Shown here piece by piece: positions 1 to 38,421 of a DNA stretch of 38,421 nt; positions within the stretch are counted from its first letter, which is position 1, and the number at the start of each line of letters is the position of its first letter. This DNA comes from a virus. A program made the position numbers and the translations under genes. The notes below the pieces were generated by a model. The model was not told where the DNA came from. It worked only from the letters and a program-made list of their open reading frames with translations, and did no database searches. The stretch covers positions 1 to 38,421 of IMG/VR virus record IMGVR_UViG_3300045996_001311; one strand, 5' to 3'.

Positions 1-195
1 GGGATCCCGTCCACCATCTTCAGCAGCATCACCTTGGGCAATTATCAAAACCGCCGGGCGGAAGTGGCTATGATCGTTTTTGACCGGGACGGGGAGGCCA
101 TCGGTGCGCCCATCCCGCTTTTCCGAGGGCTGATGGATTCCGACAAGGTTTCCGACAACGGCACGGAGGTTTCAGTCACGATCCAGCTCGAGGGG
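1..195. repeat. Terminal overlap, left copy
   Basis: Bases 1-195 match 38227-38421 except at positions 16 (A versus G), 45 (T versus C), 63 (A versus G) and 69 (T versus C). All four are transitions. Only position 16 changes an amino acid (Ile versus Val); the others are third-position silent changes. This is best explained as a circularly closed contig built from a population with two close variants. Confidence 0.93.
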
Positions 196-336
196 CCGAT
201 GAGCGATCAGCTGCGGGCGCGGGTTTACAGGTATACCCATGAGGACCAGCAGACGCTCTATCCTGGCGACGGGGACCGCGGGCTGGAGTTCGTGGCGGCT
301 TTGCAAAACCTGCAACTCCGCTGGGGGCAGCAATAA
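1..336 (+). CDS. DUF2163-like tail-tip protein, C-terminal part (continues from the window end)
   Basis: This is the 3' part of a gene whose 5' end lies at 37993. Because the window ends overlap, the full gene is 37993-38421 joined to 196-336, 189 residues in total. The reading frame is open from base 1 and stops at TAA 334-336. The protein resembles the DUF2163/gp13-type tail proteins of siphoviruses and gene transfer agents: a beta-rich body, then RVYRYTHEDQQTLYPGD and a C-terminal segment ending in LRWG. The family lies between the distal tail protein and the J-like tip protein, which is exactly its position here. It probably forms part of the tail-tip hub that connects tail tube and host-binding proteins. 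The family assignment is from pattern memory and is fairly firm; the detailed role is inferred. Confidence 0.75.
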   Translation, partial: GIPSTIFSSITLGNYQNRRAEVAMIVFDRDGEAIGAPIPLFRGLMDSDKVSDNGTEVSVTIQLEGPMSDQLRARVYRYTHEDQQTLYPGDGDRGLEFVAALQNLQLRWGQQ

Positions 337-343
337 TTTTCGG

Positions 344-374
344 CCAGCTATACAATTTTACCAGCTATACAATT
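344..374 (+). repeat. 14-bp direct repeat before a small membrane-protein gene
   Basis: The 14-mer CCAGCTATACAATT occurs at 344-357 and 361-374, a 17-bp period, and ends directly against the ATG at 375. It fills the only gap between the DUF2163-like gene and the next gene. It looks like a local duplication and may affect translation initiation. Confidence 0.7.
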
Positions 375-524
375 ATGGAAATCACCAAAGTCATTATCGG
401 TTTCGCTGTTGTGACCATCCTGAACCTTTTGTTTTACCGCATGGGATTCAATTTCGGGAAAGCCGCCGGCCTCCGGGAATCTTTGAAAGTTCGGCGTGAT
501 CCAATCTTCACCTTCGTTAAGTGA
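375..524 (+). CDS. Small single-pass membrane protein in the tail-tip module
   Basis: The frame encodes 49 residues. Residues 6-22 (VIIGFAVVTILNLLFYR) form one hydrophobic segment and the tail is basic (LRESLKVRRD). Its stop TGA (522-524) overlaps the GTG start of the next gene (521) as GTGA, which supports it as a real coupled gene. No family is recognised. It could assist in anchoring or in lysis, but its position between two tail-tip genes gives no direct functional clue. No Shine-Dalgarno is visible; the leader is the 14-bp repeat described separately. Confidence 0.6.
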   Translation: MEITKVIIGFAVVTILNLLFYRMGFNFGKAAGLRESLKVRRDPIFTFVK

Positions 525-907
525 TCGACACCCTCCAGCGCCAGCAAATCGCGGCCTACCTCCTGTCGTGCCGCGCCCGGCCTTTCCGGTGGGGCTCGTG
601 GGACTGCTGCCTCTTTTGCGCTGATGTGCTGGCCATTCTGACCGGCAATGATTTCGGGGCACCGTGGCGGGGCGGTTACAGCGACCGGGACGGCGCTCTG
701 TCCATCCTGCCCTGCCAGATCCGCGAACTGCCGGAGTGGGTTGGCCTGAAGCCCTCACGGCCACAGGACGGCGCTGTCTGGTGGTCACCGGGCAAATACG
801 CAGAGGGCGCGCTGGGCATCTGGTGGCAGGGCCGGGCGCTTCATCCGGGACGGCGCGGGCTGATCAGGCCGGCGTGCGATATTTCCAAACTCGAGTTTTT
901 TTTCTGA
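521..907 (+). CDS. DUF6950-like tail-tip protein (possible NlpC/P60-type peptidase position)
   Basis: The protein has 128 residues with a GTG start coupled by a 4-base overlap to the preceding small gene. The N-terminal segment FRWGSWDCCLFCADVLAILTG carries the W-G-x-x-DC...AD...TG pattern of the DUF6950 family, and a later GALGIWWQGRALHP segment matches its second half. In gene transfer agents and many siphoviruses this slot, between the gp13-like and gp15-like proteins, holds an NlpC/P60-type cysteine peptidase that cuts peptidoglycan at infection. Cys28 and Cys29 in DCC sit where a catalytic Cys could be, but the His partner is not certain, so enzymatic activity is an inference. The next gene starts 1 base after the stop. 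Confidence 0.65.
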   Translation: MIDTLQRQQIAAYLLSCRARPFRWGSWDCCLFCADVLAILTGNDFGAPWRGGYSDRDGALSILPCQIRELPEWVGLKPSRPQDGAVWWSPGKYAEGALGIWWQGRALHPGRRGLIRPACDISKLEFFF

Positions 908-908
908 C

Positions 909-2708
909 ATGGCCGAAACCATCGCAATCATCGGAGCCTATTTTGCCGGGGCCGGCGCATCCGTCAGCGCGGCGGCCTATGTCGGGGCAGCCATCGAGAT
1001 TGCCGCCGTGGCAGGCTCGCTGGCCTATCAGGCCAAGCAGAAAAAGAAGGCTAAGGCTGCCGCCGCGAAAATGCAGAAGGAGCAGAAGCGGCAGGCCACG
1101 CTTGCGGAGCAGAAGCTCAAAAAGCTGAGCAGGGTCAAGAACGGCGGCGTCGGCGCTGACACCTTCGAGACCGCCAGCGGCGCACAGGACATCACCGCGA
1201 TGATCCGCCGCTCCACAGCCTCCCGGCGCATTGTCTATGGTCGCGCCCGGCTTGGCGGCATCTGGTATTACGTGGAGACCAGCGGCGCTTCCAATGAGAC
1301 GCTGCACCTGATTCTGGGGCTCTGCGAGGGGCCGGTGGACGCCATCGAGAAAGTGTATTTTGACGATGAGGAGGTGACGCTCGACGCGCTCGGGAACGGC
1401 ACCGGCAAATGGGCCAACACGGTTTTCGTGGGCCGGCATCTCGGCACGCCCGGCGACCCTGCGGACGTGGCTCTGACCGCCGTTTCCAGCCGCTGGACCA
1501 GCGCGCACCGGCTGGAGGGCATCGCCTACCTGTATGTCCAGATGACGCTGAGGGAGGACCTTTTCAGCGCGATTCCGGAGATTTCGGCGGTGGTCCGTGG
1601 CAAAAACAATATTTGGGATCCGCGCACCAATTCCCGCGGCTACAGCACCAATCCCGCCCTCTGCCTCAACGATTACCTCACGACGCCGCTGGTGGGGCCG
1701 GGCATCGCTCAGGCCGACATTGACGCCGGCAGCCTGATCGATGCGGCGGACGTGTGCGATGAGCCTGTGCCGACGCTGCTGGGCGTGGAGCCGCGCTATG
1801 CCTGCCAGGGCGCTCTCGACCTGTCCAGCACCGTGGAGGACAACGCCGCGCAGTTCATTCAGAGCATGAACGGCGACCTGATTCAGAGCGGCGGGCGCTA
1901 CATCATTCAGGCCGGGCGGTACACCACGCCGACGTTTTCCATTGGCCTGACGATGCTGGCCGGGCCGATCGAGGCCACGTTTTTGCAGCCGCGCCGGGAC
2001 CGCGCCAACATGGTCAAGGGCACCTTTCTGTCTGAGGCGAACTCATGGCAGAAGTTCGATTTTCCGTCAGTTTCCGATGCGGCCGCAGTGCTGGCCGACG
2101 GTCAGGAGGTCGTCTCTGACCTGTCCCTTGAAATGGTGGGCAGCGGCAGCCAGGCGCAGCGGCTCGCCGGCATGGAGCTGAAGCAGGCGCGCCGCGGCCG
2201 CACGCTCCAACTGACGTGCAATCTCATGGCCCTGCCCGCCATTGTGGGGAGCAATGTCATCGTGGACATCCCGCGCTATTCCGAGGGCGAGGTGTGGCGG
2301 GTTGTGGAGACGCGGTTTTCCGTGGGCAGCGACAGTGCGCCAACCATCATGCTGACGCTGCTGGAGACGCATCCGGACGTTTATGAGTGGGATCTGGCGC
2401 GGGAGCGGATTATCAACGTGCCCGCTGAACTGAATGCCAAGACGCCACAGGTGGCGCAGCCGGTGTTCACGCCGAGCGCTGATTCCAGCCCGGCGCTGCC
2501 AGCAGCGGTCACCATCACCACCCTGACGGCTGGCGCGGTCGTCCGGTGGATGCTGAGCGGGTCGCCAGTGGGCAATGGGCCGGAGGCGGCTTGGGATGGG
2601 TCGGCCTACGCCGGGCCAGTGACGGTGGGTGCTGGGCAGTTCCTCTATGCTCGGGCGTTCCGGGACGGCTATCTGGCATCCCCGCTGGCGCTGGAGGGGT
2701 ATGCGTGA
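909..2708 (+). CDS. J/gp15-like tail-tip host-specificity protein
   Basis: This 599-residue protein starts with a hydrophobic, alanine-rich stretch (about residues 4-40), followed by a lysine-rich coiled-coil-like segment (42-75). From about residue 95 it carries the pattern RRSTASRRIVYGRARLGG...TSGASNETLHLI, typical of the phage tail-tip (Phage-tail_3, J/gp15-like) family. It probably forms the central tail tip that contacts the cell. The last 80 residues (from about 515: PSADSSPALPAAVTITTL...WDGSAYAGPVTVGAGQFLYARAFRDGYLAS) resemble a chitobiase/hexosaminidase C-terminal (CHB_HEX_C-like, Ig-fold) domain, probably a surface-binding appendage. It is the last gene of the late operon and is followed by a terminator-like hairpin. 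Confidence 0.82.
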   Translation: MAETIAIIGAYFAGAGASVSAAAYVGAAIEIAAVAGSLAYQAKQKKKAKAAAAKMQKEQKRQATLAEQKLKKLSRVKNGGVGADTFETASGAQDITAMIRRSTASRRIVYGRARLGGIWYYVETSGASNETLHLILGLCEGPVDAIEKVYFDDEEVTLDALGNGTGKWANTVFVGRHLGTPGDPADVALTAVSSRWTSAHRLEGIAYLYVQMTLREDLFSAIPEISAVVRGKNNIWDPRTNSRGYSTNPALCLNDYLTTPLVGPGIAQADIDAGSLIDAADVCDEPVPTLLGVEPRYACQGALDLSSTVEDNAAQFIQSMNGDLIQSGGRYIIQAGRYTTPTFSIGLTMLAGPIEATFLQPRRDRANMVKGTFLSEANSWQKFDFPSVSDAAAVLADGQEVVSDLSLEMVGSGSQAQRLAGMELKQARRGRTLQLTCNLMALPAIVGSNVIVDIPRYSEGEVWRVVETRFSVGSDSAPTIMLTLLETHPDVYEWDLARERIINVPAELNAKTPQVAQPVFTPSADSSPALPAAVTITTLTAGAVVRWMLSGSPVGNGPEAAWDGSAYAGPVTVGAGQFLYARAFRDGYLASPLALEGYA

Positions 2709-2734
2709 GGCGGCAGGATCGCCACCCTTTTCCG

Positions 2735-2770
2735 CCCCGGCCAGCCGTCCAACTGCCGGGGTTTTGCTTT
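2735..2770 (+). terminator. Rho-independent terminator after the late operon
   Basis: CCCCGGC (2735-2741) pairs with GCCGGGG (2755-2761) around a 13-base loop, followed by TTTTGCTTT (2762-2770). It lies 26 bases after the stop of the tail-tip gene and upstream of a new promoter, as expected for the end of the late transcript. Confidence 0.65.
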
Positions 2771-2816
2771 GCTGGGTGAGCTGCGGAAAAAAGTTCTCTC
2801 CACCTCAAACTAATTG

Positions 2817-2844
2817 TTGCATGTCGAAATAAGAGTGGTATACT
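2817..2844 (+). promoter_or_regulatory. Sigma-70-like promoter
   Basis: A -35-like TTGCAT (2817-2822) and a -10-like TATACT (2839-2844) are separated by 16 bases. It sits after the terminator and 48 bases before the small gene at 2892. It is the best consensus-like promoter seen in the window. Confidence 0.65.
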
Positions 2845-2875
2845 GTGGTGTCGGTAGCAGCCGACTAAACAACAA

Positions 2876-2889
2876 ACCAGAAATCACCA
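2876..2889 (+). repeat. Repeated leader box, copy 1
   Basis: The 14-mer ACCAGAAATCACCA lies 2 bases before the ATG at 2892. An identical copy (3092-3105) lies 1 base before the ATG at 3107. No Shine-Dalgarno is present at either start, so this box may be the shared translation-initiation or regulatory element. Confidence 0.6.
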
Positions 2890-2891
2890 CT

Positions 2892-3035
2892 ATGAAAACC
2901 ACCATCAAAGCACCAGTCGCCCCCACCTCCCTGCACGCTGAGCTGTTCGCGGCCTGCAAAGGCAACGAATACCGCCTCCGGGCGTTGAGGGCTATGCTGA
3001 AGGCCGCAGCCGCTCCGGCCCCGAAAGGCTGGTAG
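2892..3035 (+). CDS. Small basic protein of unknown function
   Basis: The frame encodes 47 residues, starting MKTTIKAP and ending AAAPAPKGW, with a short helical, basic and alanine-rich middle (LFAACKGNEYRLRALRAMLKAAA). No family is recognised. The ATG at 2892 is chosen because it follows the promoter at 2817-2844 and the leader box also used by the next gene. It is the first gene of a two-gene unit between the late operon and the repeat zone at 3364-3514. Expression seems likely given the promoter; no role can be assigned. Confidence 0.55.
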   Translation: MKTTIKAPVAPTSLHAELFAACKGNEYRLRALRAMLKAAAAPAPKGW

Positions 3036-3055
3036 TCCACACCGCAGACAAAAGC

Positions 3056-3086
3056 GCCCCGGCCAGGTAGCAGCCTGAGCCGGGGC
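3056..3086 (+). other. Strong hairpin between two small genes
   Basis: GCCCCGGC (3056-3063) and GCCGGGGC (3079-3086) form a perfect 8-bp stem with a 15-base loop and no T-run. Its left arm plus the next three bases (GCCCCGGCCAG) also occurs at the terminator at 2734-2744. It may attenuate transcription or block translation of the downstream gene at 3107. Confidence 0.55.
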
Positions 3087-3091
3087 AACCC

Positions 3092-3105
3092 ACCAGAAAT
3101 CACCA
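3092..3105 (+). repeat. Repeated leader box, copy 2
   Basis: This is an identical 14-base copy of the box at 2876-2889, placed 1 base before the ATG at 3107. Confidence 0.6.
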
Positions 3106-3106
3106 G

Positions 3107-3322
3107 ATGAGTAAGCCTGACCCTAATGCCTCCGGCCCACCCCGCAAGCGCAAGCCTGGCGCGGGCCGCAAGCCGACAGGCCGCACCGCCTGCCCGCCGC
3201 GCATCCTGCCTTCGGCATACGCCGATCTCCAAGCCATCGCTGCCGCTCGCCAGTTGGGGCTGGGCGAGACGATAGAGGCACTGGCGCGGGAAGAGCGGGC
3301 GCGGATGGAGGCGCAGGCTTGA
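3107..3322 (+). CDS. Small basic protein, possible DNA-binding (ribbon-helix-helix-like)
   Basis: This 71-residue protein has a very basic, proline- and glycine-rich N-terminus (PPRKRKPGAGRKPTGRT, about residues 11-27). A short strand-like ILPSAYADLQAIAAARQLGLGETIEALAREE follows, reading like a ribbon-helix-helix domain (strand, helix, turn, helix). The start follows the second copy of the leader box. Its stop is immediately followed by the AT-rich TTGC repeat zone (3364-3514), so a protein that binds those repeats is an attractive idea, but it is only inferred from proximity. No specific family is recognised. Confidence 0.55.
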   Translation: MSKPDPNASGPPRKRKPGAGRKPTGRTACPPRILPSAYADLQAIAAARQLGLGETIEALAREERARMEAQA

Positions 3323-3363
3323 CATCAGGTCTGGTCTGGGCCATCTTGCAAAAGTCACTCGGA

Positions 3364-3514
3364 AGTGTTAGGATATGCTAGTGTTAGGACGGTATAACAT
3401 AACTTGCAAATTGCGGTTGCGTTTTGCTAGTGCATTTTGCAACATGCAAATCGCCATAGCATTTCGCGGTTGCATATTGCAATATCGCATTTTGCACTAG
3501 CAAATTGCGGTTGC
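3364..3514. repeat. TTGC/GCAA repeat cluster in the 3323-3651 non-coding gap
   Basis: The gap between the rightward small gene and the leftward early operon (3323-3651) contains no convincing gene. Within it, AGTGTTAGGA recurs at 3364-3373 and 3380-3389 (16-bp period). GCAAATTGCGGTTGC recurs at 3406-3420 and 3500-3514, and GCATTTTGCA at 3432-3441 and 3487-3496. The 12-mer TTTGCTAGTGCA (3423-3434) has its exact inverse at 3493-3504. Many further TTGC and GCAA tetramers fill the space. The stretch is AT-rich against a GC-rich genome. It could be a replication origin, a partition or centromere-like site, or a multi-operator region. 3523-3651 holds nothing recognisable. Confidence 0.75.
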
Positions 3515-3651
3515 ATTCTGCAAGATTGTTAGGGGGAGGGTGGGTCTGATCTCTGGAGCGATCGGACCGCACACCGCTGCGGGCAATCGCGCGTGTTTGG
3601 GGACAGCTTTTGAACTCCGGGGGTAGGTTCACCCTTACAGGGGAATCCTTG

Positions 3652-3978
3652 TTACACCCCCTCCGCGATCCGCTCCAAAGCCCCAAGCAACTCCCGCCCC
3701 TTCCCGGTGATTTCAACCACCCCGGACGCACCCTTTACCCGCTCCCGGCTCCAAGTCACATACCCAGCATGCTCCAGCGGATAGAGGTGAGAGTGGATGC
3801 GCCGCAGCTCGCCGAAGCAAACCCGGTTCAACTCCGTCACATGGACAGGGCCGCGCCTGATTGCCTCCGTGAGGACGAAAATCCCGGTCGGCGTGACCTT
3901 CAGTCCGGGGATGTGCATCGCCTTCATTAGCCGGCGGAGTGTGCGGGAAGGCGCGGATTTGGTTTCAGCCTGGCTCAT
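3652..3978 (-). CDS. Winged-helix transcriptional regulator-like protein (distal paralogue)
   Basis: This 108-residue protein has a MarR/PadR-like winged-helix layout. Helix TLRRLMKAMH is followed by TPTGIFVLTEAIRRGPVHVTELNR (helix-turn-helix) and a recognition region ELRRIHSHLYPLEHAGYVTWSRERV; the wing and last helix end in GKGRELLGALERIAEGV. It is the last gene of the leftward early operon. It overlaps its upstream paralogue by 4 bases and shares the sequence TLRR-(L)-AMH-PG with it. The pair probably arose by duplication. It may act as an early-to-late switch or a repressor. No ligand or target is evident. Winged-helix fold likely; role unknown. Confidence 0.65.
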   Translation of the reverse strand: MSQAETKSAPSRTLRRLMKAMHIPGLKVTPTGIFVLTEAIRRGPVHVTELNRVCFGELRRIHSHLYPLEHAGYVTWSRERVKGASGVVEITGKGRELLGALERIAEGV

Positions 3979-4331
3979 GGTGTGGTTTTTGGGTTGGAGT
4001 TGTGGTGTTGGATGGGCGGCGGTGGCGTATCAGCCACCCCCTCCAGTTCCCCCAGCAGTTCCATACCCCGCGCCGTCACCGAAAGACTCACAGGCCTCCC
4101 TTTGAGTGATCTGTCAGGTTGGCGGGACTCGATGTAGCCCGACGCCTTCAGCGCCGCTATGGGCCTGTCGATGCGCCCGCCCCCATGCCCGCTGCGGCGG
4201 CTCAGCTCCGCGATGGAGATGTCCGGGCGGTGGGCCAGCTCCGCAAGGATGTGGATGGCCATGGGGGTTGCTCCGATGCCGGGCGTGTGCATGGCGCGAA
4301 GGAGGCGGCGGAGGGTGCGGGCGGGGGTCAT
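3975..4331 (-). CDS. Winged-helix transcriptional regulator-like protein (proximal paralogue)
   Basis: This 118-residue protein is a clear paralogue of the next gene downstream: TLRRLLRAMHTPGIGATPMAIHILAELA against TLRRLMKAMHIPGLKVTPTGIFVLTEAI. It has a helix-turn-helix (ISIAELSRRSGHGGGRIDRPIAALKASGYIE), a wing (DRSLKGRPVSLSVT) and a last helix (ARGMELLGELEGV). A low-complexity, proline/histidine-rich tail follows. The tail is encoded by the DNA that includes the leader TGTGGTTTTTGGGT before the downstream start. The start overlaps the stop of the upstream gene as ATGA. It is probably DNA-binding; the target is unknown. Confidence 0.65.
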   Translation of the reverse strand: MTPARTLRRLLRAMHTPGIGATPMAIHILAELAHRPDISIAELSRRSGHGGGRIDRPIAALKASGYIESRQPDRSLKGRPVSLSVTARGMELLGELEGVADTPPPPIQHHNSNPKTTP

Positions 4332-4645
4332 ACCGCCCTCCTCTCCATCTCCGCCCGCAGATAAACCGCCAGGTCCAGCGCCTCCTCATAGGCGTGCCTC
4401 AGCATGTCATCCGGGCTCTCGGCCACGGTCCGGCCATACTTCTTGATCCCCAGCTGCTGCCGGGCGGCAATATCCGCGCAGACCATGGACTCTATGCCGG
4501 TGGGGGCGGCATCAGGCTCGGCCGGAAACGAGACCAGCGCCCCGGCCCGCCAGTCACTGCTGTAGCCGCAGCCGCCGCAGCGCACGGCGATTGGGCCGGG
4601 ATCGGAGCGCCAGCCGCAGTTGAGGCATTTGGTGTAGTGGGTCAT
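4328..4645 (-). CDS. Zinc-ribbon plus nucleotide-hydrolase-like small protein
   Basis: This 105-residue protein begins with a zinc-ribbon-like motif (CLNCGWRS...VRCGGCGY, Cys8, Cys11, Cys23, Cys26). Its second half (about residues 52-101) reads VCADIAARQQLGIKKYGR...MLRHAYEEALDLAVYL. The RQ-x-x-G-x-KYG ... EEALD-x-x-VYL pattern is shared by many small phage proteins related to dATP/dGTP or MazG-type hydrolases. A role in nucleotide pool adjustment is possible, but metal ligands are not fully verified. It overlaps the downstream regulator by 4 bases. An A/C-rich leader, not a Shine-Dalgarno, precedes the ATG. Confidence 0.55.
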   Translation of the reverse strand: MTHYTKCLNCGWRSDPGPIAVRCGGCGYSSDWRAGALVSFPAEPDAAPTGIESMVCADIAARQQLGIKKYGRTVAESPDDMLRHAYEEALDLAVYLRAEMERRAV

Positions 4646-4659
4646 ATTATGGTTTTGGG

Positions 4660-4917
4660 TTAGGGTTTCTCATCGGAAATTTGCTTACTCCACCCCCAGT
4701 CCTCCATGCACTCCGGGCACCACGCCCAGTTGTTGTCCGGCTCCATGGTGTCCCAGCACCACCCATCCGGCAGATGCGGCACCGTCTCCGGGATCCGCTC
4801 GCAGCCGGCGCACATGCAACGGGTCAGCGTCTCCGGCAGTTTAGTCTCCGGGCTCCAGCGCCATGAGGGGATGTCCCCGCCAAGGCCCAGTTCGAGCTGA
4901 GGTGATTTGGTTTTCAT
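4660..4917 (-). CDS. Cysteine-rich small protein, probable zinc binder
   Basis: The frame encodes 85 residues from the ATG at 4917. A longer upstream extension to 5022 is open but overlaps the helicase loader and looks non-native. Cys-rich pairs CMCAGCE (about 34-40) and WCWD...AWCPECMEDWGW (about 55-77) suggest one treble-clef or zinc-ribbon site. No family is recognised. It lies between the helicase loader and the zinc-ribbon protein in the early operon, 100 bases after the loader stop, with A/T-rich leader sequence in the gap. Confidence 0.5.
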   Translation of the reverse strand: MKTKSPQLELGLGGDIPSWRWSPETKLPETLTRCMCAGCERIPETVPHLPDGWCWDTMEPDNNWAWCPECMEDWGWSKQISDEKP

Positions 4918-5018
4918 AATTTCTGTAAATGTTTCCGTAAACGCCCCTCTCCCGCGTCCAAATCCGCCGGCAGGGTGGAGACAGCGGGATGGGGTATTTG
5001 AAACGCTCAAGCATACGC

Positions 5019-5600
5019 TCATGCCGCAAAAACAGCATGGTGCTGAACCAGCCTCCTCTCGATTGCCTCCGCCGTGGTCTTTTCGCCTCCAATCCGGGGT
5101 GCAATCTGCCCCTCCCCATGCTGGGCGGTCCAGCAGGTCAGCAGCCGGTTGGAATTCCGGAACTCCAGCAGTTCGAAAAGCGCCTCCTGCCAGGTCGGGG
5201 TGAACGGCACCTCCAGCACGTCGTCGATGACCAGCAGGGGCGTCACCCGGAACCGGTGAAACTTGCGTTTGGCGATGATTTGCTCCTCCCCATCCAGTTT
5301 CTGGGCCTCCGTGAAAACCGCCCTCAGCCTGGCTCCGGTCACCCAGCGGAACGGCGTGTGCAGCCGGAGGGCCAGGAGGGCGAGGGTGTTGGTTTTACCG
5401 GCTCCGGGCGGGCCGTGGATGCCGACACCGATGCGGCTGTCCGGACGCCAGGCCAGCACCGGCCGGAGCGAATCCAGCACCTCGGCGGGATCCGCGGCAT
5501 GGTAGGCCGGCGGAGTCAGGACCTCCCAGCGCTGGCGGAACTCGGTGCAGTGGGCGGCGGTGAACGGCTGGTTGCAGCCGGTGCAGTGGGTGGCGGTCAT
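5019..5600 (-). CDS. DnaC/IstB-like AAA+ helicase loader
   Basis: This 193-residue ATPase has a zinc-like N-terminus (C6-x2-C9...HC17-18), Walker A GPPGAGKT (63-70) and Walker B LLVIDD (122-127). An arginine-rich ERRL near residue 182 could be the arginine finger. Size and layout match DnaC/DnaI-type loaders, which place the host replicative helicase at a phage origin. The ATG at 5600 is chosen because it overlaps the stop of the DUF1376 gene as ATGA. A DUF1376 protein followed by a DnaC-like protein is a standard phage initiator pair, comparable to lambda O and P. The open frame extends upstream to 5768, but that part is shadow sequence. Confidence in the loader call is high; the exact partner helicase is unknown. 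Confidence 0.82.
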   Translation of the reverse strand: MTATHCTGCNQPFTAAHCTEFRQRWEVLTPPAYHAADPAEVLDSLRPVLAWRPDSRIGVGIHGPPGAGKTNTLALLALRLHTPFRWVTGARLRAVFTEAQKLDGEEQIIAKRKFHRFRVTPLLVIDDVLEVPFTPTWQEALFELLEFRNSNRLLTCWTAQHGEGQIAPRIGGEKTTAEAIERRLVQHHAVFAA

Positions 5601-6502
5601 GGGGTGGCGGTGGCAGTTTGGGTTTTGAGCGAGGGGCGGGCCCATTTTCCGGGCTGGAGGGGTGGCATTTGCGGGATTCCGGCGGCCGGGTTGGCGCCGG
5701 CCCATGGCTTGGCATTTGGGTCGTCCTCCCATCGCCTTTCCCCGAAGAAAGTGTGTTTTCCGGGGCAATACCGGCGTTCGGATTCAGGAAGTTGGCGCCA
5801 TTTGGCGGCCAGAGCCTGGGTCTTGGCGAGAATGGCCCGAAGTTCGGCTGGGCTGGCGTTGATCATGGCCAGAGCCCGACGGGCCTCCATGGCGTTGCCG
5901 TTGGCCGGGTAGGCCGTGAGGATCGAATCAATCAGCCTGACCCGCTCCGGATCAAACCCGGTCAGGGATGCCTCCGGCTCCTCAGCCCGGCCCCCTCCTG
6001 AATCCCTCACGCCCGGACCGGGCCCGGCCTCATTACGCTCCAGAGGGAGGGAGAGTTCTGGAGTAAATGATTGTGGTGAGTGGTGAGTGGTGAGTGGTGG
6101 GCATTCTTTATGCATTGCTTGAGGCATGCTTGGCTCATGCTTAAGCAATGCTTGTGCATTGCTGCATGCATCGCCTTGAGTCCCTTTTGACCACCTCCCG
6201 GCAGCCATCTTCCGGCCCTTTTCCTGAGCCTTGGCGATGCGTTGGCGTTGCTCTCCGCGAATGATTTCCAGCCGGCGGTTTCGCCGTCTTCCGTCCTCTC
6301 CAACGGGCAATTTTGACAAAACAGCCTCCGTCACGCCCCGCCCGGCCAGTCGTTTGAGGGCGGCGAAGTCAGCCGGCAGGCCGTCCATCAGCCACTGGTG
6401 ACAGAGCAGCCGAAGGTAGGCCAGCTGCTCGGCGTCGGTCATGCCGGCCACGCCGACAAGCCAGCGCTCCGGATAAAAGTCGAATGCGGGGGCGTCGTTC
6501 AT
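5597..6502 (-). CDS. DUF1376-domain replication initiator-like protein
   Basis: This 301-residue protein has a DUF1376 domain at about residues 7-100 (APAFDFYPERWLVGVAGMTDAEQLAYLRLLCHQW...RRNRRLEIIRGEQRQRIAKAQEKGRKMA). A low-complexity linker follows (about 110-175), then a C-terminal region (DPERVRLIDSILTAYPANG...RALAMINASPAELRAI) and a short zinc-like end (RRYCPGKHTFFGERRWEDDP). Such proteins usually bind the phage origin and work with a DnaC-like loader, which is the next gene. The linker DNA contains four 7-bp and five 11-bp repeat units (features at 6074 and 6114), so the origin may lie inside this gene, as in lambda O. The ATG at 6502 gives a canonical DUF1376 start. Confidence 0.8.
   Translation of the reverse strand: MNDAPAFDFYPERWLVGVAGMTDAEQLAYLRLLCHQWLMDGLPADFAALKRLAGRGVTEAVLSKLPVGEDGRRRNRRLEIIRGEQRQRIAKAQEKGRKMAAGRWSKGTQGDACSNAQALLKHEPSMPQAMHKECPPLTTHHSPQSFTPELSLPLERNEAGPGPGVRDSGGGRAEEPEASLTGFDPERVRLIDSILTAYPANGNAMEARRALAMINASPAELRAILAKTQALAAKWRQLPESERRYCPGKHTFFGERRWEDDPNAKPWAGANPAAGIPQMPPLQPGKWARPSLKTQTATATP
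6074..6101. repeat. 7-bp tandem repeat inside the replication gene
   Basis: TGGTGAG is repeated at 6074-6080, 6081-6087 and 6088-6094, followed by TGGTGGG at 6095-6101. The unit is not a multiple of three, so gain or loss of one unit would shift the frame of the DUF1376 gene. Confidence 0.85.
6114..6164. repeat. 11-bp iterons inside the replication gene: candidate origin
   Basis: Five related heptamers recur at an exact 11-bp period: ATTGCTT (6114-6120), CATGCTT (6125-6131), CATGCTT (6136-6142), AATGCTT (6147-6153) and ATTGCTG (6158-6164). The period is close to one DNA turn, so bound proteins would stack on one face. The location inside the linker of the initiator gene is like that of the lambda origin in gene O. 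Confidence 0.65.
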
Positions 6503-6504
6503 AA

Positions 6505-6783
6505 TCAAAATCCAAAAGTCAGTTGCTCCCCGCCCGCCAAAGCTGGTGCCGGGGTGTTGATTTCCCGCTCCAGATCGGCAAAGCGGAAGGTCCATTTGCG
6601 CTCCCCCGTGGCCGGCACCGTGATCCGGCCCCGGGAGATGTTGTAACCGGCCTCACCGGGGCCGCTCATGCCCATGAAGGCCTCTCTGTCAGCGTCGGCG
6701 GAGGTGTAGTCCCTGCCCGCAGCCCGGCGAACGTAGAGCAGCGCCCAAACGCGGGCTTCGGGCTGCGTGACGGGGTGGATCAT
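6505..6783 (-). CDS. Early-operon protein of unknown function
   Basis: The frame encodes 92 residues from the ATG at 6783, chosen because it overlaps the stop of the DHFR gene as ATGA. The first half reads MIHPVTQPEARVWALLYVRRAAGRDYTSADADREAF and the second half is more beta-like (RGRITVPATGERKWTFRFADLEREI). No family is recognised. It sits directly between dihydrofolate reductase and the DUF1376 replication gene, with 2 bases before the latter's start. It is likely expressed early. The RDYTSADADREAF segment might be a small helical interaction motif, but nothing more can be said. Confidence 0.6.
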   Translation of the reverse strand: MIHPVTQPEARVWALLYVRRAAGRDYTSADADREAFMGMSGPGEAGYNISRGRITVPATGERKWTFRFADLEREINTPAPALAGGEQLTFGF

Positions 6784-7265
6784 GGGTGGCCTCCCTCCGT
6801 TTTGCGCACATACCGCCGCCACTCCACTCCCGGCACCCGCTCCAGAATCTCCGGAGGGCCGAATTCACTCTCGAACTCCGGCATGAAGGTGTCGCCCTCG
6901 TGCTCCGCATCCAGCACGGTCAGCAGCACCTCCGTGGTCCACGGCATGAGCAGGCGGTAAATCTCAGCGCCGCCGATCACGAAGGCCGGCGCGCCCCTCA
7001 GAAGCATCTCCAGCCCACGGAGGTCAGGGGCCACCTCCGCGCCGGAAGCGCCCACGAGATAGCGGGACAGGACGATATTCCTCCGGCGCTTCAGCGGCCC
7101 GCCTCCCGGCAGGCTCTTCCACGTTCTGCGGCCCATGATGACCGTGCGACCGACGGTCTCCGCCTTGAAGAACCTCAGATCGGCGAGGTGCCTCCACGGA
7201 ATCCCGCCCTGAGACCCGATCACCCGGTTTGACGCCATGCAGGCGATGGCGGTGAGGCTATTCAT
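6780..7265 (-). CDS. folA: Dihydrofolate reductase
   Basis: This 161-residue protein is the normal length for bacterial DHFR. It shows TAIACMASNRVIGSQGGIPWRHLADLRFFK, with W24 and acid D29 (equivalent to E. coli D27). The NADPH/substrate segments are TVIMGRRTWKSLPGG (about 41-55) and FVIGGAEIYRLLMP (about 95-108). The enzyme reduces dihydrofolate to tetrahydrofolate, which feeds thymidylate synthesis. Phages often carry it to supply dTMP during replication; no thymidylate synthase is seen here. It overlaps both neighbours in the early operon by a few bases. The family assignment is firm. Confidence 0.93.
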   Translation of the reverse strand: MNSLTAIACMASNRVIGSQGGIPWRHLADLRFFKAETVGRTVIMGRRTWKSLPGGGPLKRRRNIVLSRYLVGASGAEVAPDLRGLEMLLRGAPAFVIGGAEIYRLLMPWTTEVLLTVLDAEHEGDTFMPEFESEFGPPEILERVPGVEWRRYVRKTEGGHP

Positions 7266-7467
7266 GGGCGGGGGCCTCCACGGTTTCAGGCTTCTCCCCG
7301 AAATGCTCCACCCGCAGCTTGGTCAGCCGGGCGATCAGCCAGTCCATTTGCTCCTCATGCAGGATATAAAGCAGGGACATCCCGCACGGGACCTGCGAGA
7401 GCTTCAGGGTTGGCCCATATTCCTTATGGGTGCCGACTGATAGTTTTGTTAATGACGGTTGTGACAT
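7258..7467 (-). CDS. Small early protein of unknown function
   Basis: This 69-residue protein (SVGTHKEYGPTLKLSQVPCGMSLLYILHEEQMDWLIARLTKL) has a likely beta-strand start and a helical middle. The end overlaps the DHFR start by 8 bases. Upstream, 7468-7495 contains the 9-mer ATTGATTAC twice (7468-7476 and 7487-7495). An AGGAGG on this strand (7494-7499) lies 27 bases before the ATG, too far for a normal Shine-Dalgarno. No family is recognised. Confidence 0.55.
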   Translation of the reverse strand: MSQPSLTKLSVGTHKEYGPTLKLSQVPCGMSLLYILHEEQMDWLIARLTKLRVEHFGEKPETVEAPAHE

Positions 7468-7499
7468 ATTGATTACGATCCAAGAAATTGATTACCTCC

Positions 7500-8141
7500 T
7501 CACGCGCCCTCCAAACAGAGCTCCAGATGCGGCTGATCCCCCTCCAGCCACGCCTCCAGCTGCCGCGCCTGGCTCCCGCCATCAGTGGCCCGCATCCAGC
7601 CGGTCCCATCCACGGATTCCACACCCAGACGCTCGCAGATGTGCAGCCGCTCCAGCCCGTTCACGCGCCCCACATGCACCCGCCGGCTCAGCTGGCACCA
7701 CTCCGGCAGCGTGCGCCATTTCCAGTCCGTGGTGCCCCCGATGAAAACCACCGCGCAGTCCGCTGGGATGTCGTCCGGGGTCATCCCGTTTTGGACCGCC
7801 ATCGCCAGCGGCCAGCCATAACTGCGGGCCACAGGCGCATACTTATCCCAATTCGCCAAGGTCGCCTCACGGTCCGCCACCACATCCGGCACCAGCGCCC
7901 ACCGGGGCTGCAGCCCTGACAGCCTCACCGCCTGGAGCATCGCCAGCCATGCCGCCTCACTCCATGGTTTACCGGAGGTCCACGCCCCGAAGGCGTCGTT
8001 GTCCAGCGCGAACGGCATCCATGGGCGGAGCTTGGTTTTGGCCATGGCTGACGGCCCGACCAACCAGCCGATGCGCTCGGGGTATTTGCCCGCCCAATAG
8101 TGGACGATGGCGGAGCTGTTGTTGGCGGGCATGACCATCAT
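7500..8141 (-). CDS. Possible tRNA-guanine transglycosylase-like (7-deazaguanine DpdA-related) protein
   Basis: This 213-residue protein has a barrel-like pattern of short beta-strands ending in acidic or glycine motifs: FALDNDAFGAW (about 45-55), ALVPDVVADREATL (82-95), VVFIGGTTDWKW, RVHVGRVNGLER and GVESVDGTGW. This resembles the TGT superfamily, whose phage members (DpdA) insert 7-deazaguanines into DNA to evade restriction. The assignment is from motif memory only and is uncertain. No preQ0 synthesis genes are visible, so a substrate would have to come from the host. Its ATG overlaps the RusA stop as ATGA, supporting early-operon coupling. It could also be another barrel enzyme. Confidence 0.5.
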   Translation of the reverse strand: MMVMPANNSSAIVHYWAGKYPERIGWLVGPSAMAKTKLRPWMPFALDNDAFGAWTSGKPWSEAAWLAMLQAVRLSGLQPRWALVPDVVADREATLANWDKYAPVARSYGWPLAMAVQNGMTPDDIPADCAVVFIGGTTDWKWRTLPEWCQLSRRVHVGRVNGLERLHICERLGVESVDGTGWMRATDGGSQARQLEAWLEGDQPHLELCLEGA

Positions 8142-8481
8142 GGGGTGCTTATCTCCACTTCGGCATGCTCCTCCTCGCCGGGCTCGGCTTTCCGCTGGCT
8201 GATTTCGATTTTCGCGACGCTGGGCCGGTCATCAGGTATAAGCCCAGCGTAACGCAGGCCATCGACCAAGGGCTTTGCACAGAGGTTATCCCAGTCGATG
8301 AGTCTTTTGCCGACTCTTGTAACGCGGATAACAATGCCAGGTGTATGCTGCGCTTTTTCTTTCGGCGCGCCCACTCGTCTATGTTGAGCATGTCGTTCCA
8401 CGACGGGACCGGGTGCTGCATTTTCGTGGTCCCGTCCTTCTGCGGTTCCGGGTAGCTGGGGATGATGATTGTTATTTTCAT
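8138..8481 (-). pseudogene. rusA: RusA-like Holliday junction resolvase, frame-shifted
   Basis: The region encodes a RusA-like protein in two frames. The ATG at 8481 opens MKITIIIPSYPEPQ...PSWNDMLNIDEWARRKKK, a normal RusA N-terminus. The catalytic C-terminal half (RVTRVGKRLIDWDNLCAKPLVDGLRYAGLIPDD) is in the -1 frame, ending at 8138. The shift is needed at or near the A-rich AAAGAAAAAG run just after WARRKKK. The linker that normally lies between these parts is also short, so a small deletion may have occurred. Alternatives are a programmed -1 frameshift or a one-base assembly error in the A-run. The C-terminal stop overlaps the next gene's ATG, so the intact gene was probably coupled to it. 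Confidence 0.72.
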
Positions 8482-8496
8482 GTGGTTTTTGGGTGG

Positions 8497-8931
8497 TCAT
8501 TTGGCTGGTCCCTCCGGCGCAAATCCGGCGTTGCGGCCCAGCCACTCAGTGACCCTGGCCGGATGCGGCATGACGCCGTGATAGATGTCATGCAGCAGCA
8601 GCCACACCTCCCGCAGCTCCTGCCTCCATGGCTCCTCCGGGGCGGGGCCGGAGGCGATTTTGCGCCAGTCCCGGCCGGACAGGTCGATGTGGCAACTGTC
8701 GATGTCCTCTATCCACTCCAGCTGGTCCCCTATACCGACCGCGTGCCGGACACCCCAGACGGCGACCGGGCCGGCGCATCCGATCAGGGTCAGGCGCAGG
8801 CTGTCCCCATATCCCTCCTCATCATAGCCCTCCCTCCCCTCTATGGTGTCGCCTGGCACCAGGCCCAGCGCGTGGACCTGCATCGCGGCGGTCATGCCAG
8901 CGAGGCCGATGGTGCGGATAGTGTCACTCAC
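8497..8931 (-). CDS. Early protein of unknown function with a WLxRNAxF tail
   Basis: This 144-residue protein uses a GTG start at 8931, chosen because it overlaps the previous stop as GTGA. It contains VHALGLVPGDTIEGREGYDEEGYGD, a WGVRHAV-like beta region, a helical WRQELREVWLLLHDIYHG and an ending PARVTEWLGRNAGFAPEGP. The end resembles the end of the next gene upstream (KLAKEWLTRNAAFGPG), which suggests a shared C-terminal module. No catalytic motif is visible. It is likely part of the early accessory set. Confidence 0.6.
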   Translation of the reverse strand: MSDTIRTIGLAGMTAAMQVHALGLVPGDTIEGREGYDEEGYGDSLRLTLIGCAGPVAVWGVRHAVGIGDQLEWIEDIDSCHIDLSGRDWRKIASGPAPEEPWRQELREVWLLLHDIYHGVMPHPARVTEWLGRNAGFAPEGPAK

Positions 8932-9269
8932 CGCGCCCCCTTCCCCGGCCCGAAGGCGGCGTTGCGGGTGAGCCATTCTTTGGCCAGCTTAATTTCCGTG
9001 CGGCTCAGATACATATCCGGCTCGCTGATGATTTCGGCCAGCAACTCATGCACTGCCCGCATCTCCTCCCTGAGCGGCGTCAGGGGGTCGAGGGATGGGT
9101 CCAGGCGGCGGCGGAAAATTATGCCCACATCAGCGATCACCATCCCCACGCTCTCATCTGTGATATCCATCCACCCCTGCCCAACGCGGGCCTCATCGCC
9201 GGCCTGAAGGCGCTCCCCAACCTCCAGCAGCCGCCACCCCGCCGCCGGCGTCATTCCGGAGAGGGTCAT
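8928..9269 (-). CDS. Early protein with a shared GE-x-x-x-x-GD domain
   Basis: This 113-residue protein starts at the ATG at 9269, overlapping the previous stop as ATGA. Its N-terminal segment (GWRLLEVGERLQAGDEARVGQGWMDITDESVG) matches the start of the protein at 11027-11356 (RRLLEPGETIQAGDQLLDVNFIW), suggesting a small beta-barrel-like module used in several phage proteins. Its C-terminus EIKLAKEWLTRNAAFGPGKG resembles the end of the protein at 8497-8931. No function is known. It overlaps the downstream GTG start by 4 bases. Confidence 0.6.
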   Translation of the reverse strand: MTLSGMTPAAGWRLLEVGERLQAGDEARVGQGWMDITDESVGMVIADVGIIFRRRLDPSLDPLTPLREEMRAVHELLAEIISEPDMYLSRTEIKLAKEWLTRNAAFGPGKGAR

Positions 9270-9889
9270 TGGGGGCCTCCTTCCAGCAGGCGGAACGAGA
9301 CAACGAAAACCCACGGATTCAGATCCCAGCTGCCGGGGCCATGGATGGATTCCCAAATGCGCTCATAGTAGAATCGGTAATTCCCACACTTGTCCGGCGG
9401 AATGTAATCAGGGACCAGCTTGCTGCCGGCACCCTCAGCCTTGGCGTCAGCCTCACCGATCTCCTGAAGCCGCTCCACCCGCACCTCCGTGATCTCCAGT
9501 GTGATCCGGGACGCCCAGCGAGGCATGAAGAGGGATGGCGTCCACTTCAGCTTGTAATCCCGCATGGCTTCCTCGCTATGGCCGTCGGCCTTATAGCTCA
9601 CGTATCGGAGCTTTCCATCCGCGTCCCTGCGGCAAGTGTCATCTGGATCGGCGAAGTTCACCGGGGCGATACAGGCCGTCTCCTTGACCCACAGCCGCAT
9701 TCCAGCCTCGAACGGGCATTTGATCTCCTGATAGGTCACCCCGTCATCGGTGAAGACAGGATTTCCCAAGCCGTTGAAGTCGCAGAAATGCTGGCGCGCT
9801 CCTTTGATGATCCGCCGGGTCTGAGTCTTCCGGCCTTCAAGGATGGCGCGGACCATGGGGGAGGAGAATAAAATAGGGCGCTCTTTCAC
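9266..9889 (-). CDS. ASCH-like phage protein
   Basis: This 207-residue protein uses a GTG at 9889, which overlaps the upstream stop as GTGA. The N-terminus VKERPILFSSPMVRAILEGRKTQTRRIIK is the signature of a widespread phage family with an ASCH (PUA-like) fold. It continues with GMRLWVKETACI and LFMPRWASRITLEITEVRVERLQEI, then WESIHGPGSWDLNPWVFVVSF. ASCH folds often bind RNA or modified nucleotides, but the role of the phage family is not established. It lies in the early operon between the exonuclease region and two small accessory genes. Confidence 0.75.
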   Translation of the reverse strand: MKERPILFSSPMVRAILEGRKTQTRRIIKGARQHFCDFNGLGNPVFTDDGVTYQEIKCPFEAGMRLWVKETACIAPVNFADPDDTCRRDADGKLRYVSYKADGHSEEAMRDYKLKWTPSLFMPRWASRITLEITEVRVERLQEIGEADAKAEGAGSKLVPDYIPPDKCGNYRFYYERIWESIHGPGSWDLNPWVFVVSFRLLEGGPQ

Positions 9890-10356
9890 AGGCCAGCCCT
9901 CCCTTCCAGCAGCGCGTCCAGATCCTCGATGACCGCCGCAGCCTCCGACAGTGCGGCTTCGCGGGTGGGGTAGCTGCATTCAATCACCACGCTGCTGTTC
10001 TGATCCGGCCACAGCCGCGGCAATTTGGCCGGGTCGCCGTTGACGGGGTTGATGTGCCCGGCGGCAACGTCCGTCCAGAACGAGCGCCAGAACCCAATGT
10101 ATTCCGTCAGCGCGTTCAGGGTGGGGATGCTGAACCCCTCCTTTGCCGGCTCGATGGCGGGGAGGAGGAGGTCCATCGGGTCAGGTTCGCCCACGTGGTT
10201 CAAGAGCCCGTCGGCGTCCAGATACTCAGGCCCATCAGCCTCGCGTCCGATATAGGTCACCTGCACCGGGTATAAGCCGCGCGGGTGGATGCGGGCCACC
10301 TCAGCGGTTCCGCCGCCCCGTGTCTGGTATCGTTTTCCAACTTCAAATTGTGTCAT
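9886..10356 (-). CDS. Early protein of unknown function
   Basis: This 156-residue protein starts at the ATG at 10356 (MTQFEVGKRYQTRGGGTAEVARI); an in-frame ATG at 10365 is an alternative. The first half (FEVGKRYQTRGGGTAEVARIH...) looks like an SH3-like or PUA-like beta domain. The second half is helical (PTLNALTEYIGFWRSFW) and ends in an acidic helix (REAALSEAAAVIEDLDALLEG). No family is recognised with confidence. It follows the exonuclease gene after a 41-base gap in which AATAACA (10358-10364) and TGTTATT (10396-10402) are inverted copies. Confidence 0.6.
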   Translation of the reverse strand: MTQFEVGKRYQTRGGGTAEVARIHPRGLYPVQVTYIGREADGPEYLDADGLLNHVGEPDPMDLLLPAIEPAKEGFSIPTLNALTEYIGFWRSFWTDVAAGHINPVNGDPAKLPRLWPDQNSSVVIECSYPTREAALSEAAAVIEDLDALLEGRAGL

Positions 10357-10397
10357 AAATAACATACCGGGATTGCCCGCCCGGCTCGGGAGGTTTG

Positions 10398-11030
10398 TTA
10401 TTGTTTCGGCGTCAGTTTCGGCTCGGCGAACCGCCAAGCGTCGGTGTAGAGGCGGGAGAACTCCCGGAGCGCCTCGGCCATGGCCCGCGTGTAGCCGTCG
10501 GGCCGGACGATCACGTGCAGGGGCTCCATCCTCGGATGCCAGCTCCAGAAGTGCCATTCCGGCAGACCGGTGACGACAAGGCTGCCGTGGACCTGCTGTT
10601 TGTATGCCTCCGGGAGCACTCCGGCGCAGACGTAGCGGACATGGACGCCGCGCGACGGGCATTTGATCTCCAGTCCGCCCACATACTGCCCATCGCAGGT
10701 GATGAGGCCATCAGGGCTGCACCCGGCTATCAGGTCATCGGTGGCGCAGAATCCCACCTCCTCCACGGCGTGGCCGGTGCGGGCGACAAATGCCTCACGC
10801 GCCTGCGGCTCCATCTCCTTGCCGCGCTTGGTGTGCCAGTTGCCGGCGAACTCCTCCAGCTCGTCAGGCGCGAATGACTGACCGATCAGATCGTTGATGC
10901 AATCGTCAATCTGCCTGGAGCGGGCTCCGCCAGGGGTGAGGATTTTGTCGAATTTGGAGGCCGTGAGCATGCCGGCCCGGATCGCGAACCACTCCGGGCT
11001 CCCCTGCTCGATTTGGGGGTGGACGATCAC
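10398..11030 (-). CDS. YqaJ/lambda-exonuclease-like recombination nuclease
   Basis: This 210-residue protein starts at GTG 11030, which overlaps the previous stop as GTGA. An ATG at 11060 would add 10 residues but overlaps more. Motifs match YqaJ/lambda exonuclease: GSPEWFAIRAGMLTASKF (N-terminal), RGKEMEPQARE, GCSPDGLI and GGLEIKCPS, giving a D-ExK-type metal site. The enzyme degrades one strand of linear duplex DNA to leave a 3' tail for annealing. It acts with RecT, whose gene lies two genes upstream. Together they form a Red-type system for genome circularisation or repair. Confidence 0.87.
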   Translation of the reverse strand: MIVHPQIEQGSPEWFAIRAGMLTASKFDKILTPGGARSRQIDDCINDLIGQSFAPDELEEFAGNWHTKRGKEMEPQAREAFVARTGHAVEEVGFCATDDLIAGCSPDGLITCDGQYVGGLEIKCPSRGVHVRYVCAGVLPEAYKQQVHGSLVVTGLPEWHFWSWHPRMEPLHVIVRPDGYTRAMAEALREFSRLYTDAWRFAEPKLTPKQ

Positions 11031-11356
11031 GGCTTGGTGGCGTCGGTGTATTTTTTCCATCTAGCGTCGATGGCCCAAACCAACTCCTGCGCGTCATCAA
11101 CAACGCCGCAGAGATCGGCCGTCAGGGACGAGGGTATGATCCCGTCCACCAGCCGCGCGGCGTCCTCCGCGATGGCCAGCAGCTCCTCCGCATGCTCCTC
11201 GGCGGGGGTCATGGGGCGACGGACGGGTGCCGTATATCCTGCGACCTCATGACCGGGAATCGGATCGTCCCGCCAAATGAAATTCACATCAAGCAACTGG
11301 TCACCCGCCTGAATCGTTTCCCCCGGCTCCAGCAGCCGGCGTTTCCCCGTGCTCAT
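11027..11356 (-). CDS. Small early protein between recT and the exonuclease
   Basis: This 109-residue protein begins KRRLLEPGETIQAGDQLLDVNFIW, a module also seen in the protein at 8928-9269. A stretch GHEVAGYTAPVRRPM and a helical C-terminal half (AEEHAEELLAIAEDAARLVDGI...DDAQELVWAIDARW) follow. Its start overlaps the recT stop as ATGA and its stop overlaps the exonuclease GTG as GTGA, so it is tightly coupled to both. A link to recombination is inferred from position only. Confidence 0.6.
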   Translation of the reverse strand: MSTGKRRLLEPGETIQAGDQLLDVNFIWRDDPIPGHEVAGYTAPVRRPMTPAEEHAEELLAIAEDAARLVDGIIPSSLTADLCGVVDDAQELVWAIDARWKKYTDATKP

Positions 11357-12093
11357 GGCTGCTCATCCCCCCTTTCCCCATCCCATTCCTCACCGTTCCC
11401 CGCATCCCCCTGCTGGTCGGGATCAGGCTCAGGCTCAGGCGCCCGCAGATGCGGCGGCGGGAGGGGCTTGGATGTGGCGGTGTGGCGGGGGGTCACATTG
11501 CGCTCCGGCAGGGCCTCCAGTTCATCCTCGGCATAAACGCCCAGCAGCACGTCCGGGAAATGCCGGCGGCACATGGCGCGGATGGCATAATAAAACAGCT
11601 GCTGGTCAGGGTCGGATACCCACAGCGGAGAGTTTTTTGGCTTGATGGTCCCGAAGGCCGGGGACTCGTAGGCGATCACCTGCCCGGTCAGGGTGGTGAC
11701 CTGGAGCATGCATTTCCGGGCCGCTCCCTCGCCGACGTATGTGCAGGCGGGACGGTCCGCGATGGGCGCGCGGCGGAGGAAAACGGCGTGCAGCAGTTGG
11801 GACTCCCAGGCGATCTGGTCATTCACCTCATAGGATTTATTGGCGGCGGAGAATGGGTTGATTCCCCACTCAAAAGCCTGCATCGCCACTGCCATGCACG
11901 CGCCGGGATTGTCCCGCAGGTGCTTGCGGACGCCGGTCCGGGAGACGGCCATGAGCTTGGCGACTTCCATGATCTGGCTGACATCCTTGACGATAAGGCT
12001 GCCGGTGCTGCCGAATGCGATGCCGGAGGTGATGCCGTGGTTTACCCGGTTTTCGAGTTGCTCTGTTTTGCTGAGTGGTTGTGCTTGTTGCAT
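11353..12093 (-). CDS. recT: RecT-family single-strand annealing protein
   Basis: This 246-residue protein has a RecT-like body: VSQIMEVAKLMAVSRTGVRKHLRDNPGACMAVAMQAFEWGINPFSAANKSYEVNDQIAWESQL, with the family pattern of a helical start followed by AMQAxxWGINP and an Sx(Y/E)V core. A low-complexity acidic tail follows (residues 205-246, rich in E, P, D). RecT coats single strands and anneals complementary ends produced by its partner exonuclease (10398-11030). The start ATG at 12093 has no Shine-Dalgarno. A 55-base gap (12094-12148) lies upstream with nothing recognised. Family call is firm. Confidence 0.86.
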   Translation of the reverse strand: MQQAQPLSKTEQLENRVNHGITSGIAFGSTGSLIVKDVSQIMEVAKLMAVSRTGVRKHLRDNPGACMAVAMQAFEWGINPFSAANKSYEVNDQIAWESQLLHAVFLRRAPIADRPACTYVGEGAARKCMLQVTTLTGQVIAYESPAFGTIKPKNSPLWVSDPDQQLFYYAIRAMCRRHFPDVLLGVYAEDELEALPERNVTPRHTATSKPLPPPHLRAPEPEPDPDQQGDAGNGEEWDGERGDEQP

Positions 12094-12148
12094 ATAGTTA
12101 GGGCGTCAGTGCGTATTCCGATCTTTGAGTTAGTGGGTGACGGGCCAA

Positions 12149-12460
12149 TCAGGCCGCGTCCAATCTCGCGGCCTTGTCCAGGCCGCAGGGGTCGATCTGG
12201 TCTCTCAGCCAGTCGTTTACAGCCTCGGCGGCGGCGTCCGGATCGCTGCCGGTGTAACCGTCCGCAATGTCACAGGCGAGGCTCCACGCGGCCTGACGCT
12301 CAGGGAAAAAGGATGCATGGAACTGATGGCCGGCAGGCAGCGACGTGTCCGGGTATTTCCAGCGCCAAATGGCCGCGGCTACCTTTTCGGCGTCGCTGAC
12401 GATCTGCTGCGCGGCGTCAAATTCCTCGCTGTTGTCAATTCTCATGGCGGTGATTCTCAT
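12149..12460 (-). CDS. Early protein of unknown function with duplicated start
   Basis: This is a helical, acidic protein (FDAAQQIVSDAEKVAAAIWRWKYP...ACDIADGYTGSDPDAAAEAVNDWLRDQIDP). The ATG lies inside a 15-bp tandem duplication (12438-12467), so two ATGs (12460 and 12445) are in frame and the protein starts MRITAMRI or MRI (103 or 98 residues). No family is recognised. It lies between a MazG-like gene and recT in the early operon. Confidence 0.6.
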   Translation of the reverse strand: MRITAMRIDNSEEFDAAQQIVSDAEKVAAAIWRWKYPDTSLPAGHQFHASFFPERQAAWSLACDIADGYTGSDPDAAAEAVNDWLRDQIDPCGLDKAARLDAA

Positions 12461-12467
12461 GGCGGTG
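12438..12467. repeat. 15-bp tandem duplication containing start codons
   Basis: ATTCTCATGGCGGTG occurs twice head to tail at 12438-12452 and 12453-12467. It adds five codons and a second ATG to the gene on the minus strand. Both copies are identical, which suggests a recent event. Confidence 0.9.
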
Positions 12468-12472
12468 GTTGA

Positions 12473-12847
12473 TCAGAATTTCTTACCCCCATGCTTATGA
12501 GGCCGGGTGCAGTTGAAGGCGATTTTCGCCACAATGGCCTCAGCCACGCGGTGACCGTGCTTTTCGGCGTTGTCCATGATCCTAATGACAACATCGGCAT
12601 ACTCCTCTTCCGCTGCCGTGAACTCCGGGACGTGATCCGATGGCGGGTTGCCGGCGCGCAATCCCTCCAGCGCCTCCGACAGCTCGGAGTGCATCAGGGC
12701 GATGTTCTCAGACTCCGGGCGCGGTGTGTCCCACCAGCCTTTATCGCGGGCGATGTCGTGGACGATGGATTGTGTTGCGTTGAAATGGTGAATGAAGGAA
12801 TGAGGGATGGGATCGGGCATTTGTTTGGTGATGTGATGGGTGGCCAT
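12473..12847 (-). CDS. MazG-like nucleotide pyrophosphohydrolase
   Basis: This 124-residue protein has an all-alpha NTP pyrophosphatase pattern: KGWWDTPRPESENIALMHSELSEALEGLRAG, with the E-x-x-E metal motif in HSELSEALE (about 54-62), and a second metal helix EEEYADVVIRIMDNAEKHG. Members cleave nucleoside triphosphates to monophosphate and pyrophosphate, often cleaning nucleotide pools or removing alarmones. In phages they may blunt host stress responses. The start ATG at 12847 lies 2 bases after the FN3 gene's stop. Family call is good; substrate unknown. Confidence 0.78.
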   Translation of the reverse strand: MATHHITKQMPDPIPHSFIHHFNATQSIVHDIARDKGWWDTPRPESENIALMHSELSEALEGLRAGNPPSDHVPEFTAAEEEYADVVIRIMDNAEKHGHRVAEAIVAKIAFNCTRPHKHGGKKF

Positions 12848-12849
12848 AT

Positions 12850-13206
12850 TCAGGGCGTGGCGGTCACAGTGACCTTGATGATTTTCAGCCCCGCCGGCGG
12901 AGTGATGATGGAGGCGAAAACCTCATTGGACCGCTCGCTCTCCCCGAGCGCATTGAAGGCGCTGACGGCGTAGATATGGATGCCCGCCGGCGCTTCAATG
13001 CTGGCTTTAGTGAGGTTCGCCGCTGTCTGCCCGATCAGTTTCCAGGTGATGACCGGCGGTTCCGTGTCCGATGCAGTTTTCTCGTAGATTTTATATCCGG
13101 TGACAGTCTCGCCTGGCGGGTTGGGGTCCCATTCCAGTTGGACGGTGTGGGCCATCGAAAGGCCGGCGGAGAGGAGCAGCGCGAGGGCTGCGGTGATGAG
13201 TTTCAT
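12850..13206 (-). CDS. Secreted fibronectin type III domain protein
   Basis: This 118-residue protein begins with a classical signal peptide (MKLITAALALLLSAGLSMAHT, cleavage probably after the Ala19 of SMA). One fibronectin type III domain follows: VQLEWDPNPPGETVTGYKIYEK...KASIEAPAGIHIYAVSAFNALGESERSNEVF. It is probably exported to the periplasm. A secreted single-FN3 protein in a replication-type early operon is unusual and may modify the envelope or exclude other phages. It starts within the 3' end of the upstream gene (4-base overlap). Confidence 0.72.
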   Translation of the reverse strand: MKLITAALALLLSAGLSMAHTVQLEWDPNPPGETVTGYKIYEKTASDTEPPVITWKLIGQTAANLTKASIEAPAGIHIYAVSAFNALGESERSNEVFASIITPPAGLKIIKVTVTATP

Positions 13207-13442
13207 GGTTTGGTATTGGAGTCAGGGAAATGGTTCTGTTTCGGCTTCCGCATCATGCAGCGGGGCCTGATCTGGTATATCTGACGGTTATCACGGTCCC
13301 GCTCGGCGGTGCGGATATAGATTTCAGTGCCCGCCAATGGGCAGCCCGGTATGGTGATGCGGACCATGGGCGCGCCGGCTGGGAAATCCCATGGCTCGCC
13401 GCAGTAGGGGCCGCCGACTAGGGTGCAGCGGGCGGTTCTCAT
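13203..13442 (-). CDS. Early protein of unknown function
   Basis: This 79-residue protein reads LVGGPYCGEPWDFPAGAPMVRITIPGCPL, then IYIRTAERDRDNRQIYQIRP. The pattern GGPxCG...F......V resembles short beta proteins common in phages and host accessory loci, but no named family is assigned. It overlaps the upstream membrane-protein gene by 4 bases (ATGA) and the FN3 gene downstream. Confidence 0.55.
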   Translation of the reverse strand: MRTARCTLVGGPYCGEPWDFPAGAPMVRITIPGCPLAGTEIYIRTAERDRDNRQIYQIRPRCMMRKPKQNHFPDSNTKP

Positions 13443-13564
13443 GGGTCATCCCTCCTGTCCATCCGCTCATCAAACTCCCGCTGCGCCCGGCGCTCCACGG
13501 AGACCACGGCGGCGAGTAGCAGCGCGATTGCGATGGCGAGCGCGATCCAGTTATCCGCGCTCAT
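13439..13564 (-). CDS. Very small membrane protein
   Basis: The frame encodes 41 residues: MSADNWIALAIAIALLLAAV, then VSVERRAQREFDERMDRRDD. Residues 6-22 form one hydrophobic segment and the tail is charged. Both ends use ATGA overlaps (start 13564 with the upstream stop, stop 13439-13441 with the downstream start), so it is probably translated. The topology is likely N-out, C-in. It lies next to another unrelated small membrane protein. No function is known. Confidence 0.58.
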   Translation of the reverse strand: MSADNWIALAIAIALLLAAVVSVERRAQREFDERMDRRDDP

Positions 13565-13695
13565 GGCCGGCCCCCTCTCCAATCGTCCGAGTCGTAGTCG
13601 TCGGGATAGAGTGGGGCGTTTTTGAACTCTCTGACGAACCAGAGGACGGTTGCGACGAAAAGCAACAGGCCGATGGCGATTCCGGCGGCGGTCAT
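13561..13695 (-). CDS. Very small membrane protein
   Basis: The frame encodes 44 residues: MTAAGIAIGLLLFVATVLWF, then VREFKNAPLYPDDYDSDDWR. It has one transmembrane segment (about residues 4-21) and an acidic tail. Start and stop overlap the neighbours as ATGA. The pair of consecutive one-pass membrane proteins could form a hetero-complex, which is an inference only. Confidence 0.58.
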   Translation of the reverse strand: MTAAGIAIGLLLFVATVLWFVREFKNAPLYPDDYDSDDWRGGRP

Positions 13696-13961
13696 GACTG
13701 GCCTCCCTTCACCTTTTGGGCGGCTTTGCCGGCCTGCTTCAGCGCTCGGCTTTGATTGGTGCTGCACGCGATCCGGAACCGGCTGAAATCCTTTTCCGCG
13801 AGCGCTTCCCCGCGGAGAATCAGCCAGTCGTAGATTTCCCGATAGCCCATGCCTTTCCCGCGCAGGGTGGCGACGATGGGCCCGTATTTCACCCAAGCCG
13901 GCCGGCGCCGGTCAGGGAGGGATTGCGCCTCGCTGAGGAGGTTGGAGAGGCGGTCAGTCAT
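13692..13961 (-). CDS. Possible helix-turn-helix protein
   Basis: This 89-residue protein has a basic middle (RRRPAWVKYGPIVATLRGKGMGYREIYDWLILRGEALAEKDFSRFRIA). The segment GMGYREIYDWL is typical of helix-turn-helix or plasmid-mobilisation-type proteins (YGPIVATLR...GYREIYDWLI...SRFR). The function is unknown. It overlaps the neighbouring genes by 4 bases on both sides. Confidence 0.6.
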   Translation of the reverse strand: MTDRLSNLLSEAQSLPDRRRPAWVKYGPIVATLRGKGMGYREIYDWLILRGEALAEKDFSRFRIACSTNQSRALKQAGKAAQKVKGGQS

Positions 13962-14158
13962 GATGCGCCTCCTTTCCCAGCTGCGTCCCGGATTGCGGCC
14001 GCCAGATCGCGGGCGGAGCGTATGGCGAGGGTTTGAGTGCTGTTTTGCAGCCTGGACAACAGGTGGATATGGCCGCGGGCCGCTTCCATTTCGCGCTCCA
14101 GCTTGTCGAGACGGTCGGCGATGGAGAGCCGGCAGAATTTAAAGGGCCAGAGGTTCAT
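13958..14158 (-). CDS. Small coiled-coil-like protein
   Basis: This 66-residue protein contains LSIADRLDKLEREMEAARGHIHLLSRLQNSTQTL, with a regular heptad-like pattern, preceded by a short hydrophobic start (MNLWPFKFC). It may form a small membrane-adjacent coiled coil. The stop overlaps the next start as ATGA. No family is recognised. Confidence 0.5.
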   Translation of the reverse strand: MNLWPFKFCRLSIADRLDKLEREMEAARGHIHLLSRLQNSTQTLAIRSARDLAAAIRDAAGKGGAS

Positions 14159-14619
14159 GCAGCCATCCTTTCCATGGCAGCAATGGCCTCGTTTTTAGAT
14201 TTCAGCGTGGCGGCCCTTGCTGCTTCCGGAGTATCAAACAGTCCGACATATACCGACCGGCCCGACAGGCGGTATTGAGCTTGGTATTTACCGCACTGAT
14301 GAGGGGTGAAGTGATTATTTTTCCTTCGGTTCCCCCATGGTGAGCGAGTAGAGTTCTTGTTGTTTTCCGCGACGCTGACAATGCGGAGGTTTTCGCGTCG
14401 GTTATCCAGCTTATTCCGATTGATGTGGTCGCAGACCTCGCGCTTACTCCAATCGGGCCGGCGGCCAAAGGCCCGGATGCACACGTCATGGTGCGCAAAA
14501 ACGGTTTCCGGATTCAGCGGCTTGCGGTTGATGCTTCTCCTTGCGTAGCCCCACCGGTCAAACCGCCACTTTCGAGCCGCTAGATCGGAATCCTCTGGCG
14601 AGAAGATAATTTCAGACAC
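14155..14619 (-). CDS. HNH endonuclease with AP2-like domain (homing-type)
   Basis: This 154-residue protein uses a GTG start at 14619, overlapping the RHH gene's stop by 8 bases. It contains an HNH_3 core (AHHDVCIRAFGRRPDWSKREVCDHINRNKLDNRRENLRIVS, about 42-82) followed by an AP2-like DNA-binding region (KYQAQYRLSGRSVYVGLFDTPEAARAAT, about 111-138). This pairing is typical of free-standing homing endonucleases in phages, which cut cognate genomes and copy themselves in. It is coupled to the operon rather than lying in an obvious insertion, so a domesticated role is possible. Confidence 0.82.
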   Translation of the reverse strand: MSEIIFSPEDSDLAARKWRFDRWGYARRSINRKPLNPETVFAHHDVCIRAFGRRPDWSKREVCDHINRNKLDNRRENLRIVSVAENNKNSTRSPWGNRRKNNHFTPHQCGKYQAQYRLSGRSVYVGLFDTPEAARAATLKSKNEAIAAMERMAA

Positions 14620-14818
14620 CGGGAGCCCCCTTTCCTTTTGCGCGGCTTTTGCGGCTCGCTGAGGGTGACCGTAGAGAGGTGGGCTTTTTCACCCGCGAGG
14701 CGAAGTGATCTCTCAGAATGACGGCTGCTTCTGACCCGGCACTTCGCAGGTTTTCTCGTGAGGAGGCGGTGATGGCCTCTGCGAGATCGGTATCAATTGG
14801 GACGGTTATGCGTTTCAT
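14612..14818 (-). CDS. Ribbon-helix-helix regulator, leftward
   Basis: This 68-residue protein starts at the ATG at 14818 (MKRITVPIDTDLAEAITASSRENLRSAGSEAAVILRDHF), an Arc/MetJ/CopG-like ribbon-helix-helix layout. A basic, serine-rich tail follows. It is the first gene of the long leftward early operon and lies directly beside three palindromic operators (14823-14929), which it may bind to autoregulate. A second RHH gene (14946) is divergent to it. Arc- and Mnt-type repressors of P22 are the nearest concept; the repressor versus Cro-like role cannot be decided. Confidence 0.75.
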   Translation of the reverse strand: MKRITVPIDTDLAEAITASSRENLRSAGSEAAVILRDHFASRVKKPTSLRSPSASRKSRAKGKGAPGV

Positions 14819-14822
14819 GGAA

Positions 14823-14835
14823 GGTGTATGACACC
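14823..14835. promoter_or_regulatory. Operator 1 (palindrome)
   Basis: GGTGT-ATG-ACACC: 5-bp arms (14823-14827 and 14831-14835), 5 bases before the start of the leftward RHH gene. Its centre lies 26 bases from that of operator 2. Confidence 0.72.
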
Positions 14836-14847
14836 CGCAGAGTGCGT

Positions 14848-14862
14848 GGGTGTATGACACCC
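14848..14862. promoter_or_regulatory. Operator 2 (palindrome)
   Basis: GGGTGT-ATG-ACACCC: 6-bp perfect arms (14848-14853 and 14857-14862). It overlaps the edge of a -35-like TTGACG on the minus strand (14862-14867), which may drive the leftward operon, though no good -10 was found. Confidence 0.78.
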
Positions 14863-14908
14863 GTCAACGCATTTTTGCGGAAAAGTGAATCTTTTTGCGG
14901 AATCTTTG

Positions 14909-14936
14909 TTGCGAGGGTGTCCGACACCCGTATCTC
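14909..14936 (+). promoter_or_regulatory. Candidate rightward promoter overlapping operator 3
   Basis: A -35-like TTGCGA (14909-14914) and a -10-like TATCTC (14931-14936) are 16 bases apart. The spacer begins with operator 3, so a bound regulator would block the promoter. Nearby, TTTTTGCGGAA is repeated at 14872-14882 and 14892-14902, 20 bases apart, which may be further control sites. Confidence 0.45.
14915..14929. promoter_or_regulatory. Operator 3 (palindrome)
   Basis: GGGTGT-CCG-ACACCC: 6-bp perfect arms (14915-14920 and 14924-14929), the third member of the family, 17 bases before the rightward RHH gene. Confidence 0.78.
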
Positions 14937-14945
14937 TCTTGTGAA

Positions 14946-15131
14946 ATGGCTAATCAGAGAGACAAAAACAAGAAGGTCCTAAGCGTGCCTATGGAGGAGG
15001 TGCTGCTGACGGAAATCGAAGCCGAGGCTGACCGCCTTGGAATCAACCGCGTAGCCCTCATCAATGAGATACTGCGGACCAGAATGGAGGCGATTGGGAA
15101 GCTGCCCCCGAAGAAAAAGGAAGGGAAATGA
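14946..15131 (+). CDS. Ribbon-helix-helix regulator, rightward
   Basis: This 61-residue protein is basic (MANQRDKNKKVLSVPM), then EEVLLTEIEAEADRLGINRVALINEILRTRM, with the strand-helix-helix arrangement of a CopG/Arc-like RHH. It is divergent from the other RHH gene and shares the three operators between them. It is followed by a terminator-like hairpin (15146-15170), so it is probably a monocistronic regulator of lysogeny or early expression. The ATG at 14946 gives the normal RHH start. Confidence 0.75.
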   Translation: MANQRDKNKKVLSVPMEEVLLTEIEAEADRLGINRVALINEILRTRMEAIGKLPPKKKEGK

Positions 15132-15145
15132 CCTTTAACTGAAAT

Positions 15146-15170
15146 GCGCTCGAAAAAGCGCGCCCTTTTT
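15146..15170 (+). terminator. Terminator after the rightward RHH gene
   Basis: GCGCT (15146-15150) pairs with AGCGC (15157-15161) around a 6-base loop, followed by GCCC and TTTTT (15166-15170). It lies 15 bases after the RHH stop. Confidence 0.6.
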
Positions 15171-15209
15171 ACGTGCCTCGACCGCGCGGGCCTTCACATC
15201 CTCGCTTGC

Positions 15210-15227
15210 GGGGGGGGGGGGGGGGGG
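15210..15227 (+). repeat. 18-G homopolymer in the control-to-moron gap
   Basis: An unbroken run of 18 G lies in the 504-base gap between the RHH gene and the lipoprotein gene (15132-15635). Nothing else in that gap looks like a real gene: open frames there lack domains and starts. The remainder holds a CTGAGT...ACTCAG inverted repeat near 15320-15345 and a hairpin at 15515-15536. Long G runs are classic slipped-strand mutation sites, but they are also common sequencing or assembly artefacts. Confidence 0.95.
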
Positions 15228-15514
15228 ATATTCCCGATTATGGATTTTTCATGGCGTGTGATGGTATGGACGCAATTAAAATCAATGTATTTTCACCCGT
15301 CCACAGATTTGTACTGTTTTTCTGAGTATGAGACTGAGACTCAGGGGCATGAGGGTGCTCATGATGGGTGAAAACGGCAGGCGCTGAAGGCCTTAGACTG
15401 ATCCAACGCCCCACGTCATTGACGCTCTGGGCAATGCAATCTCAACAAATCCGGGGGGATGGATGGCTGTCATGGATGGTGTCAGTAATTGTGTTAAGAG
15501 TCGGAAAATGCAGC

Positions 15515-15536
15515 CCTTTCGGGCCGCACCGAAAGG
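15515..15536. other. Perfect 8-bp hairpin upstream of the lipoprotein gene
   Basis: CCTTTCGG (15515-15522) pairs with CCGAAAGG (15529-15536) around a 6-base loop. It lies 100 bases before the lipoprotein ATG, in the non-coding gap. It could be a regulatory RNA hairpin, a terminator without a T-run, or part of an attachment site. Confidence 0.5.
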
Positions 15537-15635
15537 TAGCGAGCCCATCCAGAAAGGCAACGTGTTTTGGCAAAAAACAGGGGAAATTTAATCAGGGTTG
15601 AAGGTGCGGGAATCGTGGCCAGGGTCGGGTCCGCC

Positions 15636-16016
15636 ATGCCAAAACTTACCATCCTCGCCGCCGCCCTTCCGCTCGCCTTCGCCTCCTGCGGAAACCTGAA
15701 ATACATCGTCAAAGAATATCACGGCGTGAAGGTGGTCACACACGCCGCCCCGCAGGCCACTGTCCGGATTTTCGACAAGCCAGCACAGCAAAAAATGATG
15801 GTCACTCCCACCATTGGGAAGGCAATGGGCATGGGTGCGGCGTCCGGCGCGACGTTCGGTCTGTGGACACTGGGCAGCGATCCGTTTCCGCTTCAGGGCG
15901 CAGCGCAAAACTATCTGGACGTGACGGGCCGCAGAAACCTGCGGATCACTCAAGGAAGGCTGCTGGTGAAGCCGCAGTGGGAGTTTGAATACCACCCGAC
16001 TACGCTGGCCCGCTGA
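15636..16016 (+). CDS. Predicted lipoprotein (probable moron)
   Basis: The frame encodes 126 residues from the ATG at 15636. The N-terminus MPKLTILAAALPLAFASCGN is a short lipoprotein signal peptide with a Cys at 18 as the probable lipidation site. The mature part is beta-like (YIVKEYHGVKVVTHAAPQATVRIF), with a glycine/alanine-rich GKAMGMGAASGATFG segment and an aromatic tail. It overlaps the convergent integrase stop by 17 bases. Lone lipoproteins near integrases often act in superinfection exclusion or host surface change. That role is inferred only. No promoter is clear; the gap upstream holds the G18 run. Confidence 0.68.
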   Translation: MPKLTILAAALPLAFASCGNLKYIVKEYHGVKVVTHAAPQATVRIFDKPAQQKMMVTPTIGKAMGMGAASGATFGLWTLGSDPFPLQGAAQNYLDVTGRRNLRITQGRLLVKPQWEFEYHPTTLAR

Positions 16017-17220
16017 CATCCGGAAACACCTTCGCCAGCTCGATCCCCAGCCGCTCCACCGTGCCGTGCGTATAGCGGTCGTTTACTCTGGGGTCGTCGT
16101 GGTCGGAGATGAGCATGCGGAGCTGCTTCTCTGTTCCGGCCTTTGCCAGCAGTGTATTCAGCGTGTGCCGCAGGCTGTGGAACGTCTTCAGTCGCAGATC
16201 TCGGCCCGCACCCTTCGCGCCGGGCCTCCGGCTGGTCTCCATGATCACGCCGGCCCGCTCCACAATTTGAACGAAATGCTCCGTGTTGTGCCAGCTCTCG
16301 CGCAGGGTGGGGGTCAGCCATTCGCCGGATGGTGCCAGAGTGCGCAGATGCGCCAGCAGGGGTGGGGCGAGCGGCAGCGTGATGACACGGCCCTTTTTGG
16401 CCTTTTTCTCCGGCACCAAGGCGACAGTGCCGGCGGTCAGATCAAAATCCCGCCACCGCCGCCCGGTGGCGTCTCCCAGCCGCAGCCCGCAGCAGAGTCC
16501 CAGCAGAGTGGCGGTTTTCCACTCGGTGTGGCGGGGAGGCTGGAGGGGCGGAAAGTCCGCTGGCGGGTGATCCAGAAGCCGCAGGATGGCTTGGAACTCC
16601 ACCGGCTCAAACGGCAGGCGCTTGACCCCCTGCCCTCCGGGGGCAGCTACTAGCTTGGCGGGATTGCGCGGGATGATGCCCTGAAGAAAGGCTTTTTCCA
16701 TGATGGACTGGAGCATGACGATGTGGTTCCGGGCGGTCTTCTCCGCCCGCCCGCCGGCCAGCAGGTGTCCGTGGAACTTCTGGAAATCGTCATGCCCGAG
16801 GTTCCAAAGCAGGTCATCCGCCTTCCGCCCGAGCCACTCCGTGAATATTCCGATCTGCGACCGGTAGCTGGCCTGCGTGCGCTCAGACCGGTTGCCCTCC
16901 TTCAGATATCCGGCGGAAAACTCCCGCCAGCTGCTGGAGACCTGCGGCGGTGTCACGCCGGCGGCACGCCAGATGCCCTCCAGCATCTCCACAAAGACCC
17001 GCTGGTCCGCCCGGCGGGGATTGGCCGGGGCGACCGCGAGAGCGGCTTCCTGAAGCGCGTCCGCCACCTTCTGCGCCACCGCCCTGGGTTCGGCGGACGG
17101 AATTCCGGTGGTCCGCCAGGTGCGCCGCCATCGGCCCCTGCCGGGGTTGTCCGTGTCGGCCTCCCAGACGCGGATGGAGGCGTGCCAGATATCTGTCCCT
17201 TTGGTGTTTACGGAGGCCAT
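16000..17220 (-). CDS. int: Tyrosine recombinase (phage integrase)
   Basis: This 406-residue protein has the full tyrosine recombinase catalytic set: Arg247 (in GLCCGLRLGDA), a lysine region (KKAKKGRVI, about 272-280), His348-x-x-Arg351 (FHSLRHT), His374 (ISDHDD) and Tyr383 (RYTHGT). An N-terminal core-binding domain lies at about 95-200 (FSAGYLKEGNRSERTQASYRSQIGIFTEWLG). An arm-binding-like basic region lies before it (RWRRTWRTTG). It catalyses integration and excision at an attachment site, which suggests a temperate lifestyle. The gene is leftward, beside terL, and its 3' end overlaps the convergent lipoprotein gene. The attP is not identified. Confidence 0.92.
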   Translation of the reverse strand: MASVNTKGTDIWHASIRVWEADTDNPGRGRWRRTWRTTGIPSAEPRAVAQKVADALQEAALAVAPANPRRADQRVFVEMLEGIWRAAGVTPPQVSSSWREFSAGYLKEGNRSERTQASYRSQIGIFTEWLGRKADDLLWNLGHDDFQKFHGHLLAGGRAEKTARNHIVMLQSIMEKAFLQGIIPRNPAKLVAAPGGQGVKRLPFEPVEFQAILRLLDHPPADFPPLQPPRHTEWKTATLLGLCCGLRLGDATGRRWRDFDLTAGTVALVPEKKAKKGRVITLPLAPPLLAHLRTLAPSGEWLTPTLRESWHNTEHFVQIVERAGVIMETSRRPGAKGAGRDLRLKTFHSLRHTLNTLLAKAGTEKQLRMLISDHDDPRVNDRYTHGTVERLGIELAKVFPDVSGPA

Positions 17221-17301
17221 GGATTGGCCAAAATGGTAATGCTATCCGGTAACGGTGACAATGGTGAAATGGCCTGTTCGGCGGTAATTTCCCCGATACG
17301 G

Positions 17302-17322
17302 AGCACCCCTTTTACGGGTGCT
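17302..17322. other. Hairpin in the integrase-terL gap
   Basis: AGCACCC (17302-17308) and GGGTGCT (17316-17322) are perfect inverse copies around a 7-base loop. The 247-bp gap (17221-17467) also contains CGGTAACG more than once (about 17240 and 17415). It may hold the attP site or integrase arm sites, or the integrase promoter. A frame encoding 76 residues (17208-17438, minus) exists but has no recognisable domain and is not reported as a gene. Confidence 0.45.
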
Positions 17323-17467
17323 GTTTCAGGTTCGTAGCCGGACGGGATGACCGGCGGAAACCGTTGGTTATCAACGATTTGCAAATGAATACCGAATCGT
17401 TTACAGGTAAAAGTAAATAGTTTCGGTAACGTGTTCATCAGGCCGACACGGTTACGGTTTCACTATT

Positions 17468-19180
17468 TCACACAAACCAAACCATTGGCACCGGCGCGGC
17501 CTTTTCCTGCGCCATGCACCGCCCCAGCGCCATGATCCCGGCAACGATCCCGTCGATTTTCTCGCGGGAGCGCTTCTTAGACGGCTTGATGTTCCCCGCG
17601 GCGTCCAGCTCGCAGCACACGTTCCCAGCCTCCCAGCTGAGCAGCGGCGAATCCTCATGGAGCAGGTGGCCGGCTTTCACCAGCCGCTCAAATTCCGCCG
17701 TGGGGCCGGCCATGGAGACAAACCCCTGCCCGAATTCCACCATGGTGATCCCGGAATCCTGAAGTCCCTGCACGGTCTCGCCGGCAAACATGCGGTCGAA
17801 GGCGACATCGGTGACCTGATAATCCGGGCAGATGGTCTGCACCCGGGCGCGGATGAGGCCGAAATCGGTGGTGTTGCCGGGCATGGACTCAATCCATCCG
17901 GCCCGCTCCCATGCGTCATAAGGCACCCGGTGTTCCCGGCTGCGACGCGGAATGTCGTCGCCGGGGCACCAGTGCCAGGCGATTTTTGCATACTTCCGAA
18001 CGCCGAGCGCCGCTTCCACCTCCGCCGGCGGGAAAACGAGGCTGAAGGCGCTGAGGTCATTCACTTTCCCGAGGTCGATGCCTCCGTGACACTTTCGGCC
18101 CTTCAGCAGCTCCTTCAGGCCGGCCGAGTTTCCGGCTTTCCAGTCGCCCGGATCCAGCCAGCGCTCCTCACTGTTCGTCCAGATATTCAGCTGCTTGATC
18201 AGGAACGTGGTCAGCTTGCTGGGCGTGGCCTCCACAACCTTCAGCTGCTGGTGCATGTAGTCGTAATTTTTGACCGTGCCGAGGCCGGGGTTGGCCCGTT
18301 CCCAGACCGCCGGGTCCTTGTAATTCTCCTCATCGCCCTTGTCGGCCATGGCCACGAAGGCAAAAAAGGTGCTGTCCTCCAGTGTGCCGGACAGGATGTC
18401 CTCCGCCCGCTTGTGGGTCTCGTAAGCGAAACTGGCAGTATTGGTGCCGGCGGTGCTGATATCCACCATGATCGGCTGTTCCCGCGCCCCCATGCCGTCC
18501 TCCAGCGCATCCCACAGGGAACGGTCCGGCCACTGGTGGGTTTCGTCACACAGAGCGGCGTGCGGATTCAGGCCGTCCTGAGTGTCGGAATCGCCGGAGA
18601 GCGGAACCATTTTGGCGTCCGCACTCGGGAACTCCAGCAGGTTCTGTTTCTCGATGAACCGGCCCCGCACCAGCTTGTGTGAATATTTTAAAAACTTTGT
18701 GGCGTCGGACCATCCCAGCTTTGCCTGATCCTTCCGGGTGGCGGCGAAATACACCTCCGCGCCGGGCTCGCCGTCCATAGACAGGAGGTAAAGCGCCAGC
18801 GCCGCGGCGAATGCGGTTTTCCCATTTTTGCGGGGAACTCGGATCACTGCAGTTCGGAACCGGCGGAGTTTGGTTTCCCGGTGCAGCCATCCGAAGATGC
18901 TGCCGGCGATGAACAGCTGGAACGGAGCCAGTTCGAAAGGCTGGTTTTTGAACCGCCCCTTATAGTGCCGGAGCAACAGGCAGAACTGCCGGAAAATCTC
19001 CCCGCGCTTGGGAGTCCATACGAACGGAAAATCATCCGTTCCCTGCCGCTCCAGATCCCGCAGATGACGCTCGCAGGCCAGCTTGACCAGCTTCCCCGCG
19101 GGAATGTCGCCGGACAACACGGAGTGCGCGTATTCCGTGGCCGGATCGACCGCCGGGATGGGGATTTTGCGGGAGGACAT
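17468..19180 (-). CDS. terL: Terminase large subunit
   Basis: This 570-residue protein has the ATPase motifs VPRKNGKT (Walker A, 115-122) and ALCDE (Walker B, 209-213). Nuclease motifs follow: IDLGKVNDLSA with Asp369, and VAFDRMFAG. A late KIDGIVAG segment lies near residue 548. This is the HK97/P27-like Terminase_1 type. It packages and cuts DNA concatemers into proheads. The ATG at 19180 starts 1 base after the HNH gene's stop. The terminase genes point away from the capsid genes, which is unusual. Confidence 0.92.
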   Translation of the reverse strand: MSSRKIPIPAVDPATEYAHSVLSGDIPAGKLVKLACERHLRDLERQGTDDFPFVWTPKRGEIFRQFCLLLRHYKGRFKNQPFELAPFQLFIAGSIFGWLHRETKLRRFRTAVIRVPRKNGKTAFAAALALYLLSMDGEPGAEVYFAATRKDQAKLGWSDATKFLKYSHKLVRGRFIEKQNLLEFPSADAKMVPLSGDSDTQDGLNPHAALCDETHQWPDRSLWDALEDGMGAREQPIMVDISTAGTNTASFAYETHKRAEDILSGTLEDSTFFAFVAMADKGDEENYKDPAVWERANPGLGTVKNYDYMHQQLKVVEATPSKLTTFLIKQLNIWTNSEERWLDPGDWKAGNSAGLKELLKGRKCHGGIDLGKVNDLSAFSLVFPPAEVEAALGVRKYAKIAWHWCPGDDIPRRSREHRVPYDAWERAGWIESMPGNTTDFGLIRARVQTICPDYQVTDVAFDRMFAGETVQGLQDSGITMVEFGQGFVSMAGPTAEFERLVKAGHLLHEDSPLLSWEAGNVCCELDAAGNIKPSKKRSREKIDGIVAGIMALGRCMAQEKAAPVPMVWFV

Positions 19181-19181
19181 A

Positions 19182-19532
19182 TCAGGCGCCGGCCTGCCGC
19201 TCCTCCCGGCTGAAAACCGCATGGCACCGCGGGCACAGGGCCATCAGATTGGAGTGGACGTAGGCAAGGTGCGGAGCGGTCTGGATGCTCTGGCGGTGAT
19301 GGACTTCCGTGGCCGGCGGCGGGTATTCTGTGTGCCAGCCGTGCGGGTTTTCGCAGATCGGATTGCGGCTGATGTAGGTGAGCCGGACCTTTTTCCAGAA
19401 GCTGGAGCCGCGCACGTCCGCTGCCGTTTTCAGGCCGATGGTCATCCGGCGCGTCTGGCGGTCGTAAACCTCCCGCGTGTGGGATTTGGCCTCGATGCGC
19501 GGGAGGCGGTGCTTTGGCGGGCGGGTGGCCAT
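19182..19532 (-). CDS. HNH endonuclease (packaging-associated)
   Basis: This 116-residue protein shows FWKKVRLTYISRNPICENPHGW...ATEVHHRQSIQTAPHLAYVHSNLMALCPRCHAVF: a zinc-binding CxxC pair, the HH of the HNH motif and the LCPRCH end. Small HNH proteins next to TerS/TerL are known to stimulate terminase cleavage in HK97-like phages. It lies between the two terminase subunits, as in that group. Its start overlaps the terS stop by 1 base. Confidence 0.85.
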   Translation of the reverse strand: MATRPPKHRLPRIEAKSHTREVYDRQTRRMTIGLKTAADVRGSSFWKKVRLTYISRNPICENPHGWHTEYPPPATEVHHRQSIQTAPHLAYVHSNLMALCPRCHAVFSREERQAGA

Positions 19533-20011
19533 CAGTTGCGGGCGGCTCTGAATAATTCCTCCAGTGGATCGTCTCCTTTGTCGGCGACGCCGAATTTGGC
19601 GCGAGCGCTGGGAGTCAGGCCGAGATCGGAGTAAAAGCTCCGGAGGGTCACGCGGGCCTTCTCCATGGTGGTGAAGGCGGGGTTTCGGCGGAGGATTGCG
19701 CCGCCATCCGTGCTTTGGGACAGGATCCGGCCATGCTCATCAATATCCTCCTGGGCCATGCGGTAATCTTCATAGGTCTCCGCGCAAAGCTCAATGTGCT
19801 TGGCGTCGGCTGCGTCCAGGATGCCGAGCTTTTCCAGCTGCCTCACCGCCCAATTCCACCACTCCTTTCCATGCGTGCCGAGGTGGCCCGGGCACTCCTC
19901 CGAGAATGCGCCGGCTTTGATGGCCTTCTCTTTGTCCGGCAGGTTCTTCGGGCCGGCAGCGCCTTGGGTGCTGCGGCGGGTTCTGCCCAGTGAATCATGG
20001 GTTTTTTGCAT
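19532..20011 (-). CDS. terS: Terminase small subunit (P27-type)
   Basis: This 159-residue protein is of P27/Terminase_4 type: basic N-terminus (RTRRSTQGAAGPKNLPD), AFSEECPGHLGTHGKEWWNWAVRQLEKLGILDAADAKHIELCAETYEDYRMAQEDIDEHG, and an ending SARAKFGVADKGDDPLEEL. It binds DNA and recruits the large subunit for packaging. The 5' end overlaps the upstream small membrane gene by 17 bases. A cos or pac site is expected nearby but none is identified. Confidence 0.86.
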   Translation of the reverse strand: MQKTHDSLGRTRRSTQGAAGPKNLPDKEKAIKAGAFSEECPGHLGTHGKEWWNWAVRQLEKLGILDAADAKHIELCAETYEDYRMAQEDIDEHGRILSQSTDGGAILRRNPAFTTMEKARVTLRSFYSDLGLTPSARAKFGVADKGDDPLEELFRAARN

Positions 20012-20147
20012 CTTGTGTAAAATTGTAGGTTACGCGGCCAAGTAGAAAAAGCATCGCTGCGGCAATTCCGGCAGGAATGGCAAACAGCACAAAAGCGGCA
20101 GCAATGGTATTGAGGCAGATATCAATTAGACCGTTGAGGAGTTTCAT
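19995..20147 (-). CDS. Small membrane protein upstream of terS
   Basis: The frame encodes 50 residues: MKLLNGLIDICLNTIAAAFV, then LFAIPAGIAAAMLFLLGRVT. Two hydrophobic stretches (about 9-22 and 25-37) are joined by a proline-glycine turn, as in a small holin-like hairpin. It overlaps terS by 17 bases and the upstream HTH gene by 26 bases. It may be a holin or a packaging-linked membrane protein. Function is unknown. Confidence 0.52.
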   Translation of the reverse strand: MKLLNGLIDICLNTIAAAFVLFAIPAGIAAAMLFLLGRVTYNFTQDAKNP

Positions 20148-20298
20148 GCTGTTTTTTGTCGGGGAGTTCGACCTTAAGCCAGCCCTTGTCACCAACGCGC
20201 GTGCTTTTGAGAATGCCGGCGGCGCACAGCTGACCGACGCGCTGCCTTGTAACTCCAAGCTCTTCCGCTGCACGGGTGGTGCTGACTTTTCGGGACAT
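20122..20298 (-). CDS. Small helix-turn-helix protein (excisionase-like)
   Basis: The frame encodes 58 residues: MSRKVSTTRAAEELGVTRQ, then RVGQLCAAGILKSTRVGDKG and WLKVELPDKKQHETPQRSN. The order AAEELGVTRQRVGQLCAAGILKS is a MerR/excisionase-type helix-turn-helix followed by a basic wing (GDKGWLKVE). The frame is too short for standard ORF cutoffs, so it is easy to miss. It heads the leftward terminase unit. It could regulate terminase and lysis expression or act as a recombination directionality factor with the nearby integrase. It overlaps the small membrane gene by 26 bases. Confidence 0.6.
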   Translation of the reverse strand: MSRKVSTTRAAEELGVTRQRVGQLCAAGILKSTRVGDKGWLKVELPDKKQHETPQRSN

Positions 20299-20334
20299 GC
20301 GGGAATAAAGCCAGGCATGGCGACCGGTCCACCG

Positions 20335-20395
20335 CTTTCTGTTCTTTCGCTATTTTCTTTCCTTTCCATCCTTTCGGTTCTTTCCCTTTTCTTTC
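20335..20395 (+). repeat. CTTTC-rich pyrimidine tract in the divergent gap
   Basis: The gap between the leftward terminase unit and the rightward late operon (20299-20457) contains seven CTTTC motifs within 61 bases (first at 20335, last ending 20395), nearly all pyrimidine on this strand. It could be a binding array, a transcription-pausing site, or a packaging signal. No gene is convincing here. Confidence 0.7.
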
Positions 20396-20457
20396 AGATC
20401 AGAGCATCCAGTATTGATCGCCGATAGTTTGGCGTGCATTCCTGGCCCGTGCATCAA

Positions 20458-20787
20458 ATGGACTGGCTTGTATTCTTTTATGCCTTCGGCGGTTTCGTCG
20501 TCGTCGTCGTCGGCGCTCTCACCACGGCTTGGCTCCGGATTGTGAATGCGAAGCTGGGGAGCATTCAGGAGGAGGCGGAGAACGCGAAGAAGCACGCTGA
20601 GGCGGCGGTGGTGGAGGTGAAGCAAGGCGGGGAGAAGCGGAGCCAGCAAATGGATGCCCTGACAACCAAGGCCGTGCAGGCATGGGATCACGCCAACAAC
20701 ACCAACGATAAGCTGGCGCGGCAGGGTGAGGAGATCCTGAAGCTCCGGCAGGATATCACCGAAATGATGAAGCGCCTGAAGCCATGA
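20458..20787 (+). CDS. Membrane-anchored coiled-coil protein (holin-like position)
   Basis: This 109-residue protein has one N-terminal transmembrane segment (about residues 4-25: LVFFYAFGGFVVVVVGALTTAWL). A long coiled coil follows (AKLGSIQEEAENAKKHAEAAVVEVKQ...ARQGEEILKLRQDITEMM). It overlaps the muramidase start as ATGA. Location just before the endolysin suggests a holin or lysis-accessory role, but the long soluble helix is unusual for a holin. The ATG at 20458 is chosen over a GTG at 20434. Confidence 0.62.
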   Translation: MDWLVFFYAFGGFVVVVVGALTTAWLRIVNAKLGSIQEEAENAKKHAEAAVVEVKQGGEKRSQQMDALTTKAVQAWDHANNTNDKLARQGEEILKLRQDITEMMKRLKP

Positions 20788-21272
20788 CATTCACCTTCGA
20801 CGCATATTTTGAATGGCTGGTCCCGTGGGAGGGGTCCGCTTACGAGAATGTCCCCGGAGACCCCGGCGGCCCCACTAAATACGGAATCGATCAGCGGTCG
20901 CATCCAACGGTGAACATCCGCAGCCTGACAAAGGAGCAGGCCAAGGAAATTTACCGTCGTGAATACTGGGCCGCCATCGCCGGTGATAAATTGCCGCCGC
21001 GCACCGCCTGGGCAATGATGGACAGCGGCGTAAACTGCGGCAGGACGACTGCGGCCCGATGGTTGCAAACCGTGTTGGGCGTGACTGTAGACGGTCGCAT
21101 TGGCCCCATCACGCTGGCCGCTGCGGCGAAGGCTGATGATGCCGGGCTGGCCGCATCCATCCTCGACATCCGCCAGCGGCATTACCGCGCCCTCGGGGCG
21201 AAGCCGAATTTTAAAAAGTTCCTGAATGGCTGGCTGAACCGGAACAGCTCCCTCCGAGATAAGCTCGTATGA
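20784..21272 (+). CDS. GH108-type N-acetylmuramidase (endolysin)
   Basis: This 162-residue protein begins with the catalytic motif VPWEGSAYENVPGDPGGPTKYGID (E16 likely catalytic, Y20 nearby). A second region follows (AKEIYRREYWAAIAGDKLPPRTAWAMMDSGVNCG...TVDGRIGPITLAAAA) in the style of PG_binding_3. The family cuts N-acetylmuramic acid bonds in peptidoglycan. No signal peptide is seen, so a holin would be required; the upstream membrane protein is the candidate. The stop overlaps the portal start as ATGA. Confidence 0.88.
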   Translation: MTFTFDAYFEWLVPWEGSAYENVPGDPGGPTKYGIDQRSHPTVNIRSLTKEQAKEIYRREYWAAIAGDKLPPRTAWAMMDSGVNCGRTTAARWLQTVLGVTVDGRIGPITLAAAAKADDAGLAASILDIRQRHYRALGAKPNFKKFLNGWLNRNSSLRDKLV

Positions 21273-22531
21273 CCCTCTCCCTCCCAACTCTGCGCGAGGC
21301 CGGCGGTGTGCGTGACACATCGATCCGGCCCCGTTTCGCGCCGATCCGGAATGAGGGGAGCCTGGCGCATCCAGGGTCTGATTTTCTGGCCTCGCTGGGG
21401 CTCAGCTGGTCGCCGCTGGGATCCAAGGTGAATGAGATCACAGCGTTGGGTGTCAGCACCGTTTTCGCCTGCGTCCATTATATTGCCAGTATTTTGGCAA
21501 CCCTGCCGCTGGAGCTTTACAAAGTGGAGGCTGGCGGCTCGCGGACTGTCGCCAACAGTCACCCGGTGCGGCGGCTCATGAAATACCGGCCAAACCCGGT
21601 GATGGTGCCGAGCGATGTGCGGTATGCGCTGGCCTGGAATCAGGCGCTCCACGGCAACGCTTATGCGCAGCTGGTGTTTGAGCGGTCTGGTCGCCCGTCT
21701 CAAATCTTTCCGCTTCGGTCCCGTGATGTCAGCGTATGGGTGCCGCCAAACAGCATCTGGCCGGAATACCGCGTGACAGGTGCGGGGAAGCCGCTGGATT
21801 TCAAACATGTGATGCACCTGCGGGGGATGTCTCCCGACGGCATCAAAGGCATCGGACCGCTGGGCATGGGCGCCGGCCTGATCGGTCTGGCGCAGACTTT
21901 GGAGGACAATGCCTCCCGCTTTTTCAGTAATGGTTCCCGGCCCGGCATGGTCTATTCCACCGCTCCTGGCGTGGTACTGACGGACAGCCAGCGGACCGCC
22001 ATGCGCGAGCAGCTGGAGGCCGGTTACCGCGGCGTCGAGAATGCGTATAAAACGATGGTGATGGAGGGCGGCGGCAAGGTGGAATACGCCCGGCTGCCGA
22101 ATGACTCCAGCCAGTTTGAGGAGATCGCCGCATCGGTCCGGATCCAGATTTGCCAGTATTTTGGCGTTCCTCCTCACAAGGTGGGGATCCTCGACCGCGC
22201 CACTTTTTCCAACATTGAGCAGCAGCAGATTCAGGCTGTTCAGGACTTGTTTCTCCCGTGGTGCAAACGGTGGGAGGAAGTTTTTTCCGGCGCACTGCTG
22301 AATCCGGATGAGATAGGAGTTTACTACTTCCGGCACAATCTGGACGGCATTCTCCGCGGCGACATCACCGCCCGCACAGCGGCTTATGCCAGCCAGCTGC
22401 AAAATGGAGTGCTCTCCATCAATGAGGTCCGGGAAATGGAGGACCGCGACCCGATCGCCGGCGGAGACAGTCACGTCCGCCAGCTGAACCTGACTGACAT
22501 CACCGCGCCGGCCCCGGCTCCCGCAGCATGA
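21269..22531 (+). CDS. HK97-type portal protein
   Basis: This 420-residue protein shows the portal core: VFACVHYIASILATLPLELYK, RRLMKYRPNPVMVPSDVRYALAWNQALHGNAYAQLV, VMHLRGMSPDGIKGIGPLGMG and VRIQICQYFGVPPHKVGILDRATFSNIEQQQIQAV. It forms the ring at one capsid vertex for DNA entry. Overlap with the muramidase and with the protease gene (ATGA both sides) shows tight coupling. Confidence 0.92.
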   Translation: MTLSLPTLREAGGVRDTSIRPRFAPIRNEGSLAHPGSDFLASLGLSWSPLGSKVNEITALGVSTVFACVHYIASILATLPLELYKVEAGGSRTVANSHPVRRLMKYRPNPVMVPSDVRYALAWNQALHGNAYAQLVFERSGRPSQIFPLRSRDVSVWVPPNSIWPEYRVTGAGKPLDFKHVMHLRGMSPDGIKGIGPLGMGAGLIGLAQTLEDNASRFFSNGSRPGMVYSTAPGVVLTDSQRTAMREQLEAGYRGVENAYKTMVMEGGGKVEYARLPNDSSQFEEIAASVRIQICQYFGVPPHKVGILDRATFSNIEQQQIQAVQDLFLPWCKRWEEVFSGALLNPDEIGVYYFRHNLDGILRGDITARTAAYASQLQNGVLSINEVREMEDRDPIAGGDSHVRQLNLTDITAPAPAPAA

Positions 22532-23307
22532 AACGCGAGCTTTTCTCCAACGACCTGAAGCCCAATTCCCGCAGTCAAAAGCTGGCGGAATTTTGGAACA
22601 ATGCGCGTGCCGCCGTGAAGCCGCAGGCGTCCGTTACCGACCTCCTGCTTTATGACCGCATCGGGCATGATTATTGGGACGGCGGCGGGCTCACGCACCA
22701 GCACGTAACCGACTGGCTGGCCGCGTTGCCCGGCGGCACGGATGCCATCGCGGTCCGGATCAATTCCCCTGGCGGCGATGTCTTTGAGGGCATCGGGATT
22801 TACAACGCTCTCGCCAGCTGGAGTCAGGCTGTGGAGGGCCGTAAAATCACCGTCCACATTGATTCGCTGGCCGCCAGCATTGCCTCCGTGATCGCCATGG
22901 CCGGTGACGAAATCGTCATCGCCGGCAATGCCATGATGATGATTCATCCAGCCTCCACCATCACTTGGGGCACCGCTGATGAGCACCGCCAGTCCGCCGG
23001 CGTGCTTGACTCCATCGACGCCACAATCCTGAAGACCTACGAATCCCGCACCTCCCAAAAGAGCGAGGACATCAAAGGTTGGATGGATGCGGAAACCTAC
23101 ATGACCGCCGATCAGGCTGTGGAGCGCGGGTTTGCCGACCGTGCCGAGGCCCTGAAAACCAAGCAGGAGCCGGAGCCTGAACCGACTCCGGACAATTCCG
23201 CCGCCAGCCGAATTCTGGCCATCCGCCGCGCGCAGGCGCTCAAGCGGCACCACATCCTTTCCGCGCACCTGCGCAACCCTATCAAACCGAAAACCACCAC
23301 TGTATGA
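22528..23307 (+). CDS. ClpP-like prohead protease
   Basis: This 259-residue protein belongs to the S14/ClpP-like prohead protease family: AIAVRINSPGGDVFEGIGIYNAL, then Ser117 in SLAASIASVIAMAG and His140 in MMMIHPAS, typical nucleophile and base positions. It likely cleaves the delta domain of the capsid protein during assembly. An acidic, proline-rich segment follows (residues 211-225). The stop overlaps the capsid start as ATGA. Confidence 0.87.
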   Translation: MKRELFSNDLKPNSRSQKLAEFWNNARAAVKPQASVTDLLLYDRIGHDYWDGGGLTHQHVTDWLAALPGGTDAIAVRINSPGGDVFEGIGIYNALASWSQAVEGRKITVHIDSLAASIASVIAMAGDEIVIAGNAMMMIHPASTITWGTADEHRQSAGVLDSIDATILKTYESRTSQKSEDIKGWMDAETYMTADQAVERGFADRAEALKTKQEPEPEPTPDNSAASRILAIRRAQALKRHHILSAHLRNPIKPKTTTV

Positions 23308-24710
23308 AAAAGAAACCGCTCATTGTCCTGCCCGTCCTTGCGCTCGCGCTGGGCTTTGCCTTCATGGACTCCGCGCCTCTCTTGGCCGTGCGGAGCAAAA
23401 TGACCGCACTGGCCGGTGATGCTGACCGCATTATCAATGCCGCCAAGGATGGCCTCTCCGCTGAGGATTTGAAGCGTGTGGAGGACATCCACAATCTTAT
23501 CGACGGCCTGAAGCAAACCGAATCCGCACTGGAGAAACAGGCCGGCTTTGCCGATCACCTCAATTCTGTTCCGGATGATGAAAAGCGCCGGCTCATTCTG
23601 AATGCCGGCGGCATCTCTGAACAGGAAGCCTCCGACGCTGAAAAGTTTTCCTTCCGGAAGCTTATTCTCGCCTCCCTGCCTGGTGGCGAAATCTCGGGCC
23701 CTGAAAAGGAAATGCTCCAGGAGGGTCGCAAGGATGCCGCAATGCTCACCGAGAGCAACGGGATGCACGTCCCTCGCGCTGTGCTGACGGTGATGTTCGC
23801 CAACCGCTTTCGGAATGACTTGACCGCCGGCGGCTCCGGCACTGGTGCTGACGTGCTGCGGCGCGAGCCTTTGCGCGGCATCGTGGATCCCTTCTATGAG
23901 AAGATGGTCACCCGCCAGCTGGGCGCTCAGTTCCTGAGCGGGCTGGTCGGCAACCTGCCTTTCCCGGTGATGGGCCGCGACACCACAAAGCCGACCTTTG
24001 CGACGGAGAACGGAGCCAGCACCGAGCTGACCCCGACGACCAGCGTTATCACTCTGACCCCCCACCGCCTGCCGGCGCATGTGGAGCTGTCCAAGCAGTT
24101 CCTCATTCAGACTGACCCGAGCATCGAGGCATGGGTCCGAAATAACCTACTGGAGGAAATCTCCATCGTCTGGGAAAAAGCTGTGATTCACGGCACTGGC
24201 TCCAGCAATCAGCCGACCGGTATTGCCGCCACCAGCGGCATTGGCTCCGTGGCCGGCGGCACCAACGGTCTGGCTCCGACGTATGACCACATCATCGATC
24301 TGGAAACCGCCGTGGCCAATGCGAATGCGGACGTGGGCAATCTCGCATACCTCACAAATTCCAAGGTTCGCGGAAAGCTCAAAAAGACGAGCATTGAAGC
24401 CAGCACCAACGCCGAAAAGGTGTGGGACCGCCGCACTCCTGAAGCGCCCCTGAACGGCTACCGCGCCGGGGTTTCAAACTGTGTCAGCAGCACCCTCACT
24501 AAGGGTTCGTCTTCCGGTGTGGCCTCCGCCATTTTCTTTGGCAACTGGTCTGATCTGGTGATCGCGCAATGGGGTGGATTTGACGTGCTGGTCAATCCCT
24601 ACAGCCTGGACACCACGGGCCTGATTCGCGTCACCGCCGCCGCCTTTGGTGACAATGCCGTTCTCCGCGCTGGGAGCTTCTCCGCGATGCTGGACGCACT
24701 GACCGCCTAA
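23304..24710 (+). CDS. HK97-fold major capsid protein with signal-like start
   Basis: This 468-residue capsid protein has a helical delta-like domain (LSAEDLKRVEDIHNLIDGLKQTESALEKQ, about 51-79). From about residue 150 the HK97 fold begins (VPRAVLTVMFANRFRN, PLRGIVDPFYEKMV, LGAQFLSGLVGNLPFPVM, NNLLEEISIVWEKAVIHGTG). The first 30 residues, MKKKPLIVLPVLALALGFAF and onward, read like a secretion signal, which is odd for a capsid protein. The start is supported by an ATGA overlap with the protease. Alternative in-frame ATGs at MDSAPLL and MTALAGD would remove it. A strong hairpin follows the stop (24733-24763). Confidence 0.9.
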   Translation: MKKKPLIVLPVLALALGFAFMDSAPLLAVRSKMTALAGDADRIINAAKDGLSAEDLKRVEDIHNLIDGLKQTESALEKQAGFADHLNSVPDDEKRRLILNAGGISEQEASDAEKFSFRKLILASLPGGEISGPEKEMLQEGRKDAAMLTESNGMHVPRAVLTVMFANRFRNDLTAGGSGTGADVLRREPLRGIVDPFYEKMVTRQLGAQFLSGLVGNLPFPVMGRDTTKPTFATENGASTELTPTTSVITLTPHRLPAHVELSKQFLIQTDPSIEAWVRNNLLEEISIVWEKAVIHGTGSSNQPTGIAATSGIGSVAGGTNGLAPTYDHIIDLETAVANANADVGNLAYLTNSKVRGKLKKTSIEASTNAEKVWDRRTPEAPLNGYRAGVSNCVSSTLTKGSSSGVASAIFFGNWSDLVIAQWGGFDVLVNPYSLDTTGLIRVTAAAFGDNAVLRAGSFSAMLDALTA

Positions 24711-24732
24711 ACCCTTGGGGGCTGAGAAAAGT

Positions 24733-24763
24733 CGCCGGGGCGGCGTGAAGAACCGCCCCGGCG
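24733..24763 (+). other. Strong hairpin after the capsid gene
   Basis: CGCCGGGGCGG (24733-24743) and CCGCCCCGGCG (24753-24763) form a perfect 11-bp GC stem with a 9-base loop in the gap before the small gene at 24780. There is no T-run. It may stabilise the upstream mRNA or partially stop transcription, giving extra capsid message. Confidence 0.7.
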
Positions 24764-24779
24764 CAACTTCTGAAAAGTT

Positions 24780-24977
24780 ATGAAAATCAAAATTGTCTCT
24801 GACTGTTTCCACTCCGGCGGCACCCCCGCCGCTGAGGGGGATATTCTCGACCTGCCCGCCGGTGAGGTTGAAAAAATCTTTCGTGCCGGGCGCGGATATC
24901 CCATCACCGCCGACGAAATCGCCAAAGCCGAGGCCTCCACCAAGGCTCCCGCGGCTGCCAGCAAGGGCGGTAAATAA
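24780..24977 (+). CDS. Small head protein of unknown function
   Basis: This 65-residue protein reads MKIKIVSDCFHSGGTPAAEG, then a hydrophobic middle (DILDLPAGEVEKIFRAG), a short turn, and an alanine-lysine tail. Small proteins at this position often act as head decoration or completion proteins. No family is recognised. The leader has no Shine-Dalgarno. Confidence 0.6.
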   Translation: MKIKIVSDCFHSGGTPAAEGDILDLPAGEVEKIFRAGRGYPITADEIAKAEASTKAPAAASKGGK

Positions 24978-24988
24978 CCCCTCCGCCC

Positions 24989-25597
24989 ATGCGCCCCTCC
25001 GCCGCCGCATTGATTGTCGCCACGCCTCCCGCCATCGAGCCTGTCTCGCTGACGGAGGCGAAGGCGCATCTGCGGGTGGATGGCGATGATGAAAATGCCT
25101 ACATCGGAGCGCTGATCAGCGTTGCCCGCGAACGGCTGGAGCATGAGACGCGCCGAGCCTTCATCCGCCAGCAGATCACTGTTTACATGCGAGGGATCGG
25201 CTGCGGCTCCGCGCCTGTGGAACTGCCCCGGCCCCGGGTGATGGCGGATGCCATCGTGCTGGAGTATCGGGATGAGGATGCCGCCTGGCAGGCATCCACC
25301 GGCTTTATCGATCAGCGCAGCCGGGAGCCCGCGCTCCTGTGGGTGACGGATGCGCCCTCCAGCGTGGACAGCCCCCGCAGCCCGCAGGATGCGGTCTGGC
25401 GCGCGACCTACTGGGCCGGCTATGGAGCGGAGCCCGCCAATGTCCCCAGCCCGATCCGGCACGCTATCCTCTTGTTGGTGGCGCATCTGTTTGAGCAGCG
25501 GAATCCGGCGGTGGCCGAATCCATCAAGGATGTGCCGAAGTCGCTGGATTGGATGCTCAACCCCTACCGCGTGCCGTGGGAGGGGGCTGTCCTATGA
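24989..25597 (+). CDS. Head-tail connector (gp6-like)
   Basis: This 202-residue protein has the connector motif EPVSLTEAKAHLRVDGDDENAYIGALISVARERLEHETRRAFI (about 16-58), typical of gp6/Phage_connect proteins, and a helical C-terminal end (AILLLVAHLFEQRNPAVAESIKDVPKSLDWML). It joins portal and tail. The stop overlaps the next start as ATGA. Confidence 0.83.
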   Translation: MRPSAAALIVATPPAIEPVSLTEAKAHLRVDGDDENAYIGALISVARERLEHETRRAFIRQQITVYMRGIGCGSAPVELPRPRVMADAIVLEYRDEDAAWQASTGFIDQRSREPALLWVTDAPSSVDSPRSPQDAVWRATYWAGYGAEPANVPSPIRHAILLLVAHLFEQRNPAVAESIKDVPKSLDWMLNPYRVPWEGAVL

Positions 25598-25935
25598 CTC
25601 AGGCCGGCAAGCTCGATACCCGCATCACGATCCAGCGTGACGCCGGCGGCACCGATGCGCAGGGCAGCGTAACGCAGTCCTGGAGCGCGCGGGCGACCGT
25701 CTGGGCCAATGCCAGGGCGGTGCCCTCCATGACCACTCAGGAGCGCATGGGTGAGACTGAGCGCTACGGCTCCGCCGACTACGTTTTCACCATCCGCTGG
25801 CAATCCCTGCTGGCGAACCTGTCCACCTCCGACCGCATCCAGTGGGGCGGAGACTCTTTCGAAATTCTGTCCGTGTTCCCGATGCCCGAAGGTCGGCCGG
25901 ACCGGATCCAGATCACTGCCCGCAGCAGAGCATGA
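25594..25935 (+). CDS. Head-tail joining protein (Phage_H_T_join-like)
   Basis: This 113-residue beta-rich protein starts GKLDTRITIQRDAGGTDAQGSVTQSWSARATVWANARAV and ends SDRIQWGGDSFEILSVFPMPEGRPDRIQITARSR, the usual pattern of head-tail joining proteins of the HK97 gp9/gp7 type. It overlaps the connector gene and the next gene. In standard genomes the gp10-like and tail-terminator genes follow; here a fibre cassette interrupts. Confidence 0.82.
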   Translation: MTQAGKLDTRITIQRDAGGTDAQGSVTQSWSARATVWANARAVPSMTTQERMGETERYGSADYVFTIRWQSLLANLSTSDRIQWGGDSFEILSVFPMPEGRPDRIQITARSRA

Positions 25936-26603
25936 GCGCCGTTCCCATCAGAGCCATTTCCGTGAAGCTGGACCGCAATGTTGCACCAGTGGTCGGAGAG
26001 GCGTTTGCCAGTGCGCCGCTGACGGTGGTGGGCACACTCCCGACCGGCCTGACCTTTGAAGGCGTGACGGCGGTTTACGCGGAGTTGCACAACTCCGGCG
26101 GACTGATTGCAACTGATGACGGGCTGGAGGTTCTGCCGACCGGAGATTCTGTGAGCCTGACCTTCAGCGGCACGAAGATGCAGCAGGCCGCCGGCAGGTA
26201 TTTCATTTCGGTTTATGCTGTCTATCCGGGCGACCGGATTGAGATTCTAAGGACCGCTAATCTGCATCTTTATGATGGGCTGGCCTCCTTCCGTCAGCTG
26301 GTCTATTGGGGCACAAGCGCTGAGGAAACGCTGGATGCCGCCGACGTGGCCGCGCTGGGAAATTCATCGCTCAACAGTAATCGGGAGCAGTCCTTCACTG
26401 TCGATGGCGGCGGGGAATATATCTATTTCGTCTGCCCTGCAAGTTTTGGGGTTCCATCATTCGCCGCCAACGGGTTTCCGACGGTCGGCTGGACTGAGGG
26501 CAATGTTGAACTCACCAGCGATACCGGCGCTCCGGTCGCATACAAAACTTACCGCACCCCGACCACTCAGGCGGGCGACGGTATTGAAATCACGGTTTCC
26601 TAA
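25932..26603 (+). CDS. Receptor-binding or baseplate-type fibre protein
   Basis: This 223-residue protein begins AISVKLDRNVAPVVGEAFAS and contains a beta-rich N-terminal domain, then YWGTSAEETLDAADVAAL. The end GGGEYIYFVCPASFGVPSFAANGFPTVGW...APVAYKTYRTPTTQAGDG is reminiscent of small phage receptor-binding tip domains. It starts within the stop of the head-tail joining gene (ATGA) and lies directly before the large esterase fibre. The role as a fibre base or adaptor is inferred. Confidence 0.62.
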   Translation: MSAVPIRAISVKLDRNVAPVVGEAFASAPLTVVGTLPTGLTFEGVTAVYAELHNSGGLIATDDGLEVLPTGDSVSLTFSGTKMQQAAGRYFISVYAVYPGDRIEILRTANLHLYDGLASFRQLVYWGTSAEETLDAADVAALGNSSLNSNREQSFTVDGGGEYIYFVCPASFGVPSFAANGFPTVGWTEGNVELTSDTGAPVAYKTYRTPTTQAGDGIEITVS

Positions 26604-29033
26604 ATGGCCTCCACCACTCCAGCGACCCGCATTTTAAACGGCTACCCTGTCCGCAATGGCGATGACACGGACCCGGGTCCAACCGCTTATGCCAATGAGC
26701 TGCTGGGCGGGCATCATCAGGTGGATACGCTCGCGCAGAGGGACGCGATTCCCGCGCAGCGTCGCAAGATCGGCATGACCTGCCGGGTGGCTGAAACCGG
26801 AATCACCTATGTCCTTGAGGGCGGAATCACGAATGAATACTGGGTGGATGTGCTCACTCCGGCCAATGCGCGGATAGACGATCTGGATGACGGTTTGACA
26901 ACCAAGGCCTCCCGCGATCTGGCTGACGCCGTTTCGGAAGCCGTGGGAACGCGCCTGATTGGAACGGGCGCGGTAACGCTGGAAAAGTTGGACACCGCCC
27001 TCCGGTCCAGTATCGGCAGCGGTCTGGACGCCACTCTTTTGCAGGGCTATTGGGACGCCGCGACGAATACGCCCACGATTCCTGCCGCCAGCGGAAACAA
27101 CGGCAAGTGGTATTATGTCAATGTGGCCGGCGTCGCGACCGGGAATGCGCCGGGGACCTATCTGGTCGGGGACCGCATTGTGAGCAATGGCACCTCATGG
27201 TTGCAGCTGAAGGTCCCGGCCACAATCGTCGCCGATGGCTCCCTGAGCAAGAAGGCGATGACTGACAACATTGTCAGGGATGATGCGACGCTCGCCAATG
27301 GCGCGGTGATCGTGAAGTGCTGGGCGACCGAGGATGGAACGGAGAGTATCGCCACCCTGGATGACCGCGGCAAGTTTTGGCCCGATCCAGAGGCCAGCAG
27401 CAAGGCCCGGCTGGATGCCGTGGAGCCGAAAACGGCAAAGCTTGGAGAGGGGCTGCTTCCACTGGATTGGGTGGAGGGCACCGAAATTTGGGAGGAGGGC
27501 GCGTGGATTCTTGACGAGGGGGAGCACGTCCAGCTGATCCGCGCCCGGCTGACAGAGGATGGGCTGGAGGTTATCGAGGGCGTGACCGCAGACGGCACGC
27601 GCTATCCGCTGATTTCCGGTGGGGGAGGCGGTGGAGGTGGAGGATACACCCCGGCTGACTTGGTGGTCTTTGGGCAGGATGACGGCGGTGTCGGAATCAG
27701 CGACGCCGACGGCGAGCGCTCAATCATCACGGAAACAGCCCCATGGAAAGACCTGCATCCAACGGATTCGGAAAACGTGTGGCAGGGCCGTTCATCGCGA
27801 CTTGGCGGCGGTTACGGTCTGCATAAAGTTTACATCAATTCCGGCGCAACGATCCCGGCAAAGAAGACCATCCTCTACGGAATCGGCGGAAATGGGCAAA
27901 GCCTTATGGGGGGCGGTTCCGGCGTTCCCCTTTTGACATCGATAGCTCTCCATCCCGCCAATAACCTCATGTTCAACGGAGGGCTTGGAGTCGGGACAAA
28001 CAGCGCCACGATCAATCCGGCGAATATGGCCTCGCTGGTGGCGATGTATCAGACACTCTCAAGCGGGAACAGCTATGAAACGCCGCTGCCAGGGTTTATG
28101 AACCGGCTGCAATCCAAACTCTACGCCGCCACGGGGGGCAGGGTGCGCCTGGTGTGCGACAACCGCGCCCACGGGGGCAAGGCGTATGTGGACATCAAGC
28201 AGGGGACCACGCCCTACAACAATGGACTCTACGCCGCAGGCAGGGCCAAAGCCATCGCGGCGGCGAACGGCTGGGACTACATTTACCTCGGCTCCCTGAT
28301 GATTCACGGAGAGCAGGATACCGTAAATCTGACATCCACGGCCACCTATGATGGATACCTTAAAGAAATGGTGGCAAATGAGTCCGCCGATTACAAGGCG
28401 ATCAGCGGTCAGACCGGCGACACCATGTTGTTTGTGGACGGGTGCCACAGCTTTTCCGCCTACGGTAAAACCACTCCGCTGATTGCACTGGCTCAGCTGT
28501 CCGCTGCCCTGACGCATCCCAGGATCAGGATGGTCTGCCCGAAATACATTTTCCCCTACGTGGACGGGATCCACATGACGGGGTATGGTTACCGCCGCCT
28601 TGGCGAGTATCATGCGGAGGCTCAGTATGCCGTTTATTTCGGCGGCGGGGTCTGGAATGCATTCGCGCCTTATGAGTTGGGCCAGACCTCCGACACGGTC
28701 TGGGCAAAGTTCCGGACTCCGCTGGGCCACGCTCTCCGTTTTGACACCACCCTCGTTTCCGATCCGACCGCAGGGCGCTACGGATTCGAGTGCGTGGGAG
28801 CTTCGCTTTCCGGCACCCCGGTCATTGACGGTGACCGCGTGGTCATCTCCAAGACCGGCACCGCCACACAGTTGAGATACGCCTACACCGGCATTTCCGG
28901 GCAGTGGGCCGGGCCGACGACCGGTGCCCGCGGATGCCTGCGGGACAATTCCCCGGCGGTTTCCGATTTCGACGACACGCCGCTTTACAACTACTGCAAC
29001 ACGTTCTCGGAGACCGTGCCGCCCGCCCCTTAA
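26604..29033 (+). CDS. Tail fibre with SGNH/sialate-esterase-like domain
   Basis: This 809-residue protein has an N-terminal fibre segment, with LTTKASRDLADAVSEAVGTR suggesting a coiled stalk. A glycine linker of nine consecutive Gly follows near residue 345. The esterase-like domain carries GGNGQSLMGG with Ser433 (nucleophile), HGEQD (568-572) and DGIHMTGYGYRRLG (Asp654, His657). These match block I and the catalytic D-x-x-H of SGNH/sialate O-acetylesterase-type enzymes. A C-terminal beta domain follows. It may remove acetyl groups from host glycans during adsorption. The enzyme family is clear in outline; substrate is unknown. Confidence 0.78.
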   Translation: MASTTPATRILNGYPVRNGDDTDPGPTAYANELLGGHHQVDTLAQRDAIPAQRRKIGMTCRVAETGITYVLEGGITNEYWVDVLTPANARIDDLDDGLTTKASRDLADAVSEAVGTRLIGTGAVTLEKLDTALRSSIGSGLDATLLQGYWDAATNTPTIPAASGNNGKWYYVNVAGVATGNAPGTYLVGDRIVSNGTSWLQLKVPATIVADGSLSKKAMTDNIVRDDATLANGAVIVKCWATEDGTESIATLDDRGKFWPDPEASSKARLDAVEPKTAKLGEGLLPLDWVEGTEIWEEGAWILDEGEHVQLIRARLTEDGLEVIEGVTADGTRYPLISGGGGGGGGGYTPADLVVFGQDDGGVGISDADGERSIITETAPWKDLHPTDSENVWQGRSSRLGGGYGLHKVYINSGATIPAKKTILYGIGGNGQSLMGGGSGVPLLTSIALHPANNLMFNGGLGVGTNSATINPANMASLVAMYQTLSSGNSYETPLPGFMNRLQSKLYAATGGRVRLVCDNRAHGGKAYVDIKQGTTPYNNGLYAAGRAKAIAAANGWDYIYLGSLMIHGEQDTVNLTSTATYDGYLKEMVANESADYKAISGQTGDTMLFVDGCHSFSAYGKTTPLIALAQLSAALTHPRIRMVCPKYIFPYVDGIHMTGYGYRRLGEYHAEAQYAVYFGGGVWNAFAPYELGQTSDTVWAKFRTPLGHALRFDTTLVSDPTAGRYGFECVGASLSGTPVIDGDRVVISKTGTATQLRYAYTGISGQWAGPTTGARGCLRDNSPAVSDFDDTPLYNYCNTFSETVPPAP

Positions 29034-29042
29034 TCAAATATC

Positions 29043-29936
29043 ATGCAATCCGTTATTGAAAAAATGATTGGCGTGCCGGCTGACGGCACCCGGATTCTGA
29101 TTGTGCCTCCACCGGCTCCGGACCCATGGACTCCGGCCCTTTTGGCCAACCTCCGTGCATGGTATTCCGCCAGCACGCTGGCGCTGTCCGCCGGGGCATC
29201 CATCCCGTCCATCGCCAGCGGCGGCGGAATCACCAACGTTGCCGCGCAGGGAACAGCGGGAGCCCGCCCCCTGTTTGGCTATCTGGACAGCGATCCGGAT
29301 CTGCCTTACATGGATTTCGACGGGGTCAATGATGCGCTGATTTTGGCCGACAGGACCATCAGCAATGGAGGCAGTTGCATTGTGGTTGCTGCCTTGATGA
29401 GGTTTGATGCATTCGCCACGGACACCGGACCCAAGGCGCTCCTGACCATTCCGACAACAGGGGCGTCCAGCACACGGTTTAATTTCGGCCTGGAGGGCAT
29501 CGCCGGGGCAAGCAAGCGCTGGGCGTTTTCCGGCAAAAACACGGATGCCGGCGGCACGGTCAACACTGTATCAACAGCGGTTGCTGATACCAATCTCCAT
29601 ATCGTTATCGCTCAGTTCAATCGTGGAGTGAATCCGGCGCGGGCTAAAATCTGGATCGACGGGACTTCCGTCTATGACGCTAATTCAGCCATTACCGGCG
29701 GCACCTGGGACGCCACGGATTGCGGGTCGGTGGCCGATGGCGCCTGTATCGGCAACAAGTTCAGTTATGCCACAAACCAAGGCATGGACGCCAAGCTGCT
29801 GGAGTTCGTGCTCCTGGACGCCGTCATCAGCGATGCAAACCGCCAACTGATCGAAGGCTGGGCGGCGTGGGCCGGGAAGATTCAGGGCAACCTCCCATCC
29901 GACCATCCTTACAAAGCCGCCGCGCCCACCATCTAA
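29043..29936 (+). CDS. Tail protein with LamG/concanavalin-like lectin domain
   Basis: This 297-residue protein shows a lectin-type pattern: LLANLRAWYSASTLALSAGASIPSIAS, MDFDGVNDALILAD, HIVIAQFNRG...KIWIDGTSVYDA, and the ending RQLIEGWAAWAGKIQGNLPSDHPYKAAAP. This end is common in phage lectin-bearing fibres. It probably binds surface glycans and works with the adjacent esterase fibre. The start ATG at 29043 is 9 bases after the esterase stop. Confidence 0.72.
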   Translation: MQSVIEKMIGVPADGTRILIVPPPAPDPWTPALLANLRAWYSASTLALSAGASIPSIASGGGITNVAAQGTAGARPLFGYLDSDPDLPYMDFDGVNDALILADRTISNGGSCIVVAALMRFDAFATDTGPKALLTIPTTGASSTRFNFGLEGIAGASKRWAFSGKNTDAGGTVNTVSTAVADTNLHIVIAQFNRGVNPARAKIWIDGTSVYDANSAITGGTWDATDCGSVADGACIGNKFSYATNQGMDAKLLEFVLLDAVISDANRQLIEGWAAWAGKIQGNLPSDHPYKAAAPTI

Positions 29937-29940
29937 CCCC

Positions 29941-30303
29941 ATGCCCGCCATGAAATCAATCATCGGACGCATCGTCCATTACGAAAACCCCCGTGACGGG
30001 GCACAGGCTGCCATCATCACCGGCATCCATGATGAAGGCGTGGTCCACCTCCATATCTTCGGCATCTCCGGGGATTTTAGGGAATTGTGCGTGCCATATT
30101 CCGCTGAGCCTAAGCCGCTTCACTGGAGCTGGCCGCCGCGCGAGGAGGAGACGCAAACCGAAGACCGGGCCCTGCTGGCTGCCCGCGCTCTCATGAAAGA
30201 GTTCTCGGTGATTATCTGGGACGGGGGCCGGGGCGATAATGCGGATTATGAGAATGTCGATGAATCCGCCATCGCCAAGGTCATCCGTCCTTTCCTTGCC
30301 TAA
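29941..30303 (+). CDS. Small beta-barrel-like protein
   Basis: This 120-residue protein may start at 29941 or at the ATG at 29950 (MKSIIGRIVHYENPRDGAQAAIITGIHDEGVVHLHIFG). It has an SH3-like beta start, an ending of that domain in PLHWSWPP and an acidic helical tail (EDRALLAARALMKEFSVIIWDGG). The family is seen in many phages without a known role. It closes the fibre cassette before the tail-terminator gene. Confidence 0.6.
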   Translation: MPAMKSIIGRIVHYENPRDGAQAAIITGIHDEGVVHLHIFGISGDFRELCVPYSAEPKPLHWSWPPREEETQTEDRALLAARALMKEFSVIIWDGGRGDNADYENVDESAIAKVIRPFLA

Positions 30304-30306
30304 CCC

Positions 30307-30759
30307 ATGCCAGCCGTAAACCACAGCGCCAAACTTGCAGCCCGCCTCGTGGCGGTGCTGGCCGCATCCGCGCCGCTCTCGGCGCTGGTCGGGAGCCGCG
30401 TCTTTGGCGGCCTGGCTCCGGAGCGCTCGCCGCTGCCCCGCATCATTTTCCACGAGATTTCCACGGTCCGCGACCACCAGCACGACAGCGCCACCGCGAC
30501 GGACGCCGGGGTCGATGAGACGCTGATGCAGTTTGATATTGAGGCTGGCACTCCCAGCGCTGCACGGGCCGTCTCCGATGCCCTGGCGGAGACGCTGGAC
30601 GGCGCGGCATTCCCCGGCCCTCCGGCCGATTTGCAGGCCTGCTTCCGCGATGCCGGCGAGTTTGGGCAGCCGCTGGACTATGACACCGGAAACGGCGTGG
30701 CCGCCGCGCACCGGTATTCCGTGACCTACCGCATTCTTTGGAGGGATTCCGCATCATGA
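30307..30759 (+). CDS. Tail terminator/completion protein (DUF3168-like)
   Basis: This 150-residue protein starts KLAARLVAVLAASAPLSALVGSRVFGGLAPERSPLPRIIFHEISTVRDHQHD and ends HRYSVTYRILWRD, matching DUF3168-type tail completion proteins. It caps the tail tube and controls length. It overlaps the tail-tube gene start (ATGA) and follows the fibre cassette. Confidence 0.8.
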   Translation: MPAVNHSAKLAARLVAVLAASAPLSALVGSRVFGGLAPERSPLPRIIFHEISTVRDHQHDSATATDAGVDETLMQFDIEAGTPSAARAVSDALAETLDGAAFPGPPADLQACFRDAGEFGQPLDYDTGNGVAAAHRYSVTYRILWRDSAS

Positions 30760-31559
30760 GTAAAAAAGCAGCCTACGGCACTCAGCTCCGCTACACCGAC
30801 CCCGACGACTCCAGTCTGGTGCGCGTCCACTACGTTGCGGACATCACCGGGCCCGGGATCAATGTGGAGACCATCGACGTGACCACGCACGATTCGCCCG
30901 ATGCCTTTTCAGAGTTCGTGGCCGGCATGGCAGATGGGGCGGATGTGAGCTTTGATCTGATTTTTGACGCCGGCCCCGCCGGTCACCAGCGGCTGCTGGA
31001 TCTGATGGATGACCGGATCACGATGACCTGGAGCCTGCTCCTGCCGCGCCCGGAAACTCAGGTGCTGCTGAGTCCGGAGTTTCAGAACTCCAGCGATTGG
31101 GTCGGCGGCGGCGCGTGGGATACGACTGGCGGGCAGGCCTCCATCTTTGCCGGCACCCCCACTGAAACCGATGCCCTGTCGCAGTTTGTGGAGGATCTGA
31201 CCACCGGTGAAATCTACCGGCTGGAGATTGTTTTCGAGGGTGAGTGCACCGGCGGGCTGGAGGTCAGCCATGACGGCTCGCCGATCGGCACCTTTGATCC
31301 CACCGGCAAATCCCGGCAGATTCTGGAATGGATTCCGGAACAGACTGAGGGCGACCTGGCCTTCACGGCCACGGACGGGCCGGCCTCCATGACAGTCCGG
31401 AGCATCCGCCTCTATGGTCTCAATAATCCCGATGAGGAGCGGTTTGATTTCACGGGCATGCTTACCGCCGTCGGCGTGATCGCGCCGGTCAAGGATGCTC
31501 TGAAGGCATCGGCCACCATCAAGATTTCCGGGAAACCGGAGTTCACCCCCGGCACTTAA
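30756..31559 (+). CDS. Major tail-tube protein A with inserted jelly-roll-like domain
   Basis: This 267-residue protein is a tail-tube type at both ends: AAYGTQLRYTDPDDSS...HYVADITGPGINVETIDVTTHDSPDAFSEFVAGMADGADVSFDLIFD (5-70), and ERFDFTGMLTAVGVIAPVKDALKASATIKISGKPEF (228-263). Between about residues 100 and 228 an extra domain is inserted (LLSPEFQNSSDWVGGGAWDTTGG...TTGEIYRLEIVFEGECTGGLEVSHDG...TVRSIRLYGL) that looks like a carbohydrate-binding galactose-binding-like fold. The next gene is a plain version without the insert. Confidence 0.82.
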   Translation: MSKKAAYGTQLRYTDPDDSSLVRVHYVADITGPGINVETIDVTTHDSPDAFSEFVAGMADGADVSFDLIFDAGPAGHQRLLDLMDDRITMTWSLLLPRPETQVLLSPEFQNSSDWVGGGAWDTTGGQASIFAGTPTETDALSQFVEDLTTGEIYRLEIVFEGECTGGLEVSHDGSPIGTFDPTGKSRQILEWIPEQTEGDLAFTATDGPASMTVRSIRLYGLNNPDEERFDFTGMLTAVGVIAPVKDALKASATIKISGKPEFTPGT

Positions 31560-31578
31560 TTTCACACCCTATCACACT

Positions 31579-32016
31579 ATGAAAAAAGCCGCATACGGCA
31601 GCAAGCTTGCCATTCAGATCGAGCAGACCGGATCCTACACGGATCTTGCCAGCATCGGGGATATCTCCGGGCCGAGCATCAGCGCAGAGACCATCGATGT
31701 CACCACCCATGACTCGGCTGATGCCTTCGCGGAGTTCGTGGCCGGCATGCTGGACGGGGGCGAGGTCAGCACCGACTTGGTTTTTGAATCCGGCCCCAGC
31801 GGGCACGGGACGCTTTACAATGCGGTCGCGGACCGGCAGCTGCACAACTTTTACCTCAAACTGCCCGGATGGGTGAGCACCGGGGCTGGCGGTTACTTTG
31901 CCTTCGCGGGCCTGCTGACGGCCTTCAACGTCACCGCCCCGGTGAAGGATAAGCTGGGCGCGGCTGTGACCATCAAGGTCTCAGGCAAGCCGGTTTTCCA
32001 TCCGTTCACGTCCTGA
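31579..32016 (+). CDS. Major tail-tube protein B (plain paralogue)
   Basis: This 145-residue protein is colinear with both ends of tail-tube A: AAYGSKLAIQIEQTGSYTDLASIGDISGPSISAETIDVTTHDSADAFAEFVAGMLDGG, and FAFAGLLTAFNVTAPVKDKLGAAVTIKVSGKPVF. It lacks the inserted domain. It probably polymerises with A into the tail tube, giving an undecorated background subunit. Its gene is 20 bases after the A gene. Confidence 0.82.
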   Translation: MKKAAYGSKLAIQIEQTGSYTDLASIGDISGPSISAETIDVTTHDSADAFAEFVAGMLDGGEVSTDLVFESGPSGHGTLYNAVADRQLHNFYLKLPGWVSTGAGGYFAFAGLLTAFNVTAPVKDKLGAAVTIKVSGKPVFHPFTS

Positions 32017-32045
32017 TTTTCCACCGACATTAACACTGCATTCCC

Positions 32046-32351
32046 ATGCCTGAACTTACCCCACGCTTCACCAACAAAGCCCTCCGCATCCTGAAGGAGA
32101 CGCATGATATCGACCTCCTGAAGATTCAGGGAACTGAAATCATGGATCCCGATTTTCGGCTGAAGGTCACGCAGGCCGGCTGCGCTCCGCTTCCGCCGGA
32201 GACCATCTCCCGGCTGGTGGACGACCTCACGCCTGGTGAGCACATCGACATGCTGACCGCCTCGCTCACCCGCGACCTTGCGCCAAAATCCAACAGGGAG
32301 GCGCAGGCCAAGGCGGCAGCCGGTCCTAAAAGCGGGGAGGCGGAGGCCTGA
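32046..32351 (+). CDS. Tail assembly chaperone, first part
   Basis: This 101-residue protein begins MPELTPRFTNKALRILKETH and includes AGCAPLPPETISRLVDDLTPGEHIDMLTASLTRD. It lies after the tail tubes and before the tape measure, where lambda G and other chaperones lie. A second frame overlaps its 3' end (32278-32712). The AAAA run at 32328-32331 followed by GCGGGGAGG could support a +1 (or -2) shift joining the two products. Confidence 0.7.
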   Translation: MPELTPRFTNKALRILKETHDIDLLKIQGTEIMDPDFRLKVTQAGCAPLPPETISRLVDDLTPGEHIDMLTASLTRDLAPKSNREAQAKAAAGPKSGEAEA

Positions 32352-32712
32352 TCATGAGCGCGGGCAGTCTCATGCGTTTTGGGCCGGCTGCGTGGCGCGC
32401 GCTCAGCGGCTGGCTGGGCTGCCGGAAGCCCACTTCTGGGAGCTCACTCCCGCTGAGGTGGACGCGATCCTCATGGAGGCTCTGGAGGAGATCCGCGTTG
32501 CCGATTGGAAGGCCGCCTATCATGCGGCGCGGATCGAGGCCGCGCTCTACAACTGCCACCGGGATTCCAAAAAGCACCCCGAGCCATTCCGCGCGGAGGA
32601 CTTCCTTCCGCAGCTTTTCCCGGAGCCAGAAATCGAACCGCCTCCGCCTGATGTCGTGGCTGACAAAGCCCGCGGCATCATGAAGCTCGTTTCCAAAATC
32701 AATCACCAATAA
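32278..32712 (+). CDS. Tail assembly chaperone, second part (probable frameshift product)
   Basis: This frame lies at +1 relative to the first chaperone gene and has no good start codon. The listed start is a TTG within the preceding gene. Its product contains FWAGCVARAQRLAGLPEAHFWELTPAEVDAILMEALEEIRVADW, the W...FW-LTP-E pattern of second chaperone parts. It is likely made by recoding in the AAAA run (32328-32331) or by a late internal start. An overlapping third frame (ATG at 32354) reads coherently only for a few residues and is considered a shadow. Confidence 0.6.
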   Translation: MRQNPTGRRRPRRQPVLKAGRRRPDHERGQSHAFWAGCVARAQRLAGLPEAHFWELTPAEVDAILMEALEEIRVADWKAAYHAARIEAALYNCHRDSKKHPEPFRAEDFLPQLFPEPEIEPPPPDVVADKARGIMKLVSKINHQ

Positions 32713-33236
32713 TGGCCCGACCATCCGCCACAGGATTCCAGCAGATCCTCATCAACATTCAGATCCTTGAACGGAAGCTGGGGCGCGGAGCTATGCGCGT
32801 TGCCCTCACCAAAGCCTCCCGGCTGGTGGTGGCGGATGCGAAACAGCGCACGCCCGTCCGGACTGGAACGCTCAAAAAATCACTCCGCGCCAAGGTGAAA
32901 ACCTACGTGAACCGCGGGACTGTGGTGGCCATCATCGGGCCGTCCCGCAGCGCCATGGCGCAGGCGGACTTTGGCGACGGCAAGGGCATCCAGACGCTCC
33001 GGCCCGCCAAGTATTCCCACTTGGTGGAGTTTGGAACGGCATCCAAAGGCGTCCGATATAATCCGGGCGCAGTGCAGGAGCCGGGCAATCCTCCAAAGCC
33101 ATTCCTCCGCCCGGCATTGGAGTCCACCAAGGGTGCAGTCCGCGCCAAATACTCCGCCGAGCTGGCTCCCGCCATCCAGCAGGAAGCCGCCAAAATCCGC
33201 CGCGCCAGTCAGCGCGCCGCCTCCCGAAATCGATGA
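32712..33236 (+). CDS. HK97 gp10-like neck protein
   Basis: This 174-residue protein has the HK97_gp10 pattern KQRTPVRTGTLKKSLR...PAKYSHLVEFGTASKG...PPKPFLRPALES. It usually forms the head-tail neck and is normally coded before the tail-terminator gene. Here it sits between the chaperone and tape measure, three to four genes downstream of its usual slot. It overlaps the tape-measure start as ATGA. Confidence 0.83.
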   Translation: MARPSATGFQQILINIQILERKLGRGAMRVALTKASRLVVADAKQRTPVRTGTLKKSLRAKVKTYVNRGTVVAIIGPSRSAMAQADFGDGKGIQTLRPAKYSHLVEFGTASKGVRYNPGAVQEPGNPPKPFLRPALESTKGAVRAKYSAELAPAIQQEAAKIRRASQRAASRNR

Positions 33237-35719
33237 ACTCCATTGGTGATCTATACATCCAGCTGCACGCCACCGCGCGCGGCCTGGCCGAGGATATCCG
33301 CAACGACCTGCGGCGGGCGCAGGGCGGGCTGACGGCGCAGGCGGTGGCCATGGGCACGCTCATTGCCGACGGGATCAAGCGCGGCCTGTCGATCACGGGG
33401 AACTTTTTCAGCGAACAGCTGAAAAACGCCAGCAAGCTGTCGGCGGAGATGGAGACGACCACCACGCTTTTCGGGGTGCTGCTGGGATCCGCCGAGAAGG
33501 CCAAACAGGCTATCGCGGAAATCCGCATCATTGACCAGCAATCCCCGTTGAGCTTTGGGCAGCTGACCCAGAGCGGTCAGTTGTTGCTGGCGATGGGCGA
33601 GAGCGCGGAGAAACTGACAACAGACCTGCGGCTGCTGGGAACGGTGGCGCTCGGCAATTCGGAGCGCATGGGGCGGCTGACTTACGCTTTCGGCCAGGTG
33701 CAATCCCTTGGCCGGCTGGCGGGGACGGAGCTGCGGCAGCTGACGGAGCTGGGATTTAATCCTTTGGAATACATTTCCAAGCGGACCGGTGAGACCATGG
33801 CCCAGCTCACCCATCGCATGAGTGAGGGCAAAATCTCCTTCGGTGAAATGCGCCTGGCAATGATCGATGCGACCATGGCCGGCGGGCGGTTCAACGGGGC
33901 GTTGGAGGAGATGGAGAAGACCTTTCAGGGGAAGGTTGCCAAGCTAACCGGGGCCATTGATAAGCTTATGGTGAGCATCGGCAACGGCCTGAATGCCTCC
34001 ATAAAGCCGATCATTGAAGACATGATTGCCGATCTGGATAAGCTGATGCCGGCGGCCAAAGGCATCGGCGAGGGCCTCGGGCGCTGGATCGGCGCGGTCT
34101 ATCAGTGGGCGGGCGGATTCAAAGGCATCATCAATACCGTCATAGACATCGGCATCAAGATTTCCGACTGGCTGCCGCGGCTGTCCGCCGTCTGGGATCT
34201 GCTGGCGGCTGGCTGGAAAGGTTTGATGAATGGGGCCGAGGTGGCGGGTGCCGCCTTTATCGGCTCGGTCATTATCGCCAAAAACGGAGCCGTCGCAATT
34301 TTTGAGTGGTTCAAGGTGAAGTGGCAGGAGGTGAAAAAATGGGGACAGGAAGCGGCCACGGGCATCAAGACGTGGTTCATCGAAATGATCAACTCCGTGC
34401 TTCGGGCGTTGAATGCCCTGCCGGAGGCGCTGGGGGCGATCGTTGACAGTCTGCCGGTGCCGGCATGGATGAAAGCGGGCTCCCGTCTTGTGGGGCAGAA
34501 TGTCCGCAAGAGCGTGTCCAACGTGGTCAAGGCCGCCGCCGGCCCCGGCGGGTATGGCGAGCCGGAGCTGCCGGGCGGCGTGGCCATGATCGATGACAGC
34601 CTGATCCCCATGATCAAGCTGCCAGTGCAGCCGGATATTCAGGTCGATCAGACGGCGCTGGAGGATGCGACAGAAAACGTCCGACAGGCCGCCAAGGGCA
34701 TGGCCGATGCCGCGCGGGAGCCGATTCAGAATATTGTCGATGCATCCAAAGAGGCGACACTCGCCGTCGGGGATATTTTCAAAGACCCCTCCGAAAACCC
34801 CATGGTGAAAAGCATGGAGGACATGCGGGATTCTCTGAATCAGACCGTGGACGCCAGCGCCGATGCCTCATCGGCGGTGAAGGTGGATTGGAACGCGGTC
34901 CGGGATCAGCAGATCGTAGCCGCCAAAGATGCGACCGCCGCGCTGGCCTCCATTGGTGAGGAGCAGGAAAAAGAACGCAAGAAGGCAGTGGAGGTAACCG
35001 CCAAGGAACTGAAAAGCGAGCGGGCCGAATTCCTCCGCGACTTCGAGAGCCAGTATGAGGATATCCAGCGGATCAACGAGCAGACTTTCGAGAGCTTCCG
35101 CTCGATGAACCGGAGCGCGACCTCCGACATGGTTTCATCGTGGATCACCGGCACGGGCAAAATCTCCGACATCGTCAGCCAGTGGGCGGATTCCATGATC
35201 CGCCAGTTTGTCGAGGTGATGCTCTTCGGGAACAAAATGGCCGGCGGCACCATGTCCGGCCTGCTGGGCTCAATGGGCGGATTGTTCGGCGGCAAAGGCA
35301 CGGCCACCGGCCTTTCCGCCGGGGCTGCAGCCGCCAATACTTATGCCGGAGCCGGCGGGGGAGGCGGCTGGATCAGCGCCTTGGGCTCTTTGGTCGGTGG
35401 TTTTTTTGCCGACGGCGGCCGCCCGCCCATGGGCAAGGTTTCTGTGGTCGGTGAGCGCGGACCAGAACTGTTCGTTCCAGACTCCGCCGGCACCGTGATT
35501 CCGAATAATCGCGCCGCCTCATACTTGGCCGCTCCCGCAGCTGCCGGCGGAGGTGGCGGTGAGGCTCCCATGATTTTCCATTTCACCCAAAACTTCAGCT
35601 CGGGCGTCACTCAGCTGGAGCTGGCCGGGGCGATGGATCAAATGCAGGACGCCACGCGCGGCGCGGTGCTGGAGGCCGTGCAGCGTGGCGGGGCTTACCG
35701 GAAAGGCATGCAGACTTAA
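33233..35719 (+). CDS. Tape measure protein
   Basis: This 828-residue protein has the usual organisation: N-terminal helical coil (GLAEDIRNDLRRAQGG), ETTTTLFGVLLGSAEKAKQAIAEIR, then ELTELGFNPLEYISKRTG, a hydrophobic middle (about 255-460), coiled helices (570-620) and a glycine-rich end (GGGGGWISALGSLVGGFFADGGRPPMGKVSVVGERGPELFVPDSAGTVIPNN, about 706-759). It sets tail length and may open a membrane channel. Length and end motifs are typical of siphoviruses. Confidence 0.9.
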   Translation: MNSIGDLYIQLHATARGLAEDIRNDLRRAQGGLTAQAVAMGTLIADGIKRGLSITGNFFSEQLKNASKLSAEMETTTTLFGVLLGSAEKAKQAIAEIRIIDQQSPLSFGQLTQSGQLLLAMGESAEKLTTDLRLLGTVALGNSERMGRLTYAFGQVQSLGRLAGTELRQLTELGFNPLEYISKRTGETMAQLTHRMSEGKISFGEMRLAMIDATMAGGRFNGALEEMEKTFQGKVAKLTGAIDKLMVSIGNGLNASIKPIIEDMIADLDKLMPAAKGIGEGLGRWIGAVYQWAGGFKGIINTVIDIGIKISDWLPRLSAVWDLLAAGWKGLMNGAEVAGAAFIGSVIIAKNGAVAIFEWFKVKWQEVKKWGQEAATGIKTWFIEMINSVLRALNALPEALGAIVDSLPVPAWMKAGSRLVGQNVRKSVSNVVKAAAGPGGYGEPELPGGVAMIDDSLIPMIKLPVQPDIQVDQTALEDATENVRQAAKGMADAAREPIQNIVDASKEATLAVGDIFKDPSENPMVKSMEDMRDSLNQTVDASADASSAVKVDWNAVRDQQIVAAKDATAALASIGEEQEKERKKAVEVTAKELKSERAEFLRDFESQYEDIQRINEQTFESFRSMNRSATSDMVSSWITGTGKISDIVSQWADSMIRQFVEVMLFGNKMAGGTMSGLLGSMGGLFGGKGTATGLSAGAAAANTYAGAGGGGGWISALGSLVGGFFADGGRPPMGKVSVVGERGPELFVPDSAGTVIPNNRAASYLAAPAAAGGGGGEAPMIFHFTQNFSSGVTQLELAGAMDQMQDATRGAVLEAVQRGGAYRKGMQT

Positions 35720-35723
35720 TTTT

Positions 35724-37388
35724 ATGGCCAAAAGAATTCGCATCGAATGTGAGCAGCGGAACCGCTTCGGTGGCCGGCTCATCGACCAGTACACCGGCCA
35801 GCCGGCTTTCCTGCATTTGGGGGAGGACGTGATTTTTGAGTTGGGTGTTTTTGTGAATGGCCGAATGCTGAACCGCACGGAGATCACCGTGATGGACATC
35901 GAGCTTTTCACGCTCGCCGGCGATCCCATCACGACACTGCATTTGGAAACCTCCAACATGAGCAGCAATGTCACAGCTGCGGGCTGGAGAAATGGGAATG
36001 CCGCACTGGCCCGTTTGCTGATCAACTCCGGCAATACCATTACCCTGCCGGCCGGATTTTTCATCTTCCAGGTCAAGGCCACCTTTGAGGGGCTGTCCTC
36101 CATCGTGGCCAGCGGACAGATTGAGGGCGTGCAGCTGGCAACGTTGGTGCCGGTGCCGTGGGACCCGCCGAATCCGGCCGAATATTACACCAAGGATGAA
36201 GTCGATGCCGCCTTTGACCCGGCGGGCAGTGGCGCTGCCGGCTTGGATCTGGCGGAGGACATCCGGGATTATCTCAATTTCACACCCGGAGACGATCCGG
36301 CAAAGCTGGTGCTGTTTGAGGCGCAGAGCCTGACAGCGGAGGAAAAGCAGGTGGCGCGTGAAAACCTCGGCGCGGCGGTGGCCGGCGGAGCACTGACCAT
36401 CATTGGAGAGAGCAGCGGCACCGGCAACACCAATGCCATTCCCGACGGCTCCCGCGCCAGCGTGATCACCGTCACGCCCTCCGGCAACACCGTGATAGAG
36501 CTGCGGGCTCCGGTGCTGTCAGTGGGGCAGCGGGCGCTCCTGCGGATCCAGCAGGGCTTCCAGGTCAAATGGACCAGCGACTACACGCACCCCGCCAATG
36601 CCATCACCCGGGGCGCATCCTCCGGAGGGTTCGCAAAAGTCAGCTGGCACCCGGATCTGAATGAGGGGTATGACGTTTTCGAGCTTCTAAACGACGGCGC
36701 CACCACTCACGTCTCACGATTCCGCCAGCCGGCGGTGCCGGTGGCCGCTCCGGACTGGGCGCACATCGATCCACAGGTTACCTCCTCCGGCGGTGTCTAT
36801 ACCGGGATCTATGACCTGCACGGCCACGCAAACAGTTCAGTGATCGGCGCGCCGGGACCAACCACGATGGCCGGCAGCGCATTCCCGGCCTTCGGGTATG
36901 ACGGGGTGGACGATGCCACCGGCTGGACCTGCGATGCGTTCACCGCGGCTGCCGGCCTGAGCATCGCTATGGTGTTCACGGCCACGGCCACCACCGGGCA
37001 GAAGATCCTTTTTTACTCGACCGCCTACGGTATTCAGATCGTCGCCGATTCGGACGGAATCCGCCTTCAGGCCAAGGATGCCGCCAGCGGCACCGGTCTC
37101 CTGATTGCAACATCCTACAGCGCGGCTCCAGTCGCGTTCGTGGTCGTCATCCGGGCCGGGGCCGCCGGGGCCTTTGTCCTGACCACGGACGTTGGCGGCG
37201 GCGGGCAGACGGGATCATTCACGCCAGCCGCCGGAGCCAGCGGCGCCTGCACTCTGGGCGGCGTCTCCGGCCAGACTCGTTACCTCGCCTGCAAAATCGC
37301 CCGGTGCCAGGTGTGGCAGCTGGCGCTCAGCGGCGACCAGGCGCGGGCCGCGCTCGATGCCCTGACAGAGCATTACAAACTCGGCTGA
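35724..37388 (+). CDS. Tail fibre with trimer-type and LamG-like segments
   Basis: This 554-residue protein starts MAKRIRIECEQRNRFGG and has a beta-rich N-terminus. Fibre stalk markers follow: EYYTKDEVDAAFDPAGS (about 153-170) and SLTAEEKQVARENLGAAVAG, both known in phage tail fibres. The C-terminal third (YDGVDDATGWTCDAFTAAAGLSIAMVFTATA...ALDALTEHYKLG) is a second LamG-like lectin unit. It probably contributes to receptor recognition at the tail tip. The start is 5 bases after the tape-measure stop; no Shine-Dalgarno is seen. Confidence 0.7.
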   Translation: MAKRIRIECEQRNRFGGRLIDQYTGQPAFLHLGEDVIFELGVFVNGRMLNRTEITVMDIELFTLAGDPITTLHLETSNMSSNVTAAGWRNGNAALARLLINSGNTITLPAGFFIFQVKATFEGLSSIVASGQIEGVQLATLVPVPWDPPNPAEYYTKDEVDAAFDPAGSGAAGLDLAEDIRDYLNFTPGDDPAKLVLFEAQSLTAEEKQVARENLGAAVAGGALTIIGESSGTGNTNAIPDGSRASVITVTPSGNTVIELRAPVLSVGQRALLRIQQGFQVKWTSDYTHPANAITRGASSGGFAKVSWHPDLNEGYDVFELLNDGATTHVSRFRQPAVPVAAPDWAHIDPQVTSSGGVYTGIYDLHGHANSSVIGAPGPTTMAGSAFPAFGYDGVDDATGWTCDAFTAAAGLSIAMVFTATATTGQKILFYSTAYGIQIVADSDGIRLQAKDAASGTGLLIATSYSAAPVAFVVVIRAGAAGAFVLTTDVGGGGQTGSFTPAAGASGACTLGGVSGQTRYLACKIARCQVWQLALSGDQARAALDALTEHYKLG

Positions 37389-37393
37389 CCATC

Positions 37394-37996
37394 ATGGAGG
37401 AACCTCTCGAAATGCCCGACCGGCCCGGCACCGTCGAAATGACGTGGGTGCAGGATTCCGTTGTCTCTGGAGCGGTCAGTCCATTCACCCTCACGGAGCA
37501 GGTTTACGCCTGGCCGGGCCAGCGGTGGTCAGTGGTCCTGAAGCTGCCCTCCATGCAGCAGGAGGATGCGCTGGCGTGGCAGGCTTTTTTCGCGGAACTG
37601 AACGGCAGGGAGGGAACCTTTTGGGTGAAGGAGACTGCCCACATCCGGGAGCGGAGCGTGGGGTATGGGACTGCGGAACTGGATGGGCCGCACGTCTCCG
37701 GATCGAAAGTGAGTACTCGAGGTTGGACTCCCTCCATGCGGGTGCTGCGGAAAGGCCAGAAGATTGAGATCGGCCAGCGCCTGCGGCTGGTGCTCGATGA
37801 CGTGTATTCCGATGATGCTGGCAAAGCTCAGGTGCGCTGCTGGCCGCATTGCCGGGATCTGCCGGATTCACTGCGGGTGGAGTGGTGCGGGCCGCGCGGA
37901 GTCTTCAGATTGGCTGAGGTGCCTGGATTCGTGTGGAAAGTGAACCGGCTTCAGGATGGGTTTCAGTTTTCAGCATCGGAGGCCATTTTGCCATGA
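37394..37996 (+). CDS. Distal tail-like protein
   Basis: This 200-residue protein includes FTLTEQVYAWPGQRWSVVLKLPSMQQEDALAWQAFFAELNGREGTFWVKETAHI and later RVEWCGPRGVFRLAEVPGF. It belongs to the class of small tail-tip base proteins that precede DUF2163-like proteins. An ATG at 37412 is an alternative start. The stop overlaps the following DUF2163-like start as ATGA, which supports co-translation in the tail-tip operon. Confidence 0.68.
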   Translation: MEEPLEMPDRPGTVEMTWVQDSVVSGAVSPFTLTEQVYAWPGQRWSVVLKLPSMQQEDALAWQAFFAELNGREGTFWVKETAHIRERSVGYGTAELDGPHVSGSKVSTRGWTPSMRVLRKGQKIEIGQRLRLVLDDVYSDDAGKAQVRCWPHCRDLPDSLRVEWCGPRGVFRLAEVPGFVWKVNRLQDGFQFSASEAILP

Positions 37997-38421
37997 CAGA
38001 GCGCCCCCTTCATTCTGACACCAAGGCCGCCGTCGGTGAATCCGTCGTCAGGCCGGCACTGCTCATTTCGGCCGATTTCCCGGACGGTGAAATCTTCATG
38101 TGGTCCGGCTTCGGTGTGCTCCATGCCGAGGGTCACGACTGGCAGGGCATGGGCAATATGCTGGCGGTGGAGGACGTGACAGAGACCGCCGACACCGGGA
38201 CGCAGGGCATGAGTGTGAAGCTCTCCGGGATCCCGTCCACCGTCTTCAGCAGCATCACCTTGGGCAATTACCAAAACCGCCGGGCGGAGGTGGCCATGAT
38301 CGTTTTTGACCGGGACGGGGAGGCCATCGGTGCGCCCATCCCGCTTTTCCGAGGGCTGATGGATTCCGACAAGGTTTCCGACAACGGCACGGAGGTTTCA
38401 GTCACGATCCAGCTCGAGGGG
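37993..38421 (+). CDS. DUF2163-like tail-tip protein, N-terminal part (runs off the window)
   Basis: The gene starts at the ATG at 37993, overlapping the previous stop. The first 143 codons are present, with no stop before the window end. The protein shows SVVRPALLISADFPDGEIFMWSGFGVLHAEGHDWQGMGNMLAVEDVTETADTGTQGMSVKLSGIPSTVF. The remainder is supplied by 196-336 on the circular map. It forms part of the tail tip with its neighbours. Confidence 0.78.
   Translation, partial: MTERPLHSDTKAAVGESVVRPALLISADFPDGEIFMWSGFGVLHAEGHDWQGMGNMLAVEDVTETADTGTQGMSVKLSGIPSTVFSSITLGNYQNRRAEVAMIVFDRDGEAIGAPIPLFRGLMDSDKVSDNGTEVSVTIQLEG
38227..38421. repeat. Terminal overlap, right copy
   Basis: This is the right copy of the 195-bp overlap with bases 1-195, with four transitions (38242, 38271, 38289 and 38295 relative to 16, 45, 63 and 69). 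Beyond position 69 the copies are identical. Confidence 0.93.

Follow-up and report, generated by a model that had tools for sequence, protein, structure and literature searches.

A tandem pair of plain and decorated tail-tube genes, recurrent in its tube family, suggests a mixed tail tube in an uncultivated siphophage

The window, that is, the whole stretch of DNA analysed here, is a complete IMG/VR virus record of 38,421 bases. It carries the gene set of a temperate siphophage: integrase, terminase, portal, protease, capsid, adaptor, distal tail protein and J-like tip protein. The genes for the terminase large subunit and the integrase (17471-19222 and 16003-17220, both on the minus strand) run in the opposite direction from those for the portal and other structural proteins, and the gene for the J-like tip protein is found at the start of the record (909-2705); the record may therefore be a permuted, nearly complete genome. 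In the tail region, a tail completion/terminator gene is followed by two tube genes, called A and B here, and then by the tail assembly chaperone and the tape measure genes. A and B are arranged head to tail and co-directionally with 19 bases between them, and the start codon of A (ATG at 30756) overlaps the stop of the preceding gene. The features of this region, all on the plus strand, are as follows.

30307-30759, plus strand: tail completion/terminator protein (Pfam PF11367, E 9e-10; PHROG 347 tail terminator, E 0.0011)
30756-31559, plus strand: gene A, decorated tail tube protein, 267 aa (PF16460, PHROG 158, AlphaFold models)
30756-31046, plus strand: A residues 1-97, part 1 of the tube domain, with beta1-beta2, the hinge loop beta2-beta3, beta3, alpha1 and beta4 (52% identity to B; DSSP of the model)
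31047-31442, plus strand: A residues ~98-229, insert, predicted CBM-like (galactose-binding-like) jelly roll in loop beta4-beta5 (fold matches; homologous insert in related contigs)
31443-31556, plus strand: A residues ~230-267, part 2 of the tube domain, with beta5, loop L2 and beta6 (62% identity to the C-terminus of B)
31579-32016, plus strand: gene B, plain tail tube protein, 145 aa (PF16461, PHROG 158)
32046-32351, plus strand: zero-frame product of the tail assembly chaperone, assigned by its place between the tube and tape measure genes and by the conserved +1 overlap (no Pfam or PHROG match)
32278-32712, plus strand: overlapping +1-frame extension of the chaperone, minor tail protein T-like (Pfam PF06223, E 7e-6)
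33233-35719, plus strand: tape measure protein, 828 aa (Pfam PF20155, E 5e-19)

The two chaperone frames overlap in the +1 frame in the window (32278-32351) and in all members of its clade that were looked at (L004, L005, L007, L008, L009, L011 and L013). Common to these members is a motif, AAA_AGC_G, located directly 5' of the zero-frame stop (CCT AAA AGC GGG in the window), which is a candidate site for a +1 slip on AAA-A; the lambda G/GT frameshift is usually -1. A large tail-fibre-like gene with a weak match to SASA esterase (26604-29033) and a virion structural gene (29043-29936) are flanked by the head-tail adaptor on one side and the tail terminator on the other, an odd location for fibre genes. 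The interval between the tape measure and the distal tail protein encodes a 567-aa protein (35685-37388) with no PHROG match and a weakly laminin-G-like C-terminal region.

Profile searches and alignment indicate that A and B are tail-tube paralogues of the lambda type (PF16460/PF16461). A matches PF16460 with 48 bits (curated cut-off 28.4) and also PF16461, while B matches PF16461 with 41.6 bits (curated cut-off 26.1) and also PF16460 and PF06199. Both are major tail proteins in PHROGs (PHROG 158), and a profile of B with its family members matches lambda-type tube chains (E 3e-8). The cores of A and B align with 55% identity and a single large gap, with 52% identity over query residues 3-97 and 62% over the last 37; the extra block in A spans residues ~98-228, about 130 aa. 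The original prediction had placed two tube paralogues at 30756-32016, the first keeping both ends of the second with about 128 residues between them, and both its coordinates and its count of extra residues were essentially right.

A was modelled twice with AlphaFold, with an 8-sequence alignment (mean pLDDT 72.5) and with a 34-sequence alignment (72.1, five models within 3 points). The two models agree that a jelly roll splits the tube beta-sandwich, and the jelly roll has the higher confidence (blocks of 70-92). Residues 4-267 of the second model align with a lambda-type tail tube (9mfe_A; Z 11.5, 117 aligned residues, rmsd 3.9), and residues 100-222 align with the carbohydrate-binding modules CBM36 (1w0n) and CBM35 (2w1w) in VIA-align (Z 13.1, 109-113 residues, rmsd 2.2-2.3); the jelly roll of the earlier model, made from the smaller alignment, gave Z 12.8. 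Thus, the insert, located between strands E89-95 and E229-242, replaces the beta4-beta5 turn. Prediction therefore agrees with the earlier suspicion of a jelly roll, and places the insert in a separate domain, aligned apart from the tube fold, rather than within the tube wall. In SPP1 and 80alpha, loop beta4-beta5 sticks out of the tube and makes no intermolecular contact (PMC8718954), and by analogy the jelly roll would be exposed on the exterior of the tube. The beta2-beta3 hinge loop, which makes ring-to-ring contacts in other tubes, has low confidence in the A monomer model; this would be natural if the loop moves freely until the tube assembles.

By fold, the insert is predicted to be a jelly roll like that of carbohydrate-binding modules (galactose-binding-like fold), although a shared fold shows no function. 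CBM-like jelly rolls are the top fold matches; Ig-like folds are not listed among the matches, which does not exclude an Ig-like fold. Matches to Eph receptor, Cry and Vip proteins are generic jelly-roll matches without functional meaning. No CBM family scored above the cut-off when the insert was compared with Pfam, nothing significant for the jelly roll was found in Pfam and PHROGs, and the insert profile retrieved no CBM and nothing relevant from the PDB. Since these profiles leave the insert unnamed, it is CBM-like by fold only. The insert of L005 searched alone against named phages also gave no match. An origin from an intein or intron is not supported, as the insert is in frame, forms a complete predicted jelly roll, is under selection and matches no intein family.

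The A/B pair is conserved. It is complete in 11 IMG/VR contigs related to the window (L004-L014, some of them near-duplicates), and two further relatives (L065 and L066) end within A. These relatives were found with B and with alignments as queries; A as a single query against viral contigs retrieved no close relatives. Two scans of genome contigs yielded no relative, and so no host is named. A homologous insert is located at the same site in 10 of the 11 related contigs, and L004 has both genes with an A that lacks the insert; the AU test did not reject a history in which the insert was gained once and L004 never lost it (p 0.22). The tree groups the A copies and the B copies in a clade each (99/94 and 100/98), so that the duplication predates the window group. 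Identity between the window and its relatives is 66-72% for B, 51-61% for the A core and 25-28% for the insert, and dN/dS among close relatives is 0.01-0.13, 0-0.28 and 0.04-0.29, respectively. These ratios indicate purifying selection on all three. It follows that both genes are functional, with B more constrained and the insert diverging fastest, and a decayed duplicate was ruled out by dN/dS. Conservation of the same pair in related contigs and the low dN/dS also mean that the arrangement is not due to chance.

Gene A of the window has a strong Shine-Dalgarno site (GGAGGG, within 30726-30755), and such sites are absent from most structural genes in the window clade. Shine-Dalgarno strength was discarded as a gauge of the expression ratio because the homologous A genes and most structural genes of the clade have no site. 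All other types of tube-gene pair described below have strong sites, and the host of the window may thus belong to a low-Shine-Dalgarno lineage.

We also looked for similar pairs elsewhere, as the original prediction had proposed. IMG/VR was sampled with patterns from the tube family of the window, among lineages that are not independent, and 25 distinct tandem pairs and 73 loci with a single tube gene of the same family were found. In 24 of the 25 pairs, one copy and only one carries a large internal insert; neither copy has one in L004, and no pair has one in both copies. Among the single-copy loci, 54 of the 73 were complete (at least 1 kb on both sides), and none of these 54 tube genes has an internal insert. 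An apparent internal gain in the single-copy L037 was really a C-terminal extension. Fisher's test of pairs versus singles gave 2e-19 before correction for relatedness, a value that overstates the association because the sampling was family-based and the lineages are related; it is fairer to count four separate origins. Pairing of one plain with one decorated copy is not universal among tube families, as JBD30 and YSD1 have an internal domain in their sole described tube protein. The inserts are of three types at three sites, and the decorated gene can be the first or the second.

Window type: first gene, insert of about 130 aa, loop beta4-beta5
L028 type (10 contigs): second gene, insert of about 75 aa, loop after beta1
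L092: second gene, insert of about 80 aa, beta2-beta3 loop
L094/L096/L123: first gene, insert of about 110 aa, after beta1

The duplications are placed apart on the tree: the L092 pair (100/97), L094/L096/L123 (100/99), the core group of the L028 type (100/99) and the window clade. This suggests at least four duplications, apparently independent of one another. In PHROGs, the inserts of L028 and L092 resemble domains that occur in tail fibres and in other proteins of the virion (PHROG 9370 tail fibre, 7765 and 4711). The loci with these smaller inserts are L028 (3000-3644), L070 (4729-5370) and L092 (3977-4639). The L092 insert lies in the beta2-beta3 loop, and the same loop is required for ring stacking in other phages. 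The gap between the two tube genes is 169-288 bases in L028-type pairs versus 5-41 bases in the other types.

Do the two proteins meet in one tube? In lineages that split after the duplication, the two copies within one genome have more residues in common than copies paired across genomes. Same-genome pairing ranked 1 of 24 in the window clade both for the total and for the hinge loop, and 1 of 720 for the total and 4 of 720 for the hinge in the L028 clade. For example, SAIREF is found in both copies of L028, L031 and L032, NATREF in both copies of L082 and L084, and NATKEF in both copies of L095. This sharing may come from gene conversion or from co-selection at the ring-to-ring contact, and either would fit subunits that meet in one tube. 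Between A and B of the window, identity is 65% in L2+beta6 and 74% in the hinge loop, versus 39-44% in beta1-2 and beta3-alpha1-beta4, the likeness of the hinge being partly generic because no other part is as well conserved across the family (55-68%, also in comparison with single-copy proteins). In L004, the L2 regions of A and B are only 35% alike. The counterparts of the hinge loop and L2+beta6 meet in the stacking of JBD30 rings (PMC11445458). The insert might influence how rings stack, because loop L1 of JBD30, at about the same place, adjoins the inter-ring contact (PMC11445458). Mixed polymerisation, as originally predicted, is thus supported indirectly, by the inter-ring loop residues that same-genome copies have in common and by the occurrence of decorated copies only beside plain ones in this family.

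We propose, with a probability of about 0.6, that this phage builds a mixed tail tube made mostly of B, in which decorated A subunits are diluted by plain B and their sugar-binding-like jelly rolls, on the exterior, make weak multivalent contact with glycans. This reading is based on the paralogy, the conservation of the pair, the predicted folds, the insertion site, the purifying selection and the recurrence of such pairs; from these we infer co-assembly in one tube, outward exposure, the dilution ratio and glycan binding. A and B would both be ring-forming tail tube subunits of the same siphophage, B probably being the main builder. A would enter B rings or form scattered rings and display its jelly roll outside, so that the shaft would carry a limited number of jelly rolls. 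These may touch surface glycans weakly and multivalently before the tip finds its receptor, and the virion would stay on the cell and move over it. A role in glycan contact was earlier proposed for the FN3 domain of SPP1 (PMC8718954), and host binding was measured for the TpeX module of 936 phages (PMC6669499). Two further modules of the same genome, each scoring below the Pfam cut-off, weakly fit the sugar-directed reading: a laminin-G-like domain and a tail fibre that resembles SASA esterase.

Three other arrangements were considered. T4 gp48 and gp54 are tube paralogues. Their end rings are the hub of tube polymerisation (PMC8718954), and A, which is encoded first and adjoins the terminator, might likewise form one special ring at a tube end, beside the distal tail protein or the terminator, with the jelly roll on that ring only. 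If A formed an end ring, one of its faces should have changed, whereas the hinge (74%) and L2+beta6 (65%) of A in the window are both near B; this likeness in the ring-contact parts argues mildly against a single end ring. Gene order does not follow such a role either, because the decorated gene comes first in the window clade and L094/L096/L123 but second in the L028 type and L092. We consider an end ring unlikely. It is quite improbable that the jelly roll braces the tube instead of serving as an adhesin, clasping neighbouring subunits and stiffening or spacing the tube as domain2 of YSD1 might suggest. That domain has the same insertion site, or one close by, and wraps around the neighbouring subunit (PMC8718954, PMC9022992), but a brace would be expected in all subunits, and here the phage retains a plain copy, which is also the better conserved of the two. 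Furthermore, the insert is the fastest-diverging part (25-28% identity), is absent from L004 and has CBM-like proteins as its best fold matches. Least probable of all, in our view, is a surface switch in which A and B are used one at a time, for example by host or condition, each in a homopolymer tube. Selection on both genes and the existence of an insertless A in L004 would suit it, but the 19 bases between the co-directional genes leave little room for a switch, and the same-genome co-variation of the hinge points to contact between the products.

Several known systems resemble the proposed mixed tube in part. SPP1 makes two major tail proteins, gp17.1 and gp17.1*, by a +1 frameshift and mixes them 3:1 in one tube, with a decoration that is dispensable for viability (PMC8718954, PMC9022992). 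As in SPP1, there are plain and decorated versions of one tube protein, whose presence in one tube is known for SPP1 and proposed here; unlike SPP1, where one gene is frameshifted and an FN3 domain sits at the C-terminus, the window encodes each version in a complete gene, with a start and a stop to itself, and the predicted CBM-like jelly roll lies inside one of them. The MTP-TpeX protein of lactococcal 936 phages likewise places a carbohydrate-binding module on some tube subunits. It binds host cells there (PMC6669499), whereas binding is predicted here, and it is a BppA-type module added by frameshift to the C-terminus of a single gene.

The original prediction took an internal insertion in one of two tube proteins to look new, but internal insertions in tube proteins as such are already known from JBD30 gp44 (PMC11445458) and YSD1_22 (PMC8718954, PMC9022992). 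In both, as in A, a domain is inserted around alpha1/beta4/beta5, and there it lies outside the tube (PMC11445458, PMC8718954, PMC9022992); the YSD1 site is between strands 4 and 5 (PMC9022992). Unlike the window, these phages have one described tube gene and every subunit is decorated; their domain is Ig-like or a beta-sandwich, that of A a predicted CBM-like jelly roll. Two tube genes per phage are also found in Gordonia cluster DJ and Microbacterium cluster EL phages, and such actinophage pairs are known without an explanation (PMC12859696, PMC11080557). The DJ genes are related (43% identity), have another gene between them and differ by a 51-aa C-terminal extension (PMC12859696, PMC11080557); unlike in the window, no internal insert is reported in DJ or EL. 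Searches of the named phages with A, B and two other decorated copies found no record with more than a single tube gene of this family.

Thus, there are separate precedents for internal insertions (JBD30, YSD1), for mixed tubes (SPP1, 936), for sugar modules on tubes (936) and for paired tail genes (Gordonia DJ). In the open-access literature, which leaves most subscription journals outside, no report was found of a tandem tube pair with an internal insert in one member, or of its recurrence. A stronger proposal, which we hold tentatively and at slightly less than even odds, is that the tube is an obligate heteropolymer in a group of uncultivated siphophages, where the decorated subunit is tolerated only when diluted by its plain paralogue, and that such pairs arose on at least four occasions, the adhesin-like inserts being unrelated and placed in three different loops. 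Tail tubes are usually treated as homopolymers, with frameshift mixing of the SPP1 type as the exception. If the mixed tube is true, gene duplication would be a repeated route to mixed, sparsely decorated tubes, tuning the number of adhesins per tail shaft. It would then become testable why tube decorations exist, how many insert-bearing subunits a ring can accommodate and whether decorated rings are random or ordered, and the matched inter-ring loops of the two copies would give direct predictions for the mixed contacts.
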